In this document: in pieces, positions 1-64,000 of the stretch
Layout of the letters: every line of letters begins with the position of its first letter
Position numbering within the stretch: the first letter of the stretch is position 1
Source: Bacteroidota bacterium
GTDB lineage: Bacteria > Bacteroidota > Bacteroidia > B-17B0 > Aurantibacillaceae
DNA: 64,000 nt
NCBI GenBank assembly: GCA_025363015.1
Contig: JANYEQ010000124.1
Coordinates: 1 to 64,000 of the forward strand
Reading direction: 5' to 3'
The notes under the pieces: model-generated
What the model was told of the DNA's origin: nothing
Database searches by the model: none
What the model saw: only the letters and a program-made list of their open reading frames with translations
Position numbers and translations under genes: made by a program

Positions 1-30
1 TATAACCGATTAAATAAAGTAGTAGCATAG

Positions 31-681
31 TTGAAAATAGCGATTCAAATATTTATTGCGCTTTTTTATTTTAGATCTTTTTCTCAAGGGTCTTATATGA
101 CTGTTGAGCAACAGTCGGAATTTCCGGGAGGTATCCAAGAAATGGTTAAGTTCATACATACGAATTTAAAATATCCTTCAGGTGCGCCTGAAGGAGATGT
201 TAGTGTGAAAGTACAAACTAAATTTGTGGTGGATACAACTGGCAAACTCATGAATTTCAGCATTGAAAAATCTTCAGGAAATGCTTTATTAGATCAGGAG
301 GCTTTAAGGTTATTAAAAACAATGCCAAACTGGACACCAGCAAGAATGAACGGAAAGAAAATTCTATGTTATTTTAATTTACCCATTGGGTTTCGTGTTA
401 AAGAATCTATTGACAATAAAGCTAGAAATAGTAGGGGAACGTATTTAGATAATTACGAGAAAGCAAATAAATTTTTTGAAGAAAAGGATTTTGCAAAAGC
501 GAAAGAACATTTCTTAAAGGCTTATAATGCAAATAATTTTAATGTAGATTTAGCAACTAATTTAGGAACATCCTATATTAAACTTGATAAAAAAGACAGT
601 GCTTGTGTTGTTTGGGATAAAGCAAAAAAGGAACTAGCTAGCATACAAGCAGAAAAATGGATTAAAGAATTTTGTAATTAA
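31..681 (+). CDS. TonB C-terminal domain protein with TPR-like tail
   Basis: This is a probable exported protein of 216 residues starting at a TTG codon. Residues 1-19 form a signal peptide. Residues about 25-125 resemble the TonB C-terminal energy-transducer domain (EFPGG near residue 30, then a FVVDTTGKL strand and a KTMPNWTPA stretch typical of Bacteroidota TonB-C proteins). Residues about 140-205 look like one or two TPR helices (YEKANKFFEEKDFAKAKEHF). There is no N-terminal transmembrane anchor plus proline-rich linker, so it is probably not a classical TonB transducer. It lies 10 bases upstream of nuoG in the same direction. Whether it is cotranscribed with upstream nuo genes cannot be seen because the window begins 30 bases before it. 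The family call is good; the role is unknown. Confidence 0.8.
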   Translation: MKIAIQIFIALFYFRSFSQGSYMTVEQQSEFPGGIQEMVKFIHTNLKYPSGAPEGDVSVKVQTKFVVDTTGKLMNFSIEKSSGNALLDQEALRLLKTMPNWTPARMNGKKILCYFNLPIGFRVKESIDNKARNSRGTYLDNYEKANKFFEEKDFAKAKEHFLKAYNANNFNVDLATNLGTSYIKLDKKDSACVVWDKAKKELASIQAEKWIKEFCN

Positions 682-691
682 TTTAATTATA

Positions 692-1675
692 ATGAAAGTA
701 ACAATAGACGGAATAGAAATTGATGTGCCAAAAGGCACCACCATTTTGCAGGCAGCACGCTTAATTGGACCAGAGGTAGCACCCCCTGCCATGTGCTATT
801 ACACTAAACTAAAAACAAGTGGTGGCTATTGCCGTACTTGTATTGTTAAGGTTACACAAGGTAGCACTGCCAACCCTAACCCAATGCCCAAGCCTGTGGC
901 AAGTTGCCGTACAGAGGTAATGGATGGTATGGTGGTACAAAACTACACCAGCCCTGAAATTGTAGAGGCTCGAAAGGGAGTGGTAGAATTTTTATTAATG
1001 AATCACCCTTTGGATTGCCCTGTGTGCGACCAAGCTGGCGAATGTAAATTACAAGATTTAGGATACGAAAATGGCTCGGCAAAAACCCGTTACGAATTTA
1101 AACGCCGCGAATACGAAGTAATTGACATTGGCGATAAAATTAAATTACACATGACGCGTTGCATACTTTGCTACCGTTGTGTTAAAACTGCCGAACAAAT
1201 TACCGATGGCCGTGTGCATGGCGTTATGCATCGTGGCGATGCTGCTGAAATTAGTACTTATATTGAAAATGTAATTGATAACGACTTTAGCGGAAACGTA
1301 ATTGATGTATGCCCTGTGGGTGCATTAACCGATAAAACTTTTCGTTTTAAACAACGTGTTTGGTTTACAAAACCTGTTGATGCGCACCGTAATTGCACTA
1401 AATGTAGCGGCAAAACGCGGGTGTGGCTAAAAGGCGAAGAGGTGGTGCGTGTTACGGCTCGTAAAGACCAATGGGACGAAGTAGAAGAATTTATTTGTAA
1501 CAGTTGTCGTTACGATCATAAAAAAACTAGCGACTGGGTAATTGAAGGTCCTTCGCAAATTCAAAGAAATTCTGTAATATCGCAAAACCATTACAACCAT
1601 TTAAACGAATTAAAATTAAAAGTATTAAAACAGCAAAAAGCATTAGGATTTATTCCCATTGATAAAAAACCTTAA
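692..1675 (+). CDS. nuoG: NADH-quinone oxidoreductase subunit G, short form
   Basis: This is the iron-sulfur electron-wiring subunit of respiratory complex I on the cytoplasmic face. The 327-residue protein has a 2Fe-2S ferredoxin domain (C35, C47, C50, C72), the His-Cys3 4Fe-4S site (H105, C109, C112, C118 in HPLDCPVCDQAGEC), and a second 4Fe-4S site (C157, C160, C163, C207). A final four-cysteine region follows (C235, C238 and C269, C272). It lacks the large molybdopterin-like domain of the roughly 700-900 residue E. coli-type NuoG. From memory, short NuoG proteins are usual in Bacteroidota, so this is probably not a truncation. It begins the visible nuo block, and nuoA-F are not in the window. 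Confidence 0.95.
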   Translation: MKVTIDGIEIDVPKGTTILQAARLIGPEVAPPAMCYYTKLKTSGGYCRTCIVKVTQGSTANPNPMPKPVASCRTEVMDGMVVQNYTSPEIVEARKGVVEFLLMNHPLDCPVCDQAGECKLQDLGYENGSAKTRYEFKRREYEVIDIGDKIKLHMTRCILCYRCVKTAEQITDGRVHGVMHRGDAAEISTYIENVIDNDFSGNVIDVCPVGALTDKTFRFKQRVWFTKPVDAHRNCTKCSGKTRVWLKGEEVVRVTARKDQWDEVEEFICNSCRYDHKKTSDWVIEGPSQIQRNSVISQNHYNHLNELKLKVLKQQKALGFIPIDKKP

Positions 1676-1696
1676 AACTAAAAACGTTGAAATATC

Positions 1697-1749
1697 TTTC
1701 GACTACGTTCAAAATAACAAATAAGCGTTACACTGAGCGAAGTTGAAAT
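1697..1749. repeat. Imperfect inverted repeat between nuoG and nuoH
   Basis: A 22-base arm (1697-1718, TTTCGACTACGTTCAAAATA and on) and its imperfect reverse complement (1727-1749, containing CACTGAGCGAAGTTGAAA) flank an 8-base loop. About two thirds of the arm positions pair. The arm matches the TTCGACTxCGCTCA...GTGACA type of dispersed intergenic sequence seen again at 18261-18361. It may be a REP/MITE-like relic. It has no terminal U run, so it is not a good intrinsic terminator, and the operon continues beyond it. Confidence 0.6.
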
Positions 1750-1772
1750 GTAAGGAAAGAAAAATATAACAT

Positions 1773-2828
1773 ATGATAACTTTTGTAATATATAAATTAA
1801 TTGTTTGCGTAGTGGTTTTCGCTCTTTCGTTAGGTGTAGCTGCGTACGCTACCCTTTGGGAACGTAAATTTTCGGCATTATTGCAAGATAGGGTTGGCCC
1901 CGATAGAGCCGGGCCTAAAGGCTTATTACAACCATTAGCCGATGGTGGTAAAATGTTTTTTAAAGAAGAAATTATTCCAAACGTAAGTAACCGTATTTTA
2001 TTTATACTAGGGCCCTGTATTTTTATGATTACAGCGGTGATGACAAGTGCAGTTATACCTTGGTGTAAAGATGTATCCATCGCAGGTAAAGTTTACAGCA
2101 TGCAAATTACCGATATTAATATTGGTGTACTTTATTTGTTTGGCGTTGTTTCTATTGGTGTATATGGCATTATGATTGGTGGTTGGGCATCCAATAATAA
2201 ATACGCTTTATTAGGCGCCATTCGTGCCTCAAGCCAAATGATTAGTTATGAAATTGCAATGGGCATAAGTGTTATTGCTTTAATTATTACAGCGGGCGGT
2301 ACTTTAAGTTTACGCGAAATTGTAGAACAACAAGATGCAGGCTTTGCAAATATTGTTTGGCAACCTTTAGGTTTTATTATATTTTTTGTGTGTGCTTTGG
2401 CCGAAACTAATCGCGCTCCTTTTGATTTACCAGAATGTGAAGCTGAACTTGTGGGTGGTTACCATACCGAATATTCTTCTATGAAATTAGGGTTGTTTTT
2501 ATTTGCTGAATACATAAATATGTTCATTTCGTCAGCCGTAATGAGTGCTTTTTATTTTGGCGGTTATAATTTTCCGTGGTCGCACGAATTGTACGATGCC
2601 TTAGGTTTACACGATGGCTCTAAATGGATTGCTATTATTGGTTTTGGTGCATTCTTTACAAAAATTGTTATATTTATTTCAGTATTTATGTGGATTCGTT
2701 GGACCTTGCCACGCTTTCGTTACGACCAATTAATGAATTTAGGTTGGAAAATATTATTACCATTATCGTTATTAAATTTAGCAATTACAGTAGGAGTAGA
2801 ATTTTTAAGAGGAAATATTCATTTATAA
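1773..2828 (+). CDS. nuoH: NADH-quinone oxidoreductase subunit H
   Basis: This membrane subunit of complex I forms much of the quinone-binding chamber and the start of the proton channel. The 351-residue protein has about eight transmembrane helices and the family signatures ERKFSALLQDRVGPDRAGP near residue 30 and AETNRAPFDLPECEAELVGG near residue 210 (acidic loop by the quinone cavity). Length is normal for the family. It follows nuoG after 97 bases that hold a degenerate inverted repeat. Confidence 0.97.
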   Translation: MITFVIYKLIVCVVVFALSLGVAAYATLWERKFSALLQDRVGPDRAGPKGLLQPLADGGKMFFKEEIIPNVSNRILFILGPCIFMITAVMTSAVIPWCKDVSIAGKVYSMQITDINIGVLYLFGVVSIGVYGIMIGGWASNNKYALLGAIRASSQMISYEIAMGISVIALIITAGGTLSLREIVEQQDAGFANIVWQPLGFIIFFVCALAETNRAPFDLPECEAELVGGYHTEYSSMKLGLFLFAEYINMFISSAVMSAFYFGGYNFPWSHELYDALGLHDGSKWIAIIGFGAFFTKIVIFISVFMWIRWTLPRFRYDQLMNLGWKILLPLSLLNLAITVGVEFLRGNIHL

Positions 2829-2831
2829 AAA

Positions 2832-2933
2832 ATGGTTAAAAAAGGATTTGAAATAATAATTGGATTAGCACACGGAGCAGAGATATGTTTTCTTTTGGTT
2901 CTTGCTATTGTTTCATTAATTAAAACTAATTAA
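2832..2933 (+). CDS. Possible 33-residue single-helix membrane protein in the nuo operon
   Basis: An ATG-started ORF of 33 codons fits exactly between the nuoH stop (ends 2828) and the nuoI start (2935). It has 3 bases upstream and 1 base downstream. The product starts MVKKGFEIIIGLAHGAEICF and continues into a hydrophobic stretch ending VSLIKTN. This gives one predicted transmembrane helix of about 20 residues flanked by lysines, with the positive-inside pattern expected of a small membrane protein. I do not recognise the sequence. The tight packing and the absence of other use for this stretch support translation. The length alone is too short to exclude chance. It could be an accessory subunit or assembly peptide of complex I, but that is inference from location only. 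Confidence 0.45.
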   Translation: MVKKGFEIIIGLAHGAEICFLLVLAIVSLIKTN

Positions 2934-2934
2934 A

Positions 2935-3537
2935 ATGCAATTAACTAACAGAAGCAAAGTAGTATCTAATAAAGTGCAAAGCACTACCGAAAAAATGTAC
3001 CTGCCAGGTATATTAAAAGGCATGATAATTACAGGAAGCCACTTATTTAAACGCAAGGCTACCGTAAAATACCCAGATGAATTGCGTCCTATTGCTTCCG
3101 TTTATCGTGGGCAACACGTTTTAAAGTTAGACGAAAATGGCGCAGAGCGCTGCACCGCCTGTGGTTTATGTGCCGTATCGTGCCCAGCCGAAGCAATAAC
3201 AATGGAAAGTGCTGAACGTAAAAAAGGTGAAGAAGGATTATACCGTGAAGAAAAATATGCAAGCACTTACGAAATAAATATGTTGCGTTGTATTTTTTGT
3301 GGTTTGTGCGAAGAAGCCTGCCCTAAAGAAGCGATTTTTTTAACCGACAGGATTGTAGATGTAGAATATGAGCGTGAAGATTTTATTTATGGAAAAGATA
3401 AATTAGTTGAAAAAATTAACAAGCGTATTGATGTTAGTAAACGTCAAACAAAAGAAGTAGCAGAATTTAAAAAATTACCAGGCTTAAAGCACAACGAAGT
3501 TTGGAGTGGAAAACAAATTAATAAAGAAAAACACTAA
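2935..3537 (+). CDS. nuoI: NADH-quinone oxidoreductase subunit I
   Basis: This peripheral complex I subunit carries two 4Fe-4S clusters (N6a and N6b) that pass electrons from NuoG towards the quinone-proximal cluster. The 200-residue protein has two ferredoxin motifs, CTACGLCAVSCP (about residues 64-75) and CIFCGLCEEACP (about residues 122-133). An amphipathic N-terminal segment (MYLPGILKGMIITGSHLFKR) contacts the membrane arm. It lies between nuoH and nuoJ, in the usual order. Confidence 0.96.
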   Translation: MQLTNRSKVVSNKVQSTTEKMYLPGILKGMIITGSHLFKRKATVKYPDELRPIASVYRGQHVLKLDENGAERCTACGLCAVSCPAEAITMESAERKKGEEGLYREEKYASTYEINMLRCIFCGLCEEACPKEAIFLTDRIVDVEYEREDFIYGKDKLVEKINKRIDVSKRQTKEVAEFKKLPGLKHNEVWSGKQINKEKH

Positions 3538-3546
3538 ATAAATTAC

Positions 3547-3593
3547 GATTTACGATCTACAATTGACGAATGCTCAATCGTAGATTGTAAATC
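3547..3593. repeat. Hairpin repeat between nuoI and nuoJ
   Basis: Two 20-base arms (3547-3566 GATTTACGATCTACAATTGA and 3574-3593) are reverse complements at 18 of 20 positions around a 7-base loop. The hairpin sits inside the operon, ending 22 bases before the nuoJ start. It lacks a U run. It could be an intercistronic mRNA-stability or processing hairpin, or a relic of a palindromic repeat. Confidence 0.65.
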
Positions 3594-3615
3594 TTTAAAA
3601 TCATAAATTGAAAAT

Positions 3616-4128
3616 ATGTTAGGATACACAATTACACAATGGCTTTTTGGAGTATTATCATTCCTTGCAATTATGTTTGCATTAATGGTAGTGTTTAGTC
3701 GCAACCCTGTTAATAGCGTACTATATTTAGTAATGACGTTTTTTTGCATAGCAGGGCATTACTTATTAATGAATGCACAATTTTTAGCAATCGTTCATAT
3801 TGTAGTGTATGCTGGCGCAATTATGGTATTGTTTTTATTTGTGATTATGTTAATGAATTTAAACGAAGATACCGAACCGCAACGTACCCAAATAACTAAA
3901 ATAATTGCCGGTGTTGCCGGAGGTTTATTATTATTTGTATTAGTAGGATCGTTAAAAGGCACAGAGCAATTACAATTACAAAGTTACGGTGCCAGCCAAA
4001 TTGGCTTAGTAAAAAATTTAGGAAAAGTATTATTTAGCGAATTTTTGTTTCCATTCGAAATTGCCAGTATTTTATTGTTGGCAGCATTGGTGGGCTCAAT
4101 TATGATTGGTAAAAAAGATATTAAATAA
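3616..4128 (+). CDS. nuoJ: NADH-quinone oxidoreductase subunit J
   Basis: This is a membrane subunit of complex I next to NuoK and NuoH that takes part in proton translocation. The 170-residue protein has five predicted transmembrane helices and the family-typical segments [20 protein letters not shown] and [19 protein letters not shown]. The length is normal. It is followed after 4 bases by nuoK. Confidence 0.95.
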
Positions 4129-4132
4129 AATT

Positions 4133-4444
4133 ATGATAAACGGAATTTCAATAAACTACTATTTACTGTTAAGCACAGTATTATTTATAATAGGTGCGGT
4201 AGGTGTTATGGCACGCCGTAACTCCATTATTATTTTTATGTGTATTGAGCTAATGCTTAATGCCGTAAATTTATTATTAGTTTCCTTTAGTACCTTGCAT
4301 AACGATGCTTCTGGACAGGTATTTGTATTTTTTATTATGGCTGTAGCTGCTGCTGAAGTAGCCGTTGGGCTCGCCATTTTAAGTATGATTTACCGTAACG
4401 TAAAAAGTATTGATACAGATTTATTAAGTAATTTAAAAAAATAA
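4133..4444 (+). CDS. nuoK: NADH-quinone oxidoreductase subunit K
   Basis: This is a small three-helix proton-translocating subunit of complex I. I place the start at ATG 4133, 4 bases after the nuoJ stop, giving 103 residues (family length about 100). A longer reading back to 4106 would overlap nuoJ and add residues with no family counterpart. The sequence shows the conserved intramembrane glutamates in [14 protein letters not shown] and [11 protein letters not shown]. Confidence 0.95.
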
Positions 4445-4473
4445 AAAAAATAGCGTTCGAATAAAATTATTTT

Positions 4474-6363
4474 ATGATAAAATTAATAGCATTAGTCCCA
4501 CTCTTTCCATTATTAGGTTTTTTAATGAATGGCTTTTTTGGCAAAAAAATTAGTAAAGGTTTAAGCGGTAGCATTGCCTCATTGGCAATTTTAGCTTCAT
4601 TTATTGTTTCTGTATTAGCATTTATTGAGTTGCAAGGCAGTACACAAAAAGAAAATATAATTAATATTTTTTCGTGGATAAATTCAGGTACTTTGCAAAT
4701 TCCATTTGAGTTTTTATACGATCCATTATCATCCTTATTTTTATTAATTATTACAGGTATTGGTTTTTTAATTCATGTGTACTCTACAGGTTATATGCAC
4801 GATGATGAAGGCTTCTCTCGCTTTTTTACCTACCTAAATTTATTTGTATTTTTTATGTTGTTGTTAGTTTTAGGCAATAATTATTTAATAACGTTTGTAG
4901 GTTGGGAAGGCGTAGGTTTATGCTCGTATTTATTAATTGGGTTTTGGTTTAAAAATACGGCCTATAATAATGCCGCTAAAAAAGCCTTTATTATGAACCG
5001 TATTGGCGATTTAGGTTTTTTATTAGGCATTATTTTAATTTACATAACCTTTGGCAGTATTTCGTATACCGAAATTTTTGACAAGGCGGGTTCTGTTAGC
5101 CCTGCCACTATTACAGCAATTGCTTTATTGCTTTTTGTTGGCGCTATGGGTAAATCAGCACAATTACCTTTATATACGTGGTTGCCTGACGCTATGGCTG
5201 GCCCAACACCAGTTTCGGCATTAATACATGCGGCTACAATGGTTACAGCGGGTGTGTTTATTGTAGTGCGATCAAATGTATTCTATTCATTAAGCGAAGT
5301 AGCAAGCCATACTGTGGCCGTAGTGGGTGTATTAACAGCCTTGTTTGCAGCCACAATTGGTTTATTACAAAACGATATTAAAAAGATTTTGGCTTACTCA
5401 ACCGTTTCGCAATTAGGTTTAATGTTTTTAGGTTTAGGAGTTGGCGCTTATAGTAGTGCTGTTTTTCATGTAACAACACACGCATTTTTTAAAGCATTAT
5501 TGTTTTTAGGAGCAGGTTCTGTTATTCATGCAATGGGCGGCGAGCAGGATATTCGTAAAATGGGTGGATTAAGTGGTAAAATAAAAATTACATTTATTAC
5601 AATGCTATTAGGAACTATTGCTATTAGTGGTATTCCGCCATTCTCAGGTTTCTTTTCAAAAGACGAAATTTTAGCGCACACTTACGAACACAGTAAGATA
5701 TTGTGGTTATTAGGAATGATAACATCTATGCTAACAGCCTTTTATATGTTTCGTATGCTATTTATTGTATTTTTTGGGAAATTTAGAGGTACGCACGCAC
5801 AAGAACATCACCTACACGAATCGCCAACAAGCATGACGTTTCCGTTAATTGTATTAGCAACCCTTTCTGTAATTGGCGGTGTATTGGGCTTGCCACAGTT
5901 TTGGGGTTTACCAAACTGGATGCACCACAATTTAGATGAAGTTATTAAAATTAAAAACCCTAGTATTTTAAGCCACGAAACAGAATGGAAGCTAATGGGC
6001 TTAGCCGTTGCATCTGCTGCTTCAGTAATTTATTTTGCCTATACTTTATTTATGAAACATAAAGTATTGCCTGCTGAAAAAGAAAGTCAATTAAAGCCTT
6101 GGCAAAAAGTTATTTATAATAAATATTATGTGGATGAGTTTTTTGATATAATAATTCGTAAACCTTTAGATGCTATTTCAACTGTATTTTATAAATTTTT
6201 AGATTTGCAGATAATTGATGGGATAGTAAATGGAGTTGGAACGGCTGTAAAATCAATAGGCTCAATCGTACGTTTGGCACAACAAGGTAATATTGGTTTT
6301 TATATTATTAGTATGGTAATGGGTATTGTATTTATTGTATTATTAACGTTTTTAGTAAAGTAA
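4474..6363 (+). CDS. nuoL: NADH-quinone oxidoreductase subunit L
   Basis: This antiporter-like distal subunit of complex I pumps a proton and carries the long lateral helix that runs along the membrane arm. The 629-residue protein is highly hydrophobic. It has the VGWEGVGLCSYLLIGFWF motif (key glutamate, about residues 140-160), LYTWLPDAMAGPTPVSALIH (about 235-255) and LLQNDIKKILAYSTVSQLG (about 300-320, conserved lysine). The C-terminal region from about residue 490 contains the lateral helix and final anchor. Confidence 0.97.
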   Translation: MIKLIALVPLFPLLGFLMNGFFGKKISKGLSGSIASLAILASFIVSVLAFIELQGSTQKENIINIFSWINSGTLQIPFEFLYDPLSSLFLLIITGIGFLIHVYSTGYMHDDEGFSRFFTYLNLFVFFMLLLVLGNNYLITFVGWEGVGLCSYLLIGFWFKNTAYNNAAKKAFIMNRIGDLGFLLGIILIYITFGSISYTEIFDKAGSVSPATITAIALLLFVGAMGKSAQLPLYTWLPDAMAGPTPVSALIHAATMVTAGVFIVVRSNVFYSLSEVASHTVAVVGVLTALFAATIGLLQNDIKKILAYSTVSQLGLMFLGLGVGAYSSAVFHVTTHAFFKALLFLGAGSVIHAMGGEQDIRKMGGLSGKIKITFITMLLGTIAISGIPPFSGFFSKDEILAHTYEHSKILWLLGMITSMLTAFYMFRMLFIVFFGKFRGTHAQEHHLHESPTSMTFPLIVLATLSVIGGVLGLPQFWGLPNWMHHNLDEVIKIKNPSILSHETEWKLMGLAVASAASVIYFAYTLFMKHKVLPAEKESQLKPWQKVIYNKYYVDEFFDIIIRKPLDAISTVFYKFLDLQIIDGIVNGVGTAVKSIGSIVRLAQQGNIGFYIISMVMGIVFIVLLTFLVK

Positions 6364-6428
6364 ATAAAGTATGTGGTAACAAATTGTAACTGCATTAAAG
6401 TAAAAAAATAGGATTTAAATAAAAATAT

Positions 6429-7889
6429 ATGTTAACACTTTTATTAATAACGTTTCCGCTACTTGCAGCACTAATATTGTTTTTAGCAAAAAGCAAAACT
6501 TCAAAAACTATAGCTTTAGCCCTATCCGTGGTTGAGTTTATAATTGCATTGGCAGCATTTGGTTTATACAAACACAACCCCGACGCGTGCCAACTATGGT
6601 TTAATGTAGCCTGGGTGCAATCATTAGGCATACATTTTAATGTTGCTATTAATGGCATGAGTTTATTAATGATTTTATTAACCACGTTTTTAGTACCATT
6701 AATTATTTTATCTTCTTTTAAAAACGAGTATGCAAAAGAGTATAATTTTTACGGATTAATCTTTGTAATGCAAATGGCCTTAATAGGCGTATTTACAGCT
6801 AACGACGGTTTTTTATTTTATGTGTTTTGGGAGTTGGCATTAATTCCAATTTACTTTATTTGTTTAGTGTGGGGTGGAGAAAACAGGGGTGCTATTACAT
6901 TTAAGTTTTTTGTGTACACCTTATTTGGATCGTTGTTTATGTTGGTGGGCTTAATTTATTTATATAATCATACCAATGTTGAGGGCTTAAAATCGTGGGC
7001 AATAAACGATTTATATACCGCTGGTAGAAGTCTTACTGAAACACAACAAAGCGCAGTATTTTGGTTAATCTTTATTGCCTTTGCAATTAAAATGCCAATT
7101 TTTCCGTTACACACTTGGCAGCCTAACACATACGTAAATGCCCCAACACAAGGTACTATGCTGCTTTCGGGTATTATGTTAAAAATGGGAACCTTTGGTG
7201 TAATCAAATGGTTATTGCCAATGGTGCCATTAGGCCTAGAAAAATGGGGCGCAACCGCCATTGGTTTATCAGTTGTAGGTATTGTTTACGCATCGTGTAT
7301 TGCAATTGTACAAAAAGATTATAAACGTCTAATTGCTTATTCATCTATCGCTCACGTTGGTTTAATTTCTGCCGGAATTTTATCTGCTAACCAACAAGGC
7401 ATACAAGGGGCATTAATGCAAATGCTAGCGCACGGCGTAAGTGTAATTGGTTTGTTTTTAATTGCTGATATTTTATTGCGACACACAGGCACTCGCGATG
7501 TAGATAAATTAGGTGGTATCAGAAGTATGAATGGCAACTTTGCCTTGCTATTTTTAATTATTATTTTAGGCGCGGTGGCATTACCCTTAACAAATGGTTT
7601 TATTGGCGAGTTTTTATTAATAAATGGCATCTATCAGTTTAATGCCTGGGCGGCGGCATTTGCGGGCTTAACGGTGATATTAGGGGCAGTGTATATGCTG
7701 CGTAGCTATCAAAATATTATGCTAGGCGAACGCAAAGATTCTCATATTGCGTTTGGCTCATTAGCCTCAAGCGATAAGTGGGTGTTGTATATTGTAGTAA
7801 TTGTAATTATTGCATTTGGCGTGTACCCAAAACCATTAAACGATATTGCAGAAGAAAGCGTAAAACAGTTAATGCTAAATTTAAAATAA
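6429..7889 (+). CDS. nuoM: NADH-quinone oxidoreductase subunit M
   Basis: This is the second antiporter-like proton-pumping subunit of complex I. The 486-residue protein shows YVFWELALIPIYFI (conserved glutamate, about residue 140), PIFPLHTWQPNTYVNAPTQG (about 220-240) and VQKDYKRLIAYSSIAHVGLI (about 295-315), all standard for NuoM. About 14 transmembrane helices are expected. The gene is preceded by a 65-base spacer and followed by a short tandem AT-rich repeat before nuoN. Confidence 0.97.
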   Translation: MLTLLLITFPLLAALILFLAKSKTSKTIALALSVVEFIIALAAFGLYKHNPDACQLWFNVAWVQSLGIHFNVAINGMSLLMILLTTFLVPLIILSSFKNEYAKEYNFYGLIFVMQMALIGVFTANDGFLFYVFWELALIPIYFICLVWGGENRGAITFKFFVYTLFGSLFMLVGLIYLYNHTNVEGLKSWAINDLYTAGRSLTETQQSAVFWLIFIAFAIKMPIFPLHTWQPNTYVNAPTQGTMLLSGIMLKMGTFGVIKWLLPMVPLGLEKWGATAIGLSVVGIVYASCIAIVQKDYKRLIAYSSIAHVGLISAGILSANQQGIQGALMQMLAHGVSVIGLFLIADILLRHTGTRDVDKLGGIRSMNGNFALLFLIIILGAVALPLTNGFIGEFLLINGIYQFNAWAAAFAGLTVILGAVYMLRSYQNIMLGERKDSHIAFGSLASSDKWVLYIVVIVIIAFGVYPKPLNDIAEESVKQLMLNLK

Positions 7890-7927
7890 TATAATTAATT
7901 ACTGAGTAGGATAATGATTTACAAAAA

Positions 7928-7960
7928 ATCTTTAATTTCTAATCTTTAATCTTTAATCAA
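7928..7960. repeat. Short tandem TCTTTAA repeat upstream of nuoN
   Basis: The 33-base stretch just before nuoN reads as degenerate head-to-tail copies of TCTTTAA(T) (ATCTTTAATTTCTAATCTTT, then two further copies). It ends a few bases upstream of the nuoN ATG at 7966. It is too short and simple to be a CRISPR or a transposon end. Slippage or residual dispersed repeat sequence is the likely origin. Confidence 0.5.
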
Positions 7961-7965
7961 ATAAT

Positions 7966-9360
7966 ATGAAAGGTCTTTTAATAATAAGCGCACTGGGCAT
8001 CATCGCCATGTTAGCCGAAATTTTTAAATTTAAAAAATTATTACTTCCAATTGTATTGTTGGGAATTGTAGCAGCTTACGCTTTTAATTTTATGGAGTGG
8101 AATACAAGTATGAGTATTTCGTACTTTGATAACATGATTGCGTTTGATAAAATGGGAATTGCATTTTCAGGAATTATTTTAGCTACCGCTTTTTTTTGGT
8201 TTATTTTAGCAAACGATTATTTTGAGGAAGACAGCAACACGGTTGACCATTTTGCATTAGTATTATTTGCCTTGGTTGGTGCTTTAATGCTAACATCCTT
8301 TAAAAACATGACCACTTTGTTTTTAGGAATAGAGATAATGAGTATTCCACTTTACGTATTGGCCGCCAGTAAAAAGAAAGATCTAAAAAGTAACGAAGCC
8401 GGTTTTAAATATTTAATTATGGGCTCGTTTGCAAGTGCATTTTTATTATTTGGTATTGCTTTAGTATATGGTGCTACGGGTAGTTTTGACATTATGCAAA
8501 TTAGAACCTACGTTAGTGCCAACTCACAATCTCTTCCATTATTTTTTAATGTAGGTATTGTAATGCTTTTAGTGGCTATGTGTTTTAAAGTAAGCGCTGC
8601 GCCCTTTCATTTTTGGGCGCCTGATGTATATGAGGGCTCGCCAACTTTAATTACTGCATTAATGAGTACTGTAGTTAAAACTGCTGCCTTTGCTGCGTTT
8701 TTACGCTTATTTATGGTAGGCTTTGCAGGGGTAAGCGAAATGTGGACAGGCGTACTTGCGGTAGTAGTTGCATTATCGTTGGTAATAGCTAACTTTTCTG
8801 CGGCTATGCAAAACAGTGTTAAGCGTATGTTGGCGTTTTCAAGTATTAGTCACGCTGCATTTATGTTAATGATTATTTTAGCCAATGTAAGAAGTAACCT
8901 ATCTGTAAATGCATTAATTTATTATTCACTAGCTTACAGTTTTGGAAGTATAGCTGCCTTTGGCATTGTTTATAATGTTACGCGCAATGGCAATCAAAAC
9001 ACAGATGCTTTTAACGGATTAGCAAAACGTAATCCAACAATGGCATTTTGTATGGCAGTGGCCATGTTGTCCTTAGCAGGTATTCCAATTACTTCAGGCT
9101 TTTTTGCTAAATACTTTGTATTTACAGCAATGATTACCACGCCTTATAAATGGTTATTAATATTAGCAGTTATTACTTCAGCCGTTGGTGCGTATTATTA
9201 TTTAAAAGTAATTATTGCCATGTATTTTAAAACACAAGTAGCAGAAACCGAAACCATACAAGTAGAAAAATCACAAACTTTAGTTATTGTATTAACTACC
9301 CTAGTAACCCTTGTAATTGGTATTGTACCTGGCTTGGTAGCAAATATGTTTAAGGTTTAA
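7966..9360 (+). CDS. nuoN: NADH-quinone oxidoreductase subunit N
   Basis: This is the third antiporter-like subunit of complex I and the last gene of the operon here. The 464-residue protein shows LGIEIMSIPLYVLAA (conserved glutamate, about residue 120), KVSAAPFHFWAPDVYEGSPT (about 205-225) and MQNSVKRMLAFSSISHAAFM (about 285-305). The 252 bases downstream (9361-9612) contain no gene and no convincing terminator. Confidence 0.97.
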   Translation: MKGLLIISALGIIAMLAEIFKFKKLLLPIVLLGIVAAYAFNFMEWNTSMSISYFDNMIAFDKMGIAFSGIILATAFFWFILANDYFEEDSNTVDHFALVLFALVGALMLTSFKNMTTLFLGIEIMSIPLYVLAASKKKDLKSNEAGFKYLIMGSFASAFLLFGIALVYGATGSFDIMQIRTYVSANSQSLPLFFNVGIVMLLVAMCFKVSAAPFHFWAPDVYEGSPTLITALMSTVVKTAAFAAFLRLFMVGFAGVSEMWTGVLAVVVALSLVIANFSAAMQNSVKRMLAFSSISHAAFMLMIILANVRSNLSVNALIYYSLAYSFGSIAAFGIVYNVTRNGNQNTDAFNGLAKRNPTMAFCMAVAMLSLAGIPITSGFFAKYFVFTAMITTPYKWLLILAVITSAVGAYYYLKVIIAMYFKTQVAETETIQVEKSQTLVIVLTTLVTLVIGIVPGLVANMFKV

Positions 9361-9612
9361 TTTCCTAAAACTAATATCAATAATTACAGGCTTCTTTCAG
9401 GTTTATAGCAAAGATTTATTAAAATAATTTATCTGCTTTAGTACTTATAATAAATTTATGTGCAGTAATTCTAATCCCACTTTTTATCTAAATTAGCGCA
9501 TTTAAAATACTCCCTTCAAATTCGTGTAAATTTTTCAAAGGTATTAACTCAATCATCCGCTAGTTTATGAACTTTTTAGTTTCGCGTTTTTTATATATCT
9601 TGTCTCTAAATT

Positions 9613-11724
9613 ATGAAGCTATTTAGATTTGTACTTTTTTTAGTGGGTATGCTATTTAATGTTTCTACGTATTGTTCGGTGGAACAAGATTCATTGGTGC
9701 TTTATAAAAACTTAAGGCAAGCCTCTTCTAACCCATTAAAAGCACAAGCAAACATCGCCTTAGCTAAATTCTTTTTAGCGCGTAACTTATCGCAAGCTCA
9801 AAACTTTGTAAACGCTGCCAAATCATTATCGCAAAGTAGCAGTAGTAACGAGGGCTTGGCAGATGCTTTTTGTGTAGAAGGTGAAATTAACTACCTATTG
9901 GGTAATTATGCTTTATCTAAAAGTAATTATACCGAAGCTTTATCCCATATTAATAAAGCAACCCAACCACTCAGTATGGGCGATGTGTATTCGGGACTTG
10001 GTAAAAATGCGTATAAGCTGGATGAGTTTGATGCGGCCTTGACACACTATAGCGAAGCACTTTCTATTTTTGAAAAACATAATTATAAAGATGGACTTGC
10101 GGGTGTATATATAAATTTAGGATTGCTTTATGAAGATATGCTAAATCAAGAGCAAGCGATTGAATATTATAATAAAGCGTTAACCATTTCTATTGATAAT
10201 AATGATATCGTAGCGGAAGCGTCTTGTTATACTAATTTAGGAAATATTTATTGCGATCAAAAAAAATATGAAAAAGCCATTGAAGCTCTTCAATTATCCT
10301 TAAAACTCAAGCGTTCCATTGGCAACAAAAAAGGCGAGGGTTCATCTTTAAATAATTTAGGCGCTACCTATTATGCCATGCATCAAGAAGATAAGGCCTT
10401 ATACTATTTTTTAGAGGCGTACAAAATTTATATAAATTTAAACGACTATAAAAGTAGTTTTCCATCATGTAATAATATTGGTTCCATTTATCACGAAAAA
10501 AAACAGTACGATAAGGCCATGGAGTATTATTTAAAATCGTATAATATTTCCTTAAAACTTGGTTCTATTTCAAAAAAAATACTGTGTTTAGAAAGTCTAA
10601 CTCTGCTTAACCGAGATGTGGGTAATTATAAACAGGCTACCGATTTTAGTATTGAATGCTTAAGCTTAAAAGATACGCTCTATAATAAAGACCAAGCCGA
10701 AAATACTACCGAAATGCAAACGCGTTTTTCAACCGAAAAAAAGCAACAAGAAAACGAAATATTAAATTTAAAAGTAAAGAGCGAGTCGTTTATAAAAACC
10801 ATTTTTATTATCGCCGCTTCGTTATTGTTAGCCCTCGCTTTTTTTATTTTTAGGGGTTTACAACAAAAACAAAAAGCTAACACTGCCCTTGAAGAAAAAA
10901 ATAAAATAATTGAAGAACAAAAACAAACTGTAGAACATCAAAAACATGTTGTTGAAGAACAAAATAAAGATATAATGGATAGTATACGCTACGCTGAACG
11001 AATACAAACCGCTATTTTACCACCCGAAAAGCAATGGTATAGCTTGTTACCTCAATCATTTGTGTTTTATAAACCTAAGGATGTTTTAAGTGGTGATTTT
11101 TACTGGATAGAACAAAAAGGTGATTTTATATTTGTGGCAGCCGCTGATTGCACTGGGCATGGTGTACCCGGAGCGTTAATTTCTATTGTTAATTATAATT
11201 TATTAAACAAAGCTGTTCTTGAAAAAGATTTAAATGATCCAGCAGATATTTTAAATTATGTCAATCATCAATTAACATTGGCATTGCATCAAACCTTTCA
11301 AGAATCGTCGGTTAAGGATGGAATGGATATTTCATTATGTATATTAAATACTAAAACTTTTGAACTTCAATTTGCTGGAGCTAATAACCCTATTTACATT
11401 ATCCAACAACATGAATTAAAGCAATTAAATGCTGATAAATTTCCGGTTGGTGCTTTTATTGAAGAGCAGGTGCAAAGCTTTACAACAAAGACTTTTCAAA
11501 TGCAAAAAAACAGTTTATTATACTTGTTTTCCGATGGCTACCCCGACCAATTTGGAGGAGAAAAAGGTAAAAAATTTATGAGTAAAAATTTAAAAACTTT
11601 ACTCATAAATAACGCTCATTTACCAATGCCTCAACAAAAACAACTATTAGAAAGTACATTTAAAAATTGGGTTGGTGATTTAGAACAAGTGGATGATGTT
11701 ACTGTAATTGGAGTGAGAGTATAA
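9613..11724 (+). CDS. TPR sensor / SpoIIE-type PP2C serine phosphatase, membrane anchored
   Basis: This 703-residue protein probably dephosphorylates a regulatory phosphoprotein in response to an envelope signal. The layout is: signal peptide (1-22), about seven TPR units (about 85-350, for example LGNIYCDQKKYEKAIEALQLSL), a transmembrane helix (about 393-414), a coiled coil rich in EEQK/EHQK (about 420-455), a linker with DSIRYAERIQTAILP (456-470), then a PP2C/SpoIIE domain (about 480-703). The metal-binding acidic residues are visible in SGDFYW (494-499), ADCTGHGVPGA (511-521), SDGYPDQFGG (640-649) and QVDDV (692-696). It stands alone with flanks of 252 and 220 bases. The probable substrates are SiaC-type proteins, three of which are encoded in this window; that link is inferred. 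Confidence 0.9.
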   Translation: MKLFRFVLFLVGMLFNVSTYCSVEQDSLVLYKNLRQASSNPLKAQANIALAKFFLARNLSQAQNFVNAAKSLSQSSSSNEGLADAFCVEGEINYLLGNYALSKSNYTEALSHINKATQPLSMGDVYSGLGKNAYKLDEFDAALTHYSEALSIFEKHNYKDGLAGVYINLGLLYEDMLNQEQAIEYYNKALTISIDNNDIVAEASCYTNLGNIYCDQKKYEKAIEALQLSLKLKRSIGNKKGEGSSLNNLGATYYAMHQEDKALYYFLEAYKIYINLNDYKSSFPSCNNIGSIYHEKKQYDKAMEYYLKSYNISLKLGSISKKILCLESLTLLNRDVGNYKQATDFSIECLSLKDTLYNKDQAENTTEMQTRFSTEKKQQENEILNLKVKSESFIKTIFIIAASLLLALAFFIFRGLQQKQKANTALEEKNKIIEEQKQTVEHQKHVVEEQNKDIMDSIRYAERIQTAILPPEKQWYSLLPQSFVFYKPKDVLSGDFYWIEQKGDFIFVAAADCTGHGVPGALISIVNYNLLNKAVLEKDLNDPADILNYVNHQLTLALHQTFQESSVKDGMDISLCILNTKTFELQFAGANNPIYIIQQHELKQLNADKFPVGAFIEEQVQSFTTKTFQMQKNSLLYLFSDGYPDQFGGEKGKKFMSKNLKTLLINNAHLPMPQQKQLLESTFKNWVGDLEQVDDVTVIGVRV

Positions 11725-11944
11725 TTAATTTCCCATTAAATAGTTTATCTAACCTCCCGCCTCCGTATCCCTACATCTAATTTAAATGTTGCGTCACCTA
11801 ATGCTTAGCTATAAAGGGCTTTATATATTATAGTAATTAAATTTGTATTTACAAAGTATAATTTCTCTTGCCGTATTTTTTCTTATTTACAATTAAATTT
11901 AAGTTGTAAATTTAAACTCTAAGCAAAAATTAGTATTACAACTT

Positions 11945-13468
11945 ATGCAACCATTATTTTTATACAACACTCTTTTGCGCAAAAAAGAAGAATTTAAAGC
12001 TATTAATCCGCCATTTGTAGGCTTGTATGTTTGTGGACCAACTTTATACAGCGATGTACATATTGGTAATTGCCGCACATTTACCTCGTTTGATATTATG
12101 TACCGTTACCTTTTGCATATTGGCTATAAAGTGCGTTACGTGCGCAATATTACCGATGTTGGGCATATGGAAAACGAAGATGCAGCAACAGGCGAAGACC
12201 GAATTGGTAAACAAGCGCGCTTAAAACAATTAGAACCAATGGAAATTGTGCAACGCTATTCTTTTGGTTTTAGAGAGGTAATGAGCTTATTTAATATATT
12301 ACCTCCAAGTATTGAACCAACCGCATCGGGGCATATAATTGAGCAGATAGAAATGACTCAAAAAATAATTGACCAAGGTTATGCCTACGAAAAAGATGGT
12401 AACGTTTATTTTGATGTAGAAAAGTTTTCGAAAACAAATAATTACGGTATTCTTTCGGGACGAAACCTAGAAGACCAATTAAATAACACCCGAGATTTAG
12501 ATGGACAAGAAGAAAAAAAGGGGCGTTTAGATTTTGCCTTATGGAAAAAAGCAAAACCCGAACACATTATGCGTTGGAATTCGCCGTGGGGCGAAGGTTT
12601 TCCTGGTTGGCATATTGAGTGTAGTGCCATGAGTAAAAAATATTTAGGCGAAACCTTTGATATACACGGCGGCGGAATGGATTTAATACCTACCCATCAC
12701 ACCAACGAAATAGCACAAAACATTGGTTGTTGTGGTGCTGCACCTGTAAATTATTGGGTACATACCAACATGCTTACACTTAATGGGCAAAAAATGTCGC
12801 GCAGTTTGGGCAATGTATTTTTACCTGCTGAATTATTTAGCGGTATGAAACTGGCAGAAGACTCGCCGAGTGCTACACCCTCACAAGCAAAATTAAACGG
12901 CAAACATCCGCTTTTTGAAAAAGCGTTTAGCCCAATGGCCGTACGTTTTTTTATGATGCAAACCCATTACCGAAGTACTTTAGATTTTAGCAACGAAGCC
13001 TTACAAGCCAGCGAAAAAGGGTTTGAGCGTTTAATGGAAGCTTATAAAACGCTACAAACAATACCTGCATCAACAACTTCAAGCGAAGATGTTAAAGGAA
13101 TTGAGGCAAAATGCTATGCGGCTATGAACGATGATTTTAATACCTCGGTATTAATAGCCGAATTATTTGATGTAGTAAAAATAATAAATTCTACCAATGA
13201 TAGAAAAACACAGTTAACCCAAGCTGATATAGATTTACTAAAAACCATTTACCAGCATTTTGTATTTGATATAATGGGCTTAAAAATTGAAACCGAAAAC
13301 GATAAAACTACTGTAGTACTAGATAAAGTAATACACCTGGTATTAGATATTAGAAACGATGCTAAAACTAACAAAAACTTTAGCCTTAGCGATAAAATTA
13401 GAGACAATTTAAACAGTGCTGGCGTTACTATAAAAGATGGTAAAGAAGGAAGCAGTTGGAAAATTTAA
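11945..13468 (+). CDS. cysS: Cysteinyl-tRNA synthetase
   Basis: This enzyme charges tRNA-Cys with cysteine in the cytoplasm. The 507-residue class I synthetase shows CGPTLYSDVHIGNCRTF (HIGH-type motif and first zinc cysteine, about residues 30-46), WHIECSAMSKKYLG with HGGGMDLIPTHHTNEIAQ (zinc and amino-acid site, about 222-260), and KMSRS (KMSKS-type loop, about residue 282). Full length. Upstream, 11885-11911 can form a small ATTTACAA/TTGTAAAT hairpin of unknown role. The gene converges with the divIC-like gene, 10 bases away. Confidence 0.97.
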   Translation: MQPLFLYNTLLRKKEEFKAINPPFVGLYVCGPTLYSDVHIGNCRTFTSFDIMYRYLLHIGYKVRYVRNITDVGHMENEDAATGEDRIGKQARLKQLEPMEIVQRYSFGFREVMSLFNILPPSIEPTASGHIIEQIEMTQKIIDQGYAYEKDGNVYFDVEKFSKTNNYGILSGRNLEDQLNNTRDLDGQEEKKGRLDFALWKKAKPEHIMRWNSPWGEGFPGWHIECSAMSKKYLGETFDIHGGGMDLIPTHHTNEIAQNIGCCGAAPVNYWVHTNMLTLNGQKMSRSLGNVFLPAELFSGMKLAEDSPSATPSQAKLNGKHPLFEKAFSPMAVRFFMMQTHYRSTLDFSNEALQASEKGFERLMEAYKTLQTIPASTTSSEDVKGIEAKCYAAMNDDFNTSVLIAELFDVVKIINSTNDRKTQLTQADIDLLKTIYQHFVFDIMGLKIETENDKTTVVLDKVIHLVLDIRNDAKTNKNFSLSDKIRDNLNSAGVTIKDGKEGSSWKI

Positions 13469-13478
13469 TTTAAAAAAA

Positions 13479-13763
13479 CTATTTTGTAACAAAAATAAAA
13501 ACATCTTCGTTATCAGCTTTCATTAAATATTTTTCGCGAGCAAATGTTTCTAAACTTTTTTTATTCGTTTGCAATTCGCTTAATTGAAATTTATTACTTT
13601 CTATTTCGCTTAAATAATAGTTTTTTTCTTTTTCTAATTTTTTGCATTTATTAACTAAATCTAATTGCGTAAACACATCGTTTTTATCAAAAAACAATAC
13701 CCACACAATTAACCCGCAAATAGTTAAAAAATACTTATTCTTTATTAAATTAAATAAAAACAT
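13479..13763 (-). CDS. Septum formation initiator family protein (DivIC/FtsB-like)
   Basis: This is a 94-residue bitopic membrane protein, expected to act in cell division by bridging FtsL/FtsQ-type proteins. It has one transmembrane helix near residues 10-26, a coiled coil (about 35-75, LEKEKNYYLSEIESNKFQLS) and the family-typical end LETFAREKYLMKADNEDVFI. The FAREKY...K..ED pattern is the DivIC/FtsB signature. It is a single gene, convergent with cysS. The next gene upstream points away, so its promoter lies in the 49 bases 13764-13812. Confidence 0.88.
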   Translation of the reverse strand: MFLFNLIKNKYFLTICGLIVWVLFFDKNDVFTQLDLVNKCKKLEKEKNYYLSEIESNKFQLSELQTNKKSLETFAREKYLMKADNEDVFIFVTK

Positions 13764-13812
13764 ATTACATTAGTTTACTCAAATTTAAACATAAATTAAA
13801 GTACAATTTTAA

Positions 13813-14574
13813 ATGAAAATTATTTTTTTAAAAACAACACTGTTAATAATTATTGGCGTTTACTTTTCGTCTTTTATAATTAAACAAGTTGGCACATTTA
13901 AAACATCACAAATTAAAAATGCCCGTGTAATGCTGGCTTACAACACTAAATGGAACGATTTAAAAACATTAATGGTTAAAAAAAATATTAACCCCTTAAA
14001 TTTTTCTGTATATTTTAGAGTATTTAAGCAAGAAAAAGCATTTGAAATTTGGATAAAAAACGGTACCGATACCAAATATCAATTACTAAAAACAATTTCT
14101 ATTTGTGCCTCCAGTGGCGATTTGGGACCAAAACGTAAAGAAGGCGATGGGCAAGTACCTGAAGGGTTTTATGAAATTAGTGCCTTTAACCCTAATAGTA
14201 ATTATAATCTATCTCTAAAAGTAAATTACCCTAATGCTGCTGATATAATAAAAGGCACAGGTTATAAATTGGGTGGCGATATTATGGTGCATGGCGAGTG
14301 TGTTACCATTGGTTGTATTCCCCTGCAAAACGAGCCTATTAGAGAGGTGTACATATTAGGTGTAGAAGCACATAACCGAAAAAAAACTATTCATATTGAT
14401 ATTTTTCCATGCAAATTTACCAAAGAGAACGAGGAAGCATTATCTAAAAATTATGGCAAGGATAAACTAAAATTTTGGGAAACCTTAAAAGAGGGGTATT
14501 TATATTTTGAAACGCACAAATGGTTGCCAAAAGTAAATGTTAGTAAAAATGGAGATTATACATTTGAAAACTAA
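13813..14574 (+). CDS. Periplasmic murein L,D-transpeptidase (YkuD fold, YafK-like)
   Basis: This is probably a cell-wall enzyme that forms or exchanges L,D-peptide links, or anchors proteins, in peptidoglycan. The 253-residue protein has an N-terminal signal anchor (about 5-24). The catalytic motif HGECVTIGC runs from His160-Gly161 to Cys168, matching HG...S/T-x-GC of YkuD domains. A YafK-type substrate strand (VPEGFYEISAFNPNSNYNLS) lies upstream in the protein. It overlaps the following lipoprotein gene by 11 bases, which suggests translational coupling. Confidence 0.9.
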   Translation: MKIIFLKTTLLIIIGVYFSSFIIKQVGTFKTSQIKNARVMLAYNTKWNDLKTLMVKKNINPLNFSVYFRVFKQEKAFEIWIKNGTDTKYQLLKTISICASSGDLGPKRKEGDGQVPEGFYEISAFNPNSNYNLSLKVNYPNAADIIKGTGYKLGGDIMVHGECVTIGCIPLQNEPIREVYILGVEAHNRKKTIHIDIFPCKFTKENEEALSKNYGKDKLKFWETLKEGYLYFETHKWLPKVNVSKNGDYTFEN

Positions 14575-14977
14575 AAAATATATTTATTTTAGTTTAGTTA
14601 TTATTTTAGCTACAAGTTGTGGTACTAATAAAAATGAAGAAACGTTGCCTAATGCTGTTTTAGATAAAAAAACATTCGCCACAGTTTTAACCCGTTTTTT
14701 AATTGCCGAAAGTGCTACCAACTTAAATATTAAAAATGCTGATATTACAAAATTCGATTCAGTATATGCCTTTAATCCATTAAAAGAAAATAACATTACT
14801 AAAGCGCAATACAATTTAACACTTGCTTTTTACGCCAAGTACCCAAAGCTTTATAAAGAAGTATATGATGATGCCTTACAACAATTAAGCGAACTTCAAA
14901 CTCAAAAAAGAGCCGTAACTGTTGCCGATTCTATAAACAAAATAAAAAAAGATACCCTCCTTAAAAATGCCAAGTAA
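14564..14977 (+). CDS. DUF4296-type lipoprotein
   Basis: This is a small exported lipoprotein of unknown function found in Bacteroidota. I choose the TTG at 14564 (137 residues), because it gives a compact signal peptide MKTKKYIYFSLVIILATSC with the lipobox ending at the cysteine. Longer in-frame starts (14537, 14549) add charged residues before the signal. The body has the DUF4296 pattern: a helix near LTRFLIAES, then FYAKYPKLYKEVYDDALQQL. The gene overlaps its upstream neighbour by 11 bases and trmB by 11 bases, so the three genes are probably cotranscribed. No partner is evident. Confidence 0.75.
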   Translation: MKTKKYIYFSLVIILATSCGTNKNEETLPNAVLDKKTFATVLTRFLIAESATNLNIKNADITKFDSVYAFNPLKENNITKAQYNLTLAFYAKYPKLYKEVYDDALQQLSELQTQKRAVTVADSINKIKKDTLLKNAK

Positions 14978-15638
14978 ACAAGAAAAATTTGCCGAATTAG
15001 AAACATTTAAAAACTGTTTTAAATTTCATTTTCAAAATATTAGTGTAGGCTTTAATCAAAAAGGCAATTGGCTAACAAATTATTTTAACAACAATAATCC
15101 TATTGTATTAGAGTTAGGCTGTGGCAAAGGCGAGTACACCATTGGCTTAGCCCAAAAAAATTCACAAAAAAACTATATTGGTGTTGATATTAAAGGGAAT
15201 AGAATTTGGACAGGCGCTAAACAAGCTATAACAAATGCCATGCAAAACGTTGCCTTTTTACGAAGCAAAATAGATTTTATAACTAATTGTTTTGCCCCAA
15301 ACGAAATTGACGAAATTTGGATTACCTTCCCTGACCCACAACCTCAAAAAACTCGTGCTCGCCAACGTTTAACACATCCTATTTTTTTAAATCGATACAA
15401 ACAATTTTTAAAACCAAATGGCCTAGTGCATTTAAAAACTGATAGTACGAGTTTGTATCAATTTACGCTACAAGTAATTGAAGAAAATAAATTACCTCTA
15501 ATTTGGCATACTAATGATTTATATAAAAATTGCCCCGCCGAGCGTAATGAATTAATAGAGATTAAAACCTACTACGAAACTTTATTTACAGGCAAAGGAG
15601 AAAATATAAAGTATATTTTGTTTAAATTAAATGAGTAG
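14967..15638 (+). CDS. trmB: tRNA (guanine-N7-)-methyltransferase
   Basis: This enzyme makes 7-methylguanosine at position 46 of tRNA variable loops using S-adenosylmethionine. The 223-residue protein carries the SAM-binding motif LELGCGKGEYTIGLA (about residues 49-63) and the diagnostic TrmB motif ITFPDPQPQKTRARQRLTHP (about 118-137), with the catalytic and tRNA-binding acidic residue in PDP. Full length. The start overlaps the DUF4296 gene by 11 bases. Confidence 0.95.
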   Translation: MPSKQEKFAELETFKNCFKFHFQNISVGFNQKGNWLTNYFNNNNPIVLELGCGKGEYTIGLAQKNSQKNYIGVDIKGNRIWTGAKQAITNAMQNVAFLRSKIDFITNCFAPNEIDEIWITFPDPQPQKTRARQRLTHPIFLNRYKQFLKPNGLVHLKTDSTSLYQFTLQVIEENKLPLIWHTNDLYKNCPAERNELIEIKTYYETLFTGKGENIKYILFKLNE

Positions 15639-15714
15639 TATTTTTTAAGGTAGCTTACTATACTATTTGTATATGACCAATAGATTATAATTTATTATCA
15701 AAAAAACTGGTAGG

Positions 15715-16455
15715 TTATTTTGAAAATAATTCTTCACAGCCATCCCAATTAATAATATTCCACCAAGCCTCAATATAATCTTTACGTTTGTTTTGATGTT
15801 TTAGGTAATAAGCATGTTCCCAAACATCTAAGCCTAAAATTAATTTACCTCTCTCGTCTCCTAATTGCATTAAAGGATTATCTTGGTTAGGTGTGGTTAC
15901 AATTTTTAAAACGCCTTTATCGTTTACAATTAACCAACACCAACCACTACCAAATAACTTTAAAGCTTTATCACTAAACTCAATTTTAAATTCGTCAAAG
16001 GTTTTAAAGTTGGCGTTTATAGCATTGTTTAATTTGCCTATTGGTTTATTAGCAATGCCTAATGGGTTTGGTTTTAATAATGTCCAAAATAAAGTATGGT
16101 TAAAATGCCCTCCCAAATTATTTCGTACGGCAACCGCCGTAGATTTATCAATGTGTGTACATTTTATTTCATCAGTACTTGCATAATCAATGTTGGTAGA
16201 TTTTAGAGCATTTAATTTATCTACGTAACCCTGATGATGTTTTGTGTAGTGAATCTCCATCGTTTGCTTATCAAAATAAGGCTCCAGGGCGCCATAAGAA
16301 TAAGGTAATTTTGTAAGAGTAAATGCATCATTAGTTTGAGCTTGATTCCCCAGCGATTCAATAGCGTTTAACTGATTATTGCTAATTAAGTTGGAGGTTA
16401 AACCTACCAAACCTAATAAGCTACTTTTTTTTAAGAAATCGCGACGGTTACTCAT
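15715..16455 (-). CDS. Fe/Mn superoxide dismutase with twin-arginine signal
   Basis: This enzyme converts superoxide to hydrogen peroxide and oxygen. The 246-residue protein begins MSNRRDFLKKSSLLGLVGL, a twin-arginine (RRxFLK) export signal running to about residue 31, so the enzyme probably works in the periplasm after folding with its metal. The metal ligands lie in MEIHYTKHHQGY (about 66-77), GGHFNHTLFW (about 115-124) and LDVWEHAYYLKHQ (about 208-220, Asp and His). Most family members are cytosolic and lack this leader. The gene starts 1 base after the stop of the biotinyl-domain gene, so the two are probably cotranscribed. Confidence 0.93.
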   Translation of the reverse strand: MSNRRDFLKKSSLLGLVGLTSNLISNNQLNAIESLGNQAQTNDAFTLTKLPYSYGALEPYFDKQTMEIHYTKHHQGYVDKLNALKSTNIDYASTDEIKCTHIDKSTAVAVRNNLGGHFNHTLFWTLLKPNPLGIANKPIGKLNNAINANFKTFDEFKIEFSDKALKLFGSGWCWLIVNDKGVLKIVTTPNQDNPLMQLGDERGKLILGLDVWEHAYYLKHQNKRKDYIEAWWNIINWDGCEELFSK

Positions 16456-16456
16456 A

Positions 16457-16966
16457 TTAAAATTGAATTAATAATTGATTTTTTTCAACGGCCACACCTT
16501 TTATAATAGCTATTTTTTTTATAATACCATCGGTAGGACTTTTTAAACTATTTTCCATTTTCATAGCTTCTAAAATAATAAGGGTATCGCCTTTTTTTAC
16601 AACATCGCCCTCCTTTACTAATACGTTTAATACCATGCCCGGCATGGGAGCTTTAATCTCAGAAACTTTTTTTGTAGCTAAATTATCTAAACCTAAATTA
16701 TGTAATAACTCATCGTACTTATCTTTTAGGCTTAAATTAAATTTTATCGAATTTATTTTTAGTGTCATTGTTTTCTGTTCGGCGTTTAATTTAACAACAT
16801 CCACATTATACGATTTATTATTGTATAAAATATGAAATTGATAGTCGTTAATTTTTAAAAAGTCACCCGAAATTAATTTATCATTCAACGTTCCTTCAAA
16901 CAAAGAATTATTAATTTTTAAGTTAGTTTTATAGGCGTTTACACCATTAGCTGTTATTGAATACAT
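16457..16966 (-). CDS. Biotin/lipoyl attachment domain protein (acyl-CoA carboxylase carrier type)
   Basis: This is probably the biotin carrier subunit of a propionyl- or methylcrotonyl-type acyl-CoA carboxylase. The 169-residue protein ends with a biotinyl domain (about 100-169): APMPGMVLNVLVKEGDVVKKG, then EAMKMEN with the biotin-accepting lysine. The N-terminal half is a poorly conserved beta-rich region found in stand-alone carriers. The carboxylase and carboxyltransferase partners are not adjacent. It is followed after 1 base by the sod gene, an unusual pairing. Confidence 0.85.
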   Translation of the reverse strand: MYSITANGVNAYKTNLKINNSLFEGTLNDKLISGDFLKINDYQFHILYNNKSYNVDVVKLNAEQKTMTLKINSIKFNLSLKDKYDELLHNLGLDNLATKKVSEIKAPMPGMVLNVLVKEGDVVKKGDTLIILEAMKMENSLKSPTDGIIKKIAIIKGVAVEKNQLLIQF

Positions 16967-17111
16967 GCAGTAAATTTAATAAAATGATGGGATATATAAT
17001 TTATTTAAATTAAATTTATTTTAAGTAATACGTTTTGCTATTTCAACTATAAGTATTAACTATTATATACTGTATTTAGTGAATGGCTTATATTGATAAT
17101 ATAAAAATAGT

Positions 17112-18239
17112 TTAATATTCAATAACCTGTTCAATTATATTTATGGGAATTTCTCTTTCCTCGTATTGTTGGTTTCGAAGTTGGGGTTCAAAACCAGCGT
17201 CTTTTATCGATTCTTGAATTTGTTTGTAGGTAAAACGATGCGGTGCGCCTGCTGCACTTACTACATTTTCTTCAATCATAATGCTACCAAAATCGTTAGC
17301 CCCCGCATGTAAACAAATTTGTGCTGTGGCTTTACCAACCGTTAACCAACTGGCTTGTATGTTTATAATGTTTGGCAACATAATTCTGCTTAATGCAATC
17401 ATGCGAATGTATTCATCGCTAGTTACGGTATTGGAAACTCCTTTTAGGCGATTTAATAAAGTACCATCATCTTGAAAGGGCCAAGGAATAAAAGCTAAAA
17501 ATCCTTTTGAATTAGCTGGTTTTTGTGCCTGAACTTCGCGTAACCACACTAAATGTTCAAAGCGTTCGTAAATAGTTTCTACGTGTCCAAACATCATAGT
17601 GGCGCTTGTTGTAATATTTAGTTGGTGGCAAGCTTTCATTACTTCCAACCACTCGCGCCCTGTACATTTGCCTTTACTAATTAAACGGCGCACTCTATCA
17701 TTTAAAATTTCGGCGCCTGCACCTGGTAAACTATCTAAACCTGCATCTACTAAAGCTTTTAACACATCGGTGTGTGTACTTTTTTCTAATTTTGTTATGT
17801 GTGCTATTTCGGGTGGCCCTAGTGCGTGTAATTTTATGTTTGGGTAAAGTGTTTTTAATTCTTTAAATAAATTTACATAAAACTCTAATCCCAAATCGGG
17901 GTGATGACCGCCTTGTAATAACAATTGTTCCCCTCCGTATTTTATAGTTTCATCAATTTTGCGTTTATAGGTTTCAATATCTGTAATATAACTTTCGGCA
18001 TGCCCTGGTATGCGAAAAAAATTGCAAAATTTACAATTGGCTATACAAACATTGGTGGTATTTAAATTTCTATCAATTATCCAAGTAACTTTATTTGAAT
18101 TTTTTTTCTGGATTTTTCTAAGTTCATTCGCAACAAACATTAGTTCAGTAGTAGATGCATTTTCGTATAAATAAACACCTTCTTCAATACTTAAAAAATC
18201 AAAGGCTAAAGCGCGGGTTAAAAGAGTATCTACTGTCAT
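17112..18239 (-). CDS. mqnC: Cyclic dehypoxanthinyl futalosine synthase (radical SAM)
   Basis: This enzyme of the futalosine route to menaquinone cyclises dehypoxanthine futalosine. The 375-residue radical SAM protein has the cluster motif C65-x3-C69-x2-C72 (NVCIANCKFCNFFR) and the MqnC/CofH-like segment LLQGGHHPDLGLEFYV (about 120-135). The C-terminal region AGANDFGSIMIEENVVSAAG (about 305-325) is typical of the MqnC/MqnE group. MqnC is preferred to MqnE because of the NRNLNTTNVCIANCKFC context and the length. No other mqn gene is adjacent. Menaquinone is the expected partner of the complex I encoded upstream. Confidence 0.9.
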   Translation of the reverse strand: MTVDTLLTRALAFDFLSIEEGVYLYENASTTELMFVANELRKIQKKNSNKVTWIIDRNLNTTNVCIANCKFCNFFRIPGHAESYITDIETYKRKIDETIKYGGEQLLLQGGHHPDLGLEFYVNLFKELKTLYPNIKLHALGPPEIAHITKLEKSTHTDVLKALVDAGLDSLPGAGAEILNDRVRRLISKGKCTGREWLEVMKACHQLNITTSATMMFGHVETIYERFEHLVWLREVQAQKPANSKGFLAFIPWPFQDDGTLLNRLKGVSNTVTSDEYIRMIALSRIMLPNIINIQASWLTVGKATAQICLHAGANDFGSIMIEENVVSAAGAPHRFTYKQIQESIKDAGFEPQLRNQQYEEREIPINIIEQVIEY

Positions 18240-18260
18240 TTTTATTTAGTTTAGTTTATA

Positions 18261-18361
18261 ATATTCGCTTCGGCTTTGCTCAGCATAACAAATTTTCAAA
18301 AATTAGTATCATCTTCGTTCCATACTTTAACTTCCCTTCGACTCCACTTAAGAGTGACATC
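18261..18361. repeat. Two degenerate copies of a dispersed intergenic arm
   Basis: Between mqnC and the ABC ATPase gene, two direct relatives appear: TTCGCTTCGGCTTTGCTCAG (then CATAACA) at 18264-18290, and CCCTTCGACTCCACTTAAGA (then GTGACATC) at 18334-18361. Both resemble CTTCGACTxCGCTCAGxxTGACA, the same arm type as the inverted repeat at 1697-1749. The stretch contains no gene of its own. It looks like the decayed remains of a small repeat family. Confidence 0.5.
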
Positions 18362-18375
18362 TTAGTATGGCGTAT

Positions 18376-19128
18376 TTATTTCTTCGCAAAAAAAGTTTTC
18401 ATAAACTCGCTTGCAAATACAAAATCAAATAATTCTTTATTTTCGGTATTTAAAATTTTTGTTTTATCGCCAGTCCATTCATTTTCGCCCTTATAAATAA
18501 ACATAATGTTTTCGCCAATTTCAATTACGCTGTTCATATCGTGTGTAATAATAATGGTAGTAATGTTAAATTCTTCGGTAATACTTTTAATTAATTCGTC
18601 AATTACAATACTTGTTTTTGGGTCGAGGCCCGAGTTGGGCTCGTCGCAAAACAAATACCGTGGGTTATTAGCAATAGCACGGGCTAAGGCAGCTCGTTTT
18701 TTCATTCCACCGCTTAACTCGGCAGGGTATAATTTATTTCTTCCTACTAATTGCACACGCTCTAAACAAAAATTTACTCTGTCGTTTTTTTCGGCTTTTG
18801 TTAAGTTGGTAAACATATCTAAAGGAAAGCGTACATTTTCTTCTAAAGTTTGTGAATCGAACAGCGCACCACCTTGAAAAAGCATGCCTATTTTTTGACG
18901 AATTTCTTGTTGTCCTTTGGTATCAGAATCATAAAAGTTTTTTCCATCAAAAATTACTTCACCGCTATCGGGCTTATGTAAACCCACCATTAATTTCATA
19001 ACGGTAGTTTTACCGCTACCGCTTTCGCCAATAATTAAATTTGTAATGCCCGGCAAAAAACTAAAAGACACATCTTTTACAACCTGTCTATCGCCAAACG
19101 TTTTGTTTATGTTTTTAATTTCAATCAA
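18376..19128 (-). CDS. ABC transporter ATP-binding protein, MlaF type
   Basis: This is the ATPase of a phospholipid-trafficking (Mla-type) ABC system on the cytoplasmic side. The 250-residue protein has Walker A GESGSGKTT (about residues 35-43), the ABC signature LSGGMKKRAALARAI (about 138-152) and Walker B YLFCDEPNSGLDP (about 158-170). The GMKKRAALARA form of the signature is typical of the MlaF/Ttg2A group. Its start overlaps the end of the permease gene by 4 bases. The substrate-binding MCE protein is not in this cluster. Confidence 0.92.
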   Translation of the reverse strand: MIEIKNINKTFGDRQVVKDVSFSFLPGITNLIIGESGSGKTTVMKLMVGLHKPDSGEVIFDGKNFYDSDTKGQQEIRQKIGMLFQGGALFDSQTLEENVRFPLDMFTNLTKAEKNDRVNFCLERVQLVGRNKLYPAELSGGMKKRAALARAIANNPRYLFCDEPNSGLDPKTSIVIDELIKSITEEFNITTIIITHDMNSVIEIGENIMFIYKGENEWTGDKTKILNTENKELFDFVFASEFMKTFFAKK

Positions 19129-19868
19129 CGATTTAAGAAAATATTAGTTAAAATTAAACCAAACATTAAAATTAAAATACTGCTGTAAACTACGGCACTG
19201 GTACTACTTTTACCAACTTCTAAAGCACCACCACTGGTATAATAACCAAAATAAGAGGATACAGAAGTAATGATATAGGCAAATACGATAACTTTTGTAA
19301 ATGAGTAATATAATTTATTAGGATTAAAAAATGCTTGAATACCAAAAATATATTCGTACTCGGTACAAGCGCCAGCAGCCACACCCATAAAGTAACCACC
19401 TGCAATACCTAAAAACATGCTTAATGCAATTAAAAACGGAAAAATTAAAACGGCGGCTGCTATTTTTGGAAAAATTAAATATCCTGCCGAGTTAACGCCC
19501 ATAATTTCGAGTGCATCAATTTGTTCGGTAATACGCATAGCGCCAATTTCGGAAGCAATGTTAGAGCCTACTTTACCCGCTAAAATTAAACACACAATGG
19601 TAGGACTAAATTCTAAAAGAATACTTTCGCGAGTAGTAAAACCCACAGCGTACAGGGGCACCCATGGGCTACTAAAACCAAAAGCAGCTTGTATGGTAAT
19701 AATACCGCCCATAAACACTGAAATAATAGCAACAATTGGCAACGATGAAATGCCAATATTATTTATTTCATATATAATTTGACGCCAATAGACGCTAACT
19801 TTTTGGGGTTTGCCAAATACCCTCATCATTAACATAAAATATCTACCAACGTGAAAAAGAGGTTTCAT
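19125..19868 (-). CDS. ABC transporter permease, MlaE type
   Basis: This is the inner-membrane permease that partners the adjacent MlaF-type ATPase in lipid transport for outer-membrane asymmetry. The 247-residue protein has five to six transmembrane helices. MlaE-family motifs are present: GFTTRESILLEFSPTIVCLI and GSNIASEIGAMRITEQIDAL (about 110-130, the ATPase-coupling helix). It is the first gene of the pair and diverges from the small lipoprotein gene at 19918, with 49 bases between the starts. Confidence 0.93.
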   Translation of the reverse strand: MKPLFHVGRYFMLMMRVFGKPQKVSVYWRQIIYEINNIGISSLPIVAIISVFMGGIITIQAAFGFSSPWVPLYAVGFTTRESILLEFSPTIVCLILAGKVGSNIASEIGAMRITEQIDALEIMGVNSAGYLIFPKIAAAVLIFPFLIALSMFLGIAGGYFMGVAAGACTEYEYIFGIQAFFNPNKLYYSFTKVIVFAYIITSVSSYFGYYTSGGALEVGKSSTSAVVYSSILILMFGLILTNIFLNR

Positions 19869-19873
19869 ACTAC

Positions 19874-19906
19874 TTGGTAAAATTACTAATTATAAACGTA
19901 TATTTG
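19874..19906 (+). promoter_or_regulatory. Candidate Bacteroidota promoter for the 45-residue lipoprotein
   Basis: A perfect TAnnTTTG element (TATATTTG, 19899-19906) lies 11 bases before the ATG at 19918. A TTG at 19874-19876 lies 22 bases upstream of it, slightly longer than the usual spacing of about 19-20. This supports the downstream ORF being a real, separately transcribed gene. Confidence 0.6.
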
Positions 19907-19917
19907 TAACACAATTT

Positions 19918-20055
19918 ATGTTTAAACGTTACCTTTTATTATTTGCAATTTTAGTAATTGTAATTGGCTCGTTAGAGGGCTGCTTTATTTTTAAACCAAA
20001 AAATAAATGCGATTCATGCCCAGGTTTTTCCAATCAAAAGCGCAGTAAGCACTAG
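19918..20055 (+). CDS. Small cysteine-motif lipoprotein, 45 residues
   Basis: An ATG-started ORF encodes MFKRYLLLFAILVIVIGSLE, then GCFIFKPKNKCDSCPGFSNQ and a basic tail. The first part is a signal sequence ending in a plausible lipobox cysteine (Cys22). The rest carries KNKCDSCPGF, a C-x2-C pair in a short soluble tail. As I recall, similar tiny lipoproteins with a KC..CP motif occur in other Bacteroidota, though I cannot verify that here. A strong promoter-like element precedes it. Its TAG stop overlaps the TAG stop of the convergent RND gene in a shared CTAG. Function unknown; metal or heme-like ligand binding by the CxxC is only a possibility. Confidence 0.65.
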   Translation: MFKRYLLLFAILVIVIGSLEGCFIFKPKNKCDSCPGFSNQKRSKH

Positions 20056-22331
20056 TTATTTTGTTTTTTGTTTTTATAAATTAAAAATAATAAAACGGGT
20101 AATAAAAATATATCGGCTAAAACGGCTATTAATACCGTGATACAAATTAAAAATCCAAAATAAAATGTGCTTTGAAAACTACTAATCATTAAGCTCATAA
20201 ACCCACCCATTATAATAAAAGTGGTTAAAATAATTGGCTTACCTGTTTCAAAATAAGTACGTTTAAAAGCATACATTAAACTTTTACCATACGCTAATTC
20301 TATTTTTAACCGCGATATAAAGTGTATAGTATCATCAGTAGCAATGCCAAAAGCAATACTAAATACTAAAGATGTGGCGGCTTTTAGCTCAATGCCCATG
20401 TAGCCCATAATACCGCCAATTATAACTAAAGGTATAACATTTGGAAGAATAAATACTAAAACCATTCGCCAGCTACGATGAAGAAAAAAAGTTAAAAATC
20501 CAATAACAATTATTGAAAAAATAAAGCCTTGAGTCATGTTATTTACCATATACTCATTGTTTCTATCAATTAAATGTGCAGCGCCTGTAATTTGAAACTT
20601 TAATAGTTTTGTATTTGTGTTTTTATTAATAAAATTTAAAATATTTTTATTGTGTGCTGTACACGCTAAGCTACCCATATCGCGTACCTTTGCACTAATA
20701 CGGGTTTGTAAACCGTTTACTGTAACTAAGCGTTTAAGTTCTTTATTTTTTTTATTATTAATTAGCTGTTTCGAAAATTCTTGGTAGTCCTCTTTTGGAG
20801 GAAACTTATATTCAAAATTAGTAGTAGAGTTTTGATAAATTGTTTTTACCAAACTTGCTGGCGAAATTAAAAACCCTGCTGAATACTCTTTTTTAATAAA
20901 CTCTTCTACGCTGTTTAGTTGGCTTAAAACTTCGTAATCCCAAACATTTTTTGTAGTATCGTTAAGGGTCACAAGCATTTCAAAAGGCCTAACACCACTA
21001 TAATATTTATCAAAAAAGTTAAAATCTTGTTTTATTTTTACTTTATCATTTAGGTCTTCTAATAAAATATTATTAACTCTAATTTTACTAATACCAATTA
21101 TTGAAAAGCAAATAACAACTGTAGTAATAATTAAAATAGTTTTTTGATGTCTAAAAATCCAAAACAAACTCGTTCGCATAAGGTTTGTTGTTGTGTTTGA
21201 ACTACCATTAACACCAACTAATTTTTTTGGAGTAAAAAAATAAAGCAATGCGGGAAGTAGCGTGTATGTTAATATAAAGGCAATAATAACGCCAACAGAT
21301 GTATAAATGCCAAATTCTTTTATGGGTACAATGCTTGAAAACAATAGTGATAAAAAACCTACAACCGTAGTTATAAGTGTTAAAAACGTAGGAAAGCCAA
21401 CCTCTTTAATAATTAGTGAATGTATGCTTTCTTTAGCTGTACCTTTTGCTAATTCTTCAAAATACTTACTAAAATAATGTACTACATCACTCATACCTGC
21501 AATAAAAATCATGGTTGGTAACATGGTACTCATAATGTCAATGGGTTTACCTAAAAGTGTCATAATGCCTAATGTCCACAATACTGAAATTAAAACAATA
21601 ATTACAGGGATAATAATGCCATAAAAACTTTTAAAACTAAACCATAAAAAAATAATGACTACTATAAATGATAAGGCTAAAAATAACGTAAACTCTTTTT
21701 GCAGGGTGCTTAAATACACACCTTGCGCAAAAATACGCCCCACATAATGTATAGTATTAAACTTAAAACTTTTTAAGGTTGTTTCAATTTTAAAGGCTAA
21801 CACATCACTTTGCGCTTTTGTGAGTACATCGTTAGTTTTAATAAAAATACTTACACTTTTTGCGTTAAGCGGAAAAAACGAGCCTATTAAATGTGGTGAT
21901 TGGTAAATAACAATACTATCATTTTTATAAAGACTTTCGTCTTCTATGTGCAACACCCTGGTTTCGGTGGGTGCAAAACCGCCTAAAGACAGTGTTTTTA
22001 GGTTTGTTGGCGATGTAACCTGTTGCACATTATTAAGGGTACTTAGCTTTTTAGTAAGGCTATCTATTTTTAAAAGAAAGTTTTTTTTAAAAATTCCATC
22101 CTCATTTTCAATCGCTAAAAGCACAAACTCATTATCGTACTCAAATGTTTTACGGTAATTGTTGTATAACTCTAGCTCATTATCTTCATTAGGAAAAAAG
22201 GCTTCAAAATCGTAATTAAATTTTAAATTTTCTAGTTTTAAAACACAACCTAGCGAAAGTAAAATTACGCTAACAATAATTATTAAATTATATTTTTTTT
22301 TATTTTTAATACTTTGTAAAGGTAATAACAA
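20052..22331 (-). CDS. RND superfamily exporter (MMPL/HpnN-like)
   Basis: This is a large inner-membrane transporter, likely driven by the proton gradient, that moves lipids or other hydrophobic compounds. The 759-residue protein starts at a TTG and has two repeats, each with one helix, a large periplasmic loop, then five or six helices. The loops begin with NYDFEAFFPNEDNELELYN (about 35-55) and RVNNILLEDLNDKVKIKQDF (about 415-435). The helix clusters include MLPTMIFIAGMSDVVHYFSK and VFSIAFGIATDDTIHFISRL, the GxxxDD/SD motifs of this family. The substrate is not deducible. No membrane-fusion protein is adjacent. Confidence 0.9.
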   Translation of the reverse strand: MLLPLQSIKNKKKYNLIIIVSVILLSLGCVLKLENLKFNYDFEAFFPNEDNELELYNNYRKTFEYDNEFVLLAIENEDGIFKKNFLLKIDSLTKKLSTLNNVQQVTSPTNLKTLSLGGFAPTETRVLHIEDESLYKNDSIVIYQSPHLIGSFFPLNAKSVSIFIKTNDVLTKAQSDVLAFKIETTLKSFKFNTIHYVGRIFAQGVYLSTLQKEFTLFLALSFIVVIIFLWFSFKSFYGIIIPVIIVLISVLWTLGIMTLLGKPIDIMSTMLPTMIFIAGMSDVVHYFSKYFEELAKGTAKESIHSLIIKEVGFPTFLTLITTVVGFLSLLFSSIVPIKEFGIYTSVGVIIAFILTYTLLPALLYFFTPKKLVGVNGSSNTTTNLMRTSLFWIFRHQKTILIITTVVICFSIIGISKIRVNNILLEDLNDKVKIKQDFNFFDKYYSGVRPFEMLVTLNDTTKNVWDYEVLSQLNSVEEFIKKEYSAGFLISPASLVKTIYQNSTTNFEYKFPPKEDYQEFSKQLINNKKNKELKRLVTVNGLQTRISAKVRDMGSLACTAHNKNILNFINKNTNTKLLKFQITGAAHLIDRNNEYMVNNMTQGFIFSIIVIGFLTFFLHRSWRMVLVFILPNVIPLVIIGGIMGYMGIELKAATSLVFSIAFGIATDDTIHFISRLKIELAYGKSLMYAFKRTYFETGKPIILTTFIIMGGFMSLMISSFQSTFYFGFLICITVLIAVLADIFLLPVLLFLIYKNKKQNN

Positions 22332-22369
22332 AAGAAGTTGTATAAACGTTAATTTATTATTATAATAAA

Positions 22370-24100
22370 TTAAAACAAGGCTGTTAAACCAAAATGTATT
22401 TTGCCGCTTCGGGGGTCGAAACCATTACCAAATTGATTGCCGATAGCATAGTTTAAGGATAAAATCCCTGCTTTGGTTTCAAAATTAATACCCGCTCCAA
22501 TACTAATGGGAGTATCTTTTAAATAAATAGTGCCGCTATTATTTTCGTACCAAGCCCCTTCGGTAAATAATAATAAATTGGAGTTTTGTGCAAATAAAAA
22601 ACGATACTCTATGGTATAAATAGCATAGGTAGAGGCGTAAATACTTTCTTCGTCAAAACCACGTAAGGTTTTTAAACCACCAATTCTAAACAATTCGTTT
22701 TTAAAAATAGCAGAGCTACCAAATACAGAAGCTGCTTGAGTGCCAATGTGCAACACGTTATTACGATATATAGGAATGAAAATATTTAAGTCGCTTTCAA
22801 GCTGATATTGAGTTGAACGCAACAATAAATTAGTGTAAGCCAATTCATTTATTTTTGGATTTTTTTTAATGACTCTGTTGCCCGTTTGTGCATTTAAATT
22901 TAATGCCACGCCTTTGTGCGGATTAAATCGGTAATTTAATTTTTCAAACGTAAAACCTATGCCGTACGATTGTGTGGTAATATCAGCAAATTCGGGTAAA
23001 GTAGTAACTAAGCTATAATTACTGGTACTAATTAAATTAGTATTACGCTGTTTGTAAAATACTTTAAAATTATTTAAGCCACTAAAATAATACTGTAAAC
23101 CAATGTTATTGTTAATATCAATAAATGTCGTATCGCGTTTATAAATTTTAAGCGAATAATCTGTTCCAACAGGTGTACCAAACAAATATGGATAAATTAA
23201 TCTACCTTTAAAATCTTGTGTTTGTGATTGTAAACGGCGCCATTGCAAATCAAAAGTTTCGCCATTTTTAAAAATACCATTAACCACTTTTAATTTTACA
23301 TCGCCTGTTATAATTGTTTTTTTAGTAATGGCATCGGGCAATAAACCAATAATACCATCAAATTGAGAGGCGTTTTTTTTATCTAAAAACAACAGTAGTT
23401 TATTGGTTTTATTTGTTAAACGTACTATTTGTGTTTGTTTTTCGGTAATAAAAGGAAGTTGTTTTATTTTGTTAGAAATTGATTTTAAAATCTCTTCGTT
23501 ATAAGGCATATTAGGTTTTATAGCTAAATATTTGTACAAAAATTGATTATTTATTTTTGCTGTACCCATTACTATCACCGAATCTATTTTAAAGAGTTTG
23601 TTTTTTTGTACGTTTAAAAGAGCGTTAATGGCATTATCGGTAATTACAACACTATCAAGGCAAACTGAGGCAAATGGATAGCCATTGTTTTCGTAATACA
23701 AAATTATTTTTTCAAAACTTTTAGCTACATCTTTATATTTAAACGCTTTATTAAAGTACAATTTTTCACTAATACCAATTTTAGAAGCTAAGGTAGGATT
23801 TAAATTTCCTAACTTTAAATATGCCCATTTATAAAAATTATTTTCAGATATTTTTGCCGTTAGCGATGTAGAATCCATAATAACAGTATCAACATTTGCT
23901 AGTAAATAACCCTTGCGATGTAAGGTAGTAATTAAGTTATTTACCTCTTCTAAAGCTAACGTTTTACTAGTAAATTTTTTTTGATAATTAAATTTTGAAA
24001 TAATACTGTTTTTGGATGTTGGCACAACGTTTAACGCAATAGTTTGACTATTTAGCCTTAAACTAAACAACAACAAACACACTATTAAACACCTAAACAT
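22370..24100 (-). CDS. Omp85/BamA-superfamily outer-membrane protein
   Basis: This is a 576-residue outer-membrane beta-barrel with a signal peptide (1-18) and probable POTRA-like repeats over about 40-230. Relevant segments are LYYENNGYPFASVCLDSVVI and IDSVIVMGTAKINNQFLYKY. A 16-strand-type barrel follows to the C terminus (GLTALF, ending in Phe). GGLKTLRGFDEES (about 480) is the conserved (V/L)RGF motif of loop 6 in Omp85 proteins. It is shorter than BamA, so it is a paralogue with an unknown substrate (TamA-like or lipase-like). It lies 38 bases upstream of the RND exporter in the same direction, which suggests an envelope-export operon. Confidence 0.85.
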   Translation of the reverse strand: MFRCLIVCLLLFSLRLNSQTIALNVVPTSKNSIISKFNYQKKFTSKTLALEEVNNLITTLHRKGYLLANVDTVIMDSTSLTAKISENNFYKWAYLKLGNLNPTLASKIGISEKLYFNKAFKYKDVAKSFEKIILYYENNGYPFASVCLDSVVITDNAINALLNVQKNKLFKIDSVIVMGTAKINNQFLYKYLAIKPNMPYNEEILKSISNKIKQLPFITEKQTQIVRLTNKTNKLLLFLDKKNASQFDGIIGLLPDAITKKTIITGDVKLKVVNGIFKNGETFDLQWRRLQSQTQDFKGRLIYPYLFGTPVGTDYSLKIYKRDTTFIDINNNIGLQYYFSGLNNFKVFYKQRNTNLISTSNYSLVTTLPEFADITTQSYGIGFTFEKLNYRFNPHKGVALNLNAQTGNRVIKKNPKINELAYTNLLLRSTQYQLESDLNIFIPIYRNNVLHIGTQAASVFGSSAIFKNELFRIGGLKTLRGFDEESIYASTYAIYTIEYRFLFAQNSNLLLFTEGAWYENNSGTIYLKDTPISIGAGINFETKAGILSLNYAIGNQFGNGFDPRSGKIHFGLTALF

Positions 24101-24165
24101 TTTTAGTATAACGTAAAATAAAAAAAATTAGTACATTAGCTTTTACATTAACAAATTTAATATAA

Positions 24166-25230
24166 ATGAACAAATTAAAATTAATTACTGTATTTTCAGC
24201 TATTTTAAAATTATCGTTTTCTCAATCGCTAATAACTTTATCAAACAGTAATATGCCAGGCAGTGGCGACACCCTGCGTTACAGCAATGCGCAACTCAGT
24301 TCGGTTGGTAATTATACTCAAACAGGGGCAAATTTTATTTGGAATTTTAGCACTTTAGTATCTACTAGCCAAGGCATTCGCAATTTTAAAAATGCGCTAC
24401 AATGCCCCTATCCTTTTTACTTTTATGGTATTAACGAGTATGGCGAAAAAATTGCCGATACCATAAAGTTAGGTCCCATAACCTTAACTAATTACTATAA
24501 TTACTATAAAAAACAAACATCACCCCTAAATGCTTATGTGGTTGATGGCGCTGGCGTAACCATAAATGGCGCGCCTGTACCAAGCTATTACAGCAATAAA
24601 GATGAGTTGTACGTTTTTCCATTATCCTACCCAAAGTACGATAGCACCACCTTCAGATTTTCAACTCCTACCTCAACCGCTATCCCATTTACCTATTCAA
24701 AAACGGGTTACCGTATTACAAATGTTGATGGCTGGGGAACGGTGACCACGCCCTTCGGCACTGCAAATTGCTTACGCTTAGTTACAACACAATATTCTAA
24801 CGATACCATTAAAAACTCATCTTTACCTTTTCCTATTGGTTTTCCGAACTACCAACGTAGCTACCAATGGTTAACCACCACAACCAAAATTCCGTTTTTA
24901 GAAATTTCTGGGCCGGTAAATGGCACAAACTTTACGCCCAACCAGGCCCGTTACCGCGATAATTACCTAATTACCGCAGGTGTAAAAGAAGAACAAAATA
25001 ATATTGACATACAGTTATATCCAAACCCCGTAAAAGATAAATTATATTTTAAAACTGTTTTTAAAGCAACTGTATTAGCTGAATTATATAGCGTTACAGG
25101 GCAAATTATAAAAAAACAAATTATTAATGAGTTAAACTTTATCGATGTTTCTTCGCTCGAAACAGGCGTTTATGTTGTAAAAATTGTTGAAGACGAAAAG
25201 TGGATTTACGTTAAATTTATTAAAGAATAA
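24166..25230 (+). CDS. Secreted protein with T9SS type A sorting domain
   Basis: The protein is exported across the inner membrane by a signal peptide (1-19) and across the outer membrane by the type IX secretion system. The last ~75 residues (about 280-354) form the type A C-terminal sorting domain: VKEEQNNIDIQLYPNPVKDK, then LYSVTGQIIKK, SSLETGVYVVKI and a final basic KFIKE. Residues 20-275 are a beta-rich region with no motif I recognise. It is divergent from the Omp85 gene and may use the TACATTAG element at 24132-24139. It is followed by the LytS-like kinase gene. Confidence 0.85.
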   Translation: MNKLKLITVFSAILKLSFSQSLITLSNSNMPGSGDTLRYSNAQLSSVGNYTQTGANFIWNFSTLVSTSQGIRNFKNALQCPYPFYFYGINEYGEKIADTIKLGPITLTNYYNYYKKQTSPLNAYVVDGAGVTINGAPVPSYYSNKDELYVFPLSYPKYDSTTFRFSTPTSTAIPFTYSKTGYRITNVDGWGTVTTPFGTANCLRLVTTQYSNDTIKNSSLPFPIGFPNYQRSYQWLTTTTKIPFLEISGPVNGTNFTPNQARYRDNYLITAGVKEEQNNIDIQLYPNPVKDKLYFKTVFKATVLAELYSVTGQIIKKQIINELNFIDVSSLETGVYVVKIVEDEKWIYVKFIKE

Positions 25231-25252
25231 TTTTTTTACATTGCCCTGAGTT

Positions 25253-26278
25253 CTGATTAAAAAAATAAATACATACTGGCTTTGCCAACTTTTAGGTTGG
25301 AGTTTTTATATTATTATAAACTCTATTTTTTTTAGTTTAACAAACCAATCTACCTTAAAAGATTATTTAATTTACTCCGTATCATTGCCTGTAGGTATTT
25401 TAATTACACACATTTATCGCTTTTTTTTAATACGATATAATGTTTTAAACCTTAAAATTCATACTCAAATAATCATTCTTATTTTTTTTAGTGTACAAAA
25501 AGCAAACCTGTTTTTTTTGGTTACTTTAGGCTTATTTAAATGGCTAGGGGTTATACAAACTAATTTAGATTTTTTATTCATTACCTCATCTATTATTAAT
25601 TTTTCGGTAATATTTTTACTTTGGAATATTATTTACTTTGTATCTAAACATTTAAAAAACTACAAACGTGCTGAAATAAATTCCTTACGTTACCTTGCCG
25701 CCAATAAAGAAAGTGAGTTAAATAACTTAAAAGCACAATTAAACCCACACTTTATGTTTAATAGCATGAATAGTATTAGAGCATTAATAAACGAAGACCC
25801 CGCAAAAGCAAAAGTAGCCGTTACACAATTATCAAATATTTTACGCAGCACTTTATTAATGAATAAAAACAAAAAAATTGCATTAAAAGACGAAATTGAA
25901 TTAGTAAAAGAATATCTTAGTCTCGAAAAAATTAGATACGAAGAGCGTTTAAATTACGAATTAAAAATAAGTTCCGATGTTTTAAATTATCAAATTCCTC
26001 CATTTATTATTCAGGCACAGGTTGAAAATGCCATTAAACATGGCATTTCAAAGCTACCAGGTAATGGCATTATTATAATAGAAGCATTTACCTTAGGCGA
26101 TTTTTTAAAATTAAAAATTAGTAATACTGGCAAATTAAATAACGAAACACCGCTAACAGGTGTAGGTTTTAAAAACTCTATCCAACGTTTAGAACTGCTT
26201 TATGGCGTGGATGGACAGATTTTTATAAACGAAGTAAACACTTTGGTAGTTGTTGATATTAATATACCTTTGAATTAA
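25253..26278 (+). CDS. LytS-type sensor histidine kinase
   Basis: This membrane kinase probably phosphorylates the LytTR regulator encoded next. The kinase core has LKAQLNPHFMFNSMNSIRAL (phospho-accepting His) and PPFIIQAQVENAIKHGISK (N box). The GVGFKNSIQRLELLYG segment closes the ATP site. The frame is open from 25250 and reads a normal Bacteroidota N terminus (INTYWLCQLLGWSFYIIIN) with four transmembrane helices. No ATG, GTG or TTG start precedes that N terminus. I use CTG 25253 (341 residues); ATT 25256 is equally possible. A TTG at 25385 would give 297 residues but cuts off the first helix. Confidence 0.88.
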   Translation: MIKKINTYWLCQLLGWSFYIIINSIFFSLTNQSTLKDYLIYSVSLPVGILITHIYRFFLIRYNVLNLKIHTQIIILIFFSVQKANLFFLVTLGLFKWLGVIQTNLDFLFITSSIINFSVIFLLWNIIYFVSKHLKNYKRAEINSLRYLAANKESELNNLKAQLNPHFMFNSMNSIRALINEDPAKAKVAVTQLSNILRSTLLMNKNKKIALKDEIELVKEYLSLEKIRYEERLNYELKISSDVLNYQIPPFIIQAQVENAIKHGISKLPGNGIIIIEAFTLGDFLKLKISNTGKLNNETPLTGVGFKNSIQRLELLYGVDGQIFINEVNTLVVVDINIPLN

Positions 26279-26344
26279 TATTATTAAAATACACTGTAAA
26301 ATAATCATCCTTCTTAAAAAAATTAAATACTAAAAATATAATAT

Positions 26345-27058
26345 ATGAAAGCAATAATTATTGATGATGAACGCCTTGCCCGACAAGAATTAAAAAGTTT
26401 ATTAGCAAATCATAAAGATATTGAGATTATAGCCGAATGTGCCGATGCCATTGATGCAAAGTTAAAAATAAACGAATTAAAACCCGATATTATTTTTTGT
26501 GATATACAAATGCCTGGTAAAACCGGCTTAGAATTGGTTGAAGAAATATCGGGTACCGTTGATGTTATTTTTGTAACTGCATATGACGAACATGCCATAA
26601 AAGCATTTGAGTTAAATGCTTTTGATTATTTACTAAAGCCCGTTCAACCTGAGCGCTTAGCCGAAACTATAAAAAAATTAGCCGTTAAAGAAACCGCTAC
26701 TAAACCCGATATTACAACGCCTTTAACCGAAAGCGATACTATCTTTATTAAAGATGGCGAAAAATGTTGGTTTGTAAAATTAAGCGATATTCGCCTATTT
26801 GAAAGCGAAGGCAATTATGTACGTGTGTATTTTGATAGCTTTAAACCTTTAATTTTACGCAGTTTAAATAGCTTAGAAACACGCTTAAACGAAAAGCAAT
26901 TTTTTAGGGCCAGCCGAAAACATATTTTAAATTTTAGCTATATTGATAGTGTAGAATCGTGGTTTAACGGCGGTTTAAACGTAAAGTTAAAAGATGGTAA
27001 GGAAGTAGAAGTGTCTCGCCGCCAAGCCGTTAAACTAAAAGATATAAAGAGTTTATAA
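26345..27058 (+). CDS. LytTR-family response regulator
   Basis: This is a DNA-binding regulator, probably activated by the adjacent LytS-like kinase. The 237-residue protein has a receiver domain (1-120) with DDER at residues 7-10, the phospho-acceptor Asp53 in FCDIQMPGKTG, and the conserved YDEHAIKAFELNAFDYLLKP region ending in the conserved Lys. A LytTR DNA-binding domain follows (about 140-237), with DIRLFESEGNYVRVYF and FFRASRKHILNFSYI. Its targets are not visible. The porQ gene starts 52 bases downstream. Confidence 0.95.
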   Translation: MKAIIIDDERLARQELKSLLANHKDIEIIAECADAIDAKLKINELKPDIIFCDIQMPGKTGLELVEEISGTVDVIFVTAYDEHAIKAFELNAFDYLLKPVQPERLAETIKKLAVKETATKPDITTPLTESDTIFIKDGEKCWFVKLSDIRLFESEGNYVRVYFDSFKPLILRSLNSLETRLNEKQFFRASRKHILNFSYIDSVESWFNGGLNVKLKDGKEVEVSRRQAVKLKDIKSL

Positions 27059-27110
27059 TAAAAAAACTTGCTAACACAATAATATTAAAATAAGTACGTT
27101 AAATACCTAA

Positions 27111-28166
27111 TTGAAAAAAATAAGCTACATATTTTTATTTTTTATTTCGTTAAAAAACACAGCCCAAATTGGAGGTACTAAAAATTTTAGGTTTTTAGAC
27201 ATTCCTATGACGGCCCGTTCAGCCGCACTTGGTGGAGGCAATATTAGTATTTGGGATGATGATATAAATCTCATTCACAACAATCCATCATTACTAAATA
27301 GCGGTATGACAAAAAAAATTGCCCTTAATTATGGTAGTTACGTTAGCGATTTAAAATATGGTTACCTTGCCTATGCTCACCATTTAAAACAATATGGCAA
27401 TATTGCTGGTAGCGTTCAGTTTTTTGATTATGGCAAATTTGTGGGGTACGATGAGTTTGGACAAAAAACAAATAATTTTAAAGCGGGTGATTATAGTATT
27501 AATGTAACCTACGCCAAACCCTTTAAAGATAGTAGCTTTAATGTAGGCATAGCTTTAAAAACAATTATTTCCCAATATGATATTTATAGAAGTTACGCCA
27601 ATGCTATTGATTTTGGTATCACTTATCACAGCAAAAAAAATTTAATAATTAGTGTTTTGGCTAAAAATATTGGCGTGGTTTATAAAAATTATACGCAAAA
27701 CCAAACACAAACTTTGCCCCGCAATTTACAATTTGGCTTAAGTTACAAAGTAGCAAAAGCCCCGTTCAGATTGTTATTGGGTTACGATTTATTAAATAAA
27801 TTTAATTTAAAATATGTAAGTCCTATTGATACCACTGGCAAATCAAACCCATTTAATTCAAACACTACAACAAAACAAGACTCCTCACAATTTAAAAAAT
27901 TTAGTAACCGTTTTGGTAACCGTGCCGATAATTTTATGCGTCACATCACCATCGGCACTGAAATTATTGTTACCAAAAATTTTAATTTGCGTATAGCCTA
28001 CAATTACCGCAGGCAAAAAGAATTAACCCTACCCGAACGCCGAGGTGCTAACGGCTTAAGCTTTGGCTTTGGGTTAAAAATAAAACGCTTTGCCTTTGCC
28101 TATTCATTTACTAAAATGGCTTTTCCTGGCAACTCCAGTATATTTAGTATTACGGCAAGTATTTAA
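27111..28166 (+). CDS. porQ: Type IX secretion system protein PorQ
   Basis: This is an outer-membrane barrel of the T9SS; in Porphyromonas, PorQ works with PorU/PorV/PorZ in the cell-surface attachment complex. The 351-residue protein starts at TTG and has a signal peptide (1-19). The PorQ N-terminal pattern follows: FLDIPMTARSAALGGGNISI with DINLIHNNPSLLNS. The rest is barrel strands ending in a hydrophobic FSITASI. It lies downstream of the LytS/LytTR pair, close enough for cotranscription. Confidence 0.88.
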   Translation: MKKISYIFLFFISLKNTAQIGGTKNFRFLDIPMTARSAALGGGNISIWDDDINLIHNNPSLLNSGMTKKIALNYGSYVSDLKYGYLAYAHHLKQYGNIAGSVQFFDYGKFVGYDEFGQKTNNFKAGDYSINVTYAKPFKDSSFNVGIALKTIISQYDIYRSYANAIDFGITYHSKKNLIISVLAKNIGVVYKNYTQNQTQTLPRNLQFGLSYKVAKAPFRLLLGYDLLNKFNLKYVSPIDTTGKSNPFNSNTTTKQDSSQFKKFSNRFGNRADNFMRHITIGTEIIVTKNFNLRIAYNYRRQKELTLPERRGANGLSFGFGLKIKRFAFAYSFTKMAFPGNSSIFSITASI

Positions 28167-28214
28167 AAAACAACCCTTCACGTTTTTTAATTTTCTCCTC
28201 CTACAAAATAATTA

Positions 28215-28222
28215 TACCTTTA
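28215..28222 (+). promoter_or_regulatory. Candidate -7 element for the DOPA-dioxygenase-like gene
   Basis: TACCTTTA, one mismatch from the Bacteroidota TAnnTTTG consensus, lies 18 bases before the ATG at 28241. No convincing -33 TTG is seen at the usual spacing, so support is moderate. Confidence 0.4.
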
Positions 28223-28240
28223 GTTTAATTAATAACACTC

Positions 28241-29125
28241 ATGCAACGTAAGGAGTTTATAAAATCATTATTAAGTTTAACAGCTATGACTACATTAGGT
28301 TCGTTTAAAAATTTTACCAATACTTTAAAAACACAAAACGAAACTATGCCAGTACTATTTATTGGACATGGGTCGCCAATGAATGCTATAGAAGATAACG
28401 AATTTAGTAAAGGTTGGAAAGCTGTGGCAAAAACATTACCAAAACCAACGGCTATTCTATGTATTTCAGCACATTGGGAAACCAATGGCACATTTGTTAC
28501 CGCTATGAAAAAACCGAAAACCATTCACGATTTTGGCGGCTTTCCACAAGCCTTATTTGATGTACAATATCCAGCACAAGGCAGTAAGTGGTTAGCAAAC
28601 GAAACAAAAAATACAATTACCAAAACAGTAGTTAGTTTAGATGAGGCTTGGGGTTTTGACCATGGCAGTTGGAGTATTTTAAAACACCTATATCCAGAGG
28701 CTAATATACCCGTTGTACAATTAAGTTTAGATTATAATAAAGATGCCCAATACCATTACGATTTAGCAAAAGAATTAATGGCTTTACGAAATAAAGGCGT
28801 ACTAATAATTGGAAGCGGTAATATGGTGCATAACTTTAGTTACGCGCAACTAAAAGGCAATTTTAATGCTCATTTTGGCTTAGATTGGGCCATAGAAGCC
28901 AACGAAAGTTTTAAAAAATTAATTACTCAAAACGATTTTAAATCATTAATAAACTTTAAAACCTATAGCAAAGCCTTACAGCTTTCGGCCCCTACACCCG
29001 AGCATTATTTACCCTTGTTGTATGCTATTGCTTTACGTAGTAAAAACGAAACTATTTCTTACTTTAACGATGCTTTAGTAGGTGGCTCTTTTTCTATGAC
29101 TTCTATTAAAATAGATAAGGCTTAA
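28241..29125 (+). CDS. Exported 4,5-DOPA extradiol dioxygenase-like protein
   Basis: The protein belongs to the LigB/YgiD family of extradiol ring-cleaving or related zinc/iron enzymes. The core begins near residue 36 with MPVLFIGHGSPMNA. It continues with CISAHWETNGTFVT, HDFGGFPQALFDVQYPA, WGFDHGSWS and GSGNMVHNFSY, which contain the family's metal-binding histidines. Residues 1-30 (MQRKEFIKSLLSLTAMTTLG) resemble a twin-arginine-type leader with RK in place of RR. From memory, this leader is found in other Bacteroidota members. The substrate in this organism is unknown; a catechol is only a family guess. Confidence 0.85.
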   Translation: MQRKEFIKSLLSLTAMTTLGSFKNFTNTLKTQNETMPVLFIGHGSPMNAIEDNEFSKGWKAVAKTLPKPTAILCISAHWETNGTFVTAMKKPKTIHDFGGFPQALFDVQYPAQGSKWLANETKNTITKTVVSLDEAWGFDHGSWSILKHLYPEANIPVVQLSLDYNKDAQYHYDLAKELMALRNKGVLIIGSGNMVHNFSYAQLKGNFNAHFGLDWAIEANESFKKLITQNDFKSLINFKTYSKALQLSAPTPEHYLPLLYAIALRSKNETISYFNDALVGGSFSMTSIKIDKA

Positions 29126-29143
29126 TTTTATAAAAATTAAGCC
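29119..29143 (+). terminator. Palindromic hairpin spanning the stop codon of the DOPA-dioxygenase-like gene
   Basis: GGCTTAATTTT (29119-29129) and AAAATTAAGCC (29133-29143) pair perfectly around a 3-base loop, and the TAA stop lies inside the stem. The stem is AT-rich and is followed by TATTAAAAAATTAT, not a clean U run. It may be a weak terminator or an mRNA 3' stabiliser. Confidence 0.55.
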
Positions 29144-29159
29144 TATTAAAAAATTATCT

Positions 29160-29167
29160 TACCTTTG
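29160..29167 (+). promoter_or_regulatory. Candidate -7 element for the lone siaC-like gene
   Basis: TACCTTTG matches the Bacteroidota TAnnTTTG -7 element exactly, 33 bases before the ATG at 29201 and just after the hairpin ending the previous gene. No TTG is seen at the usual upstream spacing. It suggests that the siaC-like gene is transcribed on its own. Confidence 0.5.
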
Positions 29168-29200
29168 TTTGCCAATTAATTGATTTAATTATCATTCATA

Positions 29201-29578
29201 ATGCAAGCTCTTAAAATACCAGCAACCAACGAAACCCCAGCTATAACTTTTGACAAAGCCAACGCTGTATTTAGTATTATTGGGCGTTCGATGCCCGAAA
29301 ATGCTTCAAAATTTTATAACCCCGTAATGGATTGGCTACTAATTTATACCCAAAATCCCAATCTCCAAACTAATTTAGATATAAATTTAGAATACTTTAA
29401 CACCGCTTCATCAAAACTAATATTAGATATCTTAGTTCTGTTTAGTAATCTTACAAAAATGCCAAATCATAGCCTAACTATTAATTGGCTTTACGAGAAA
29501 GGCGATGAAGATTTGTACGAATCAGGCGTTGGTTTTTCAAGCCTAATAAACCTACCCTTTAATATGGTGAGTTATTAA
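29201..29578 (+). CDS. SiaC-family regulatory phosphoprotein (DUF1987), stand-alone copy
   Basis: This 125-residue protein is of the DUF1987/SiaC type. In Pseudomonas, SiaC is switched by a kinase (SiaB) and a PP2C phosphatase (SiaA). Family features are FSIIGRSMPENASKFYNPV (about 24-42), and LEYFNTASSKLILDIL (63-78) with Thr68 at the position equivalent to the SiaC phosphothreonine as I recall it. The acidic end is EKGDEDLYESG. No kinase or phosphatase is adjacent. It is flanked by an unrelated dioxygenase and a LolA-like gene, with a promoter-like element upstream. Confidence 0.88.
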   Translation: MQALKIPATNETPAITFDKANAVFSIIGRSMPENASKFYNPVMDWLLIYTQNPNLQTNLDINLEYFNTASSKLILDILVLFSNLTKMPNHSLTINWLYEKGDEDLYESGVGFSSLINLPFNMVSY

Positions 29579-29722
29579 ATAAACATTAATTAACAATTAA
29601 AACTAGCCATTGGTAACAATTATTGGCACTAGTTTTATTTTATTGTTATTTTTGAATGTAATATAAATTAATTTAAATATCATAACCCATCTAAATACCT
29701 TAAACAACAAAACCAAAAAATT

Positions 29723-30424
29723 ATGAAAAAACTAATATCAACACTTATTATTGCCTTACTTAGCATTAACTGTTTTTCGCAAAACCTTGATGAAATTGTA
29801 AAAAAACACATTGATGCCGTTGGTGGTAAAGATAATTGGGCTAAAGTAAAAAGCATTAAAACTACCGGTAGCGTTAAAGCCAACGGTGCTGATATAAAAA
29901 TTGTAATGTTGCAAGTTGATAAAAAAGCCTCACGCCAAGATATTGCCGTAATGGGAATGAATGGTTACAACATTCTTACCACTACCGAAGGATGGAGTTA
30001 TATGCCCTTTGGTGGGCAAACAAAACCAGAGCCTTTAACCCCCGATGATGTAAAAAAATCGCAAGACGAACTAAGTATTTTACCCGATTTTTTAACCTAC
30101 AAAGAACAAGGCAAAAAAATAGAATACATTGGTAAAGATGATGTGGATGGTACAGAATGTTTTAAAATAAAAATGACTAACAAAGAAAAAAAAGAAGTGA
30201 CTTATTATATCGATCCTAGTACTTATTACATTATTAAACAAACCTCAAAAGATACTAAAGATGGTAAAGAATACGAAAATACAAGCAGTATGAGTAATTA
30301 TAAAAAATTAGATGGTGGTATTGTTTGCCCTTATAACATTTCGGGTGGTTTTGGTGAAATGGAAATTGTAAGTATGGAAATTAATCCGAAAATTGACGAG
30401 GCCCTTTTTAAAATTGCTAAATAA
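29723..30424 (+). CDS. Periplasmic LolA-like / lipoprotein-sorting-fold protein
   Basis: The 233-residue protein has a signal peptide (1-19, ending NCFSQ). A beta-rich body shows the pattern of outer-membrane lipoprotein-sorting-like proteins: EIVKKHIDAVGGKDNWAKVK (residues about 22-41), then DDVDGTECFKIKMTNKEKKE and YYIDPSTYYIIKQTSK. It could carry a lipoprotein or lipid between membranes, but the Lol role is a fold-level guess. It precedes the BNR/VPS10 protein gene by 82 bases that hold a repeat relic. Confidence 0.75.
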   Translation: MKKLISTLIIALLSINCFSQNLDEIVKKHIDAVGGKDNWAKVKSIKTTGSVKANGADIKIVMLQVDKKASRQDIAVMGMNGYNILTTTEGWSYMPFGGQTKPEPLTPDDVKKSQDELSILPDFLTYKEQGKKIEYIGKDDVDGTECFKIKMTNKEKKEVTYYIDPSTYYIIKQTSKDTKDGKEYENTSSMSNYKKLDGGIVCPYNISGGFGEMEIVSMEINPKIDEALFKIAK

Positions 30425-30440
30425 TTTCTGTTAAACTACG

Positions 30441-30475
30441 TTGTCATCTTTAACGAAATAGAAAGAGAAATCTAA
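30441..30475. repeat. Relic of a dispersed intergenic repeat
   Basis: The 35 bases TTGTCATCTTTAACGAAATA and on (then GAAAGAGAAATCT) resemble the GTCATCCTGAACGAAGTGAA...ATCT sequence commonly found between genes in this phylum, as I recall. It lies between the LolA-like gene and the BNR/VPS10 gene. Only one arm is visible. Confidence 0.45.
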
Positions 30476-30506
30476 GTCATATAATTATATTTTTAAATCA
30501 TCCATA

Positions 30507-33500
30507 ATGAACAAACTATCTACACTTGCATTAACAATTTGTACCTCATTAGCAATTGCACAATCTCCTGTAAACTCCTCTATGTTTGGTGTTATGGAAG
30601 CCCGCCAACTTGGCCCTGGCACTATGAGTGGCCGCATTACTGCTATTGAAGGTGTTAATAATGACGAAGGCAAAACCATTTACATAGGCACTGCTGGTGG
30701 CGGTGTTTGGAAATCTACCAACGCAGGTGCTTCATATAAACCTTTGTTTGATAAGTATTGCCAATCTATTGGCGCACTTGCAATCGATCAAAAAAATCCT
30801 TCAACTGTTTTTGTAGCTACTGGCGAAAGCAATATGCGTAACTCTGTTTCTATTGGTAACGGTGTTTATAAAACTACTGATGCAGGTAGCAACTGGAAAA
30901 AAATTGGCTTAGATAGTATTGAACATATTTCTAAGATAATTATTCATCCTACAAATTCTGATATTATTTACCTAGCGGCGCCTGGCGCTTTATGGAGTAA
31001 TAGCAAACACCGTGGGCTATATAAATCTGCCGATGGTGGCCAAACTTGGGATAAAATTTTTTACATAGATGATAAAACAGGTTGCGCCGATTTACTTATA
31101 GATCCAACAAACCCACAAATTTTATTTGCATCTATGTGGCAATTCCGTCGCCAACCTTTTAGTTTTAACTCTGGTGGCAAAACAAGTGGCTTATACAAAT
31201 CTATCGATGGCGGAAAAACATGGAAAGAAATTACCAATGGCTTACCACCAAAACCCTTTGGCAGAATTGCCATGACTCTTGCCCCAAGCGATCCTAAACA
31301 AATGATTGCCATAGTAGAAAATGCTAAAACAGGTTTATACATTTCGGCCGATGGTGGCGAAACATGGAAAAACCAAGGCGCTACAATGAATACCGTGGCA
31401 CGCCCTTTTTATTTTAGCACCATCGTTATCGATCCAAAAGACCCAAAACGCGTTTACCGTCCCGCTTTTCAATTTGCTTATAGTAGCGATGGCGGCTATT
31501 CTTTTACCGAAGCAAGTGGCGATGGCGGCTGGGTACACAGCGATATGCACGCCTTATGGATTAATCCCTCAAACACCAACGTTATGTATTTAGGTACCGA
31601 TGGTGGCGTTTACATGAGTGTGGATAAAGGAATTACTTGGCATTTTAATCACGCTTTACCCGTTGGGCAGTTTTACCATGTAGGTATTGATTTAAAAGAA
31701 CCTTATAATGTTTACGGTGGCTTACAAGATAACGGCAGTTGGACAGCTCCCAGCGCAGCACCCGGTGGCATTGGTAACGCCAGTTGGAAACGTGTGGGTG
31801 GTGGCGATGGTTTTTGGACAGTGCCCGATATTGATGGAAAAACAGTATACTCAGAGTACCAAGGCGGCAACATGAGCCGTGTAAATATAGAAACGGCTAA
31901 AGCAGAAAATATTCAACCACAAAAAACAAGTAAAGAAGAAAAACTACGTTGGAACTGGAATACACCCATTGTTACTGGCTCAAAAAATCCAAAAAATTTA
32001 TATGTGGGTGCGCAATACCTTTATAAATCAACCGACCAAGGGCGTAACTGGACAAAAATTTCAGAAGATTTAACTACAAACGATAAAAAGAAACAAGAAC
32101 AAGAAGAAAGTGGCGGCCTAAGTGCCGATAATACATCAGCAGAAAACCATTGTACTATTTTTACAATTGCAGAATCGAGCCTAGACGAAAACCTAATCTT
32201 TGCAGGTACCGATGATGGCAATTTACAATACTCTGCCAATGCAGGTACTACATGGACCAATGTAACACCAAACATTGCAAAATGCGGTGTAGCTAAAGGC
32301 GCCTGGGTTAGTAGCATTCAACCTTCGCAGTTTGATAAAAACACCGTATATGTTACTTTCGAAAACCACATGTATGGCGATTTTAATACGTACTTGACAA
32401 AAAGTACCGATTTAGGAAAAACCTGGGTCCGCATTAATAGCCCCGAATTTACAAGCTTTGCACACAAAATTAAAGAAGATGTTGAAAATAAAAACTTATT
32501 ATTTTTAGGTACCGAAATGGGTTTATTTGCAACAGTGGATGGCGGCGCAACTTGGTTTAGAATGAAAAATAACATACCCGAATATGCTTTGGTGCGCGAT
32601 ATACAAATTCACCCAAAAACACACGATTTAGTGTTAGCCACACACGGGCGTGGCATTATTATTTTAGATGATATTCGCCCATTACGCAACTTAACAAAAG
32701 AGATTTTAGATCAAGATTTTTACTTATTTCAAACACCAGATATTATCTTAAACAATGGTAAATTTGGTTGGGGCGGCTCTGAAATTTCGGGCGATTGGAG
32801 TGTTGGTAATCCTTCCGAAACACCTACCATAAATTATTATTTAAAACAACGTTTAAGCTCAGGTAAAATTACTGTTGAAATTTACGACGAAAAAAATAAT
32901 TTAATACAATCAATACCAGGTACTGTGCGCCGAGGCATAAACATGATTAGTTGGAATTTAAGAGGCTTACCCCCAAAAGTAGCAGAAGGAAGCACCAAGA
33001 TGGATGTAGCTGGTTTTACAGCACCCATGGTATTACCAGGCAATTACACCGTAAAAATAAAAGTAAAAGATAAAGATTATACTGGCACCATAAAATGTAT
33101 TCATGATAACGAGAATAAAGATTTAAGCCCCGAAGATAGATTGTTGGTATATAACAAGGCCTTACAATTACAAACCCTATACAACCAAGTAAATAATACC
33201 GTTGATAGTATTAACATTATACAAAAAGGTTTAAAAGAAGATAGTACCGCGTATTCAAAAAATAAAAATGCACAAGTGTTTTACGATGATTTACAAAAAG
33301 TAAAAGCCGAATTAATGGCAACTAAAAAAACATCCATTTTTGCAGATGAAGAGCGTGTACGCGAAAAAATATCTTCGCTTTATACTAATTTTTGTGGTAT
33401 GGAATCAAAGCCAAATACTACCCAATTACAAGCCATTGACGATTTACAAAGCGAGTACAACACCCAAAAAACAAATTACAAAAAAGCAATTACAAAAAAT

Positions 33501-33542
33501 ATTCCAAAAAATTTAGAGTTAAAAAAGAAACTAGGTTTGTAA
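30507..33542 (+). CDS. Secreted BNR/Asp-box propeller protein (VPS10/sortilin-like)
   Basis: The 1011-residue protein has a signal peptide (1-19). Residues about 30-720 hold many Asp-box repeats (S-x-D-x-G-x-T-W, for example SADGGQTW, SIDGGKTW, SADGGETW, STDLGKTW), which build two beta-propellers as in sortilin/VPS10 and related glycosidases. Residues about 755-850 look like a beta-sandwich. The end (about 870-1011) is helical and coiled-coil. No T9SS sorting domain is visible, so it may be periplasmic or surface-attached by other means. There are no sialidase catalytic residues that I can identify, so an enzymatic role is unproven; a binding or peptidase-associated role is as likely. Confidence 0.85.
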   Translation: MNKLSTLALTICTSLAIAQSPVNSSMFGVMEARQLGPGTMSGRITAIEGVNNDEGKTIYIGTAGGGVWKSTNAGASYKPLFDKYCQSIGALAIDQKNPSTVFVATGESNMRNSVSIGNGVYKTTDAGSNWKKIGLDSIEHISKIIIHPTNSDIIYLAAPGALWSNSKHRGLYKSADGGQTWDKIFYIDDKTGCADLLIDPTNPQILFASMWQFRRQPFSFNSGGKTSGLYKSIDGGKTWKEITNGLPPKPFGRIAMTLAPSDPKQMIAIVENAKTGLYISADGGETWKNQGATMNTVARPFYFSTIVIDPKDPKRVYRPAFQFAYSSDGGYSFTEASGDGGWVHSDMHALWINPSNTNVMYLGTDGGVYMSVDKGITWHFNHALPVGQFYHVGIDLKEPYNVYGGLQDNGSWTAPSAAPGGIGNASWKRVGGGDGFWTVPDIDGKTVYSEYQGGNMSRVNIETAKAENIQPQKTSKEEKLRWNWNTPIVTGSKNPKNLYVGAQYLYKSTDQGRNWTKISEDLTTNDKKKQEQEESGGLSADNTSAENHCTIFTIAESSLDENLIFAGTDDGNLQYSANAGTTWTNVTPNIAKCGVAKGAWVSSIQPSQFDKNTVYVTFENHMYGDFNTYLTKSTDLGKTWVRINSPEFTSFAHKIKEDVENKNLLFLGTEMGLFATVDGGATWFRMKNNIPEYALVRDIQIHPKTHDLVLATHGRGIIILDDIRPLRNLTKEILDQDFYLFQTPDIILNNGKFGWGGSEISGDWSVGNPSETPTINYYLKQRLSSGKITVEIYDEKNNLIQSIPGTVRRGINMISWNLRGLPPKVAEGSTKMDVAGFTAPMVLPGNYTVKIKVKDKDYTGTIKCIHDNENKDLSPEDRLLVYNKALQLQTLYNQVNNTVDSINIIQKGLKEDSTAYSKNKNAQVFYDDLQKVKAELMATKKTSIFADEERVREKISSLYTNFCGMESKPNTTQLQAIDDLQSEYNTQKTNYKKAITKNIPKNLELKKKLGL

Positions 33543-33689
33543 CAAATTTAGTAGCAAATTTTACTGTTTTATATAAAAAACTAGGTTGTGTACACCAAAT
33601 AGTTAGTAAAACATACTTTTTACCGAGTAAAAGTGTAATACTTATTAACAATTTTTCGTATATTAGCGTTTTATAAAATACCCTATTAT

Positions 33690-36600
33690 ATGAATAGAAT
33701 ACTTTATTCTTGTTTTTTTGTACTCGCCATTTTATTTTCTAAAAATAATTTAGCTCAAACTTTTTGGACAGAGACCTTTGGTGCTGGATGTAATCAATAC
33801 CAAAGCGCAGCAGGTGTAATAGCTACAGCCACAAACGGTGCTTGGGCTATTACTAATACTGGAGCAAACGACCCAACTCCAAATAATTGGTTTATAAGCG
33901 CAACAGAAAATGGTAATGCTATTGGCGTGTGTGGTACAGGCTGTGGCACTAATAGAACATTACACGTAGGTAATGATATAATGTCGCCAATAGCTGGGTT
34001 TATTTGTCCAACGGGCGATTGTGGTGCTGCTTACGATGGGGGTTTTGGAGCAAATGATGTTGCCACTGATAAAAGAGCCGAATCGCCTATCATTAATTGC
34101 ACTGGGCAAACAGGTATCTCTGTAAGTTTTAAATATATGACAGAAGGCGATCCAGGTCTCGATTTTGCAGAATTACATTATTTTAATGGCGCTACATGGA
34201 GTACACTTACAACTTTGGCAATAACCACTAACACGCTTTCTTGTGGTGCTACTGGGCAAGGTGTTTGGACAGCATTCACAACAGCCCTACCCGCATCGGC
34301 AAACAATAATCCAAATGTTAAAATTGGTTTTAGATGGGTAAATAACGACGATGCAACAGGTACAGATCCTTCAGTAGCAGTTGACGATATTATTCTTTTT
34401 AAACCTTCTTCAACATTATCTTTAACCACTGCCTCAACAGTATGTTCTAACGTAGGTGTAGCCGCTACAATTAGCGGCACTACCGCAGGTACTACCTCCT
34501 TTACTTGGACGTCAAACCCAGCTGGACCTGTGTTTACAGGCACTACTACTTTAGGTACAAGCGCAACAATTACTTATCCAAGCGCAGGCGTTTATACGGT
34601 TGTGGTAATTGGCTTTGTGGGTGCAGCACCAACATACACCGCCGCACAATCGGTAACGGTTAGTACAACCCCTACCGTAACAATAGCACCGCCTTCGCAA
34701 ACTATTTGTGCAGGTAATACGGCTACATTAACAGCTAATTCTACCGCTGGCTCTACTTATCAATGGGCTACAGGTACGTTTCCAGCAATTATACCACTAG
34801 GCACTTCTTCAGTACAAACTACCAGCCCAGCTTCAAACTCTACTTATACCGTAGTAACAAGTATTGGCTCCTGTACTGCTTTTGCGTCGTGCAACGTTGT
34901 AATAGGTGCAGGTTTAACCATAACGGGCTCAGCCTCGCCTACAGCGGGCTGTTCAGGTTCTCCAGTTACATTAACGGCTAATGGCGCTACAAGTTATACT
35001 TGGGTCGCTCCTCCATCTACTACCTTAGCTGGCAATGGCTCTACTCAAAATGTTAGCCCTACAGTGGCCACAACATACACAGTTTATGGCAGTAGTGGCT
35101 CGTGTACGGGTAGCACAACTATACAAACTAATATTAGTAGTGGCTTATCGTTAACGGTTACAGCATCGTCGGCCACTACATGCCCAGGGCAGCCTGTAAC
35201 CTTAACAGCAAGTGGTGGCGTAAATTATACCTGGAGCCCCGGTTCATCCTTAAGTTCAACAAGTGGTTCGCCAGTAACGGCTACCCCTATTATTGCTACA
35301 ACCTATACCGTTGTGGGTAATAATGGTGCGGGTTGCACGGGTACTGCAAACATTACCATAAATATGGGAAGTGGCGCCACTGGTAGCGCAACAGCATCTT
35401 CTTATTCGGTATGTGCAGGATTTAGCTCTACCTTAACGGCACCAAGTGCCTCTGGATATACTTGGACTGGCGCCAGTTTGGGCGGCCCCGTTAATCAACC
35501 ATCTATTGCCGTAGGACCAGGCATTTACAGCTACACCGCCTCTAATGGTGCTGGTTGCGATGCTGTAGGATCTATTACAATATACACATTAGCACCTTTG
35601 GTAATAAATGTAACGCAAAGTAGTCCTACCACTTGTATTGCCAGTAATTACCCTAAATACTCGCATGCTGTAACGTTTACAGCCAGCGGCGCTTCTAACT
35701 ACGTTTGGAGCGTTTATGTGCCAAGTATTATGACTAACTCGTTAGGGCCCACTATAAGTGTTAGACCGCCAACATCCACACAATACACCGTTACAGGTAA
35801 TACCTCAACATGCTCGGGTACAGCGGTAGTAACAGTAACTGTTATTCCACAATTTACAATGAGTATAATCCCTAAACAACCTATTATTTGTTTAGGAGAT
35901 TCTATAAAATTATATGTAGCAAGCGTAGGAACTTTAGCATCACTACCTATTCTAAATTATGTGTGGTACGATCCTCAACCCCCAAGCTTAGACAACCCAT
36001 TTAACCCAACCGTTACAGCCTACCCTTCCTCTACTGACACGTATTCGGTAGAAATATACGATAGTAAAGCCTGCGTATCTCTTCCGCGTTTAGTAACTGT
36101 TACTGTATTGCCACAGCCAGTTACTGCAGTATCGTTACCAACTATTGGTGGTATTGTTACCAATACTATTTGTTATGTGGGCGATAGGCCAAGCGATCCT
36201 AATGTAAATATTCAATTAACAGCTACAGATGGCAATCCACCATTACCAGGCGTAGTACCCACTTATACTTGGATACCGCCTTATTTTGGGCCTCCAAACC
36301 CAATATTAACGGCTAATCCAATAAATGGCTCACCAGGATCGGTTATTGTATCTGCTCCTCAAAAATTACCAGCTATACAAACGTATACTGTTAAAAGTGG
36401 TTATAATGGGGTGCCAGGCTGTGTAAGGTACGACACGGTATCAGTAATTGCAGTAGATTGTAGGTCGGTTACTATTTCATCTGTTCATTTTACAACCGCT
36501 ACTACTAATGATACCATTTGTAGTAGAAATTGCGTTACTTTTTTAAACCAATCAGATACGGCATCTGGCGGTCCACAAACATATTTATGGAAATTTTTAG

Positions 36601-37280
36601 GTGGTTCGCCAGCAACTTCAACCCTACAAAGCCCTACAATATGTTATAATTTACCAGGTGTATATTGGGTAAGTTTAAAGGTATGTAACCCTTATGCAAA
36701 GCCAGCTGGAAGCTGTGCTACCATTGCAAAAAATGGTTTTATTCATGTGGTAGATGTGCCAAACACTACCATTGTAGCGCCAGGTAATTTGGCAAGCGAC
36801 CAAATCATCCGATTTGGAGAAACCTACACTATGGTTGCTTCGGGGGCGCGTTCATATATATGGACACCAGATTATAGAATAACGTCGCTTACCAGCCCAA
36901 CCGTTGTTGTTAACCCAATAAATACTACCCAATATATTGTAACAGGTTATAATAGTAAGGGTTGTTCATCCAGCGATACAGTAAATGTTATTGTTATTGA
37001 TGATTGTGGTGAAATGTTTGTACCTACTGCATTTTCGCCAAATGCTGATGGCATTAATGATGTGTTGTATGTAAGAGGAGTATGTTTAGAAACTTTAAAC
37101 TTTATGGTATTTAACCGTTGGGGTGAAAAAGTATTTGAAACAACCAATATTAAAAAAGGCTGGGACGGAACTTATAAAGGAGAAGATATGAATACTGGTG
37201 TTTTTGTGTATAGGCTAGAAGGGAAAACTTACGATGGCAAGGGCTTTAGTAGTAAAGGAAATGTAACACTCATACGATAA
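33690..37280 (+). CDS. Giant T9SS type B cargo with Ig/PKD-like repeats
   Basis: This 1196-residue cell-surface or secreted protein has a signal peptide (1-22). Residues about 100-240 are a jelly-roll-like domain (SPIINCTGQTGISVSFKYMT). Residues 240-810 hold roughly seven Ig-like repeats of about 75 residues with the pattern C-x-G-x-x-VTLTA...YTW...TTYTV.G. A PKD-like domain with YLWKFLGGSPATST lies at 925-1022, and another repeat at 1025-1105. The gliding-motility/CHU_C type B sorting domain is at 1107-1196: FVPTAFSPNADGINDVLYVR, FNRWGEKVFET, GWDGTYKGEDMNTGVFVYRL. Composition is rich in Thr, Ser, Gly and Ala. The PorP/SprF gene follows after 5 bases, as usual for type B cargo. Confidence 0.92.
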   Translation: MNRILYSCFFVLAILFSKNNLAQTFWTETFGAGCNQYQSAAGVIATATNGAWAITNTGANDPTPNNWFISATENGNAIGVCGTGCGTNRTLHVGNDIMSPIAGFICPTGDCGAAYDGGFGANDVATDKRAESPIINCTGQTGISVSFKYMTEGDPGLDFAELHYFNGATWSTLTTLAITTNTLSCGATGQGVWTAFTTALPASANNNPNVKIGFRWVNNDDATGTDPSVAVDDIILFKPSSTLSLTTASTVCSNVGVAATISGTTAGTTSFTWTSNPAGPVFTGTTTLGTSATITYPSAGVYTVVVIGFVGAAPTYTAAQSVTVSTTPTVTIAPPSQTICAGNTATLTANSTAGSTYQWATGTFPAIIPLGTSSVQTTSPASNSTYTVVTSIGSCTAFASCNVVIGAGLTITGSASPTAGCSGSPVTLTANGATSYTWVAPPSTTLAGNGSTQNVSPTVATTYTVYGSSGSCTGSTTIQTNISSGLSLTVTASSATTCPGQPVTLTASGGVNYTWSPGSSLSSTSGSPVTATPIIATTYTVVGNNGAGCTGTANITINMGSGATGSATASSYSVCAGFSSTLTAPSASGYTWTGASLGGPVNQPSIAVGPGIYSYTASNGAGCDAVGSITIYTLAPLVINVTQSSPTTCIASNYPKYSHAVTFTASGASNYVWSVYVPSIMTNSLGPTISVRPPTSTQYTVTGNTSTCSGTAVVTVTVIPQFTMSIIPKQPIICLGDSIKLYVASVGTLASLPILNYVWYDPQPPSLDNPFNPTVTAYPSSTDTYSVEIYDSKACVSLPRLVTVTVLPQPVTAVSLPTIGGIVTNTICYVGDRPSDPNVNIQLTATDGNPPLPGVVPTYTWIPPYFGPPNPILTANPINGSPGSVIVSAPQKLPAIQTYTVKSGYNGVPGCVRYDTVSVIAVDCRSVTISSVHFTTATTNDTICSRNCVTFLNQSDTASGGPQTYLWKFLGGSPATSTLQSPTICYNLPGVYWVSLKVCNPYAKPAGSCATIAKNGFIHVVDVPNTTIVAPGNLASDQIIRFGETYTMVASGARSYIWTPDYRITSLTSPTVVVNPINTTQYIVTGYNSKGCSSSDTVNVIVIDDCGEMFVPTAFSPNADGINDVLYVRGVCLETLNFMVFNRWGEKVFETTNIKKGWDGTYKGEDMNTGVFVYRLEGKTYDGKGFSSKGNVTLIR

Positions 37281-37285
37281 TAATT

Positions 37286-38338
37286 ATGCAAACAAAAAAT
37301 ATAATAAAATCTGTTTTAGTTTTAAGCATTATTAGCCAAATAGCTAAAGCGCAAGATATACATTTTTCGCAATACAACGAAGTGGGTAGTGCCATCAACC
37401 CAGCATTAGCAGGGGTGCAGTACGATACAAAAGTTACAGCAAACTTTAAAACCCAATGGGGTAGTGTAGCAAAAAGTTACCAAACTTATGGTATTAGCTT
37501 TGAACAAGCTATAAAGCACAAAAAATTAAATGGCAGTTATTTTACACTTGCTATTAATATATTTAGAGATCAAGCCGGCGATGCTAAATTAGCATTGCTT
37601 AACCCCAATATTGGCATTAGCTATTTGCAAAAAATTAATAAAACCATGAAGGTGAGTGGTGGTTTGCAAGGTGGCTTTAATTACAAAACTATAAATATTG
37701 ATAACTTAAAGTGGGATAAACAATATAATGGTTACGCCTACGACCCTTCTAGCCCAAATGGCGAAACAACACCTCGTAGCTCAATAACAAGTTACGATTT
37801 GGGTGGTGGTGCTAATTTTAATTATGCAAAAAGCGAAAAATTTATTAGTGCAAAAGATGGCAATAAATTTAACATAGGGCTCTCGGCATACCATTACAGC
37901 ATACCACGCAACTCGTTTATCATTTCGTCAGAGAAATTATATACCCGCGCTTGTTTTTATTTTAATGGGGATTTTAACATCCCGGGTAGTAAACATGCCG
38001 TGATGCCAAGTTTTTTATATATGAGACAAGGACCCAGTAGCGAATTTGTTATAGGCGCCTTATATAAATTTATTTTGGTTGACCAATCCTTATTTACTGG
38101 CATTAGAAAACCAGCCGCCATTGCCATTGGTGGGCAGTACCGTTATAAAGATGCCATTATACCTTGTGTATTAATGCAATACGATAAATATGCATTTGGC
38201 ATATCTTATGATATTAACGTATCCTCATTAACCCCAGCAAGTAAACGTAACGGTGGTTTAGAAGTGATGTTACGTTACAACATGAGCCCAGGCTATGGTA
38301 AAAATTTAGGCAGAGGCGATACAAAAGCTTCTTACTAA
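37286..38338 (+). CDS. PorP/SprF family type IX secretion membrane protein
   Basis: This 350-residue outer-membrane barrel of the PorP/SprF family is thought to help secrete or anchor the type B cargo encoded beside it. It has a signal peptide (1-22) and then the family signature DIHFSQYNEVGSAINPALAG (about 24-43). Barrel strands follow, with RTACFYFNGDFN-like and GGLEVMLRYNMSPGYGK segments at the C terminus. The gap to the cargo gene is 5 bases, so the pair forms an operon. Confidence 0.93.
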   Translation: MQTKNIIKSVLVLSIISQIAKAQDIHFSQYNEVGSAINPALAGVQYDTKVTANFKTQWGSVAKSYQTYGISFEQAIKHKKLNGSYFTLAINIFRDQAGDAKLALLNPNIGISYLQKINKTMKVSGGLQGGFNYKTINIDNLKWDKQYNGYAYDPSSPNGETTPRSSITSYDLGGGANFNYAKSEKFISAKDGNKFNIGLSAYHYSIPRNSFIISSEKLYTRACFYFNGDFNIPGSKHAVMPSFLYMRQGPSSEFVIGALYKFILVDQSLFTGIRKPAAIAIGGQYRYKDAIIPCVLMQYDKYAFGISYDINVSSLTPASKRNGGLEVMLRYNMSPGYGKNLGRGDTKASY

Positions 38339-38377
38339 TATGTTAGTATAAAAACTGTTTTAAAACTTTAGTTTTTA

Positions 38378-38385
38378 TATCTTTA
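38378..38385 (+). promoter_or_regulatory. Candidate -7 element for holB
   Basis: TATCTTTA, one mismatch from TAnnTTTG, lies 5 bases before the holB ATG at 38391. If used, the mRNA leader would be very short or absent. Support is the sequence match only. Confidence 0.35.
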
Positions 38386-38390
38386 CCTCA

Positions 38391-39512
38391 ATGCTTTACA
38401 ACCAAATAATTGGGCAAACCGAAGCCAAACAACGTTTAGCTAAAATGGTAAACCAAAACCGTGTACCTCACGCATTATTATTTAGTGGCAAAGAAGGTAG
38501 CGGAAATTTAGCCGCCGCTTCTGCATTTGCACAACACTTATTTTGTAGTCAAAAAACAGACACAGGCGCTTGTGGAGCTTGTATTTCGTGTAACAAGGTT
38601 GCTAAACTAATTCACCCCGATGTGCATTTAGTAGTGCCTATTGCAAAAAGTAAAGACGTTAAAAAAACCGACGATGTTTTAAAAGAGTTTAGAGAGTTAT
38701 TTTTGCAAAACCCCTACATTACATTAAACGAATGGTTTAACGAACAAGGTGCGGAAAATAAACAACCCATTATACCCGTAGAAGAAGCGGCAGATATTTT
38801 AAAAAAATTAAATTACACCAGCTACGAAGGACTATACAAATTAATGATAATTTGGCAACCCGAAAAAATGAATGTAGAAGCTGCTAATAAACTTTTAAAA
38901 ATATTAGAAGAACCACCCGAACAAACTATTTTTATTTTAGTAACCAATAACCCCGAACAATTATTGGCCACCATTATTTCGCGTGTACAAACCATACCTT
39001 TTTATAACATTAGCGAAACCGAAATTACCCAAGCGTTAATACAAAATTTTAATCTAAATGTCGATGTGGCTAAGCAAACGGCTATTTTAGCTAATGGTAA
39101 TTATGCAGAGGCTGTAAGCTTACTAACCCATAACGAAGAGAGCGTTTCATTTTTAAGCAATTTTCAAAGTTTTATGCGTTTGGCATTAAAGTTTGATTGT
39201 AATAAAGCCTTAGTTTGGATTGATGAAAATGCCAGCATTGGCAGAGAAAAACAAAAACAATTTTTTCAATATGGTTTAGAAGTTTTTAGAGATAGCCTAA
39301 TGTATAATTATGGCAGTAAAGATTTAGTAAGGCTTAGCGGAAATGAAAAACAATTTTTAGAGAAATTTGCGCCTTTTATTAACCAAAAAAATTACGAAAA
39401 ATTAGTAGAAGAATTTAATAGTAATTACTATTACATAGAACGCAATGCAAATCCTAAAATTTTATTTATGGATTTAATTTTAAAAACCAACGAGCTAATT
39501 AATTTGAAATAA
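38391..39512 (+). CDS. holB: DNA polymerase III subunit delta'
   Basis: This clamp-loader subunit of the replicative polymerase acts with the tau/gamma and delta proteins to open the sliding clamp. The 373-residue AAA+ protein starts MLYNQIIGQTEAKQRLAKMV. It has the zinc-binding cysteine cluster CGACISC near residue 62, KMNVEAANKLLKILEEPPE (about 160-180) and TIISRVQTIPF (sensor 1 region). The P-loop is degenerate (SGKEGSGNLAAA, no GK[ST]), as expected for delta' subunits that do not hydrolyse ATP. It is followed by the MazG-like gene after 6 bases. Confidence 0.93.
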   Translation: MLYNQIIGQTEAKQRLAKMVNQNRVPHALLFSGKEGSGNLAAASAFAQHLFCSQKTDTGACGACISCNKVAKLIHPDVHLVVPIAKSKDVKKTDDVLKEFRELFLQNPYITLNEWFNEQGAENKQPIIPVEEAADILKKLNYTSYEGLYKLMIIWQPEKMNVEAANKLLKILEEPPEQTIFILVTNNPEQLLATIISRVQTIPFYNISETEITQALIQNFNLNVDVAKQTAILANGNYAEAVSLLTHNEESVSFLSNFQSFMRLALKFDCNKALVWIDENASIGREKQKQFFQYGLEVFRDSLMYNYGSKDLVRLSGNEKQFLEKFAPFINQKNYEKLVEEFNSNYYYIERNANPKILFMDLILKTNELINLK

Positions 39513-39518
39513 AAATGT

Positions 39519-39845
39519 ATGCAAATTACTGAAGCACAAAAAATAATTGACGATTGGATTAAAAAATATGGCGTGCGTTATTTTAACGAATTAACAAATA
39601 CCGCCATTTTAATGGAAGAAGTGGGTGAAGTAGCCCGCATTATGGCGCGCCGCTATGGCGAACAAAGCGAGAAAGAAAGTGATAAACACATAAATTTAGC
39701 GGATGAATTAGCCGATGTTTTATTTGTACTCATGTGCATAGCCAACCAAACCAATATTAATTTAGAAGAAGCACTTGTAAAAAATTTAGATAAAAAAACC
39801 ACTAGAGATAGCACTAGGCATTTAGATAACGAGAAATTAGGTTAA
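39519..39845 (+). CDS. MazG-like nucleotide pyrophosphohydrolase
   Basis: This is probably a house-cleaning enzyme that hydrolyses noncanonical or excess NTPs to NMP and pyrophosphate. The 108-residue all-helical protein carries the metal-binding ExxE...ExxD pattern: LMEEVGEVARI (about 32-42) and LADELADVLFVL (about 62-73). The length fits the short MazG-like group with a single domain. It is cotranscribed with holB, judging from the 6-base gap. Confidence 0.9.
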   Translation: MQITEAQKIIDDWIKKYGVRYFNELTNTAILMEEVGEVARIMARRYGEQSEKESDKHINLADELADVLFVLMCIANQTNINLEEALVKNLDKKTTRDSTRHLDNEKLG

Positions 39846-39892
39846 TCGTTTTGTTAGAGTAAAAATAATTGGCATTATATTACCCAACGGGT

Positions 39893-40045
39893 TTAGCTGA
39901 GTAGTTTTTCAAAATTAATTGACGTTATAATTTGTGCAGTTTTATAAGGGTTAAGTTCTAACAGCTGTTAATTGCCTGTTACTAAAAAATCAGCCTTTGA
40001 AAAATCAATTAAATCCAGCAAAAAATTGTCTTTTAATCTTTTTAA
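39893..40045 (-). pseudogene. Decayed C-terminal fragment of a PIN-domain toxin
   Basis: Reading leftward, 40045-39893 translates to KDNFLLDLIDFSKADFLVTG, an N, an in-frame stop at 39968-39970, then QLLELNPYKTAQIITSINF and EKLLS with a stop. This matches the C-terminal half of COG1569/PIN_3-type VapC-like toxins (D-x-KDNFLL...ADFLVTGDK-LL.L.P...I.T...F). The matching aspartates in KDNF and ADFLVTG are part of the PIN acidic set. Upstream (right), the frame meets a stop at once, and the N-terminal half is not recognisable. No antitoxin is seen. The whole gene-free stretch 39846-40234 holds only this relic and an 18-base palindrome at 40221-40238. Confidence 0.7.
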
Positions 40046-40234
40046 CTAAAGAAACGTTTGATACTGAATTTTATAAAACCAATAGTTTTTATTTATCTGA
40101 AATTATAGAGCTTAAGGATAATGATTTTTCCGCATCTAAAATTGATAAAAGCGCTAGCTACTTTTATTTTAAATATCCCTGCTGACAAAGTATAACTTTT
40201 ATTTATGGAGGTAGTGGCTAGTAAGTTTTAAAAC

Positions 40235-41161
40235 TTACCCTTGTTTTCCGGCTAATAAAAACATAACAGCCATACGTATTGCCACACCATTTTCTACTTG
40301 GTTTAAAATAATAGATTGCTTGCTATCGGCTACATCGCTTGTTATTTCTACGCCTCGGTTAATTGGGCCAGGGTGCATCACAATTATTTTTTTAGAAAGA
40401 CTATCTAACAATTCTTTATCTAAGCCATACAACATAGAGTATTCGCGTAACGAAGGAAAGTATTTAATGTCTTGTCTTTCTAGCTGAATGCGCAACATAT
40501 TGGCTACATCGCACCACTCAAGGGCTTTGCGTAAATTTAACTCCACCTCAACACCCAAACTTGTAATATACTTTGGTATTAGTGTTAAAGGGCCGCATAC
40601 TTTTACCTTAGCGCCTAATTTTTGTAAGCAAAAAATATTTGATAGCGCCACACGTGAGTGTAAAATATCGCCTACTATTACAATTTTTTTACCTTTTAAA
40701 TCGCCTAATTTTTCTTGTATCGAAAACGCATCTAATAAGGCTTGAGTAGGGTGTTCGTGAGCACCATCGCCCGCATTAATTATTTTTGCATTTACTTTTT
40801 TTGATAAATAAACTGCTGCTCCAGCACTGGCATGGCGCATTACAATCATATCTACCTTCATGGCTAATATATTATTTACGGTATCAACAAGGGTTTCGCC
40901 TTTTTTTACAGAGGAGTTAGATGCCGAAAAATTAATAACATCGGCGCTTAAACGTTTTTGAGCTAACTCAAACGAAAGGCGAGTACGAGTAGAGTTTTCG
41001 AAAAATAAATTAGCTACGGTAATATCTCGTAATGATGGTACTTTTTTTATGGGGCGATTGATTACTTCTTTAAAATTTTGAGCGGTGGAAAGGATTAAAT
41101 CAATATCGGTTTTAGTAAGATTTTTTATGCCGAGTAAATGATTTACGCTTAAATGAGTCAT
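40235..41161 (-). CDS. pyrB: Aspartate carbamoyltransferase catalytic subunit
   Basis: This is the first committed step of pyrimidine synthesis: carbamoyl phosphate plus aspartate gives carbamoyl aspartate. The 308-residue protein has the carbamoyl-phosphate site FENSTRTRLSFELA (about 53-66), HPTQALLDAF (about 137-146) and MHPGPINRGVEI (about 265-276). Full length. It has no adjacent regulatory subunit (pyrI) or pyrR. A perfect 18-base palindrome (40221-40238) overlaps its stop codon. A palindromic intergenic element lies upstream (41282-41408). Confidence 0.96.
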   Translation of the reverse strand: MTHLSVNHLLGIKNLTKTDIDLILSTAQNFKEVINRPIKKVPSLRDITVANLFFENSTRTRLSFELAQKRLSADVINFSASNSSVKKGETLVDTVNNILAMKVDMIVMRHASAGAAVYLSKKVNAKIINAGDGAHEHPTQALLDAFSIQEKLGDLKGKKIVIVGDILHSRVALSNIFCLQKLGAKVKVCGPLTLIPKYITSLGVEVELNLRKALEWCDVANMLRIQLERQDIKYFPSLREYSMLYGLDKELLDSLSKKIIVMHPGPINRGVEITSDVADSKQSIILNQVENGVAIRMAVMFLLAGKQG

Positions 41162-41281
41162 TCGTTTTTTTTGAACTTAAATTTCAAAAATCAAATATAC
41201 ATTATTTATTTGAATGCGCGTAAAAAACAATTTATACAGCGTAAACTTGTCAGGTAATCAATATATTGAAACAAAAAAACT

Positions 41282-41408
41282 AAAACACATAGGCACATAA
41301 ATTTAAAAAATAAAATAGAGTAATGATATAGATAATCATAGAGCTGAAGCTAAGCTTCAGTTTACTATATTATGTTATTAAATAAAAGGCTGTGTTTCTT
41401 ATGTGTTT
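41282..41408. repeat. Nested palindromic intergenic element between the DinB-like gene and pyrB
   Basis: The outer arms are AAAACACATAGGCACATA (41282-41299) and GGCTGTGTTTCTTATGTGTT (from 41388). They are imperfect reverse complements. In the middle lies a perfect CTGAAGC-TAA-GCTTCAG hairpin (41344-41360), flanked by ATAG...CTAT arms. The whole 127-base unit is symmetric and AT-rich with no ORF. It resembles known Bacteroidota dispersed elements of the CACATAGGCACATA type as I recall them. It could be a non-autonomous mobile element or a transcript-end structure. Confidence 0.6.
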
Positions 41409-41440
41409 AAAAAATTAGCTAATACTATAGTTATATCGGC

Positions 41441-41947
41441 TTATAAGTAGCGCTCTTTTATTACATTTAAATGGTGCGTAGTATGCCCACACATAAAAAA
41501 CCCAATTGCCAATACGGTAGTTTGCCCTAAGGCCACATTACCTGTGTTTAAAAGGGTTTCGTTATTAAAACTTTTGTATAACGAAAATGTTGCAGCCCTT
41601 ACGCTTTCTAATTCTTCAACCAAATTAGCTAACGTGTAATTTGTTAAATTAGCGTTTGCAGCGTATAAATTTTCATCAAAACCAAGCGGTTGTTGTTCGT
41701 CTTTACGAGCAAAACGTAAGGCGCGATACGTTAAAATTCTTTCGGTATCAATGGTGTGGTGTATTACTTGCTTTACTGTCCATTTACCATCAGCATAAGC
41801 GTAATTGGCTTTATTTTCAGGTATGCTTGCAATAAAATTTTTACTGTTTGCAAGGTTGTTTTGCAAAGCTTCTAAAATAGTATTTTCGCCATTAAGCTCA
41901 ATGTATTTTTTAAAATAGGCAGGGTAAGTATTTGGTTGTGGGCGCAT
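41441..41947 (-). CDS. DinB family protein
   Basis: This 168-residue four-helix-bundle protein belongs to the DinB/YfiT superfamily, whose members often bind a metal through three histidines and may act in thiol transfer or detoxification. The histidine candidates are in VKQVIHHTIDTERIL (about 57-71) and CGHTTHHLNVIKERYL near the C terminus (about 150-165). The family call is secure from these positions. The substrate is unknown. It lies 11 bases upstream of the element-rich spacer and 11 bases after the DUF420 gene. Confidence 0.87.
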   Translation of the reverse strand: MRPQPNTYPAYFKKYIELNGENTILEALQNNLANSKNFIASIPENKANYAYADGKWTVKQVIHHTIDTERILTYRALRFARKDEQQPLGFDENLYAANANLTNYTLANLVEELESVRAATFSLYKSFNNETLLNTGNVALGQTTVLAIGFFMCGHTTHHLNVIKERYL

Positions 41948-41958
41948 AATTTATTTTA

Positions 41959-42549
41959 TTAATAATTGTAATACTTATTAATCATTAAATACACTACAAC
42001 ACCTGTAATAGTTACGTATAGCCAAATAGGGTAACTAAAGCGCGTTAATTTTTTATGTTTTTGGCGTTGGTCGGTTAAGCCATAATAAAACGATAACAAT
42101 ATTAATGGCAATACTGCTGCTGCTAAAAATATATGTGATACTAAAATAATTACATAAATAGGTTTTATAACGCTTACTGCAGCTCGTTCGGCAACGCTAA
42201 TAATGCCATCATGGTCAACATCGCCATACTTAGTGTCGGGTATAAAATAATGCGCCGTTACATAGCTTATTAAAAAAAGGCTACTTAGTGCAAATGCGGT
42301 TAGGTTTAACTTTTTATGCAAGGCAATATTTTTATTTTTAATTGCTAGTAACGATAAAATTAATAATATTGAGCACAAGCCATTTAAAATTGCATTTAAG
42401 GTTGGCAACTTGTAAATAAAATTTGGAAAAGTATTGGGGTGTGGAATTAATTTTTGGTTTAAAAGTATTACTACCACGCAAATAGCAACAGTGGTGATGT
42501 AGGTAATACTTTTTACTTTTTTTTCGTTTTGAACTGTAAGTAATGTCAT
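41959..42549 (-). CDS. DUF420 membrane protein with EF-hand-like loop
   Basis: This 196-residue integral membrane protein of the DUF420 family has about five helices and conserved histidines (H78, H100, H139, H155). DUF420 genes are often linked to cytochrome oxidase assembly, as I recall. Between helices lies DVDHDGIISVAE (residues 110-121), which fits the canonical EF-hand calcium loop D-x-D-x-D-G-x-I-x-x-x-E. The gene follows accD after 28 bases and precedes the DinB-like gene by 11, all leftward. The function is unproven. Confidence 0.82.
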   Translation of the reverse strand: MTLLTVQNEKKVKSITYITTVAICVVVILLNQKLIPHPNTFPNFIYKLPTLNAILNGLCSILLILSLLAIKNKNIALHKKLNLTAFALSSLFLISYVTAHYFIPDTKYGDVDHDGIISVAERAAVSVIKPIYVIILVSHIFLAAAVLPLILLSFYYGLTDQRQKHKKLTRFSYPIWLYVTITGVVVYLMINKYYNY

Positions 42550-42577
42550 AATTTATATAAGATTTAAAATTAAAAAA

Positions 42578-43423
42578 TTAGTTTTTAAACATCTTTAATA
42601 AACTACCTAATTTTTCTTTTAACTCTGTGCGAGGGACAATTTTATCTAAAAACCCATGTTCTAAAACAAATTCAGCCGTTTGAAAACCTTTTGGTAAATC
42701 TTTACCAATCGTTTCTTTTACAACACGTGGGCCTGCAAAACCAATTAGACTAGCTGGTTCGGCAATATTTAAATCGCCCAACATGGCGTAACTTGCTGTA
42801 ACGCCCCCAGTTGTAGGATCGGTTAATAATGAAATATAAGGGATGCCTGCTTTATCTAATTGACTTAGTTTTGCCGATGTTTTTGCCATTTGCATAAGAC
42901 TAAAAGCGGCTTCCATCATACGTGCTCCGCCACTTTTACTAATTATTAGTAATGGCGATTTTGTTTTTAAGCAAAAATCTATTGCCCGAGCAATTTTTTC
43001 GCCAACCACACTACCCATACTTCCGCCAATAAAACTAAAATCCATACAGCAAATAACTAAATCGTTTCCATTTACGCTACCATACGCGCTTCTAAGAGCG
43101 TCGTTTAAGCCTGTTTTTTTAATGGTATCTGTTAATCTATCAGTATATTTTTTTGTATCGCTAAAATTTAAAGGGTCGCCACTTACTAAGTTTTCGTTCA
43201 ATTCGGTAAATTGGTTATTATCAAAAATAACTTCAAAATATTCTTTACTACCAATACGTTCGTGATAACCACATTCACTACAAACGTATTTATTGTTTGA
43301 ATGGTCTTGCGTAGTATGTATTTTTTTACACGAAGGGCACTTGTACCACAAGCCTTCTGGTGTTTCTTTTTTTTCTTTTGTAGAAGTGGTAATCCCTTCT
43401 TTTAATCGTTTAAACCAACCCAT
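42578..43423 (-). CDS. accD: Acetyl-CoA carboxylase carboxyltransferase subunit beta
   Basis: This subunit transfers the carboxyl group from carboxybiotin to acetyl-CoA in the first step of fatty-acid synthesis, in complex with AccA. The 281-residue protein has a four-cysteine zinc finger (C29, C32, C48, C51) and the crotonase-fold carboxyltransferase domain, with [20 protein letters not shown] (about 130-150), SGGARMMEA (about 163-171) and [15 protein letters not shown]. Full length. AccA is not nearby. Confidence 0.95.
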
Positions 43424-43438
43424 CTTTTTTTAAATTTT

Positions 43439-43509
43439 AGTTATTAGTTTTTAGTTCTTAATAGGTAGTTTAACTTTATTAAAAATTAAACGCTAAAAAA
43501 TTAATAACT
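43439..43509. repeat. Nested palindromic element between accD and the aldolase gene
   Basis: The outer arms AGTTATTAGTTTTTAG (43439-43454) and CTAAAAAATTAATAACT (43493-43509) are near-perfect reverse complements. An inner stem GTTTAA (43468-43473) with TTAAAC (43486-43491) sits between them. The architecture (two nested stems, AT-rich, no ORF) is like that at 41282-41408. It ends 4 bases before the leftward aldolase stop codon at 43513. Confidence 0.5.
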
Positions 43510-43512
43510 GTT

Positions 43513-44568
43513 TTAAGCTATTGTAATTGTTTTATCTAAATACACATCTTGTATGGTATTTAAAAGTTGAATTCCTTCTTTTACGGGTTTTTGAAAGGCT
43601 TTACGTCCACTTATTAAACCTTGTCCGCCACCACGTTTATTAATTACAGCAGTTGTTACGGCTTCGGCTAAATCGCTTGCGCCTTTACTCTCGCCACCGC
43701 TATTAATTAAGCCCATACGACCCATATAGCAGTTTGCAACTTGGTAGCGTGCTAAATCTATTGGATGATCGGTAGTTAATTCTGAATATACTTTTGGGTG
43801 TGTTTTACCATGCCCCGTGGCTAAGTAACCGCCATTTTTATCAGATAATTTTTGTTTAATAATATCGGCCTGAATGGTAACGCCTAAATGATTTGCTTGG
43901 CCAGATAAATCGGCTGCTGTGTGATAATCTACTCCATCTTTTTTAAAGGCATTGTTGCGGGTGTAGCACCATAAAATTGTTGCCATACCCAATTCATGGG
44001 CACGTTCAAAGGCTTGCGCTACTTCTACAATTTGTCTACCACTTTCGGGCGAACCAAAATAAATAGTGGCACCAACGGCTACAGCACCCATGTTCCAGGC
44101 TTCTTCTACACTTCCAAACATTATTTGATCGAATTTATTGGGATAGCTTAAAAATTCGTTATGATTTATTTTTACAATAAAAGGGATTTTATGTGCGTAT
44201 TTACGAGCTACTGAGGCTAATACGCCATAGGTAGAGGCAACGGCATTACAACCTCCTTCAATGGCTAATTTTACAATATTTTCACTATCAAAGTAAATGG
44301 GGTTGGGAGCAAAACTAGCACCAGCACTATGTTCTATGCCTTGGTCAACAGGTAAAATGCTCATGTAACCTGTGTTTGCTAAACGGCCGGTGTTGTACAA
44401 CTGCCCTAGGCTACGTAATACTTGCGGGTTACGGTTTGTTTGTTGAAAAATACGATCAATAAAATCGTTACCCGGTAAATGGATAGTATCTTTTGTAATA
44501 GTTTTACAAGTATGGTTCAATAAACTGTCGGCTTGTGAGCCTAATAATTCTGAAATTTTAACTGACAT
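43513..44568 (-). CDS. Class I fructose-bisphosphate aldolase (DhnA/FbaB type)
   Basis: This Schiff-base enzyme splits or forms fructose 1,6-bisphosphate in glycolysis and gluconeogenesis. The 351-residue protein belongs to the DhnA/archaeal-type class I family. Motifs include [20 protein letters not shown] (about 67-86), [14 protein letters not shown] (about 130-143), [14 protein letters not shown] (about 160-173) and [15 protein letters not shown] (about 285-299). No class II metal-site motifs are present. It is leftward and is preceded by a strong terminator of the siaBC cluster, so it has its own promoter. Confidence 0.92.
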
Positions 44569-44599
44569 AGTTTTTATAAAATTTAGGCAACAAATATAA

Positions 44600-44628
44600 T
44601 AAAAAAACCCCGCCTTTTGCTGGCAGGG
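44600..44628 (-). terminator. Rho-independent terminator after the siaB-siaC cluster
   Basis: On the minus strand, CCCTGCC (44628-44622) pairs with GGCGGGG (44614-44608, one U-G wobble) around a 7-base loop. It is followed at once by seven T residues (44607-44601). This is a clear intrinsic terminator 20 bases after the siaC stop, closing the cluster that runs from 49790. Confidence 0.93.
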
Positions 44629-44648
44629 TATAGTTTTGGTATTAAAAT

Positions 44649-45029
44649 TTATTCGGCAACCATTACCATTTTAAATGGCACATTAATTATTGCTTGGTAA
44701 TCTTCGCCAGCTTCTAACATATCTTCATCGTCTTCTTCGTAATGCCAATTAATTGTAACGGCGCTACCACCTTTGTGAATACCTTCTAGTTTTTTAAATA
44801 CATCTAAAATACATTTAGATGATGATGTATTAAAATATTCTAATTGAACATTAACGGTGGTTGCGGGTTTAGCGGTGCTAGAGTATTTATCTAACGAATC
44901 TACTAAAGGTTTATAAAACTCAATAGAATTTTCGGGAATTGAACGTCCTTTAATTTCTAAAACTCCACCTGCTAAATCAAAACTGATGCTTGGTGTTTTT
45001 GGTGTGCCTTCAATTGCGTATTTGTCCAT
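44649..45029 (-). CDS. SiaC-family regulatory phosphoprotein (DUF1987)
   Basis: This 126-residue small phospho-switch protein is of the DUF1987/SiaC type. It has [20 protein letters not shown] (about 24-43) and [16 protein letters not shown] (63-78), with Thr68 in the position equivalent to the Pseudomonas SiaC phosphothreonine as I recall it. An acidic [14 protein letters not shown] segment (about 103-116) follows. It ends the cluster propeller-PP2C / lipoprotein / SiaB / SiaC, 29 bases after siaB, and is followed by a strong terminator. The expected chemistry is phosphorylation by SiaB and dephosphorylation by the PP2C protein at 46581. Its downstream partner is unknown because no GGDEF protein is present in the window. 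Confidence 0.92.
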
Positions 45030-45058
45030 AATTATTATTTTTGTTTTATTGTGATAGT

Positions 45059-45610
45059 TTAATTTTGTTGTGAGGATACTTTTATATTAAGTGTAAAGAA
45101 AGAAATTTTATTATCAATTTCCAAAAAATTATACTCTAATTTTTCGCCTGTTTTTCGGGCAATGTCAATCATTCCTAATCCGCCTCCACCTTTTAACGAC
45201 ATTTCGCCATTATTAAGTACTTTTTTGTAATATTCTTTTAATTCTTCTTTACTTAGTGCATTTACTTCATCTAACCTGTTTTTCAGACCTTGTATATTTT
45301 CGTTTAGGATATAATTACCAGTAAAAATGGTGTATTTAGACTCTAATTTACCAATCATAAAAATAGCAGAGCGGTTTTTATCCATTTCTACTTCGGTAAC
45401 TTCATCTAAATGATGATAAAGGTTTTGTAAACATTCTACCAAAACATTATATACCTTTTTTTTCATTTTAGGTTCTTCTTGCATTGTATCCATTTTATTT
45501 TCCATAATTTGGAGAATAGAGGTAAGAAGATCGGAAGTTATTTCGCCTTTAAATGAGAGCAAAACATTATTTCGCTCCATTTTATCATATATATCAAACA
45601 CATCAACCAT
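45059..45610 (-). CDS. SiaB-family protein kinase (DUF6272, GHKL-like)
   Basis: This probably phosphorylates the SiaC protein encoded next. The 183-residue protein resembles anti-sigma-factor-type GHKL kinases. It has an N box NVLVECLQNLYHH (55-67, with Glu59 and Asn63) and a glycine-rich lid GGGGLGMIDIARKTG (141-155). Residues 1-45 form a helical dimer region. There is no sensor domain, so it depends on a partner for input. The gene follows the lipoprotein gene after 27 bases and precedes siaC by 29. Pseudomonas has the same kinase-then-SiaC order (siaABCD), which supports the assignment. Confidence 0.88.
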   Translation of the reverse strand: MVDVFDIYDKMERNNVLLSFKGEITSDLLTSILQIMENKMDTMQEEPKMKKKVYNVLVECLQNLYHHLDEVTEVEMDKNRSAIFMIGKLESKYTIFTGNYILNENIQGLKNRLDEVNALSKEELKEYYKKVLNNGEMSLKGGGGLGMIDIARKTGEKLEYNFLEIDNKISFFTLNIKVSSQQN

Positions 45611-45637
45611 AAAAGGCTTTTTTTATTTAGGGTTGAA

Positions 45638-46537
45638 TTATTTTAATTTAAATGCTACTGTGTTTCCGTTTACTGTAAAAGTTGCGTCGTCGTCGCATGT
45701 GCCATTACCAAAATCAACAGTACGGGTTTTAAAACCATCTGGCGTTAAATCCATAATACCTTTTTGTACGAATTGGCATGATTTTCTTTTTACTAGGGGC
45801 GTAGTTGATGGTATATTAAGTGTAAAGGCTCTGCCTTGGCGATTAACACCCGATGCAGTACCGAATACATATGTTATAGGGTCTCCAGCAGATGTAGCAT
45901 CACCTTTTGGATAGGTAGTGATGGTTCTATCAAAATTATATTTAATAACCCAGGCCGCAGTTTGACAAAGGCCACCTGTTAATTTAATGTTATAGGTAGT
46001 AAAAGATGGAACAACTGTACTAGAAGCAACTGTTGTTACAATAATACTATCGCATGAATAAGAAATGGTACGTTGAGGAACAGATTCTATAGTTTTGTGA
46101 CCAATTAATTTTAAAATCATTTGACTATTGGGATTTCTTAAGGGTCCAGTGATTCTGATATTCCACTTACCTACACGCATTTTTCCATCAGTAAAAGAGT
46201 TACTGCAACTTGCAGCGGCAGCTAAATCTAATTCGTATATTGGAGCATTAACATATTTTCCGCCCACTATTGTTGTGTCGGCAGTGGCACGATTTAACCA
46301 TTTTAAAGTATCACAGGCGGAGCTACTAAATCTATCAACACCACCAGCACCTTTAGTTTTAATGGCATGGCTGTTGGTTGTGGGAACAATAGCAGCGTAT
46401 TCTTGATCTGCAACCGCATTATCTACGGCTGATTGTGTTTCATTATCTACCTCGGTAGTTTCTTTTTTATGACATCCTACAAAAAACAAGGTAAGGCTAC
46501 ATACTAGTGCAAAAGCTATATTTAATGATTTTTTCAT
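45638..46537 (-). CDS. Lipoprotein of unknown function in the sia-like cluster
   Basis: The 299-residue protein starts MKKSLNIAFALVCSLTLFF, then VGC, giving a signal peptide with a lipobox (Cys22). Residues 23-80 are low-complexity and acidic. The rest is beta-rich with scattered cysteines (SSACDTL, AASCSNS, GLCQTA, KSCQFV, GTCDDD), which could form disulfides. I recognise no family. It sits between the propeller/PP2C gene and siaB, and has its own predicted promoter. An accessory ligand-binding or sensing role for the signalling cluster is possible but unproven. Confidence 0.75.
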   Translation of the reverse strand: MKKSLNIAFALVCSLTLFFVGCHKKETTEVDNETQSAVDNAVADQEYAAIVPTTNSHAIKTKGAGGVDRFSSSACDTLKWLNRATADTTIVGGKYVNAPIYELDLAAAASCSNSFTDGKMRVGKWNIRITGPLRNPNSQMILKLIGHKTIESVPQRTISYSCDSIIVTTVASSTVVPSFTTYNIKLTGGLCQTAAWVIKYNFDRTITTYPKGDATSAGDPITYVFGTASGVNRQGRAFTLNIPSTTPLVKRKSCQFVQKGIMDLTPDGFKTRTVDFGNGTCDDDATFTVNGNTVAFKLK

Positions 46538-46561
46538 ACTACTTAAATTTTAAATGTTATA

Positions 46562-46591
46562 CAAATATATAATAATTTTTTTATATTTCAA
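46562..46591 (-). promoter_or_regulatory. Promoter inside the 3' end of the propeller/PP2C gene
   Basis: On the minus strand, TTG at 46591-46589, then a 19-base spacer, then a perfect TATATTTG (TAnnTTTG) at 46569-46562, form a typical Bacteroidota promoter. It lies 24 bases before the lipoprotein ATG (46537). The element overlaps the last codons and stop of the propeller gene. The lipoprotein-siaB-siaC genes can therefore be transcribed without the phosphatase gene. Confidence 0.7.
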
Positions 46592-49500
46592 TACCTACTA
46601 CTAAAACATCATCGACTTGTTCATGATTCACTTTCCATAACTCAAAACTTTTTTCTAATTCTAAGCGTTGTTCGTCGGGCTTACTTAGGTGAATACTTGT
46701 TAATAGCTCGTTAAAGCGCTTTACCATGTATTTTTTGCCTTTATCGCCGCCAAATTGATCGGCATAGCCATCGCTAAACATGTAAGCCATACAGTTATTG
46801 GCGGTGATTTGATGGGTTGTAAATTGCCTATTACTATCTAATTGTGCGCCGCCAACTGGAAATTTATTGCCATCGTATTTTAAATATTCGCCTGCCTTGT
46901 TTATGAGTACTAATGGCCTATTGGCACCAGCCCATTTAATTACTTTTGTTTCGTAGTTGATGGCAATTAGCGACACGTCCATACCATCATTGGTATTAAT
47001 TTCGTTTTGACCTTGGCGCAGGGATTCCTGAACACCTTTATGCAAATTATTTAAAATTTCACCTGGTTCAATAATACCTTTTTCTAACACAATTTGATGT
47101 AAAAGATTGTGCCCAATCATACTCATAAAAGCACCAGGCACACCATGACCAGTACAATCAACTACAGCAAAAATATTAAAGCCATTTTTTTCGGCAAACC
47201 AATAAAAATCTCCACTGACTATATCTTTAGGTTTATATAAAATAAATACTTTTTTTAGCTTTGTAAAGATGACATCTTTTGAGGGTAAAATAGCCTCTTG
47301 TATCCGTTTAGCATATTGGATACTACTTGTGATATCGTGGTTTTTTTCGGCAAGTTCTTTGGTGCGTTCGGCTACTTTGTTTTCTAACACTTTATTTTCT
47401 TTTTTAATGGCTTTGGTTCTATACTGCGTAAATGCCACTACAGATCCTGTTCCAAAAATTATTACTAATATATAAAACCAAGTTGTTTTATAAAACGGAG
47501 GCACAACGGTAATTTTTATTTGGTGCGGGGTTTCATTCCACACACCATCGTTATTTGCCGCTTTTATTTTAAGAGTATACTCACCGCCAGGCAATTCGGT
47601 ATATGAGATGTAACGTATATTACTAGGGGCTGACCAATCGTTATCGTAGCCCTCTAATTTATAACTAAATTTATTTTTTATGGGGTCGGTATAATCTAAG
47701 GCTACTACCTCGAACTGGAAGTAATTTTCGCGCCAACTTAATTTTAGGTGTTGTTTGTAATTTATAAGCGAATCGGTTTCTATATCTTTACCCCCTCGCT
47801 TATAGCTTACAATATAGGTTTGGGCAGGTACTAAATTATCTTTTATGGTATTAGGATTAAATACATTAAAGCCTTTTGCACCACCAAAATACATAGTGCC
47901 TTTTTTAGAAACGTAGCCTGCTCCTATATTGTACTCAGTATTTACTAAGCCATCTTTTGTATTATAATGTTTAAATATAATTTCTTTTTCAGGGAGCTGG
48001 GGATTAAATTTAATAATGCCATTGTTAGAACTCATCCAAAAGTTATTTAGACTGTCCTTTAAAATAGAATACAAATAGGTATTTGGAAGACCATCTTTTT
48101 CGTAAAAACTTTTAAAGGTATTGTTTGGTAATAGCTTACTTAATCCCTTTTCTGTTGCTATCCAAATATTACCATTTTTATCTTCGTTTAGGGCTAAAAC
48201 CGTATTTGCAGCAATTTGGTTTTGCTGTTTATCATTTTTGTAAGTTTGAGTAATTTGTAGTTTATCACCTCTTGGAAAATCTTTTAATTTCATTAATCCA
48301 CCATCAATCATTCCTAGCCACACATTTTTTTTAGAATCACTAAAAATTGTATATATGCTAGGGCTGGATAGGCCATCGGACTGGGTGTAGTTTTTAGCTT
48401 GTAAAGTTTTTAAATTAATTTCGAATAAACCATCGCTGACAGAGCCAGCATATAAGTAGTTTTTATTAACCATTAGGCACGTTATGGTACCCCCAAGTTT
48501 TTCATCTAATACTTTTTTAATTTTTTTGGTTTGAGTGTTATAACAAATTAGACCTTTACCATAAGTACCAACCCAAATATTTAAACCTTCTTCGTATAGA
48601 CTTAAGGCATAATTACCGTCTAAACATTTAACTAAATCTTCTTCTAATTTTTTAGTTTTTTTATTGTATTTATTTAATAAGCCTTCGCCTCCTAAAATAA
48701 AATCATTCTCCTTCTCTAAAAAAGAATATATGTTTTTAAAATTATAATTTTCGTCATATTCATTAATTGGAAATTTTTGAGTTTGTTTGAAAGATACATC
48801 AACTCCACCAACCTCTGAGCCTAGCCATATATTCTCATCCTTATCAATATAAACATACCTTAATAAATTATTACTAATTGAATTTAAGTTTGCTGTATTT
48901 AATGAAATAGATGCTTTTTCTGAAAGTAAATTGTAAATCATAAATCCAGAACCTGTTGCGGCATAGATTTTATTTTCTTTTATCGTAATTTTCCTAACAG
49001 CATTTGTACTTTCTCCAAACGATAAAAAATTAATTTTACCTTCAATTTCAAACGAGTCAATATCTATTTTAAAAATTCCATTGCCTATTGTGGCTACGTA
49101 TAATTTCCCTCCATATCCTTGAATATCGTATATTCCCTCTAATTCATTTAAATTAAAATTTGAGTAATCGGGTTTAACTAAATTTACTCTCTCTAATTTA
49201 TTATTAATTAGTGTCCAAATTCCTTTTTCTTTAGTGCCTATATAAAATAAATTTTTTACGCATAAAAAAGCCCTAACATCAATTTTCCCATCAATAGGGA
49301 AGGATATTGTTTTTATGCTTTTAGTTTTTAAATTTATTATAAACAATCCTTCATCGCTTCCTACTATAGCATTTATACTATCGTATAATGCAATAGTATT
49401 TATTTTTACATTTAAGCCCTTCGAACTATAGATAGGTGTAAATTTTTCAGTTACAGGGTTAAAAAAATTCAAGCCTTCGCGAGTACCCACTAAAATTAAA

Positions 49501-49790
49501 TCTGGTTTCAATTGCTTTATGCAAGTTATATCACTGCTTGAAAGTGAATTAGGATTTGTAGGTTCATTTTTAAAAATTTTTATCTGGTAACCATCGTACT
49601 TATTCAGTCCGTCCTGGGTTCCAAACCACATAAAACCTTTATCGTCTTGCATAATGCAACTCACATATAGCGAGCTTAAACCATCGTGATTGGTTATATG
49701 TTTAAACCGTAATTGTTGCGAAAACAAATTAGTTACAAAACAAATTAATACAAAAAAATAAGTATGTTTTAAATTTTTAATAATAAGCAA
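46581..49790 (-). CDS. Two-component-propeller sensor / SpoIIE-type PP2C phosphatase
   Basis: The 1069-residue protein is predicted to sense an extracytoplasmic signal and dephosphorylate SiaC. Layout: signal peptide (1-24); about twelve propeller repeats (about 30-640, for example DDKGFMWFGTQDGLNKYDGY); Y_Y_Y beta-sandwich (about 700-765, NDWSAPSNIRYISYTELPGG); transmembrane helix (about 771-790); coiled coil (795-820); SSIQYAKRIQEAILP linker (822-836); PP2C domain (about 850-1069). The metal-site acids are in SGDFYW (859-864), VDCTGHGVPGAF (877-888), SDGYADQFGG (1006-1015) and QVDDV (1058-1062). I use TTG 49790. The frame has a stop just upstream; an ATT five bases into the ORF would be an alternative. 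It starts the sia-like cluster. Confidence 0.93.
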   Translation of the reverse strand: MLIIKNLKHTYFFVLICFVTNLFSQQLRFKHITNHDGLSSLYVSCIMQDDKGFMWFGTQDGLNKYDGYQIKIFKNEPTNPNSLSSSDITCIKQLKPDLILVGTREGLNFFNPVTEKFTPIYSSKGLNVKINTIALYDSINAIVGSDEGLFIINLKTKSIKTISFPIDGKIDVRAFLCVKNLFYIGTKEKGIWTLINNKLERVNLVKPDYSNFNLNELEGIYDIQGYGGKLYVATIGNGIFKIDIDSFEIEGKINFLSFGESTNAVRKITIKENKIYAATGSGFMIYNLLSEKASISLNTANLNSISNNLLRYVYIDKDENIWLGSEVGGVDVSFKQTQKFPINEYDENYNFKNIYSFLEKENDFILGGEGLLNKYNKKTKKLEEDLVKCLDGNYALSLYEEGLNIWVGTYGKGLICYNTQTKKIKKVLDEKLGGTITCLMVNKNYLYAGSVSDGLFEINLKTLQAKNYTQSDGLSSPSIYTIFSDSKKNVWLGMIDGGLMKLKDFPRGDKLQITQTYKNDKQQNQIAANTVLALNEDKNGNIWIATEKGLSKLLPNNTFKSFYEKDGLPNTYLYSILKDSLNNFWMSSNNGIIKFNPQLPEKEIIFKHYNTKDGLVNTEYNIGAGYVSKKGTMYFGGAKGFNVFNPNTIKDNLVPAQTYIVSYKRGGKDIETDSLINYKQHLKLSWRENYFQFEVVALDYTDPIKNKFSYKLEGYDNDWSAPSNIRYISYTELPGGEYTLKIKAANNDGVWNETPHQIKITVVPPFYKTTWFYILVIIFGTGSVVAFTQYRTKAIKKENKVLENKVAERTKELAEKNHDITSSIQYAKRIQEAILPSKDVIFTKLKKVFILYKPKDIVSGDFYWFAEKNGFNIFAVVDCTGHGVPGAFMSMIGHNLLHQIVLEKGIIEPGEILNNLHKGVQESLRQGQNEINTNDGMDVSLIAINYETKVIKWAGANRPLVLINKAGEYLKYDGNKFPVGGAQLDSNRQFTTHQITANNCMAYMFSDGYADQFGGDKGKKYMVKRFNELLTSIHLSKPDEQRLELEKSFELWKVNHEQVDDVLVVGIEI

Positions 49791-49839
49791 CTAATATACT
49801 AAATTTTTAAAAATGGGTTAACTATATTTACAAACATTA

Positions 49840-51018
49840 ATGCCAAAAATTTTACGTATAATTAATCGGTTTAACTTAGGAGGTATTACTTATAATGTAT
49901 CGTATTTAAGTAAATATTTGCCAGCGAACTATGAAACACTTTTGGTTGGCGGTCCACAGGAGGAGGGCGAAGAAAGTTCGTTATACATTCCGCAATCGTT
50001 GGGGTTAAAACCTAAAATTATACTGGAGTTACGCCGAAGCATTAATCCATTACAAGATTACAAAGCCTATAAAAAAATAAAACGGATTATTAGTGAGTTT
50101 AAGCCCGATATTGTACACACCCATGCCAGTAAAGCGGGTGCCATTGGGCGTTTAGCGGCCATACATTGTAACGTTCCTGTAATTGTACATACCTTTCATG
50201 GTCATGTTTTTCAGGGCTATTTTTCGCCAATTAAAACTAGTGTTTTTAAACTTATTGAAAAATACCTCTCTAAAAAAAGCTCAGCAATTATTGCCATTAG
50301 TCAAATACAAAAAAGCGAATTAACAAAAGTACATAAGGTTTGCAGCGAAAATCAAACAACCATTATTCCTTTAGGCTTTGATTTAAATAGATTTACTGAA
50401 AATCAATTAGAGAAACGACTTGTTTTTAGAAACACCTATTTTATTGCAGAAAACGAACTAGCCATTGGCATTATTGGTAGGTTAGCTCCTATTAAAAATC
50501 ATTTTTTATTTATTGATGCCATTGAATTTATTTTAAAAAACACAACGCAAAAAATAAAAGCCATTATTATTGGTGATGGCGAAACCAAACAAAGCCTTAT
50601 AAATTATATAAAACACAGACAACTTACGTATTCATTTGGCGAAAATAATAAGGCCACATTTATTTTTACGAGTTGGATAAAAGAAGTGGATATTGCCCTG
50701 GCAGGAATAGATTTAGTATGCTTAACCTCAAAAAATGAAGGTACGCCAGTAAGTTTAATTGAAGCGCAAGCAGCAGGAAAATTTATTATTACCACAAATG
50801 TAGGTGGCATAAAAGATGTTTTAAACCCTAATTGTGGCTTATTAAGTGAGGTTGAAGATGAAACTAATTTTAAAACCAATTTATTAAATGCTGTTGTAAA
50901 TTATAAAACGGTTACTGCAAATTCTGCTTCTGCAAAAAACGAAGTAATTGAAAAATTCAGTTATCAACGCTTATGCAGCAATATAGATAAACTTTATACC
51001 AAACTTTTAAAAAACTAA
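49840..51018 (+). CDS. Glycosyltransferase family 4 protein
   Basis: This is probably a cytoplasmic sugar transferase for surface polysaccharide or glycolipid. The 392-residue GT-B enzyme has an N-terminal acceptor domain (HTHASKAGAIGRLAA, VIVHTFHGHVFQGYFSP). The C-terminal donor domain has IGIIGRLAPIKNH (about 210-222) and NEGTPVSLIEAQAAGKFIIT (about 303-322), the ExxxxxxxE-type donor site with glutamates in place. It is divergent from the propeller gene (49 bases) and leads a rightward run. A TATATTTA element (49823-49830) lies 9 bases upstream. Acceptor and sugar are unknown. Confidence 0.88.
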   Translation: MPKILRIINRFNLGGITYNVSYLSKYLPANYETLLVGGPQEEGEESSLYIPQSLGLKPKIILELRRSINPLQDYKAYKKIKRIISEFKPDIVHTHASKAGAIGRLAAIHCNVPVIVHTFHGHVFQGYFSPIKTSVFKLIEKYLSKKSSAIIAISQIQKSELTKVHKVCSENQTTIIPLGFDLNRFTENQLEKRLVFRNTYFIAENELAIGIIGRLAPIKNHFLFIDAIEFILKNTTQKIKAIIIGDGETKQSLINYIKHRQLTYSFGENNKATFIFTSWIKEVDIALAGIDLVCLTSKNEGTPVSLIEAQAAGKFIITTNVGGIKDVLNPNCGLLSEVEDETNFKTNLLNAVVNYKTVTANSASAKNEVIEKFSYQRLCSNIDKLYTKLLKN

Positions 51019-51020
51019 TT

Positions 51021-51518
51021 TTGCAAAAAATTTTATTAATATCCGATACCCATTCTTATTTAGACACGAAATTAATTAAGCATATAAAAAATGCCGATGA
51101 GGTTTGGCACGCAGGCGATATTGGCACTTATACTATTTGCGAAGAAATACAAAAACACAAGCCTTTAAAAGCTGTTTATGGTAATATTGATGGGCAGGAT
51201 ATTAGAAAAACCTATCCCGAAAATTTAATTTTTAATTGCGAAAAAGTTAAAGTGTTAATTACACATATTGGCGGTTACCCTAACAAATACCCATCGCGTG
51301 TAAAAAATTTATTACTCGAGCATACACCTAATTTATTTATTTGTGGGCATTCGCACATACTAAAAGTAATGTATGATAAAGAATTAAATTTATTACACAT
51401 AAACCCAGGCGCTTGCGGTGTTCATGGTTTTCATAATGTTAAAACCGTTGTTAGATTTGATATTGACGGAACAGAAATAAAAAATTTAGCCATTATTGAA
51501 TTGGGTAGTAGAGCATAA
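51021..51518 (+). CDS. Metallophosphoesterase (YfcE/MJ0936 family)
   Basis: This is probably a phosphodiesterase with two metals. The 165-residue protein starts at TTG, 2 bases after the glycosyltransferase stop. It carries the set of motifs expected: SDTHSY (about 8-13), HAGDIG (about 31-36), YGNIDGQD (about 53-60), THIGGYPNKYP (about 78-88) and CGHSH (about 103-107). The length fits the compact YfcE group. The natural substrate is unknown. Confidence 0.9.
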   Translation: MQKILLISDTHSYLDTKLIKHIKNADEVWHAGDIGTYTICEEIQKHKPLKAVYGNIDGQDIRKTYPENLIFNCEKVKVLITHIGGYPNKYPSRVKNLLLEHTPNLFICGHSHILKVMYDKELNLLHINPGACGVHGFHNVKTVVRFDIDGTEIKNLAIIELGSRA

Positions 51519-51531
51519 TTTACTATCTTCG
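51501..51531 (+). promoter_or_regulatory. Candidate promoter for alaS
   Basis: TTG at 51501-51503, a 20-base spacer and TATCTTCG (51524-51531, one mismatch from TAnnTTTG) precede the alaS ATG at 51551. The -33 element lies inside the end of the phosphoesterase gene, so alaS can be expressed apart from it. Confidence 0.55.
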
Positions 51532-51550
51532 TTTCCATTTTTTAACCCTT

Positions 51551-54217
51551 ATGGACTCAAATAAAGTACGCCAAACATTTTTAGATTTTTTTAAAAACAA
51601 AGGTCATCACATTGTGCCAAGTGCGCCTATGGTGGTTAAAGGCGACCCAACCCTAATGTTTATTAATAGTGGTATGGCACCTTTTAAAGATATTTTTTTA
51701 GGAAATGCCCCTATTAAATATCCTCGTATTGCCGACACTCAAAAATGCTTGCGTGTAAGTGGCAAACACAACGATTTAGAAGAAGTGGGTGTAGATACTT
51801 ACCATCATACCATGTTTGAAATGCTTGGTAACTGGAGCTTTGGAGATTATTTTAAAAAAGAAGCCATTACCTGGGCTTGGGAATTATTAACCGACGTTTA
51901 TAAAATTGATAAAGACCGTTTGTACGTTACTGTGTTTGAAGGCAGCGCCGATGACGGCCTAGGATTTGACCAAGAAGCCTACGATACTTGGAAACAATTT
52001 ATTGACGAAAAACGAATTTTAAACGGAAATAAAAAAGATAACTTTTGGGAAATGGGCGATATGGGGCCTTGCGGCCCTTGTAGCGAAATACATTACGACG
52101 GAAGAAGTGATGAGGATCGACAAAAAGTAGATGGCGCAACCCTTGTAAATAATGATGACCCGCAAGTAATTGAAATATGGAATAACGTATTTATGGAGTT
52201 TGAGCGTAAAGCAGACGGCTCACTTATAAAACTTCCAAAACAGCACGTTGATACTGGAATGGGCTTTGAACGCTTAGTGCGTGTATTGCAAGGCAAACAA
52301 AGCAATTACGACACAGATGTGTTTATGCCCTTAATTCATAAAATTGAAGAATTGAGCAGCCACCGTTACGATACACACAATGAACAAAAACATAAAAAGC
52401 AACAACTAATAAATGTAGCTATGCGTGTTATTGCTGATCATATTCGTACCATTTCCTTTAGTATTGCCGATGGACAATTACCAAGCAACACAGGTGCTGG
52501 GTATGTTATTCGCCGCATTTTACGCCGAGCTATACGCTACGGTTACCAAACTTTAAACTTAAAAGAACCCTTTATGTACCGTATTGTGCCTACTTTAGCG
52601 CATCAATTGGGCGAAGCTTTCCCTGAATTAAATACTCAAAAATTATTAATAGAAAAAGTTATTCGTGAGGAAGAACTATCGTTTTATAAAACGTTAGAAA
52701 TTGGCTTAAAGCGTATTGACCAAGTTTGTATTGATACAAACGCGGCTCACAAAAAAATAATTAGTGGTAAAGTAGTTTTTGAATTGTATGATACTTTTGG
52801 TTTTCCTTTAGATTTAACAAGCCTTATAGCCCGAGGTTACGATTTAAGTATTGACGAAAAAGAATTTGAAGCTTGTTTATTAGAACAAAAAAATCGTTCG
52901 CGATTAGCAACCGCCGTTGATACCGATGACTGGTTATACATTGAAGAAAACAAAAAGTTAATTGAAAATTCAGAAAAAGAAACTGAGTTTATTGGTTATG
53001 AGGAATTGGAATGCGAAGCATTTATAATTCGTTACCGAAAAGTAAAAGCAAAAAATAAAGAACAATATCATTTAGTATTTAATAAAACACCTTTTTATGC
53101 TGAAAGTGGTGGACAAGTGGGAGATGTTGGTAGCATTGAAAATATTAATGAAAAAATAAACATTACCGATACTAAAAAAGAAAATGGTGTCATCATTCAT
53201 TACTGCGATAAATTACCTGAAAAAATAAACAGCTTATTTATAGCAAAAGTAAATAGCACCGAACGCCTATTAACCACAAATAATCACAGTGCAACACATT
53301 TACTACACGCGGCGTTACGCTTAGTATTAGGCACTCATGTAGAACAAAAAGGAAGCTTAGTAAATGAGGAGCATTTACGTTTTGACTTCTCACATTTTTC
53401 AAAAATTACAGATGATGAGTTATATCAGATAGAAAAATTAGTGAATACAAAAATTCGCGAAAACATAAAAGGCTCTACCGAACTAATGGCTATTGATGAT
53501 GCTAAAAAAACAGGCGCTATGGCATTGTTTGGCGAAAAATATGGCGATGTAGTGCGAGTAGTAACCTTTGATAAAAATTATTCGGTAGAGTTGTGCGGTG
53601 GCTGTCATGTAAAATCAACCGGGCAAATTGGTTATTTTAAAATAATTAGCGAGGGAGCCGTTGCAGCTGGTATTCGTCGTATTGAAGCAGTTACTTCTAT
53701 TAAAGCCGAAGAATTTTTTGATAATCAAACACAATTAATTAACGAGGTAAAAACCATTTTAAAAGGCAGCAAAGATATTGTAAAAAGCGTAACTAATTTA
53801 ATAGATGAAAATGCAGAACTGCAAAAACAATTAGCCTCGTTTTATAAAGAGAAAGCTATTTCCATAAAAAAAGAATTAACTGCAAGTATTGAAAAACGTG
53901 GTGATATAAGCTTTATCGTTTCAAAAATTAATTTTGATAATGCCGAAGAAACAAAAAATATGTTATTTGAATTACGCAACGAAATACCTAATTTATTTTG
54001 TGTAATTGTTCAGGAAATAAATCAAAAACCAAGCATTTCCATTATTATTAATGATAATTTAGTTAAAGAAAAAAACTTAAATGCTAGCACTTTAATTCGT
54101 GAATTGGCAAAAGAAATTAACGGTGGTGGTGGTGGCCAAGCCTTTTACGCACAAGCAGGGGGCACAAAATTAGAGGGCTTGGATTCAGTAATTGAAAAAG
54201 CAAAGCTTATATTTTAA
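51551..54217 (+). CDS. alaS: Alanyl-tRNA synthetase
   Basis: This charges tRNA-Ala and edits misacylated species. The 888-residue class II synthetase has the N-terminal catalytic domain (INSGMAPFKDIFLG, HHTMFEMLGNWSFGDYF, motif 3 region GAGYVIRRILRRAIRYGY). The central editing domain holds the zinc-type motifs HSATHLLHAALR and CGGCHVKSTGQIG. The C-terminal domain has INGGGGGQAFYAQAGG. All regions are present at full length. Its TAA stop overlaps the proC ATG (TAATG), so the two are translationally coupled. Confidence 0.97.
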   Translation: MDSNKVRQTFLDFFKNKGHHIVPSAPMVVKGDPTLMFINSGMAPFKDIFLGNAPIKYPRIADTQKCLRVSGKHNDLEEVGVDTYHHTMFEMLGNWSFGDYFKKEAITWAWELLTDVYKIDKDRLYVTVFEGSADDGLGFDQEAYDTWKQFIDEKRILNGNKKDNFWEMGDMGPCGPCSEIHYDGRSDEDRQKVDGATLVNNDDPQVIEIWNNVFMEFERKADGSLIKLPKQHVDTGMGFERLVRVLQGKQSNYDTDVFMPLIHKIEELSSHRYDTHNEQKHKKQQLINVAMRVIADHIRTISFSIADGQLPSNTGAGYVIRRILRRAIRYGYQTLNLKEPFMYRIVPTLAHQLGEAFPELNTQKLLIEKVIREEELSFYKTLEIGLKRIDQVCIDTNAAHKKIISGKVVFELYDTFGFPLDLTSLIARGYDLSIDEKEFEACLLEQKNRSRLATAVDTDDWLYIEENKKLIENSEKETEFIGYEELECEAFIIRYRKVKAKNKEQYHLVFNKTPFYAESGGQVGDVGSIENINEKINITDTKKENGVIIHYCDKLPEKINSLFIAKVNSTERLLTTNNHSATHLLHAALRLVLGTHVEQKGSLVNEEHLRFDFSHFSKITDDELYQIEKLVNTKIRENIKGSTELMAIDDAKKTGAMALFGEKYGDVVRVVTFDKNYSVELCGGCHVKSTGQIGYFKIISEGAVAAGIRRIEAVTSIKAEEFFDNQTQLINEVKTILKGSKDIVKSVTNLIDENAELQKQLASFYKEKAISIKKELTASIEKRGDISFIVSKINFDNAEETKNMLFELRNEIPNLFCVIVQEINQKPSISIIINDNLVKEKNLNASTLIRELAKEINGGGGGQAFYAQAGGTKLEGLDSVIEKAKLIF

Positions 54218-55008
54218 TGAAAGGCATTACAATAATTGGTGGTGGTAACTTAGGTAAAGCAATAGCGGAAGGATTAATCTCCTCTGCCTTTTGTAAACCA
54301 AGCGCAATAACAATTACTAAAAGAAATATTAATGATTTATCGCCTTTAAAATTAAAAGGTGTTATGGTTTTAAACGATAATAAATTAGCTATTAATAAAG
54401 CGGATATTATTTTATTATGCGTAAAACCTTTCCAGGCAAAAGAAGTGTTACATGAAATTTCGAAAACATTAAAACCTAATCAAATAATAATATCTTGTGT
54501 TTCTGGTGTTTCTATAGATGAACTAGAAAAATCTATTAACAAAAAATGTAAAGTTGTTCGTGCTATGCCCAACACAGCAATGGCAATAAAACAGAGTATG
54601 ACGTGTTTATCTTTTACAACTACTGATGAAAAAACCACTAAATACATACAATCTATTTTTAATGCCATTGGCAAAACCATTGTTATTGATGAAAAATTAA
54701 TGGATGCCGCCACAGTACTTGGTGCTTGTGGTACAGCATTTGCATTGCGTTACATTCGTGCAAACATTCAAGCAGGTATTGAAATTGGTTTTGATGCCAA
54801 AACCGCACGGTTAATTGCTGCACAAACTGTAAAAGGCGCTGCCGATTTACTACTAATAAATGGTACACATCCCGAAGAAGAAATTGATAAAGTAACCACC
54901 CCTAAAGGCGTTACAATAACAGGCTTAAATCAAATGGAACATAACGGTTTAAGTTCATCTATCATTAAAGGTATTACCGAGTCTTATAAAAAAATTTTAA
55001 ACCATTAA
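54217..55008 (+). CDS. proC: Pyrroline-5-carboxylate reductase
   Basis: This enzyme reduces pyrroline-5-carboxylate to proline with NAD(P)H. The 263-residue protein has the nucleotide-binding GGGNLGKAIAEGL (about 8-20), CVKPFQAKEVL, VVRAMPNTAMAIKQS (about 112-126) and the C-terminal helix motif VTTPKGVTITGLNQMEHNGL (about 228-247). Its start overlaps the alaS stop by 1 base. The paaG-like gene starts 3 bases after its stop. Confidence 0.95.
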   Translation: MKGITIIGGGNLGKAIAEGLISSAFCKPSAITITKRNINDLSPLKLKGVMVLNDNKLAINKADIILLCVKPFQAKEVLHEISKTLKPNQIIISCVSGVSIDELEKSINKKCKVVRAMPNTAMAIKQSMTCLSFTTTDEKTTKYIQSIFNAIGKTIVIDEKLMDAATVLGACGTAFALRYIRANIQAGIEIGFDAKTARLIAAQTVKGAADLLLINGTHPEEEIDKVTTPKGVTITGLNQMEHNGLSSSIIKGITESYKKILNH

Positions 55009-55011
55009 CTC

Positions 55012-55788
55012 ATGAGCTTTATTTTAACACAACAAAACGAAAATGTATTAATCATTACATTAAATCGTCCTGATAAATTTAATAGTTTTAACCGCGAAAT
55101 GGCTTTATTACTAATTTCTGAATTAGAGAAAGCCGAAAATGATAAAACCATTAGATGTATTGTAATTACAGGTAACGGCAAAGCATTTTGCGCTGGGCAA
55201 GATTTAAGCGAAGCCATTGACCCAAATGGCCCAGGTATTGAAAAAATTGTTGCAGAGCATTATAATCCCATTATTTTAAAAATCCGTTCTATTGAAAAGC
55301 CAATTATTGCAGCTGTAAATGGTGTGGCAGCAGGTGCTGGCGCAAATATTGCTTTGGCTTGCGATATTGTTTTTGCAGCAAAAAGTGCTAGTTTTATTCA
55401 AGCCTTTAGTAAAATTGGCTTAATACCCGATAGTGGCGGAACCTTTACATTGCCACGATTAATTGGTTTTAACATGGCAAGTGCATTAATGATTACGGGT
55501 GATAAAGCAACCGCAGAAGAAGCCATGCAATATGGTATGGTTTATAAAATTTTTGACCTTGCTAATTTGTTAGAACAAACACTTGTAAATGCTCAAGCTA
55601 TTTCCAAAATGCCAACCAAAGCTATTGGATTAACAAAACGATTATTAAATCAATCTTATAATAATACTTTAGAGCAACAGTTAAACCTAGAAAAAGAAAT
55701 GCAGATAAAGGCTGCCAACAGCACCGACTACAAAGAAGGCGTAAATGCCTTCTTAGAAAAACGATCTGCTGATTTTAAAGGGGAATAG
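55012..55788 (+). CDS. Enoyl-CoA hydratase/isomerase family protein (PaaG-like)
   Basis: This crotonase-fold enzyme acts on acyl-CoAs. The 258-residue protein has the oxyanion-hole strands TGNGKAFCAGQDLSEAI (about 47-63) and AAVNGVAAGAGANIALACDI (about 100-119), and KIGLIPDSGGTFTLPRLIG (about 134-152). The Asp in GLIPDSGGT matches PaaG (ring epoxide isomerase) and delta-isomerase types, in place of the two-glutamate hydratase pattern. No other phenylacetate genes are nearby, so a specific pathway is not assigned. It is the last gene of the rightward run. Confidence 0.88.
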   Translation: MSFILTQQNENVLIITLNRPDKFNSFNREMALLLISELEKAENDKTIRCIVITGNGKAFCAGQDLSEAIDPNGPGIEKIVAEHYNPIILKIRSIEKPIIAAVNGVAAGAGANIALACDIVFAAKSASFIQAFSKIGLIPDSGGTFTLPRLIGFNMASALMITGDKATAEEAMQYGMVYKIFDLANLLEQTLVNAQAISKMPTKAIGLTKRLLNQSYNNTLEQQLNLEKEMQIKAANSTDYKEGVNAFLEKRSADFKGE

Positions 55789-55818
55789 TTCTTTAGTTTT
55801 TTCTTAATAAAAAAGCTA

Positions 55819-55859
55819 ACATTATAAACATCAGTTTTTTAAACTTGTGTTTATAATGT
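55819..55859. terminator. Bidirectional hairpin between the paaG-like and siaC genes
   Basis: ACATTATAAACA (55819-55830) pairs perfectly with TGTTTATAATGT (55848-55859) around a 17-base loop. The genes converge here. The stem is AT-rich, and neither side has a strong U run, so termination strength is uncertain. It is the only stable structure in the gap. Confidence 0.55.
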
Positions 55860-55893
55860 AATTACTAGTAAACGAACGTACTATTTAAACAAA

Positions 55894-56310
55894 TTATACT
55901 TTTGGTATGTAATTAAATTTTAAACCACACATGCCTTCCATTTCTTTACCAGCATCAAGCATATCTAAATCATCAACAAAATATATCCAATCAATTTCAA
56001 AATTGATTTTAAATTTTTCGAGGCCTGTGCCTTTTAATAACGAAAACAAATCAAACAAAACTTTAGCGGAAGTTGAGTTAAAGTAATCTAAATCAACCTT
56101 TAACTTTTTTGTAATATTTGTATTCGTTGATCCAATATCGTTAAGTACATATGTGTAATTAAAATAATCATTAAACCACTTAAATACTGGCTCATAATAT
56201 TTTAATGGATTTTCGGGTCTGCTCTCACCAGAAATACTGTATTTATTTTCAACGTGATTTAACAAAATTGTAGGATTTATATCGTCTCCCTTTACATCAA
56301 GCGTTTCCAT
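55894..56310 (-). CDS. SiaC-family regulatory phosphoprotein (DUF1987), divergent copy
   Basis: This 138-residue SiaC/DUF1987 protein is encoded with the adjacent SiaB-like gene. It has YSISGESRPENPLKYYEPVF (about 24-43) and LDYFNSTSAKVLFDLF (74-89). At the phospho-acceptor position the motif is N-S-T (Ser79 or Thr80), where the other two copies have N-T. A longer insert with an NTNITKK segment precedes it. The end carries DDLDMLDAGKEMEG. It overlaps the SiaB-like gene by 14 bases, which indicates coupling. Confidence 0.85.
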   Translation of the reverse strand: METLDVKGDDINPTILLNHVENKYSISGESRPENPLKYYEPVFKWFNDYFNYTYVLNDIGSTNTNITKKLKVDLDYFNSTSAKVLFDLFSLLKGTGLEKFKINFEIDWIYFVDDLDMLDAGKEMEGMCGLKFNYIPKV

Positions 56311-56839
56311 AATTTGTGGTTGAGTTAATTTTAAAATGAATATTAAATAAAAAATTAGTGTTATGGTTTTTAAAATTATAAATACAACTATCTGTACGTA
56401 ATATCATATCTACCAATCCTAAACCAGCGGTATGTACTTCTGAGTAATTTTTATTAGAAATAATTTCGGCTTTTATTTGTTTTAGTTCGTCTTTAGTTTT
56501 TGAATTTAAAAAAAGTAATTGCGCGTTAATTTGTTGTTTTTGTGTTTCGTTTATTACATTAACCGTATTAATCACATAACAATCTTCTTGTTGCGATATT
56601 ATTAATAACGATTTATATTGTAGCATTTCATTTTCTGGAAAAAAATTGTGCTTGATAATATTTTCAACACATTCGTTAATGGCATTATATACTCTATTTA
56701 TAATTACAACTGGTTCGTTGTACGAAATTAGTTTTGCTTTTGTAATGCCCAGTACTTCGTTTAAAACGTATTTATCTATAAAGCCATAATAACTAAACAA
56801 TACGTTATTTGTATATAGTATTTCAGAAAGTGACTGCAT
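56297..56839 (-). CDS. SiaB-like protein kinase (DUF6272), divergent copy
   Basis: This 180-residue GHKL-like protein pairs with the SiaC-type gene that overlaps its end. The N box NAINECVENIIKHN (52-65, with Glu56 and Asn60) is intact. The lid is reduced to VHTAGLGLVDMILRT (about 135-149), with only GLG in place of the GGGGLG of the other SiaB at 45059. It may still bind ATP weakly or act only as a docking protein. It lies 18 bases after hemB in the same direction. Confidence 0.8.
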   Translation of the reverse strand: MQSLSEILYTNNVLFSYYGFIDKYVLNEVLGITKAKLISYNEPVVIINRVYNAINECVENIIKHNFFPENEMLQYKSLLIISQQEDCYVINTVNVINETQKQQINAQLLFLNSKTKDELKQIKAEIISNKNYSEVHTAGLGLVDMILRTDSCIYNFKNHNTNFLFNIHFKINSTTNYGNA

Positions 56840-56857
56840 AATTTTAATAAAATTAAT

Positions 56858-57835
56858 TTATTTTTTTGATACTGCAAACTCTTTTGCAAAATACGTTAAA
56901 ATTGCACTTGCGCCAGCACGTTTTATACTTAATAAAATCTCATCGCGAACTCTCTCTCCATCTATCCAACCTTTTGCAGATGCGGCTTTAACCATTGCAT
57001 ACTCGCCACTTACATTATAAGCAGCAATTGGCAGGGTAAAATTATCGTTTAATAATTTAATAACATCTAAGTAACTTAATGCGGGTTTTACCATTAAAAA
57101 ATCGGCTCCTTCACTAGCATCTAAATCTGCCTCTAACAAGGCTTCTTTACTATTTGCAGGATTCATTTGATAGGTTTTTTTATCTCCAAATTTTGGGGCA
57201 CTATCCAAAGCATCTCTAAACGGGCCATAAAAAGCACTGGCATATTTTGCAGTATAGCTCATTATGCTTACGTCTGTAAAATTATTTTCATCTAATGCAT
57301 CGCGAATGGCTCCTACTCTCCCGTCCATCATATCGCTTGGCCCTATTATATCTGCGCCCGCCTCGGCTTGCGTTAAAGCCATTTTACACAAAATATCTAA
57401 GGTTTCATCATTAACAATTTTATTGTTTTTTACCAAGCCATCGTGCCCATCACTACTGTAAGGATCCATGGCTACATCTGTCATAATAACAGCTTCTGGA
57501 AATTGTTTTTTTATTTCTTTAATAGCAGATGGATAGAGTCCTTTTTTATTAAACCCTTCGCTTGCTTTTTTATCTTTTAGTACGTTGCTAATGCTAGGAA
57601 ATAAACAAAATGTGGTTAAGCCAAGTTTTAAACAACTTTCAATTTCTTTCAATAACAAATCTCCACTATATCTATAAATATTAGGCATAGACGCAATTTC
57701 CGACTTTTTATTTTTACCTTCTGTTAAAAATAGCGGGAAAATTAAATCGTTAGTTGTTACCCAATTTTCTTGCGTTAAGTTACGAATGGCCTGTGATTTT
57801 CTATTTCGGCGAGGGCGTTGAGGTAAATTATACAT
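56858..57835 (-). CDS. hemB: Porphobilinogen synthase
   Basis: This condenses two 5-aminolevulinate molecules to porphobilinogen in heme synthesis. The 325-residue protein has the active-site Schiff-base lysine segment MVKPALSYLDVIK (about 246-258). It has TDVAMDPYSSDGHDGL (about 119-134), where the zinc-cysteine site of other HemB proteins is replaced by Asp/Ala residues, pointing to the magnesium-type, zinc-independent form. GPSDMMDGRVGAIRDALD (about 166-183) is conserved. It belongs to a long leftward gene run. Confidence 0.95.
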   Translation of the reverse strand: MYNLPQRPRRNRKSQAIRNLTQENWVTTNDLIFPLFLTEGKNKKSEIASMPNIYRYSGDLLLKEIESCLKLGLTTFCLFPSISNVLKDKKASEGFNKKGLYPSAIKEIKKQFPEAVIMTDVAMDPYSSDGHDGLVKNNKIVNDETLDILCKMALTQAEAGADIIGPSDMMDGRVGAIRDALDENNFTDVSIMSYTAKYASAFYGPFRDALDSAPKFGDKKTYQMNPANSKEALLEADLDASEGADFLMVKPALSYLDVIKLLNDNFTLPIAAYNVSGEYAMVKAASAKGWIDGERVRDEILLSIKRAGASAILTYFAKEFAVSKK

Positions 57836-57839
57836 GGTG

Positions 57840-58442
57840 CTAATTTAATGTTTTTATTAATTGTAAAAATTCGTTTTGTAAAGTTAAAGTTTTATCGTTG
57901 TTATACCAATGTTGTATCGCCAATGATTTTTCGTCTTTTGTTACATTTTGTTGTAGTAACTGTTGAGTTAAATTTTGTACGGCAACGGGGCGAGGGCCCC
58001 AAACAAATTTTTCTATATACCCTGTACTTGCCGTTGAATCTTTTTCTAAACAAATTAATTTTGGAATGGAACGGCCGCCATTTGTAAGATATCTATCCAT
58101 TAACTCTAAATTTTCGTCACGTAAAATTAAACGTAATTCTATGTTTGGATTTTCTTTTTCAATATAATAAAATACCGGAATGTTTTGTGCCGCATCGCCA
58201 CACCAACCTTCAGTAATTACTAACCAAATATATTTTTTAGTTATTTTTTGTAATTCGTTTTTTATATCCTCCGTTAGTATTAACGTTTTATTTAAGCGCC
58301 TCATGCGTGCCAAGTTTAATTTAGCATAGTTAATATAACTTTCAGATTGATCGTGACCCGTGGTTTTGCCATTAGCCATTAAAGTTTCCAATAAATTACA
58401 GTATTCAGCATAATTTATTGATTTTGAAATGTAGTTAGTCAT
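57840..58442 (-). CDS. Thioredoxin-fold protein with single-cysteine motif
   Basis: The 200-residue protein has a thioredoxin-like core with WLVITEGWCGDAAQNIPVF (about 72-90) and GGRSIPKLICLEKD (the cis-proline strand, about 127-140). The usual CxxC pair is reduced to one cysteine (WCGDAA), so classical disulfide exchange is unlikely. Redox-independent or monothiol chemistry is possible. It overlaps the ogt gene by 8 bases and precedes hemB by 4 bases in the leftward run. The family is common in Bacteroidota; the role is unknown. Confidence 0.8.
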   Translation of the reverse strand: MTNYISKSINYAEYCNLLETLMANGKTTGHDQSESYINYAKLNLARMRRLNKTLILTEDIKNELQKITKKYIWLVITEGWCGDAAQNIPVFYYIEKENPNIELRLILRDENLELMDRYLTNGGRSIPKLICLEKDSTASTGYIEKFVWGPRPVAVQNLTQQLLQQNVTKDEKSLAIQHWYNNDKTLTLQNEFLQLIKTLN

Positions 58443-58935
58443 ACTGTAAAAGTACTTGTTTATTTTTTTGTTCGTGGTTTATAAGCCATTCTTTTCGCCA
58501 TAAATCGCCAGAATAACCCGTTAACAAACCATTCGTTCCAATTACTCTATGACAAGGCACAATGATAGCAAACGGGTTTTTACCATTGGCGGAGGCAGCC
58601 GCTCGTATACATTTAGGATTACCTAAATTTTTTGCCATTTGTAAATACGAAATGGTTTTTCCGAAATTTATTTTTAGTAGTTCGGTCCATACTTTATTTT
58701 GAAATTCAGTTCCGGTAAAGTTTAAGGGCAAACTAAACTGTTGCTGTTCTTTATTAAAATAAGCAGTTAATTGTTTTTTTGTATTGGTAAATAAGTCTGA
58801 ATCTGTTGTTTTGCTTTCGTTTTTTACACTTCCTATTTTATCAAAAAACTGACAACTAAGTAGCGCATTTTCGTTAGAAGATAATTCTATTATACCAAGT
58901 GGAGATGATAGGTAATTATAAAAAATAGCTGGCAT
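58435..58935 (-). CDS. ogt: Methylated-DNA--protein-cysteine S-methyltransferase
   Basis: This suicide repair protein takes methyl groups from O6-methylguanine. The 166-residue protein has the active-site motif IVPCHRVIGTNGLLTGYSGD (about 127-146), with the acceptor cysteine in PCHRV, and the helix-turn-helix region AAASANGKNPFA. The N-terminal domain is short, as in Ogt-type proteins. It begins 1 base after acs and overlaps the thioredoxin-like gene by 8. Confidence 0.92.
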   Translation of the reverse strand: MPAIFYNYLSSPLGIIELSSNENALLSCQFFDKIGSVKNESKTTDSDLFTNTKKQLTAYFNKEQQQFSLPLNFTGTEFQNKVWTELLKINFGKTISYLQMAKNLGNPKCIRAAASANGKNPFAIIVPCHRVIGTNGLLTGYSGDLWRKEWLINHEQKNKQVLLQYD

Positions 58936-58936
58936 T

Positions 58937-60838
58937 TTAAATTCTTCCTTTCACAATTTCCTCAACTACTGCCGGATCTAATAATGTTGAGGTATCTCCT
59001 AAATTGGTAATTTCACCTTCGGCAATTTTACGTAAAATACGGCGCATTATTTTTCCGCTGCGGGTTTTTGGTAAACCACTTACTATTTGAATTTTATCGG
59101 GTTTAGCAATAGCGCCAATTATTTTTGTTACTTCTGCTAAAATTTCTTTACGCAAATTATCGTGATTTTTTGTGGTAGAGGGCGCAATCACATAAGCATA
59201 AATACCCTGCCCTTTAATATCGTGTGGATAGCCAACTACAGCACTTTCTACAACATCTGTATGGGAATTAATAGCGCTTTCTACTTCGGCGGTACCAATG
59301 CGATGTCCGCTAATGTTCATCACATCATCTACCCTACCCGTAATTCTATAAAAACCATTTTCATCTCTACGGCAACCATCGCCTGTAAAATATAAGCCTG
59401 GGTAGGTTTCAAAATATGCTTGTTTACAACGGGCATGATCGCCATAAGTAGTACGAATGATAGAGGGCCAAGGGAATTTTATGCATAAATTTCCTTCTAC
59501 ATTGTTTCCTAAAATTTCGTCTCCTTTTTCATCTACCAACAGGGGTTGAATGCCAGGTAAGGGCAGTGTTGCAAAACTTGGTTTTGTAGGTGTAACACCA
59601 GCAAGTGCAGAAATTAAAATACCTCCTGTTTCTGTTTGCCACCAAGTATCTACAATTGGGCAGTTTTCTTTTCCAATATTTTTATGGTACCAGTGCCAAG
59701 CTTCTTCATTAATAGGCTCTCCAACACTTCCTAATACTTTTAACGAATTTAATTTATAGGGAGTTACAAATTCTAATCCACACGCTTCTAATGCTCGAAT
59801 TGCAGTTGGCGCTGTATAAAAATGAGTTACTTTATATTTATCAATTACATTCCAAAAACGTCCTGCATCTGGAAATGAAGGCACTCCTTCAAAAATAACA
59901 GAACTAACTCCAGCCAATAGGGGGCCATAAGCTATATAGGAATGCCCTGTAATCCAGCCAACATCGGCGGTACACCAAAATAAATCTTTTGAGTCTGTAT
60001 CCAAATTCATTTGAAATACATTTTGAAACGAATAGCAAGTATATATCATATAACCGCCACAGGTATGCACTACGCCTTTTGGCTTGCCTGTACTGCCAGA
60101 TGTATAAAGAATAAACAACACATCTTCACTATTCATTAACTCAGGCGTACAAAGTTGCGAAGCGTTAGTAACAACATTTTGCCAAATAACATCGCGATTT
60201 GTTAGTGTAATAGCTGTATTGGTATGTTTATATATCAATACTTTTTCAACGAATGGACAGGTTTGTAAGGCTTCGTCAACTACTGCTTTAATCGGAATAT
60301 CCTTTACGCCACGGTAAGCGCCATCTGTGGTTAGCACTACTTTACAATCGCTATCTTGTATTCGCCCTGCTAATGCAGAGGCTGAAAACCCTGCAAATAC
60401 AACTGAATGAACAGCTCCAATTCTTGCACAAGCCAACATTGCAAAAATAGTTTCTGGTATCATTGGCATATAAATACAAACCCTATCGCCTTTTTTAACG
60501 CCAAATGATTTTAAAGTATTTGCCACTTTACACACTTCATCATGTAAATTTTGATAGGTAATTATTCTATTAGGCTTATCAACAAAATTTGATTCCCAAA
60601 TAAAAGCGGTTTTATTTGCGCTAGTTAATAAATGCCTGTCAATTGCATTTTCGGTAATATTAAATTTACCATTAATAAACCATTTAATATTAGGTTCGGC
60701 AAAATTCCATTCCAATGTTTTTGTCCATTTTTCTTTCCATAAAAATTGGTGGGCAATTTCATCCCAAAACTCTTCTGGATTTTCAATACTTTTTTGATAC
60801 GCTTTTTGATACGCTTCAAGTGTTTTTAATTGTGACAT
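58937..60838 (-). CDS. acsA: Acetate--CoA ligase (acetyl-CoA synthetase)
   Basis: This activates acetate to acetyl-CoA through acetyl-AMP in the cytoplasm. The 633-residue ANL-superfamily enzyme has the adenylate motif LYTSGSTGKPKGVVHTCGGY (about 245-265), WWQTETGG (about 393-400), YFTGDGCRRDENG (about 475-487) and the C-terminal lysine motif PKTRSGKIMRRILR (about 593-606), the site of acetylation control in the family. It lies 3 bases after a TPR gene and 1 base before ogt. Confidence 0.96.
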   Translation of the reverse strand: MSQLKTLEAYQKAYQKSIENPEEFWDEIAHQFLWKEKWTKTLEWNFAEPNIKWFINGKFNITENAIDRHLLTSANKTAFIWESNFVDKPNRIITYQNLHDEVCKVANTLKSFGVKKGDRVCIYMPMIPETIFAMLACARIGAVHSVVFAGFSASALAGRIQDSDCKVVLTTDGAYRGVKDIPIKAVVDEALQTCPFVEKVLIYKHTNTAITLTNRDVIWQNVVTNASQLCTPELMNSEDVLFILYTSGSTGKPKGVVHTCGGYMIYTCYSFQNVFQMNLDTDSKDLFWCTADVGWITGHSYIAYGPLLAGVSSVIFEGVPSFPDAGRFWNVIDKYKVTHFYTAPTAIRALEACGLEFVTPYKLNSLKVLGSVGEPINEEAWHWYHKNIGKENCPIVDTWWQTETGGILISALAGVTPTKPSFATLPLPGIQPLLVDEKGDEILGNNVEGNLCIKFPWPSIIRTTYGDHARCKQAYFETYPGLYFTGDGCRRDENGFYRITGRVDDVMNISGHRIGTAEVESAINSHTDVVESAVVGYPHDIKGQGIYAYVIAPSTTKNHDNLRKEILAEVTKIIGAIAKPDKIQIVSGLPKTRSGKIMRRILRKIAEGEITNLGDTSTLLDPAVVEEIVKGRI

Positions 60839-60841
60839 ACA

Positions 60842-62245
60842 TTATTTTTTAATATGTTTACTTATATACTTTTCTGTTGGCATTAAGCTGTGCTGAATGC
60901 GGCTAGCATAATTTATGGAGTCAATTATTTCTTTTTGTTTTTGGTCAACAACAAGCTTTTGTTTTGTAATAATATCTTTTTGTTTGTTAATTTCTATATT
61001 GGCTTTAACCTTTTGTTTATAGCTTTTGTAAACAAAAATAATTAATACAATCATTATTAAAAACGCAACAATAAAAACGTTTAATTGAAATGATTTTTGT
61101 TTACTTAGCGCTAATTGTTTTTGGATTTCTAAATCTTTTACGATTAACTCATTGTCCTTTTTTTCGGATTGATACTGGGTTTGCATCATAGCAATTTGTT
61201 TACTATTATTTTCGGAATAAATAGAATCGGTGATGGCTTTATACTCATTTAAATAATAAGCTGAACTATCGGCATTTTTATAGTAGGCAGAAATTACTAT
61301 TAATCCTTCATAGGCATTTTTTAACCCAGTTAAATAGTTAGTAGATTGAGCTAAATTTTTAGCCAATAAATAATAAGTATGCGATTTAGTATAATTATTT
61401 AATCGCCCGTATATTAATGCCATGTTTGAATAGAGTTCGGATAAAGCCCTGGGTTCGTTAAAAGACATATACATTGGCAGGACCTGTGTAAATAAATTTA
61501 AAGCGTTTTTGTTATCGTAAGCATTTGAATAATTTTCGCCCAATGAAACTAAAGCATCTGCCAATAACAAAGAATCGCCGCATTTTTTAGCATTAATTAT
61601 AGACTTATTAAGAAAATAATTTGATTTTTGAATTTCATGTAAGCTTTGATAACAGCTACCCATATTTAAGCAACAAGAAGAAATGCCACAATCATCTTGT
61701 TTTAGTTCTCTAATTTTTAAAGATTTTTCAAAATAACTTAAAGCTATTTTATAGTTTTTTTGTTGGTAATAAAGTGTTCCAATATTATTACTTGCCCTAG
61801 ATATTCCATCATTATCGTTTAAAAATTCGGCAATAGTAAGGGCTTTTAAATAGTTTTTAGTGGCCTCTGCAAAATTACCCAAGTAATCGTAACATACTCC
61901 CATATTTGAATATACATCACAAATACCTTTAGTTTTTGTATTTAAACCATATAGTATTAATGCCTTTTTTAAATAGATTATTGCCGAATCATAATTTCCA
62001 GAATAAATATTACAAATACCTAAATAATTATTGCCTAAGCCTTCTCCTTTAATATAATTAACTTGTTTTGACTCGTTTAATATTTGCTTTGCATAAAGTT
62101 TAGCAGAGTCAATATTGCCTTTTAAATGTAATTTAAAAGTTTGCCCTAGTTTATAAAAATAAACACTATCTTTTTTTTGTGTAAATCCGCAAACTGACAG
62201 CATAAGATAGCTAACAATTAATATTAACTTTATTTGTTTAAGCAT
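60842..62245 (-). CDS. TPR membrane protein ending before the PP2C domain (truncated-type)
   Basis: The 467-residue protein has a signal peptide (1-22) and about seven TPR units (about 65-330, for example LGTLYYQQKNYKIALSYFEKSL-like repeats). It also has a transmembrane helix (about 388-405) and a coiled coil. It then has the linker DSINYASRIQHSLMPTEKY (442-460) that in full-length sensors leads into a SpoIIE-type PP2C domain. Here it stops seven residues later, with acs starting 3 bases downstream, so no phosphatase can follow. The last 91 bases nearly match those of its neighbour (62270). It is not a random break, because the shared end is conserved. Confidence 0.88.
   Translation of the reverse strand: MLKQIKLILIVSYLMLSVCGFTQKKDSVYFYKLGQTFKLHLKGNIDSAKLYAKQILNESKQVNYIKGEGLGNNYLGICNIYSGNYDSAIIYLKKALILYGLNTKTKGICDVYSNMGVCYDYLGNFAEATKNYLKALTIAEFLNDNDGISRASNNIGTLYYQQKNYKIALSYFEKSLKIRELKQDDCGISSCCLNMGSCYQSLHEIQKSNYFLNKSIINAKKCGDSLLLADALVSLGENYSNAYDNKNALNLFTQVLPMYMSFNEPRALSELYSNMALIYGRLNNYTKSHTYYLLAKNLAQSTNYLTGLKNAYEGLIVISAYYKNADSSAYYLNEYKAITDSIYSENNSKQIAMMQTQYQSEKKDNELIVKDLEIQKQLALSKQKSFQLNVFIVAFLIMIVLIIFVYKSYKQKVKANIEINKQKDIITKQKLVVDQKQKEIIDSINYASRIQHSLMPTEKYISKHIKK
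60850..60940 (-). repeat. Direct repeat copy A: 3' end of the first TPR gene
   Basis: These 91 bases match 62287-62377 at 86 positions with no gaps. They cover the codons for the linker and last residues of the TPR gene, while the rest of the two genes differs widely. Confidence 0.9.
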
Positions 62246-62269
62246 TAGTTGTACTCAATTTAAAATTAT

Positions 62270-63772
62270 TTAATTACTCTTATTTTTAATGTATTTACTT
62301 ATATATTTTTCTGTTGGCATTAAGCTGCGCTGAATGCGGCTAGCGTAATTTATGGAGTCAATTATTTCTTTTTGTTTGTCTTCTAATAATAATTTTTGTT
62401 TAACAACTAAGGTATTTGCCTTTTGTTTTTGTTTAAAATTAATAATGCCAATAATTAAAAATATAGCTAATAAAATAGAAGCAATAATCACAACTAAATT
62501 AATTTGTTTTTGTTTTTCGAGTTTAGTTTTTGATAATTGCTGTTCTTTAGCTCTTAGTTGTTCTTGGCTTTGTTTTTCAAATAAAAATTCTTTTTGTGCA
62601 ATGCCTCTCAACTGTTCTTCCTGCTTTAAAGATTCATTGAATTTAAAATAAAGTTTAAAGTATTTTAAAGCACTGTCGGAATTATGTTTTTTTTCATACA
62701 CTTGAGAAATAACATTGCAAAGGGTTAAAATAAGTTTACTTTGCCCCTGACTTAACGCTAGGTCATATCCTTTAAATGCATATACTAACGAACTATCAAA
62801 ATTATTTTGATAGTTATAAATACTTGAAATATTTTGATAAACTTCGCATAGGGCAATTTTTCTATCGGTTTTTAAATTTAATTTTTCTGCTTCTTTTGCA
62901 AGTACAAAGGCTTGAGCATACTCTTTTTTGTTAATTAGTATTCCTCCTTTATTATTTAATGCAATAGAATAATGAAACTCATCCTTTGCAATAGAAGATA
63001 TTTTTAAAGCTAAATCGAGATAATAAATTGCAGAATCAACTTTATTTATCATTCCATAGGCGGTGGAAAAATCAATATAAATACCAGCAAGTTGATATTT
63101 ATCTTTATACAATTTACCGTAATTAACAGCTTTATTATAAAATTTTATGGATGTAGGTATGTCTTTTAAATTCATATACGTGTAGCCAATAGATTGTAGA
63201 GACGAAAGGATATTGAAGGTATCTTTTTTTGGCTCAAAATATTCTAAAGCCTTAAAATTATACTCAGCCGATTTTAAATAATTACCCTGTTGAAAATAGA
63301 TTAGACCTATGTTGTAATAAGTTCCAAACTCCTGGGCGGTATCGTTTATAAGTTTGGCAGTATTAATTTTTTCTAAATAATAAAACTCTGCTTTTTTAAA
63401 TTCTCCTAAATTATAATAAATAGCCCCCGTAATATTATTTGATTTTAATAAAACCTTATAATTGTTACTACGTTTAGCATTTTCAATAGCTTTACCAGCA
63501 TAAGCTTTAGCTTTGTTATAATTATTGTCGAAGTAATATATTTTTGATTTTTTAAAATAAGCATCTGCTAAAAAAAATAAATTATTCTGCTGCAAACTCA
63601 ATAATTCTAATTTATTAGCAATAATTAATGCTTGTGGACGATTATTAGTAACTATCGCATCGTACTCACTAATTAATTTTATGTAAGGCAACGAATCATT
63701 TGCGTTTTTTTGCCCTAAACTAATACTGTTTAAACAAAATAAACTTATAAATATGAAAAACCTGATGTACAA
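62270..63772 (-). CDS. TPR membrane protein ending before the PP2C domain (tandem partner)
   Basis: The 500-residue protein starts at TTG and has a signal peptide (1-20), TPR units (about 55-350, for example YYNIGLIYFQQGNYLKSAEY), a transmembrane helix (about 424-446) and a coiled coil. It then has DSINYASRIQRSLMPTEKY (471-489), ending ISKYIKNKSN. The architecture matches the intact TPR/PP2C protein at 9613, but the phosphatase is absent. It has a TAnnTTTG-type element upstream (63787-63794). It heads the leftward run, 24 bases before the second TPR gene. It is probably a sensor or scaffold whose partner is encoded elsewhere. Confidence 0.88.
   Translation of the reverse strand: MYIRFFIFISLFCLNSISLGQKNANDSLPYIKLISEYDAIVTNNRPQALIIANKLELLSLQQNNLFFLADAYFKKSKIYYFDNNYNKAKAYAGKAIENAKRSNNYKVLLKSNNITGAIYYNLGEFKKAEFYYLEKINTAKLINDTAQEFGTYYNIGLIYFQQGNYLKSAEYNFKALEYFEPKKDTFNILSSLQSIGYTYMNLKDIPTSIKFYNKAVNYGKLYKDKYQLAGIYIDFSTAYGMINKVDSAIYYLDLALKISSIAKDEFHYSIALNNKGGILINKKEYAQAFVLAKEAEKLNLKTDRKIALCEVYQNISSIYNYQNNFDSSLVYAFKGYDLALSQGQSKLILTLCNVISQVYEKKHNSDSALKYFKLYFKFNESLKQEEQLRGIAQKEFLFEKQSQEQLRAKEQQLSKTKLEKQKQINLVVIIASILLAIFLIIGIINFKQKQKANTLVVKQKLLLEDKQKEIIDSINYASRIQRSLMPTEKYISKYIKNKSN
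62287..62377 (-). repeat. Direct repeat copy B: 3' end of the second TPR gene
   Basis: This copy of the 91-base block at 60850-60940 encodes the same linker and end of the TPR protein. Five substitutions are present between the two copies. Confidence 0.9.
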
Positions 63773-63786
63773 AATTTTACCTCACT

Positions 63787-63794
63787 CAAATATA
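63787..63794 (-). promoter_or_regulatory. Candidate -7 element for the TPR gene at 62270
   Basis: TATATTTG on the minus strand matches TAnnTTTG exactly, 14 bases before the TTG start at 63772. No clear -33 TTG is seen at the normal spacing. If used, it would drive the eight-gene leftward run. Confidence 0.5.
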
Positions 63795-63864
63795 ACAAAG
63801 TTATGTTAAAAAAATAGTTATTAAAATCCTTTGTAAACCAAAAAAATGAGCTTACTTTTAAGCT

Positions 63865-64000
63865 ATGATTAAAAAATATTTATTACTATTTAGCTTTACT
63901 ATTTTAATGTGTTTTTCTTGTGTAACACATCGTGTGTTTGAAGAAGAACAAACCAAACGCAAAACTTGCGAAACAGAATTAGCTGCCATTAAAAAATCGG
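63865..64000 (+). CDS. Start of an OmpA-type lipoprotein gene (partial)
   Basis: The ORF begins ATGATTAAAAAATATTTATT and runs past the window end. The visible part is MIKKYLLLFSFTILMCFSCV with a lipobox (Cys19), then an EEEQTKRKTCETELAAIKKS coiled-coil region. This N terminus is like that of Bacteroidota OmpA-family lipoproteins whose C-terminal peptidoglycan-binding domain follows later. Only the first 45 codons are seen, so the family call is tentative. It diverges from the TPR gene, with 92 bases between the starts. Confidence 0.6.
   Translation, partial: MIKKYLLLFSFTILMCFSCVTHRVFEEEQTKRKTCETELAAIKKS

Follow-up and report, generated by a model that had tools for sequence, protein, structure and literature searches.

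A four-gene cluster in a 64,000-nt stretch of Bacteroidota DNA (the window) encodes the parts of a SiaABC-type switch, and we consider it probable (roughly 0.6) that in Bacteroidia the most likely target of its SiaC protein is no longer a diguanylate cyclase but an ABC exporter, which we call TABC for its TerB-FHA-ABC (ABCG-like) architecture. The argument is based on direct SiaC-TABC adjacency, shared operons, a gene fusion and co-occurrence across genomes. In Pseudomonas the phosphatase-kinase-target switch turns on c-di-GMP via SiaD (PMC7647112, PMC8457831). SiaC is widespread, roughly one in two sampled Bacteroidia genomes carrying it and often in many copies, and the sole target that we found in the literature is the Pseudomonas SiaD cyclase; our literature search for SiaC or DUF6272 in Bacteroidota found nothing. 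A specific exporter as the candidate output renders the SiaC question testable.

The propeller-PP2C, lipoprotein, SiaB and SiaC cluster

All four open reading frames lie on the minus strand where the first-pass annotation had placed them (Table 1), with gaps of 43, 27 and 29 bases, and the terminator that it had seen after siaC is present. Its claim that the phosphatase-kinase-target order mirrors that of Pseudomonas siaABC is borne out by both the protein families and their order: curated models cover all parts bar the lipoprotein, and the phospho-acceptor and catalytic motifs are intact, which upholds the sia-like identity. Comparison of relatives' loci, which it had suggested, showed the order to be conserved within the genus and in several families besides. 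Comparative genomics thereby supports reading the cluster as a SiaABC-type partner switch.

Table 1. Features of the sia-like cluster, its paralogues in the window and the TABC gene of the source genome
Feature	Position	Strand	Basis or remark
SiaA-like sensor phosphatase: signal peptide, periplasmic two-component propeller + Y_Y_Y, one TM helix, cytoplasmic PP2C (SpoIIE)	46581..49790	-	Pfam, NCBIfam, PDB, motifs
Lipoprotein, family-less, conserved cluster partner	45638..46537	-	lipobox Cys; orthologues in 25 other loci
SiaB-family protein kinase (DUF6272)	45059..45610	-	PF19788 5.8e-42; NF038262; PDB 6kko_A
SiaC phospho-switch protein	44649..45029	-	PF09345 2.5e-43; PDB 6kko_C/6k4f
Intrinsic terminator after siaC	44607..44629	-	8-pair stem, 6 G-C, then T run
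Second SiaC paralogue (S at position 68)	55894..56310	-	PF09345 2.8e-22
Second SiaB paralogue, overlaps second siaC	56297..56839	-	PF19788 1.6e-20
Third SiaC paralogue, no SiaB adjoining	29201..29578	+	PF09345 3.4e-35
TABC of source genome	G000:C50:1117-4191		contig other than that of the sia cluster

The sensor had been described as an extracytoplasmic propeller with Y_Y_Y, in good agreement with the Pfam matches (Reg_prop x5, 6.9e-24; Y_Y_Y, 3.5e-17; SpoIIE, PF07228, 4.6e-13) and with a single hydrophobic helix (769-788) between the propeller/Y_Y_Y part and the PP2C domain. The PP2C domain matches the SiaA PP2C structure 6k4e (4.6e-31) and retains its metal site (motifs SGDFYW, DCTGHG, SDGYADQ and DDV). 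The C-terminal part of the protein matches NCBIfam SiaA at 3.2e-50, under the cut-off of that model, with the protein scoring 171 of the 700 bits set for the NCBI equivalog. The gene start, a TTG codon, is uncertain.

The kinase scores 165.5 bits against NF038262 (SiaB_fam_kinase; cut-off 85), matches the SiaB structure at 5e-15 and carries the nucleotide-site motifs ECLQNLYHH (N-box) and GGGLGMIDIARK (G-box). Cluster SiaC matches the SiaC structures at about 2e-20 (1.7e-20) with its NTSS motif aligned, so that the threonine of YFNTSSSK falls on P. aeruginosa T68, a column in which all 81 aligned SiaC sequences have T or S. It is highly conserved, with 97% to the nearest SiaC within the genus, and reaches 95.5 of the 150 bits of the NCBI SiaC equivalog cut-off. 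The genome encodes three SiaC proteins in total, all of them within the window, two having been overlooked in the first-pass annotation.

The lipoprotein added to the cluster has a lipobox cysteine and orthologues in 25 other loci. It matched no Pfam, NCBIfam or PHROG family. In the AlphaFold model (pLDDT 66 overall, higher in the C-terminal core) the core is predicted to be beta-rich, and a Foldseek search of the PDB returned no significant match, a negative result that says little because the pLDDT of the model is only 66.

The SpoIIAA/SpoIIAB/SpoIIE and RsbV/W/U partner switches likewise combine a PP2C phosphatase, a small GHKL-like kinase and a STAS-like target. In the cluster, by contrast, the target is SiaC (PF09345), the kinase belongs to DUF6272 and no sigma-factor output is indicated. 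The closer likeness is to P. aeruginosa SiaABCD, which has PP2C, SiaB and SiaC with its NTSS phospho-site in the same order (PMC7647112, PMC8457831). The cluster departs from it in its periplasmic propeller/Y_Y_Y sensor, in the extra lipoprotein and in the lack of SiaD and of any other GGDEF protein; the residue of cluster SiaC that aligns with R103 of P. aeruginosa SiaC is D.

Diguanylate cyclases in SiaC-bearing Bacteroidota

The first-pass annotation had listed SiaD as missing and proposed a genome-wide GGDEF search. This search found 0 GGDEF proteins in the whole source genome (99.99% complete) and 0 in all 60 relatives, 50 of which carry SiaC, while 8 of 14 control genomes were positive under the same search. 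GGDEF was likewise absent from the SiaC-bearing genomes of class Bacteroidia in our phylum sample (5/5). Since neither the source genome nor the 60 relatives encode a GGDEF protein, SiaD, the output component in Pseudomonas, is genuinely lacking, and a hidden GGDEF partner was rejected on the same grounds. Outside class Bacteroidia, GGDEF is found in 8/8 SiaC genomes and TABC in none.

A cluster from another class of Bacteroidota (loci L257 and L258) is similar in that a propeller + Y_Y_Y + PP2C protein, SiaB and SiaC follow each other in the same order. It differs in having a GGDEF protein (SiaD match 7.5e-51) directly after SiaC and no lipoprotein, and its genomes lack TABC. The SiaC of these loci branches as sister to all Bacteroidia SiaC. 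Taken together with the SiaC-TABC link in Bacteroidia, this GGDEF-bearing sister cluster suggests that the output was swapped from cyclase to exporter. If true, a conserved phospho-switch has exchanged a second-messenger output for transport, and a partner switch directly controls membrane export.

Association of SiaC with TABC across Bacteroidia

TABC is present in 49 of the 60 relatives, and nine of the ten genomes without SiaC also lack TABC. Across 395 genomes of class Bacteroidia, 190 carry both genes and 173 neither, while 23 have SiaC alone and 9 TABC alone (Fisher p about 1e-72, uncorrected for phylogeny); 11 of the 23 SiaC-only genomes are at most 83% complete. The genomes that carry one gene without the other speak against the TABC model, and shared ancestry inflates the co-occurrence.

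SiaC and TABC adjoin each other in 34 pairs from 16 families, compared to about 0.24 expected; some of these pairs were included because their adjacency was known beforehand, and about 20 come from unselected lists. Neighbours on opposite strands are arranged tail to tail in 23 of 23 cases, and SiaC lies upstream in all 11 same-strand pairs. The tail-to-tail neighbours are not co-transcribed. Four loci (L097, L265, L266 and L169) contain the operon PP2C-SiaB-SiaC-TABC and three (L104, L163 and L165) contain PP2C-SiaB-SiaB-SiaC-SiaC-TABC, while in L160 and L161 the N-terminal TerB/FHA region of TABC is fused to SiaC. Type A TABC belongs to a separate conserved operon, c11-c19-TABC, which in most loci contains no sia genes; SiaC is found <=10 kb away in 9 of 80 such loci, a weak proximity taken alone. 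Cluster SiaC is orthologous to TABC-adjacent SiaC. The source-genome TABC is on another contig, and where relatives of the genus have long contigs, TABC lies about 40-70 kb from SiaC, so orthology alone links the two here. The flanking aldolase, accD and glycosyltransferase genes were rejected as SiaC targets, being conserved in the genus only and not across families.

The first-pass annotation had called the output of the switch unknown; comparative genomics now narrows it to a candidate, the TABC exporter. It is possible, if somewhat unlikely, that the switch acts on something else (an enzyme not yet recognised, a factor of the anti-sigma type or more than one protein) and that TABC travels with SiaC for other reasons. 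SiaC structurally resembles anti-sigma-factor antagonists (PMC7647112), many SiaC copies lie away from any TABC, SiaC copies number up to 15 per genome compared to 1-3 for TABC, and the source genome encodes 29 PP2C phosphatases; given that SiaC is often multi-copy, further targets are likely. Nevertheless, TABC is favoured by its co-occurrence with SiaC, by their adjacency in 16 families, whether tail to tail or within an operon, and by the fusion of TerB/FHA to SiaC; in the loci inspected, no gene other than those of the cluster and of the TABC operon recurred beside SiaC over as wide a range of families.

The adjacency could also be a frozen ancestral order devoid of functional meaning, with the SiaC cluster either forming a closed loop on the propeller phosphatase or decaying. 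Of the 34 pairs, the 23 convergent ones share one arrangement that could stem from a single ancestor, and the window's genus kept both genes and lost their adjacency. We regard this as improbable given that divergent copies of SiaC and TABC also occur in a second arrangement, as operons, that a fusion exists and that both genes are jointly absent from many genomes, while the conservation of SiaC within the genus argues against decay. Least credible is an ordinary SiaABCD system with c-di-GMP still as its output and the cyclase encoded elsewhere or too divergent to detect: although the homologous propeller cluster of L257 and L258 does have GGDEF directly downstream, such a system is at odds with the lack of GGDEF in the source genome, in the 60 relatives and in the five SiaC-bearing class genomes of the phylum sample, and with a search that returned positive controls.

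TABC architecture and the proposed mechanism

The source-genome TABC has an N-terminal TerB domain (PF05099, 28.0 bits, cut-off 24.4; fold matches 2h5n and 2ou3) and an ABC ATPase (PF00005, 3.9e-30) followed by an ABC2 membrane domain (PF01061, 9e-20), with a core that matches ABCG2 in the PDB. In the AlphaFold model of the N-terminus (pLDDT 82), most top PDB matches are FHA domains (Foldseek probability up to 1.00, although the best E is 0.03 and Z is about 6-7), which is moderate evidence for an FHA fold next to TerB in this region. S186 and N203-G204 are conserved in the FHA-like domain; it has no clear GR/SxxH/NGT set, and the canonical pThr signature is not recognisable. PADLOC and PHROG matches to TABC span the ABC ATPase only and are generic, and we rejected an origin of TABC in defence systems or phages.

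We propose that a periplasmic signal is read by the propeller, perhaps with the lipoprotein, and controls how active the cytoplasmic PP2C domain is. Cluster SiaB would phosphorylate cluster SiaC on the conserved threonine and the PP2C domain would take the phosphate off. The cytoplasmic N-terminal TerB/FHA-like region of TABC may then bind SiaC in a phosphorylation-dependent manner, and this binding would switch the ATP-driven export of a putative substrate either on or off. For the class as a whole, the chances appear about even that SiaABC shed its diguanylate cyclase and came to gate TABC instead, with the TerB/FHA region reading SiaC or phospho-SiaC.

A related arrangement is the Mycobacterium tuberculosis FHA-FHA-ABC exporter Rv1747, whose FHA I domain binds phospho-threonine pT237 of Rv2623, down-regulating Rv1747 (PMC5549992). 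Both proteins are ABC exporters with an N-terminal FHA domain; in contrast to Rv1747, TABC contains only one FHA-like domain, a degenerate one preceded by TerB, is ABCG-like in its core and is tied to a SiaB/PP2C/SiaC switch.

The sia-like cluster and the missing diguanylate cyclase

Sequence checks bore out the four leftward genes described in the first-pass annotation, with their coordinates, strand, terminator and intergenic gaps of 43, 27 and 29 bases. The kinase scores over the cut-off of the NCBIfam SiaB family; the PP2C part of the propeller protein matches NCBIfam SiaA (3.2e-50) and SiaC matches NCBIfam SiaC (2.2e-27), each with a score under the equivalog cut-off. Direct matches were obtained to the solved P. 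aeruginosa structures of SiaC (6kko, 6k4f), SiaB (6kko_A) and the SiaA PP2C domain (6k4e). The propeller/PP2C protein has intact PP2C metal motifs and a single membrane helix, placed between Y_Y_Y and PP2C, and the cluster's SiaC has T at the phospho-acceptor site, position 68 in P. aeruginosa, where 81/81 aligned SiaC sequences have T or S.

The order propeller-PP2C, lipoprotein, SiaB, SiaC holds in most loci fetched from the genus, where aldolase and accD usually lie downstream and a glycosyltransferase upstream; all four genes also occur in other families (loci L089, L096, L099, L100, L217 and L224). The first-pass annotation had further reported SiaD missing and suggested a genome-wide search for GGDEF proteins. 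We found no GGDEF domain in the whole genome (3.33 Mb, 99.99% complete) and none in 60 relatives; 50 of these carry SiaC, with up to 15 copies per genome. Absence of SiaD thus characterises the lineage.

Features of the cluster and of related genes elsewhere in the genome (window coordinates unless a contig is named)
Feature	Position	Strand	Annotation
Propeller/PP2C	46581-49790	minus	Reg_prop, Y_Y_Y, SpoIIE (Pfam)
Lipoprotein	45638-46537	minus	
SiaB-like kinase	45059-45610	minus	DUF6272, 5.8e-42 (Pfam)
SiaC	44649-45029	minus	SiaC family, 2.5e-43 (Pfam)
Terminator	44629-44607	minus	8-pair stem, end of cluster
Second siaB-siaC pair	55894-56839	minus	overlapping genes
hemB-like gene	56858-57835		adjoins second pair
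Third SiaC	29201-29578	plus	solitary, SiaB not close by
Third SiaB-like gene	contig C7, 49231-49614		solitary
Tandem TPR proteins	60842-62245, 62270-63772	minus	
Full-length TPR-PP2C	9613-11724		

The genome encodes three SiaC, all in a 27-kb stretch inside the window, three SiaB-like proteins and 29 SpoIIE-type PP2C phosphatases; the phosphatases greatly outnumber the known targets. In the SiaC of the second pair, Ser replaces the phospho-threonine. Both tandem TPR proteins terminate at '..IIDSINYASRIQ.SLMPTEKYISK.IK', the point at which the PP2C domain starts in the full-length TPR-PP2C protein; they look like sensors minus a lost phosphatase domain.

An ABC exporter associated with SiaC

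In several families the gene adjoining SiaC encodes TABC, a protein of ~1020 aa that combines TerB, ABC ATPase and ABC2 membrane domains. It is usually accompanied by c11, a lipoprotein of ~300 aa, and c19, a protein of ~140 aa, neither of which belongs to a known family. Neighbours within 2 kb were found in 34 cases from 16 families, some added as previously known and about 20 from unselected lists; chance would yield about 0.24 in 115 genomes, assuming one copy of each per genome. On opposite strands the two genes lie tail to tail (23/23), and on the same strand SiaC is upstream (11/11). One TABC type (A) is usually the final gene of a conserved c11-c19-TABC operon (L175-L254), and in the window's genus an extra ~160-aa secreted protein immediately precedes TABC (L135 608-1111). 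The second type lies inside operons PP2C-SiaB-SiaC-TABC or PP2C-SiaB-SiaB-SiaC-SiaC-TABC. In two loci (L160 7025-8149; L161 8140-9273) a 374-377-aa fusion of the TABC N-terminal TerB/FHA region to a SiaC domain is positioned between siaC and TABC; the 356-360-aa proteins of L104, L163 and L165 have SiaC at the C-terminus only. Those loci from the genome scan that carry organism names are mostly Bacteroidota MAGs.

Searching with the N-terminal 263 residues only, we detected TABC in 49/60 relatives, including the window's genome (G000:C50:1117), where it lies on a separate contig from the cluster; in genus relatives with long contigs the distance is ~40-70 kb. SiaC and TABC occur together in 48 relatives and are both absent from nine, with TABC only in one and SiaC only in two, one of which is merely 60% complete. 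Among 395 genomes of the class Bacteroidia the corresponding numbers are 190, 173, 9 and 23 (Fisher p about 1e-72, which takes no account of shared ancestry), and the co-occurrence is partly due to common descent. Since SiaC copies exceed TABC copies in many genomes, SiaC likely has additional targets.

An AlphaFold model of the TABC N-terminus (50 aligned sequences, pLDDT 82) matches the TerB structures 2h5n and 2ou3 in its helical part; residues ~128-236 match many FHA domains in succession. These matches are moderate (lowest Foldseek E 0.03, Z roughly 6-8), with FHA domains making up nearly all the top ones. FHA domains commonly bind phospho-threonine. Their canonical signature could not be recognised in the TABC N-terminus, so that phospho-threonine reading by the modelled region is no more than a possibility. 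Rv1747 offers a precedent for an FHA-ABC exporter controlled by a phospho-threonine protein (PMC5549992).

History of the output and a possible circuit

In a 218-genome phylum sample, SiaC is accompanied by TABC and no GGDEF in all five class genomes that carry it, and by GGDEF and no TABC in all eight SiaC carriers of other classes. In two of these eight (L257, L258) the cluster reads propeller-PP2C, SiaB, SiaC, GGDEF, the last gene, a SiaD match, following after 2 and 38 bases. In a SiaC tree of only 126 columns, with many forks lacking resolution, these two are placed immediately outside the whole set of Bacteroidia SiaC (SH-aLRT 97). The window SiaC groups with orthologues adjoining TABC in other families. 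On the simplest reading, the ancestor had a siaABCD module of the propeller kind, and its output was swapped no later than the base of the class sample.

By analogy with P. aeruginosa, where SiaB and a PP2C phosphatase govern SiaC phosphorylation (PMC7647112, PMC8457831, PMC7278518), and given the intact motifs, the propeller, perhaps with the lipoprotein, would sense a signal and set PP2C activity, and SiaB and PP2C together would fix the phosphorylation state of SiaC. We infer that SiaC, in one of its states, might bind the TABC TerB/FHA region and alter export, the sign and substrate being equally conjectural. Four loci (L097 2359-13519, L265, L266, L169; Pfam run on L097 and L169) carry an operon that begins with CheR methyltransferase and CheB methylesterase and continues with GAF/PAS/PP2C, SiaB, SiaC and TABC, as though a partner switch took its input from chemotaxis-type methylation.
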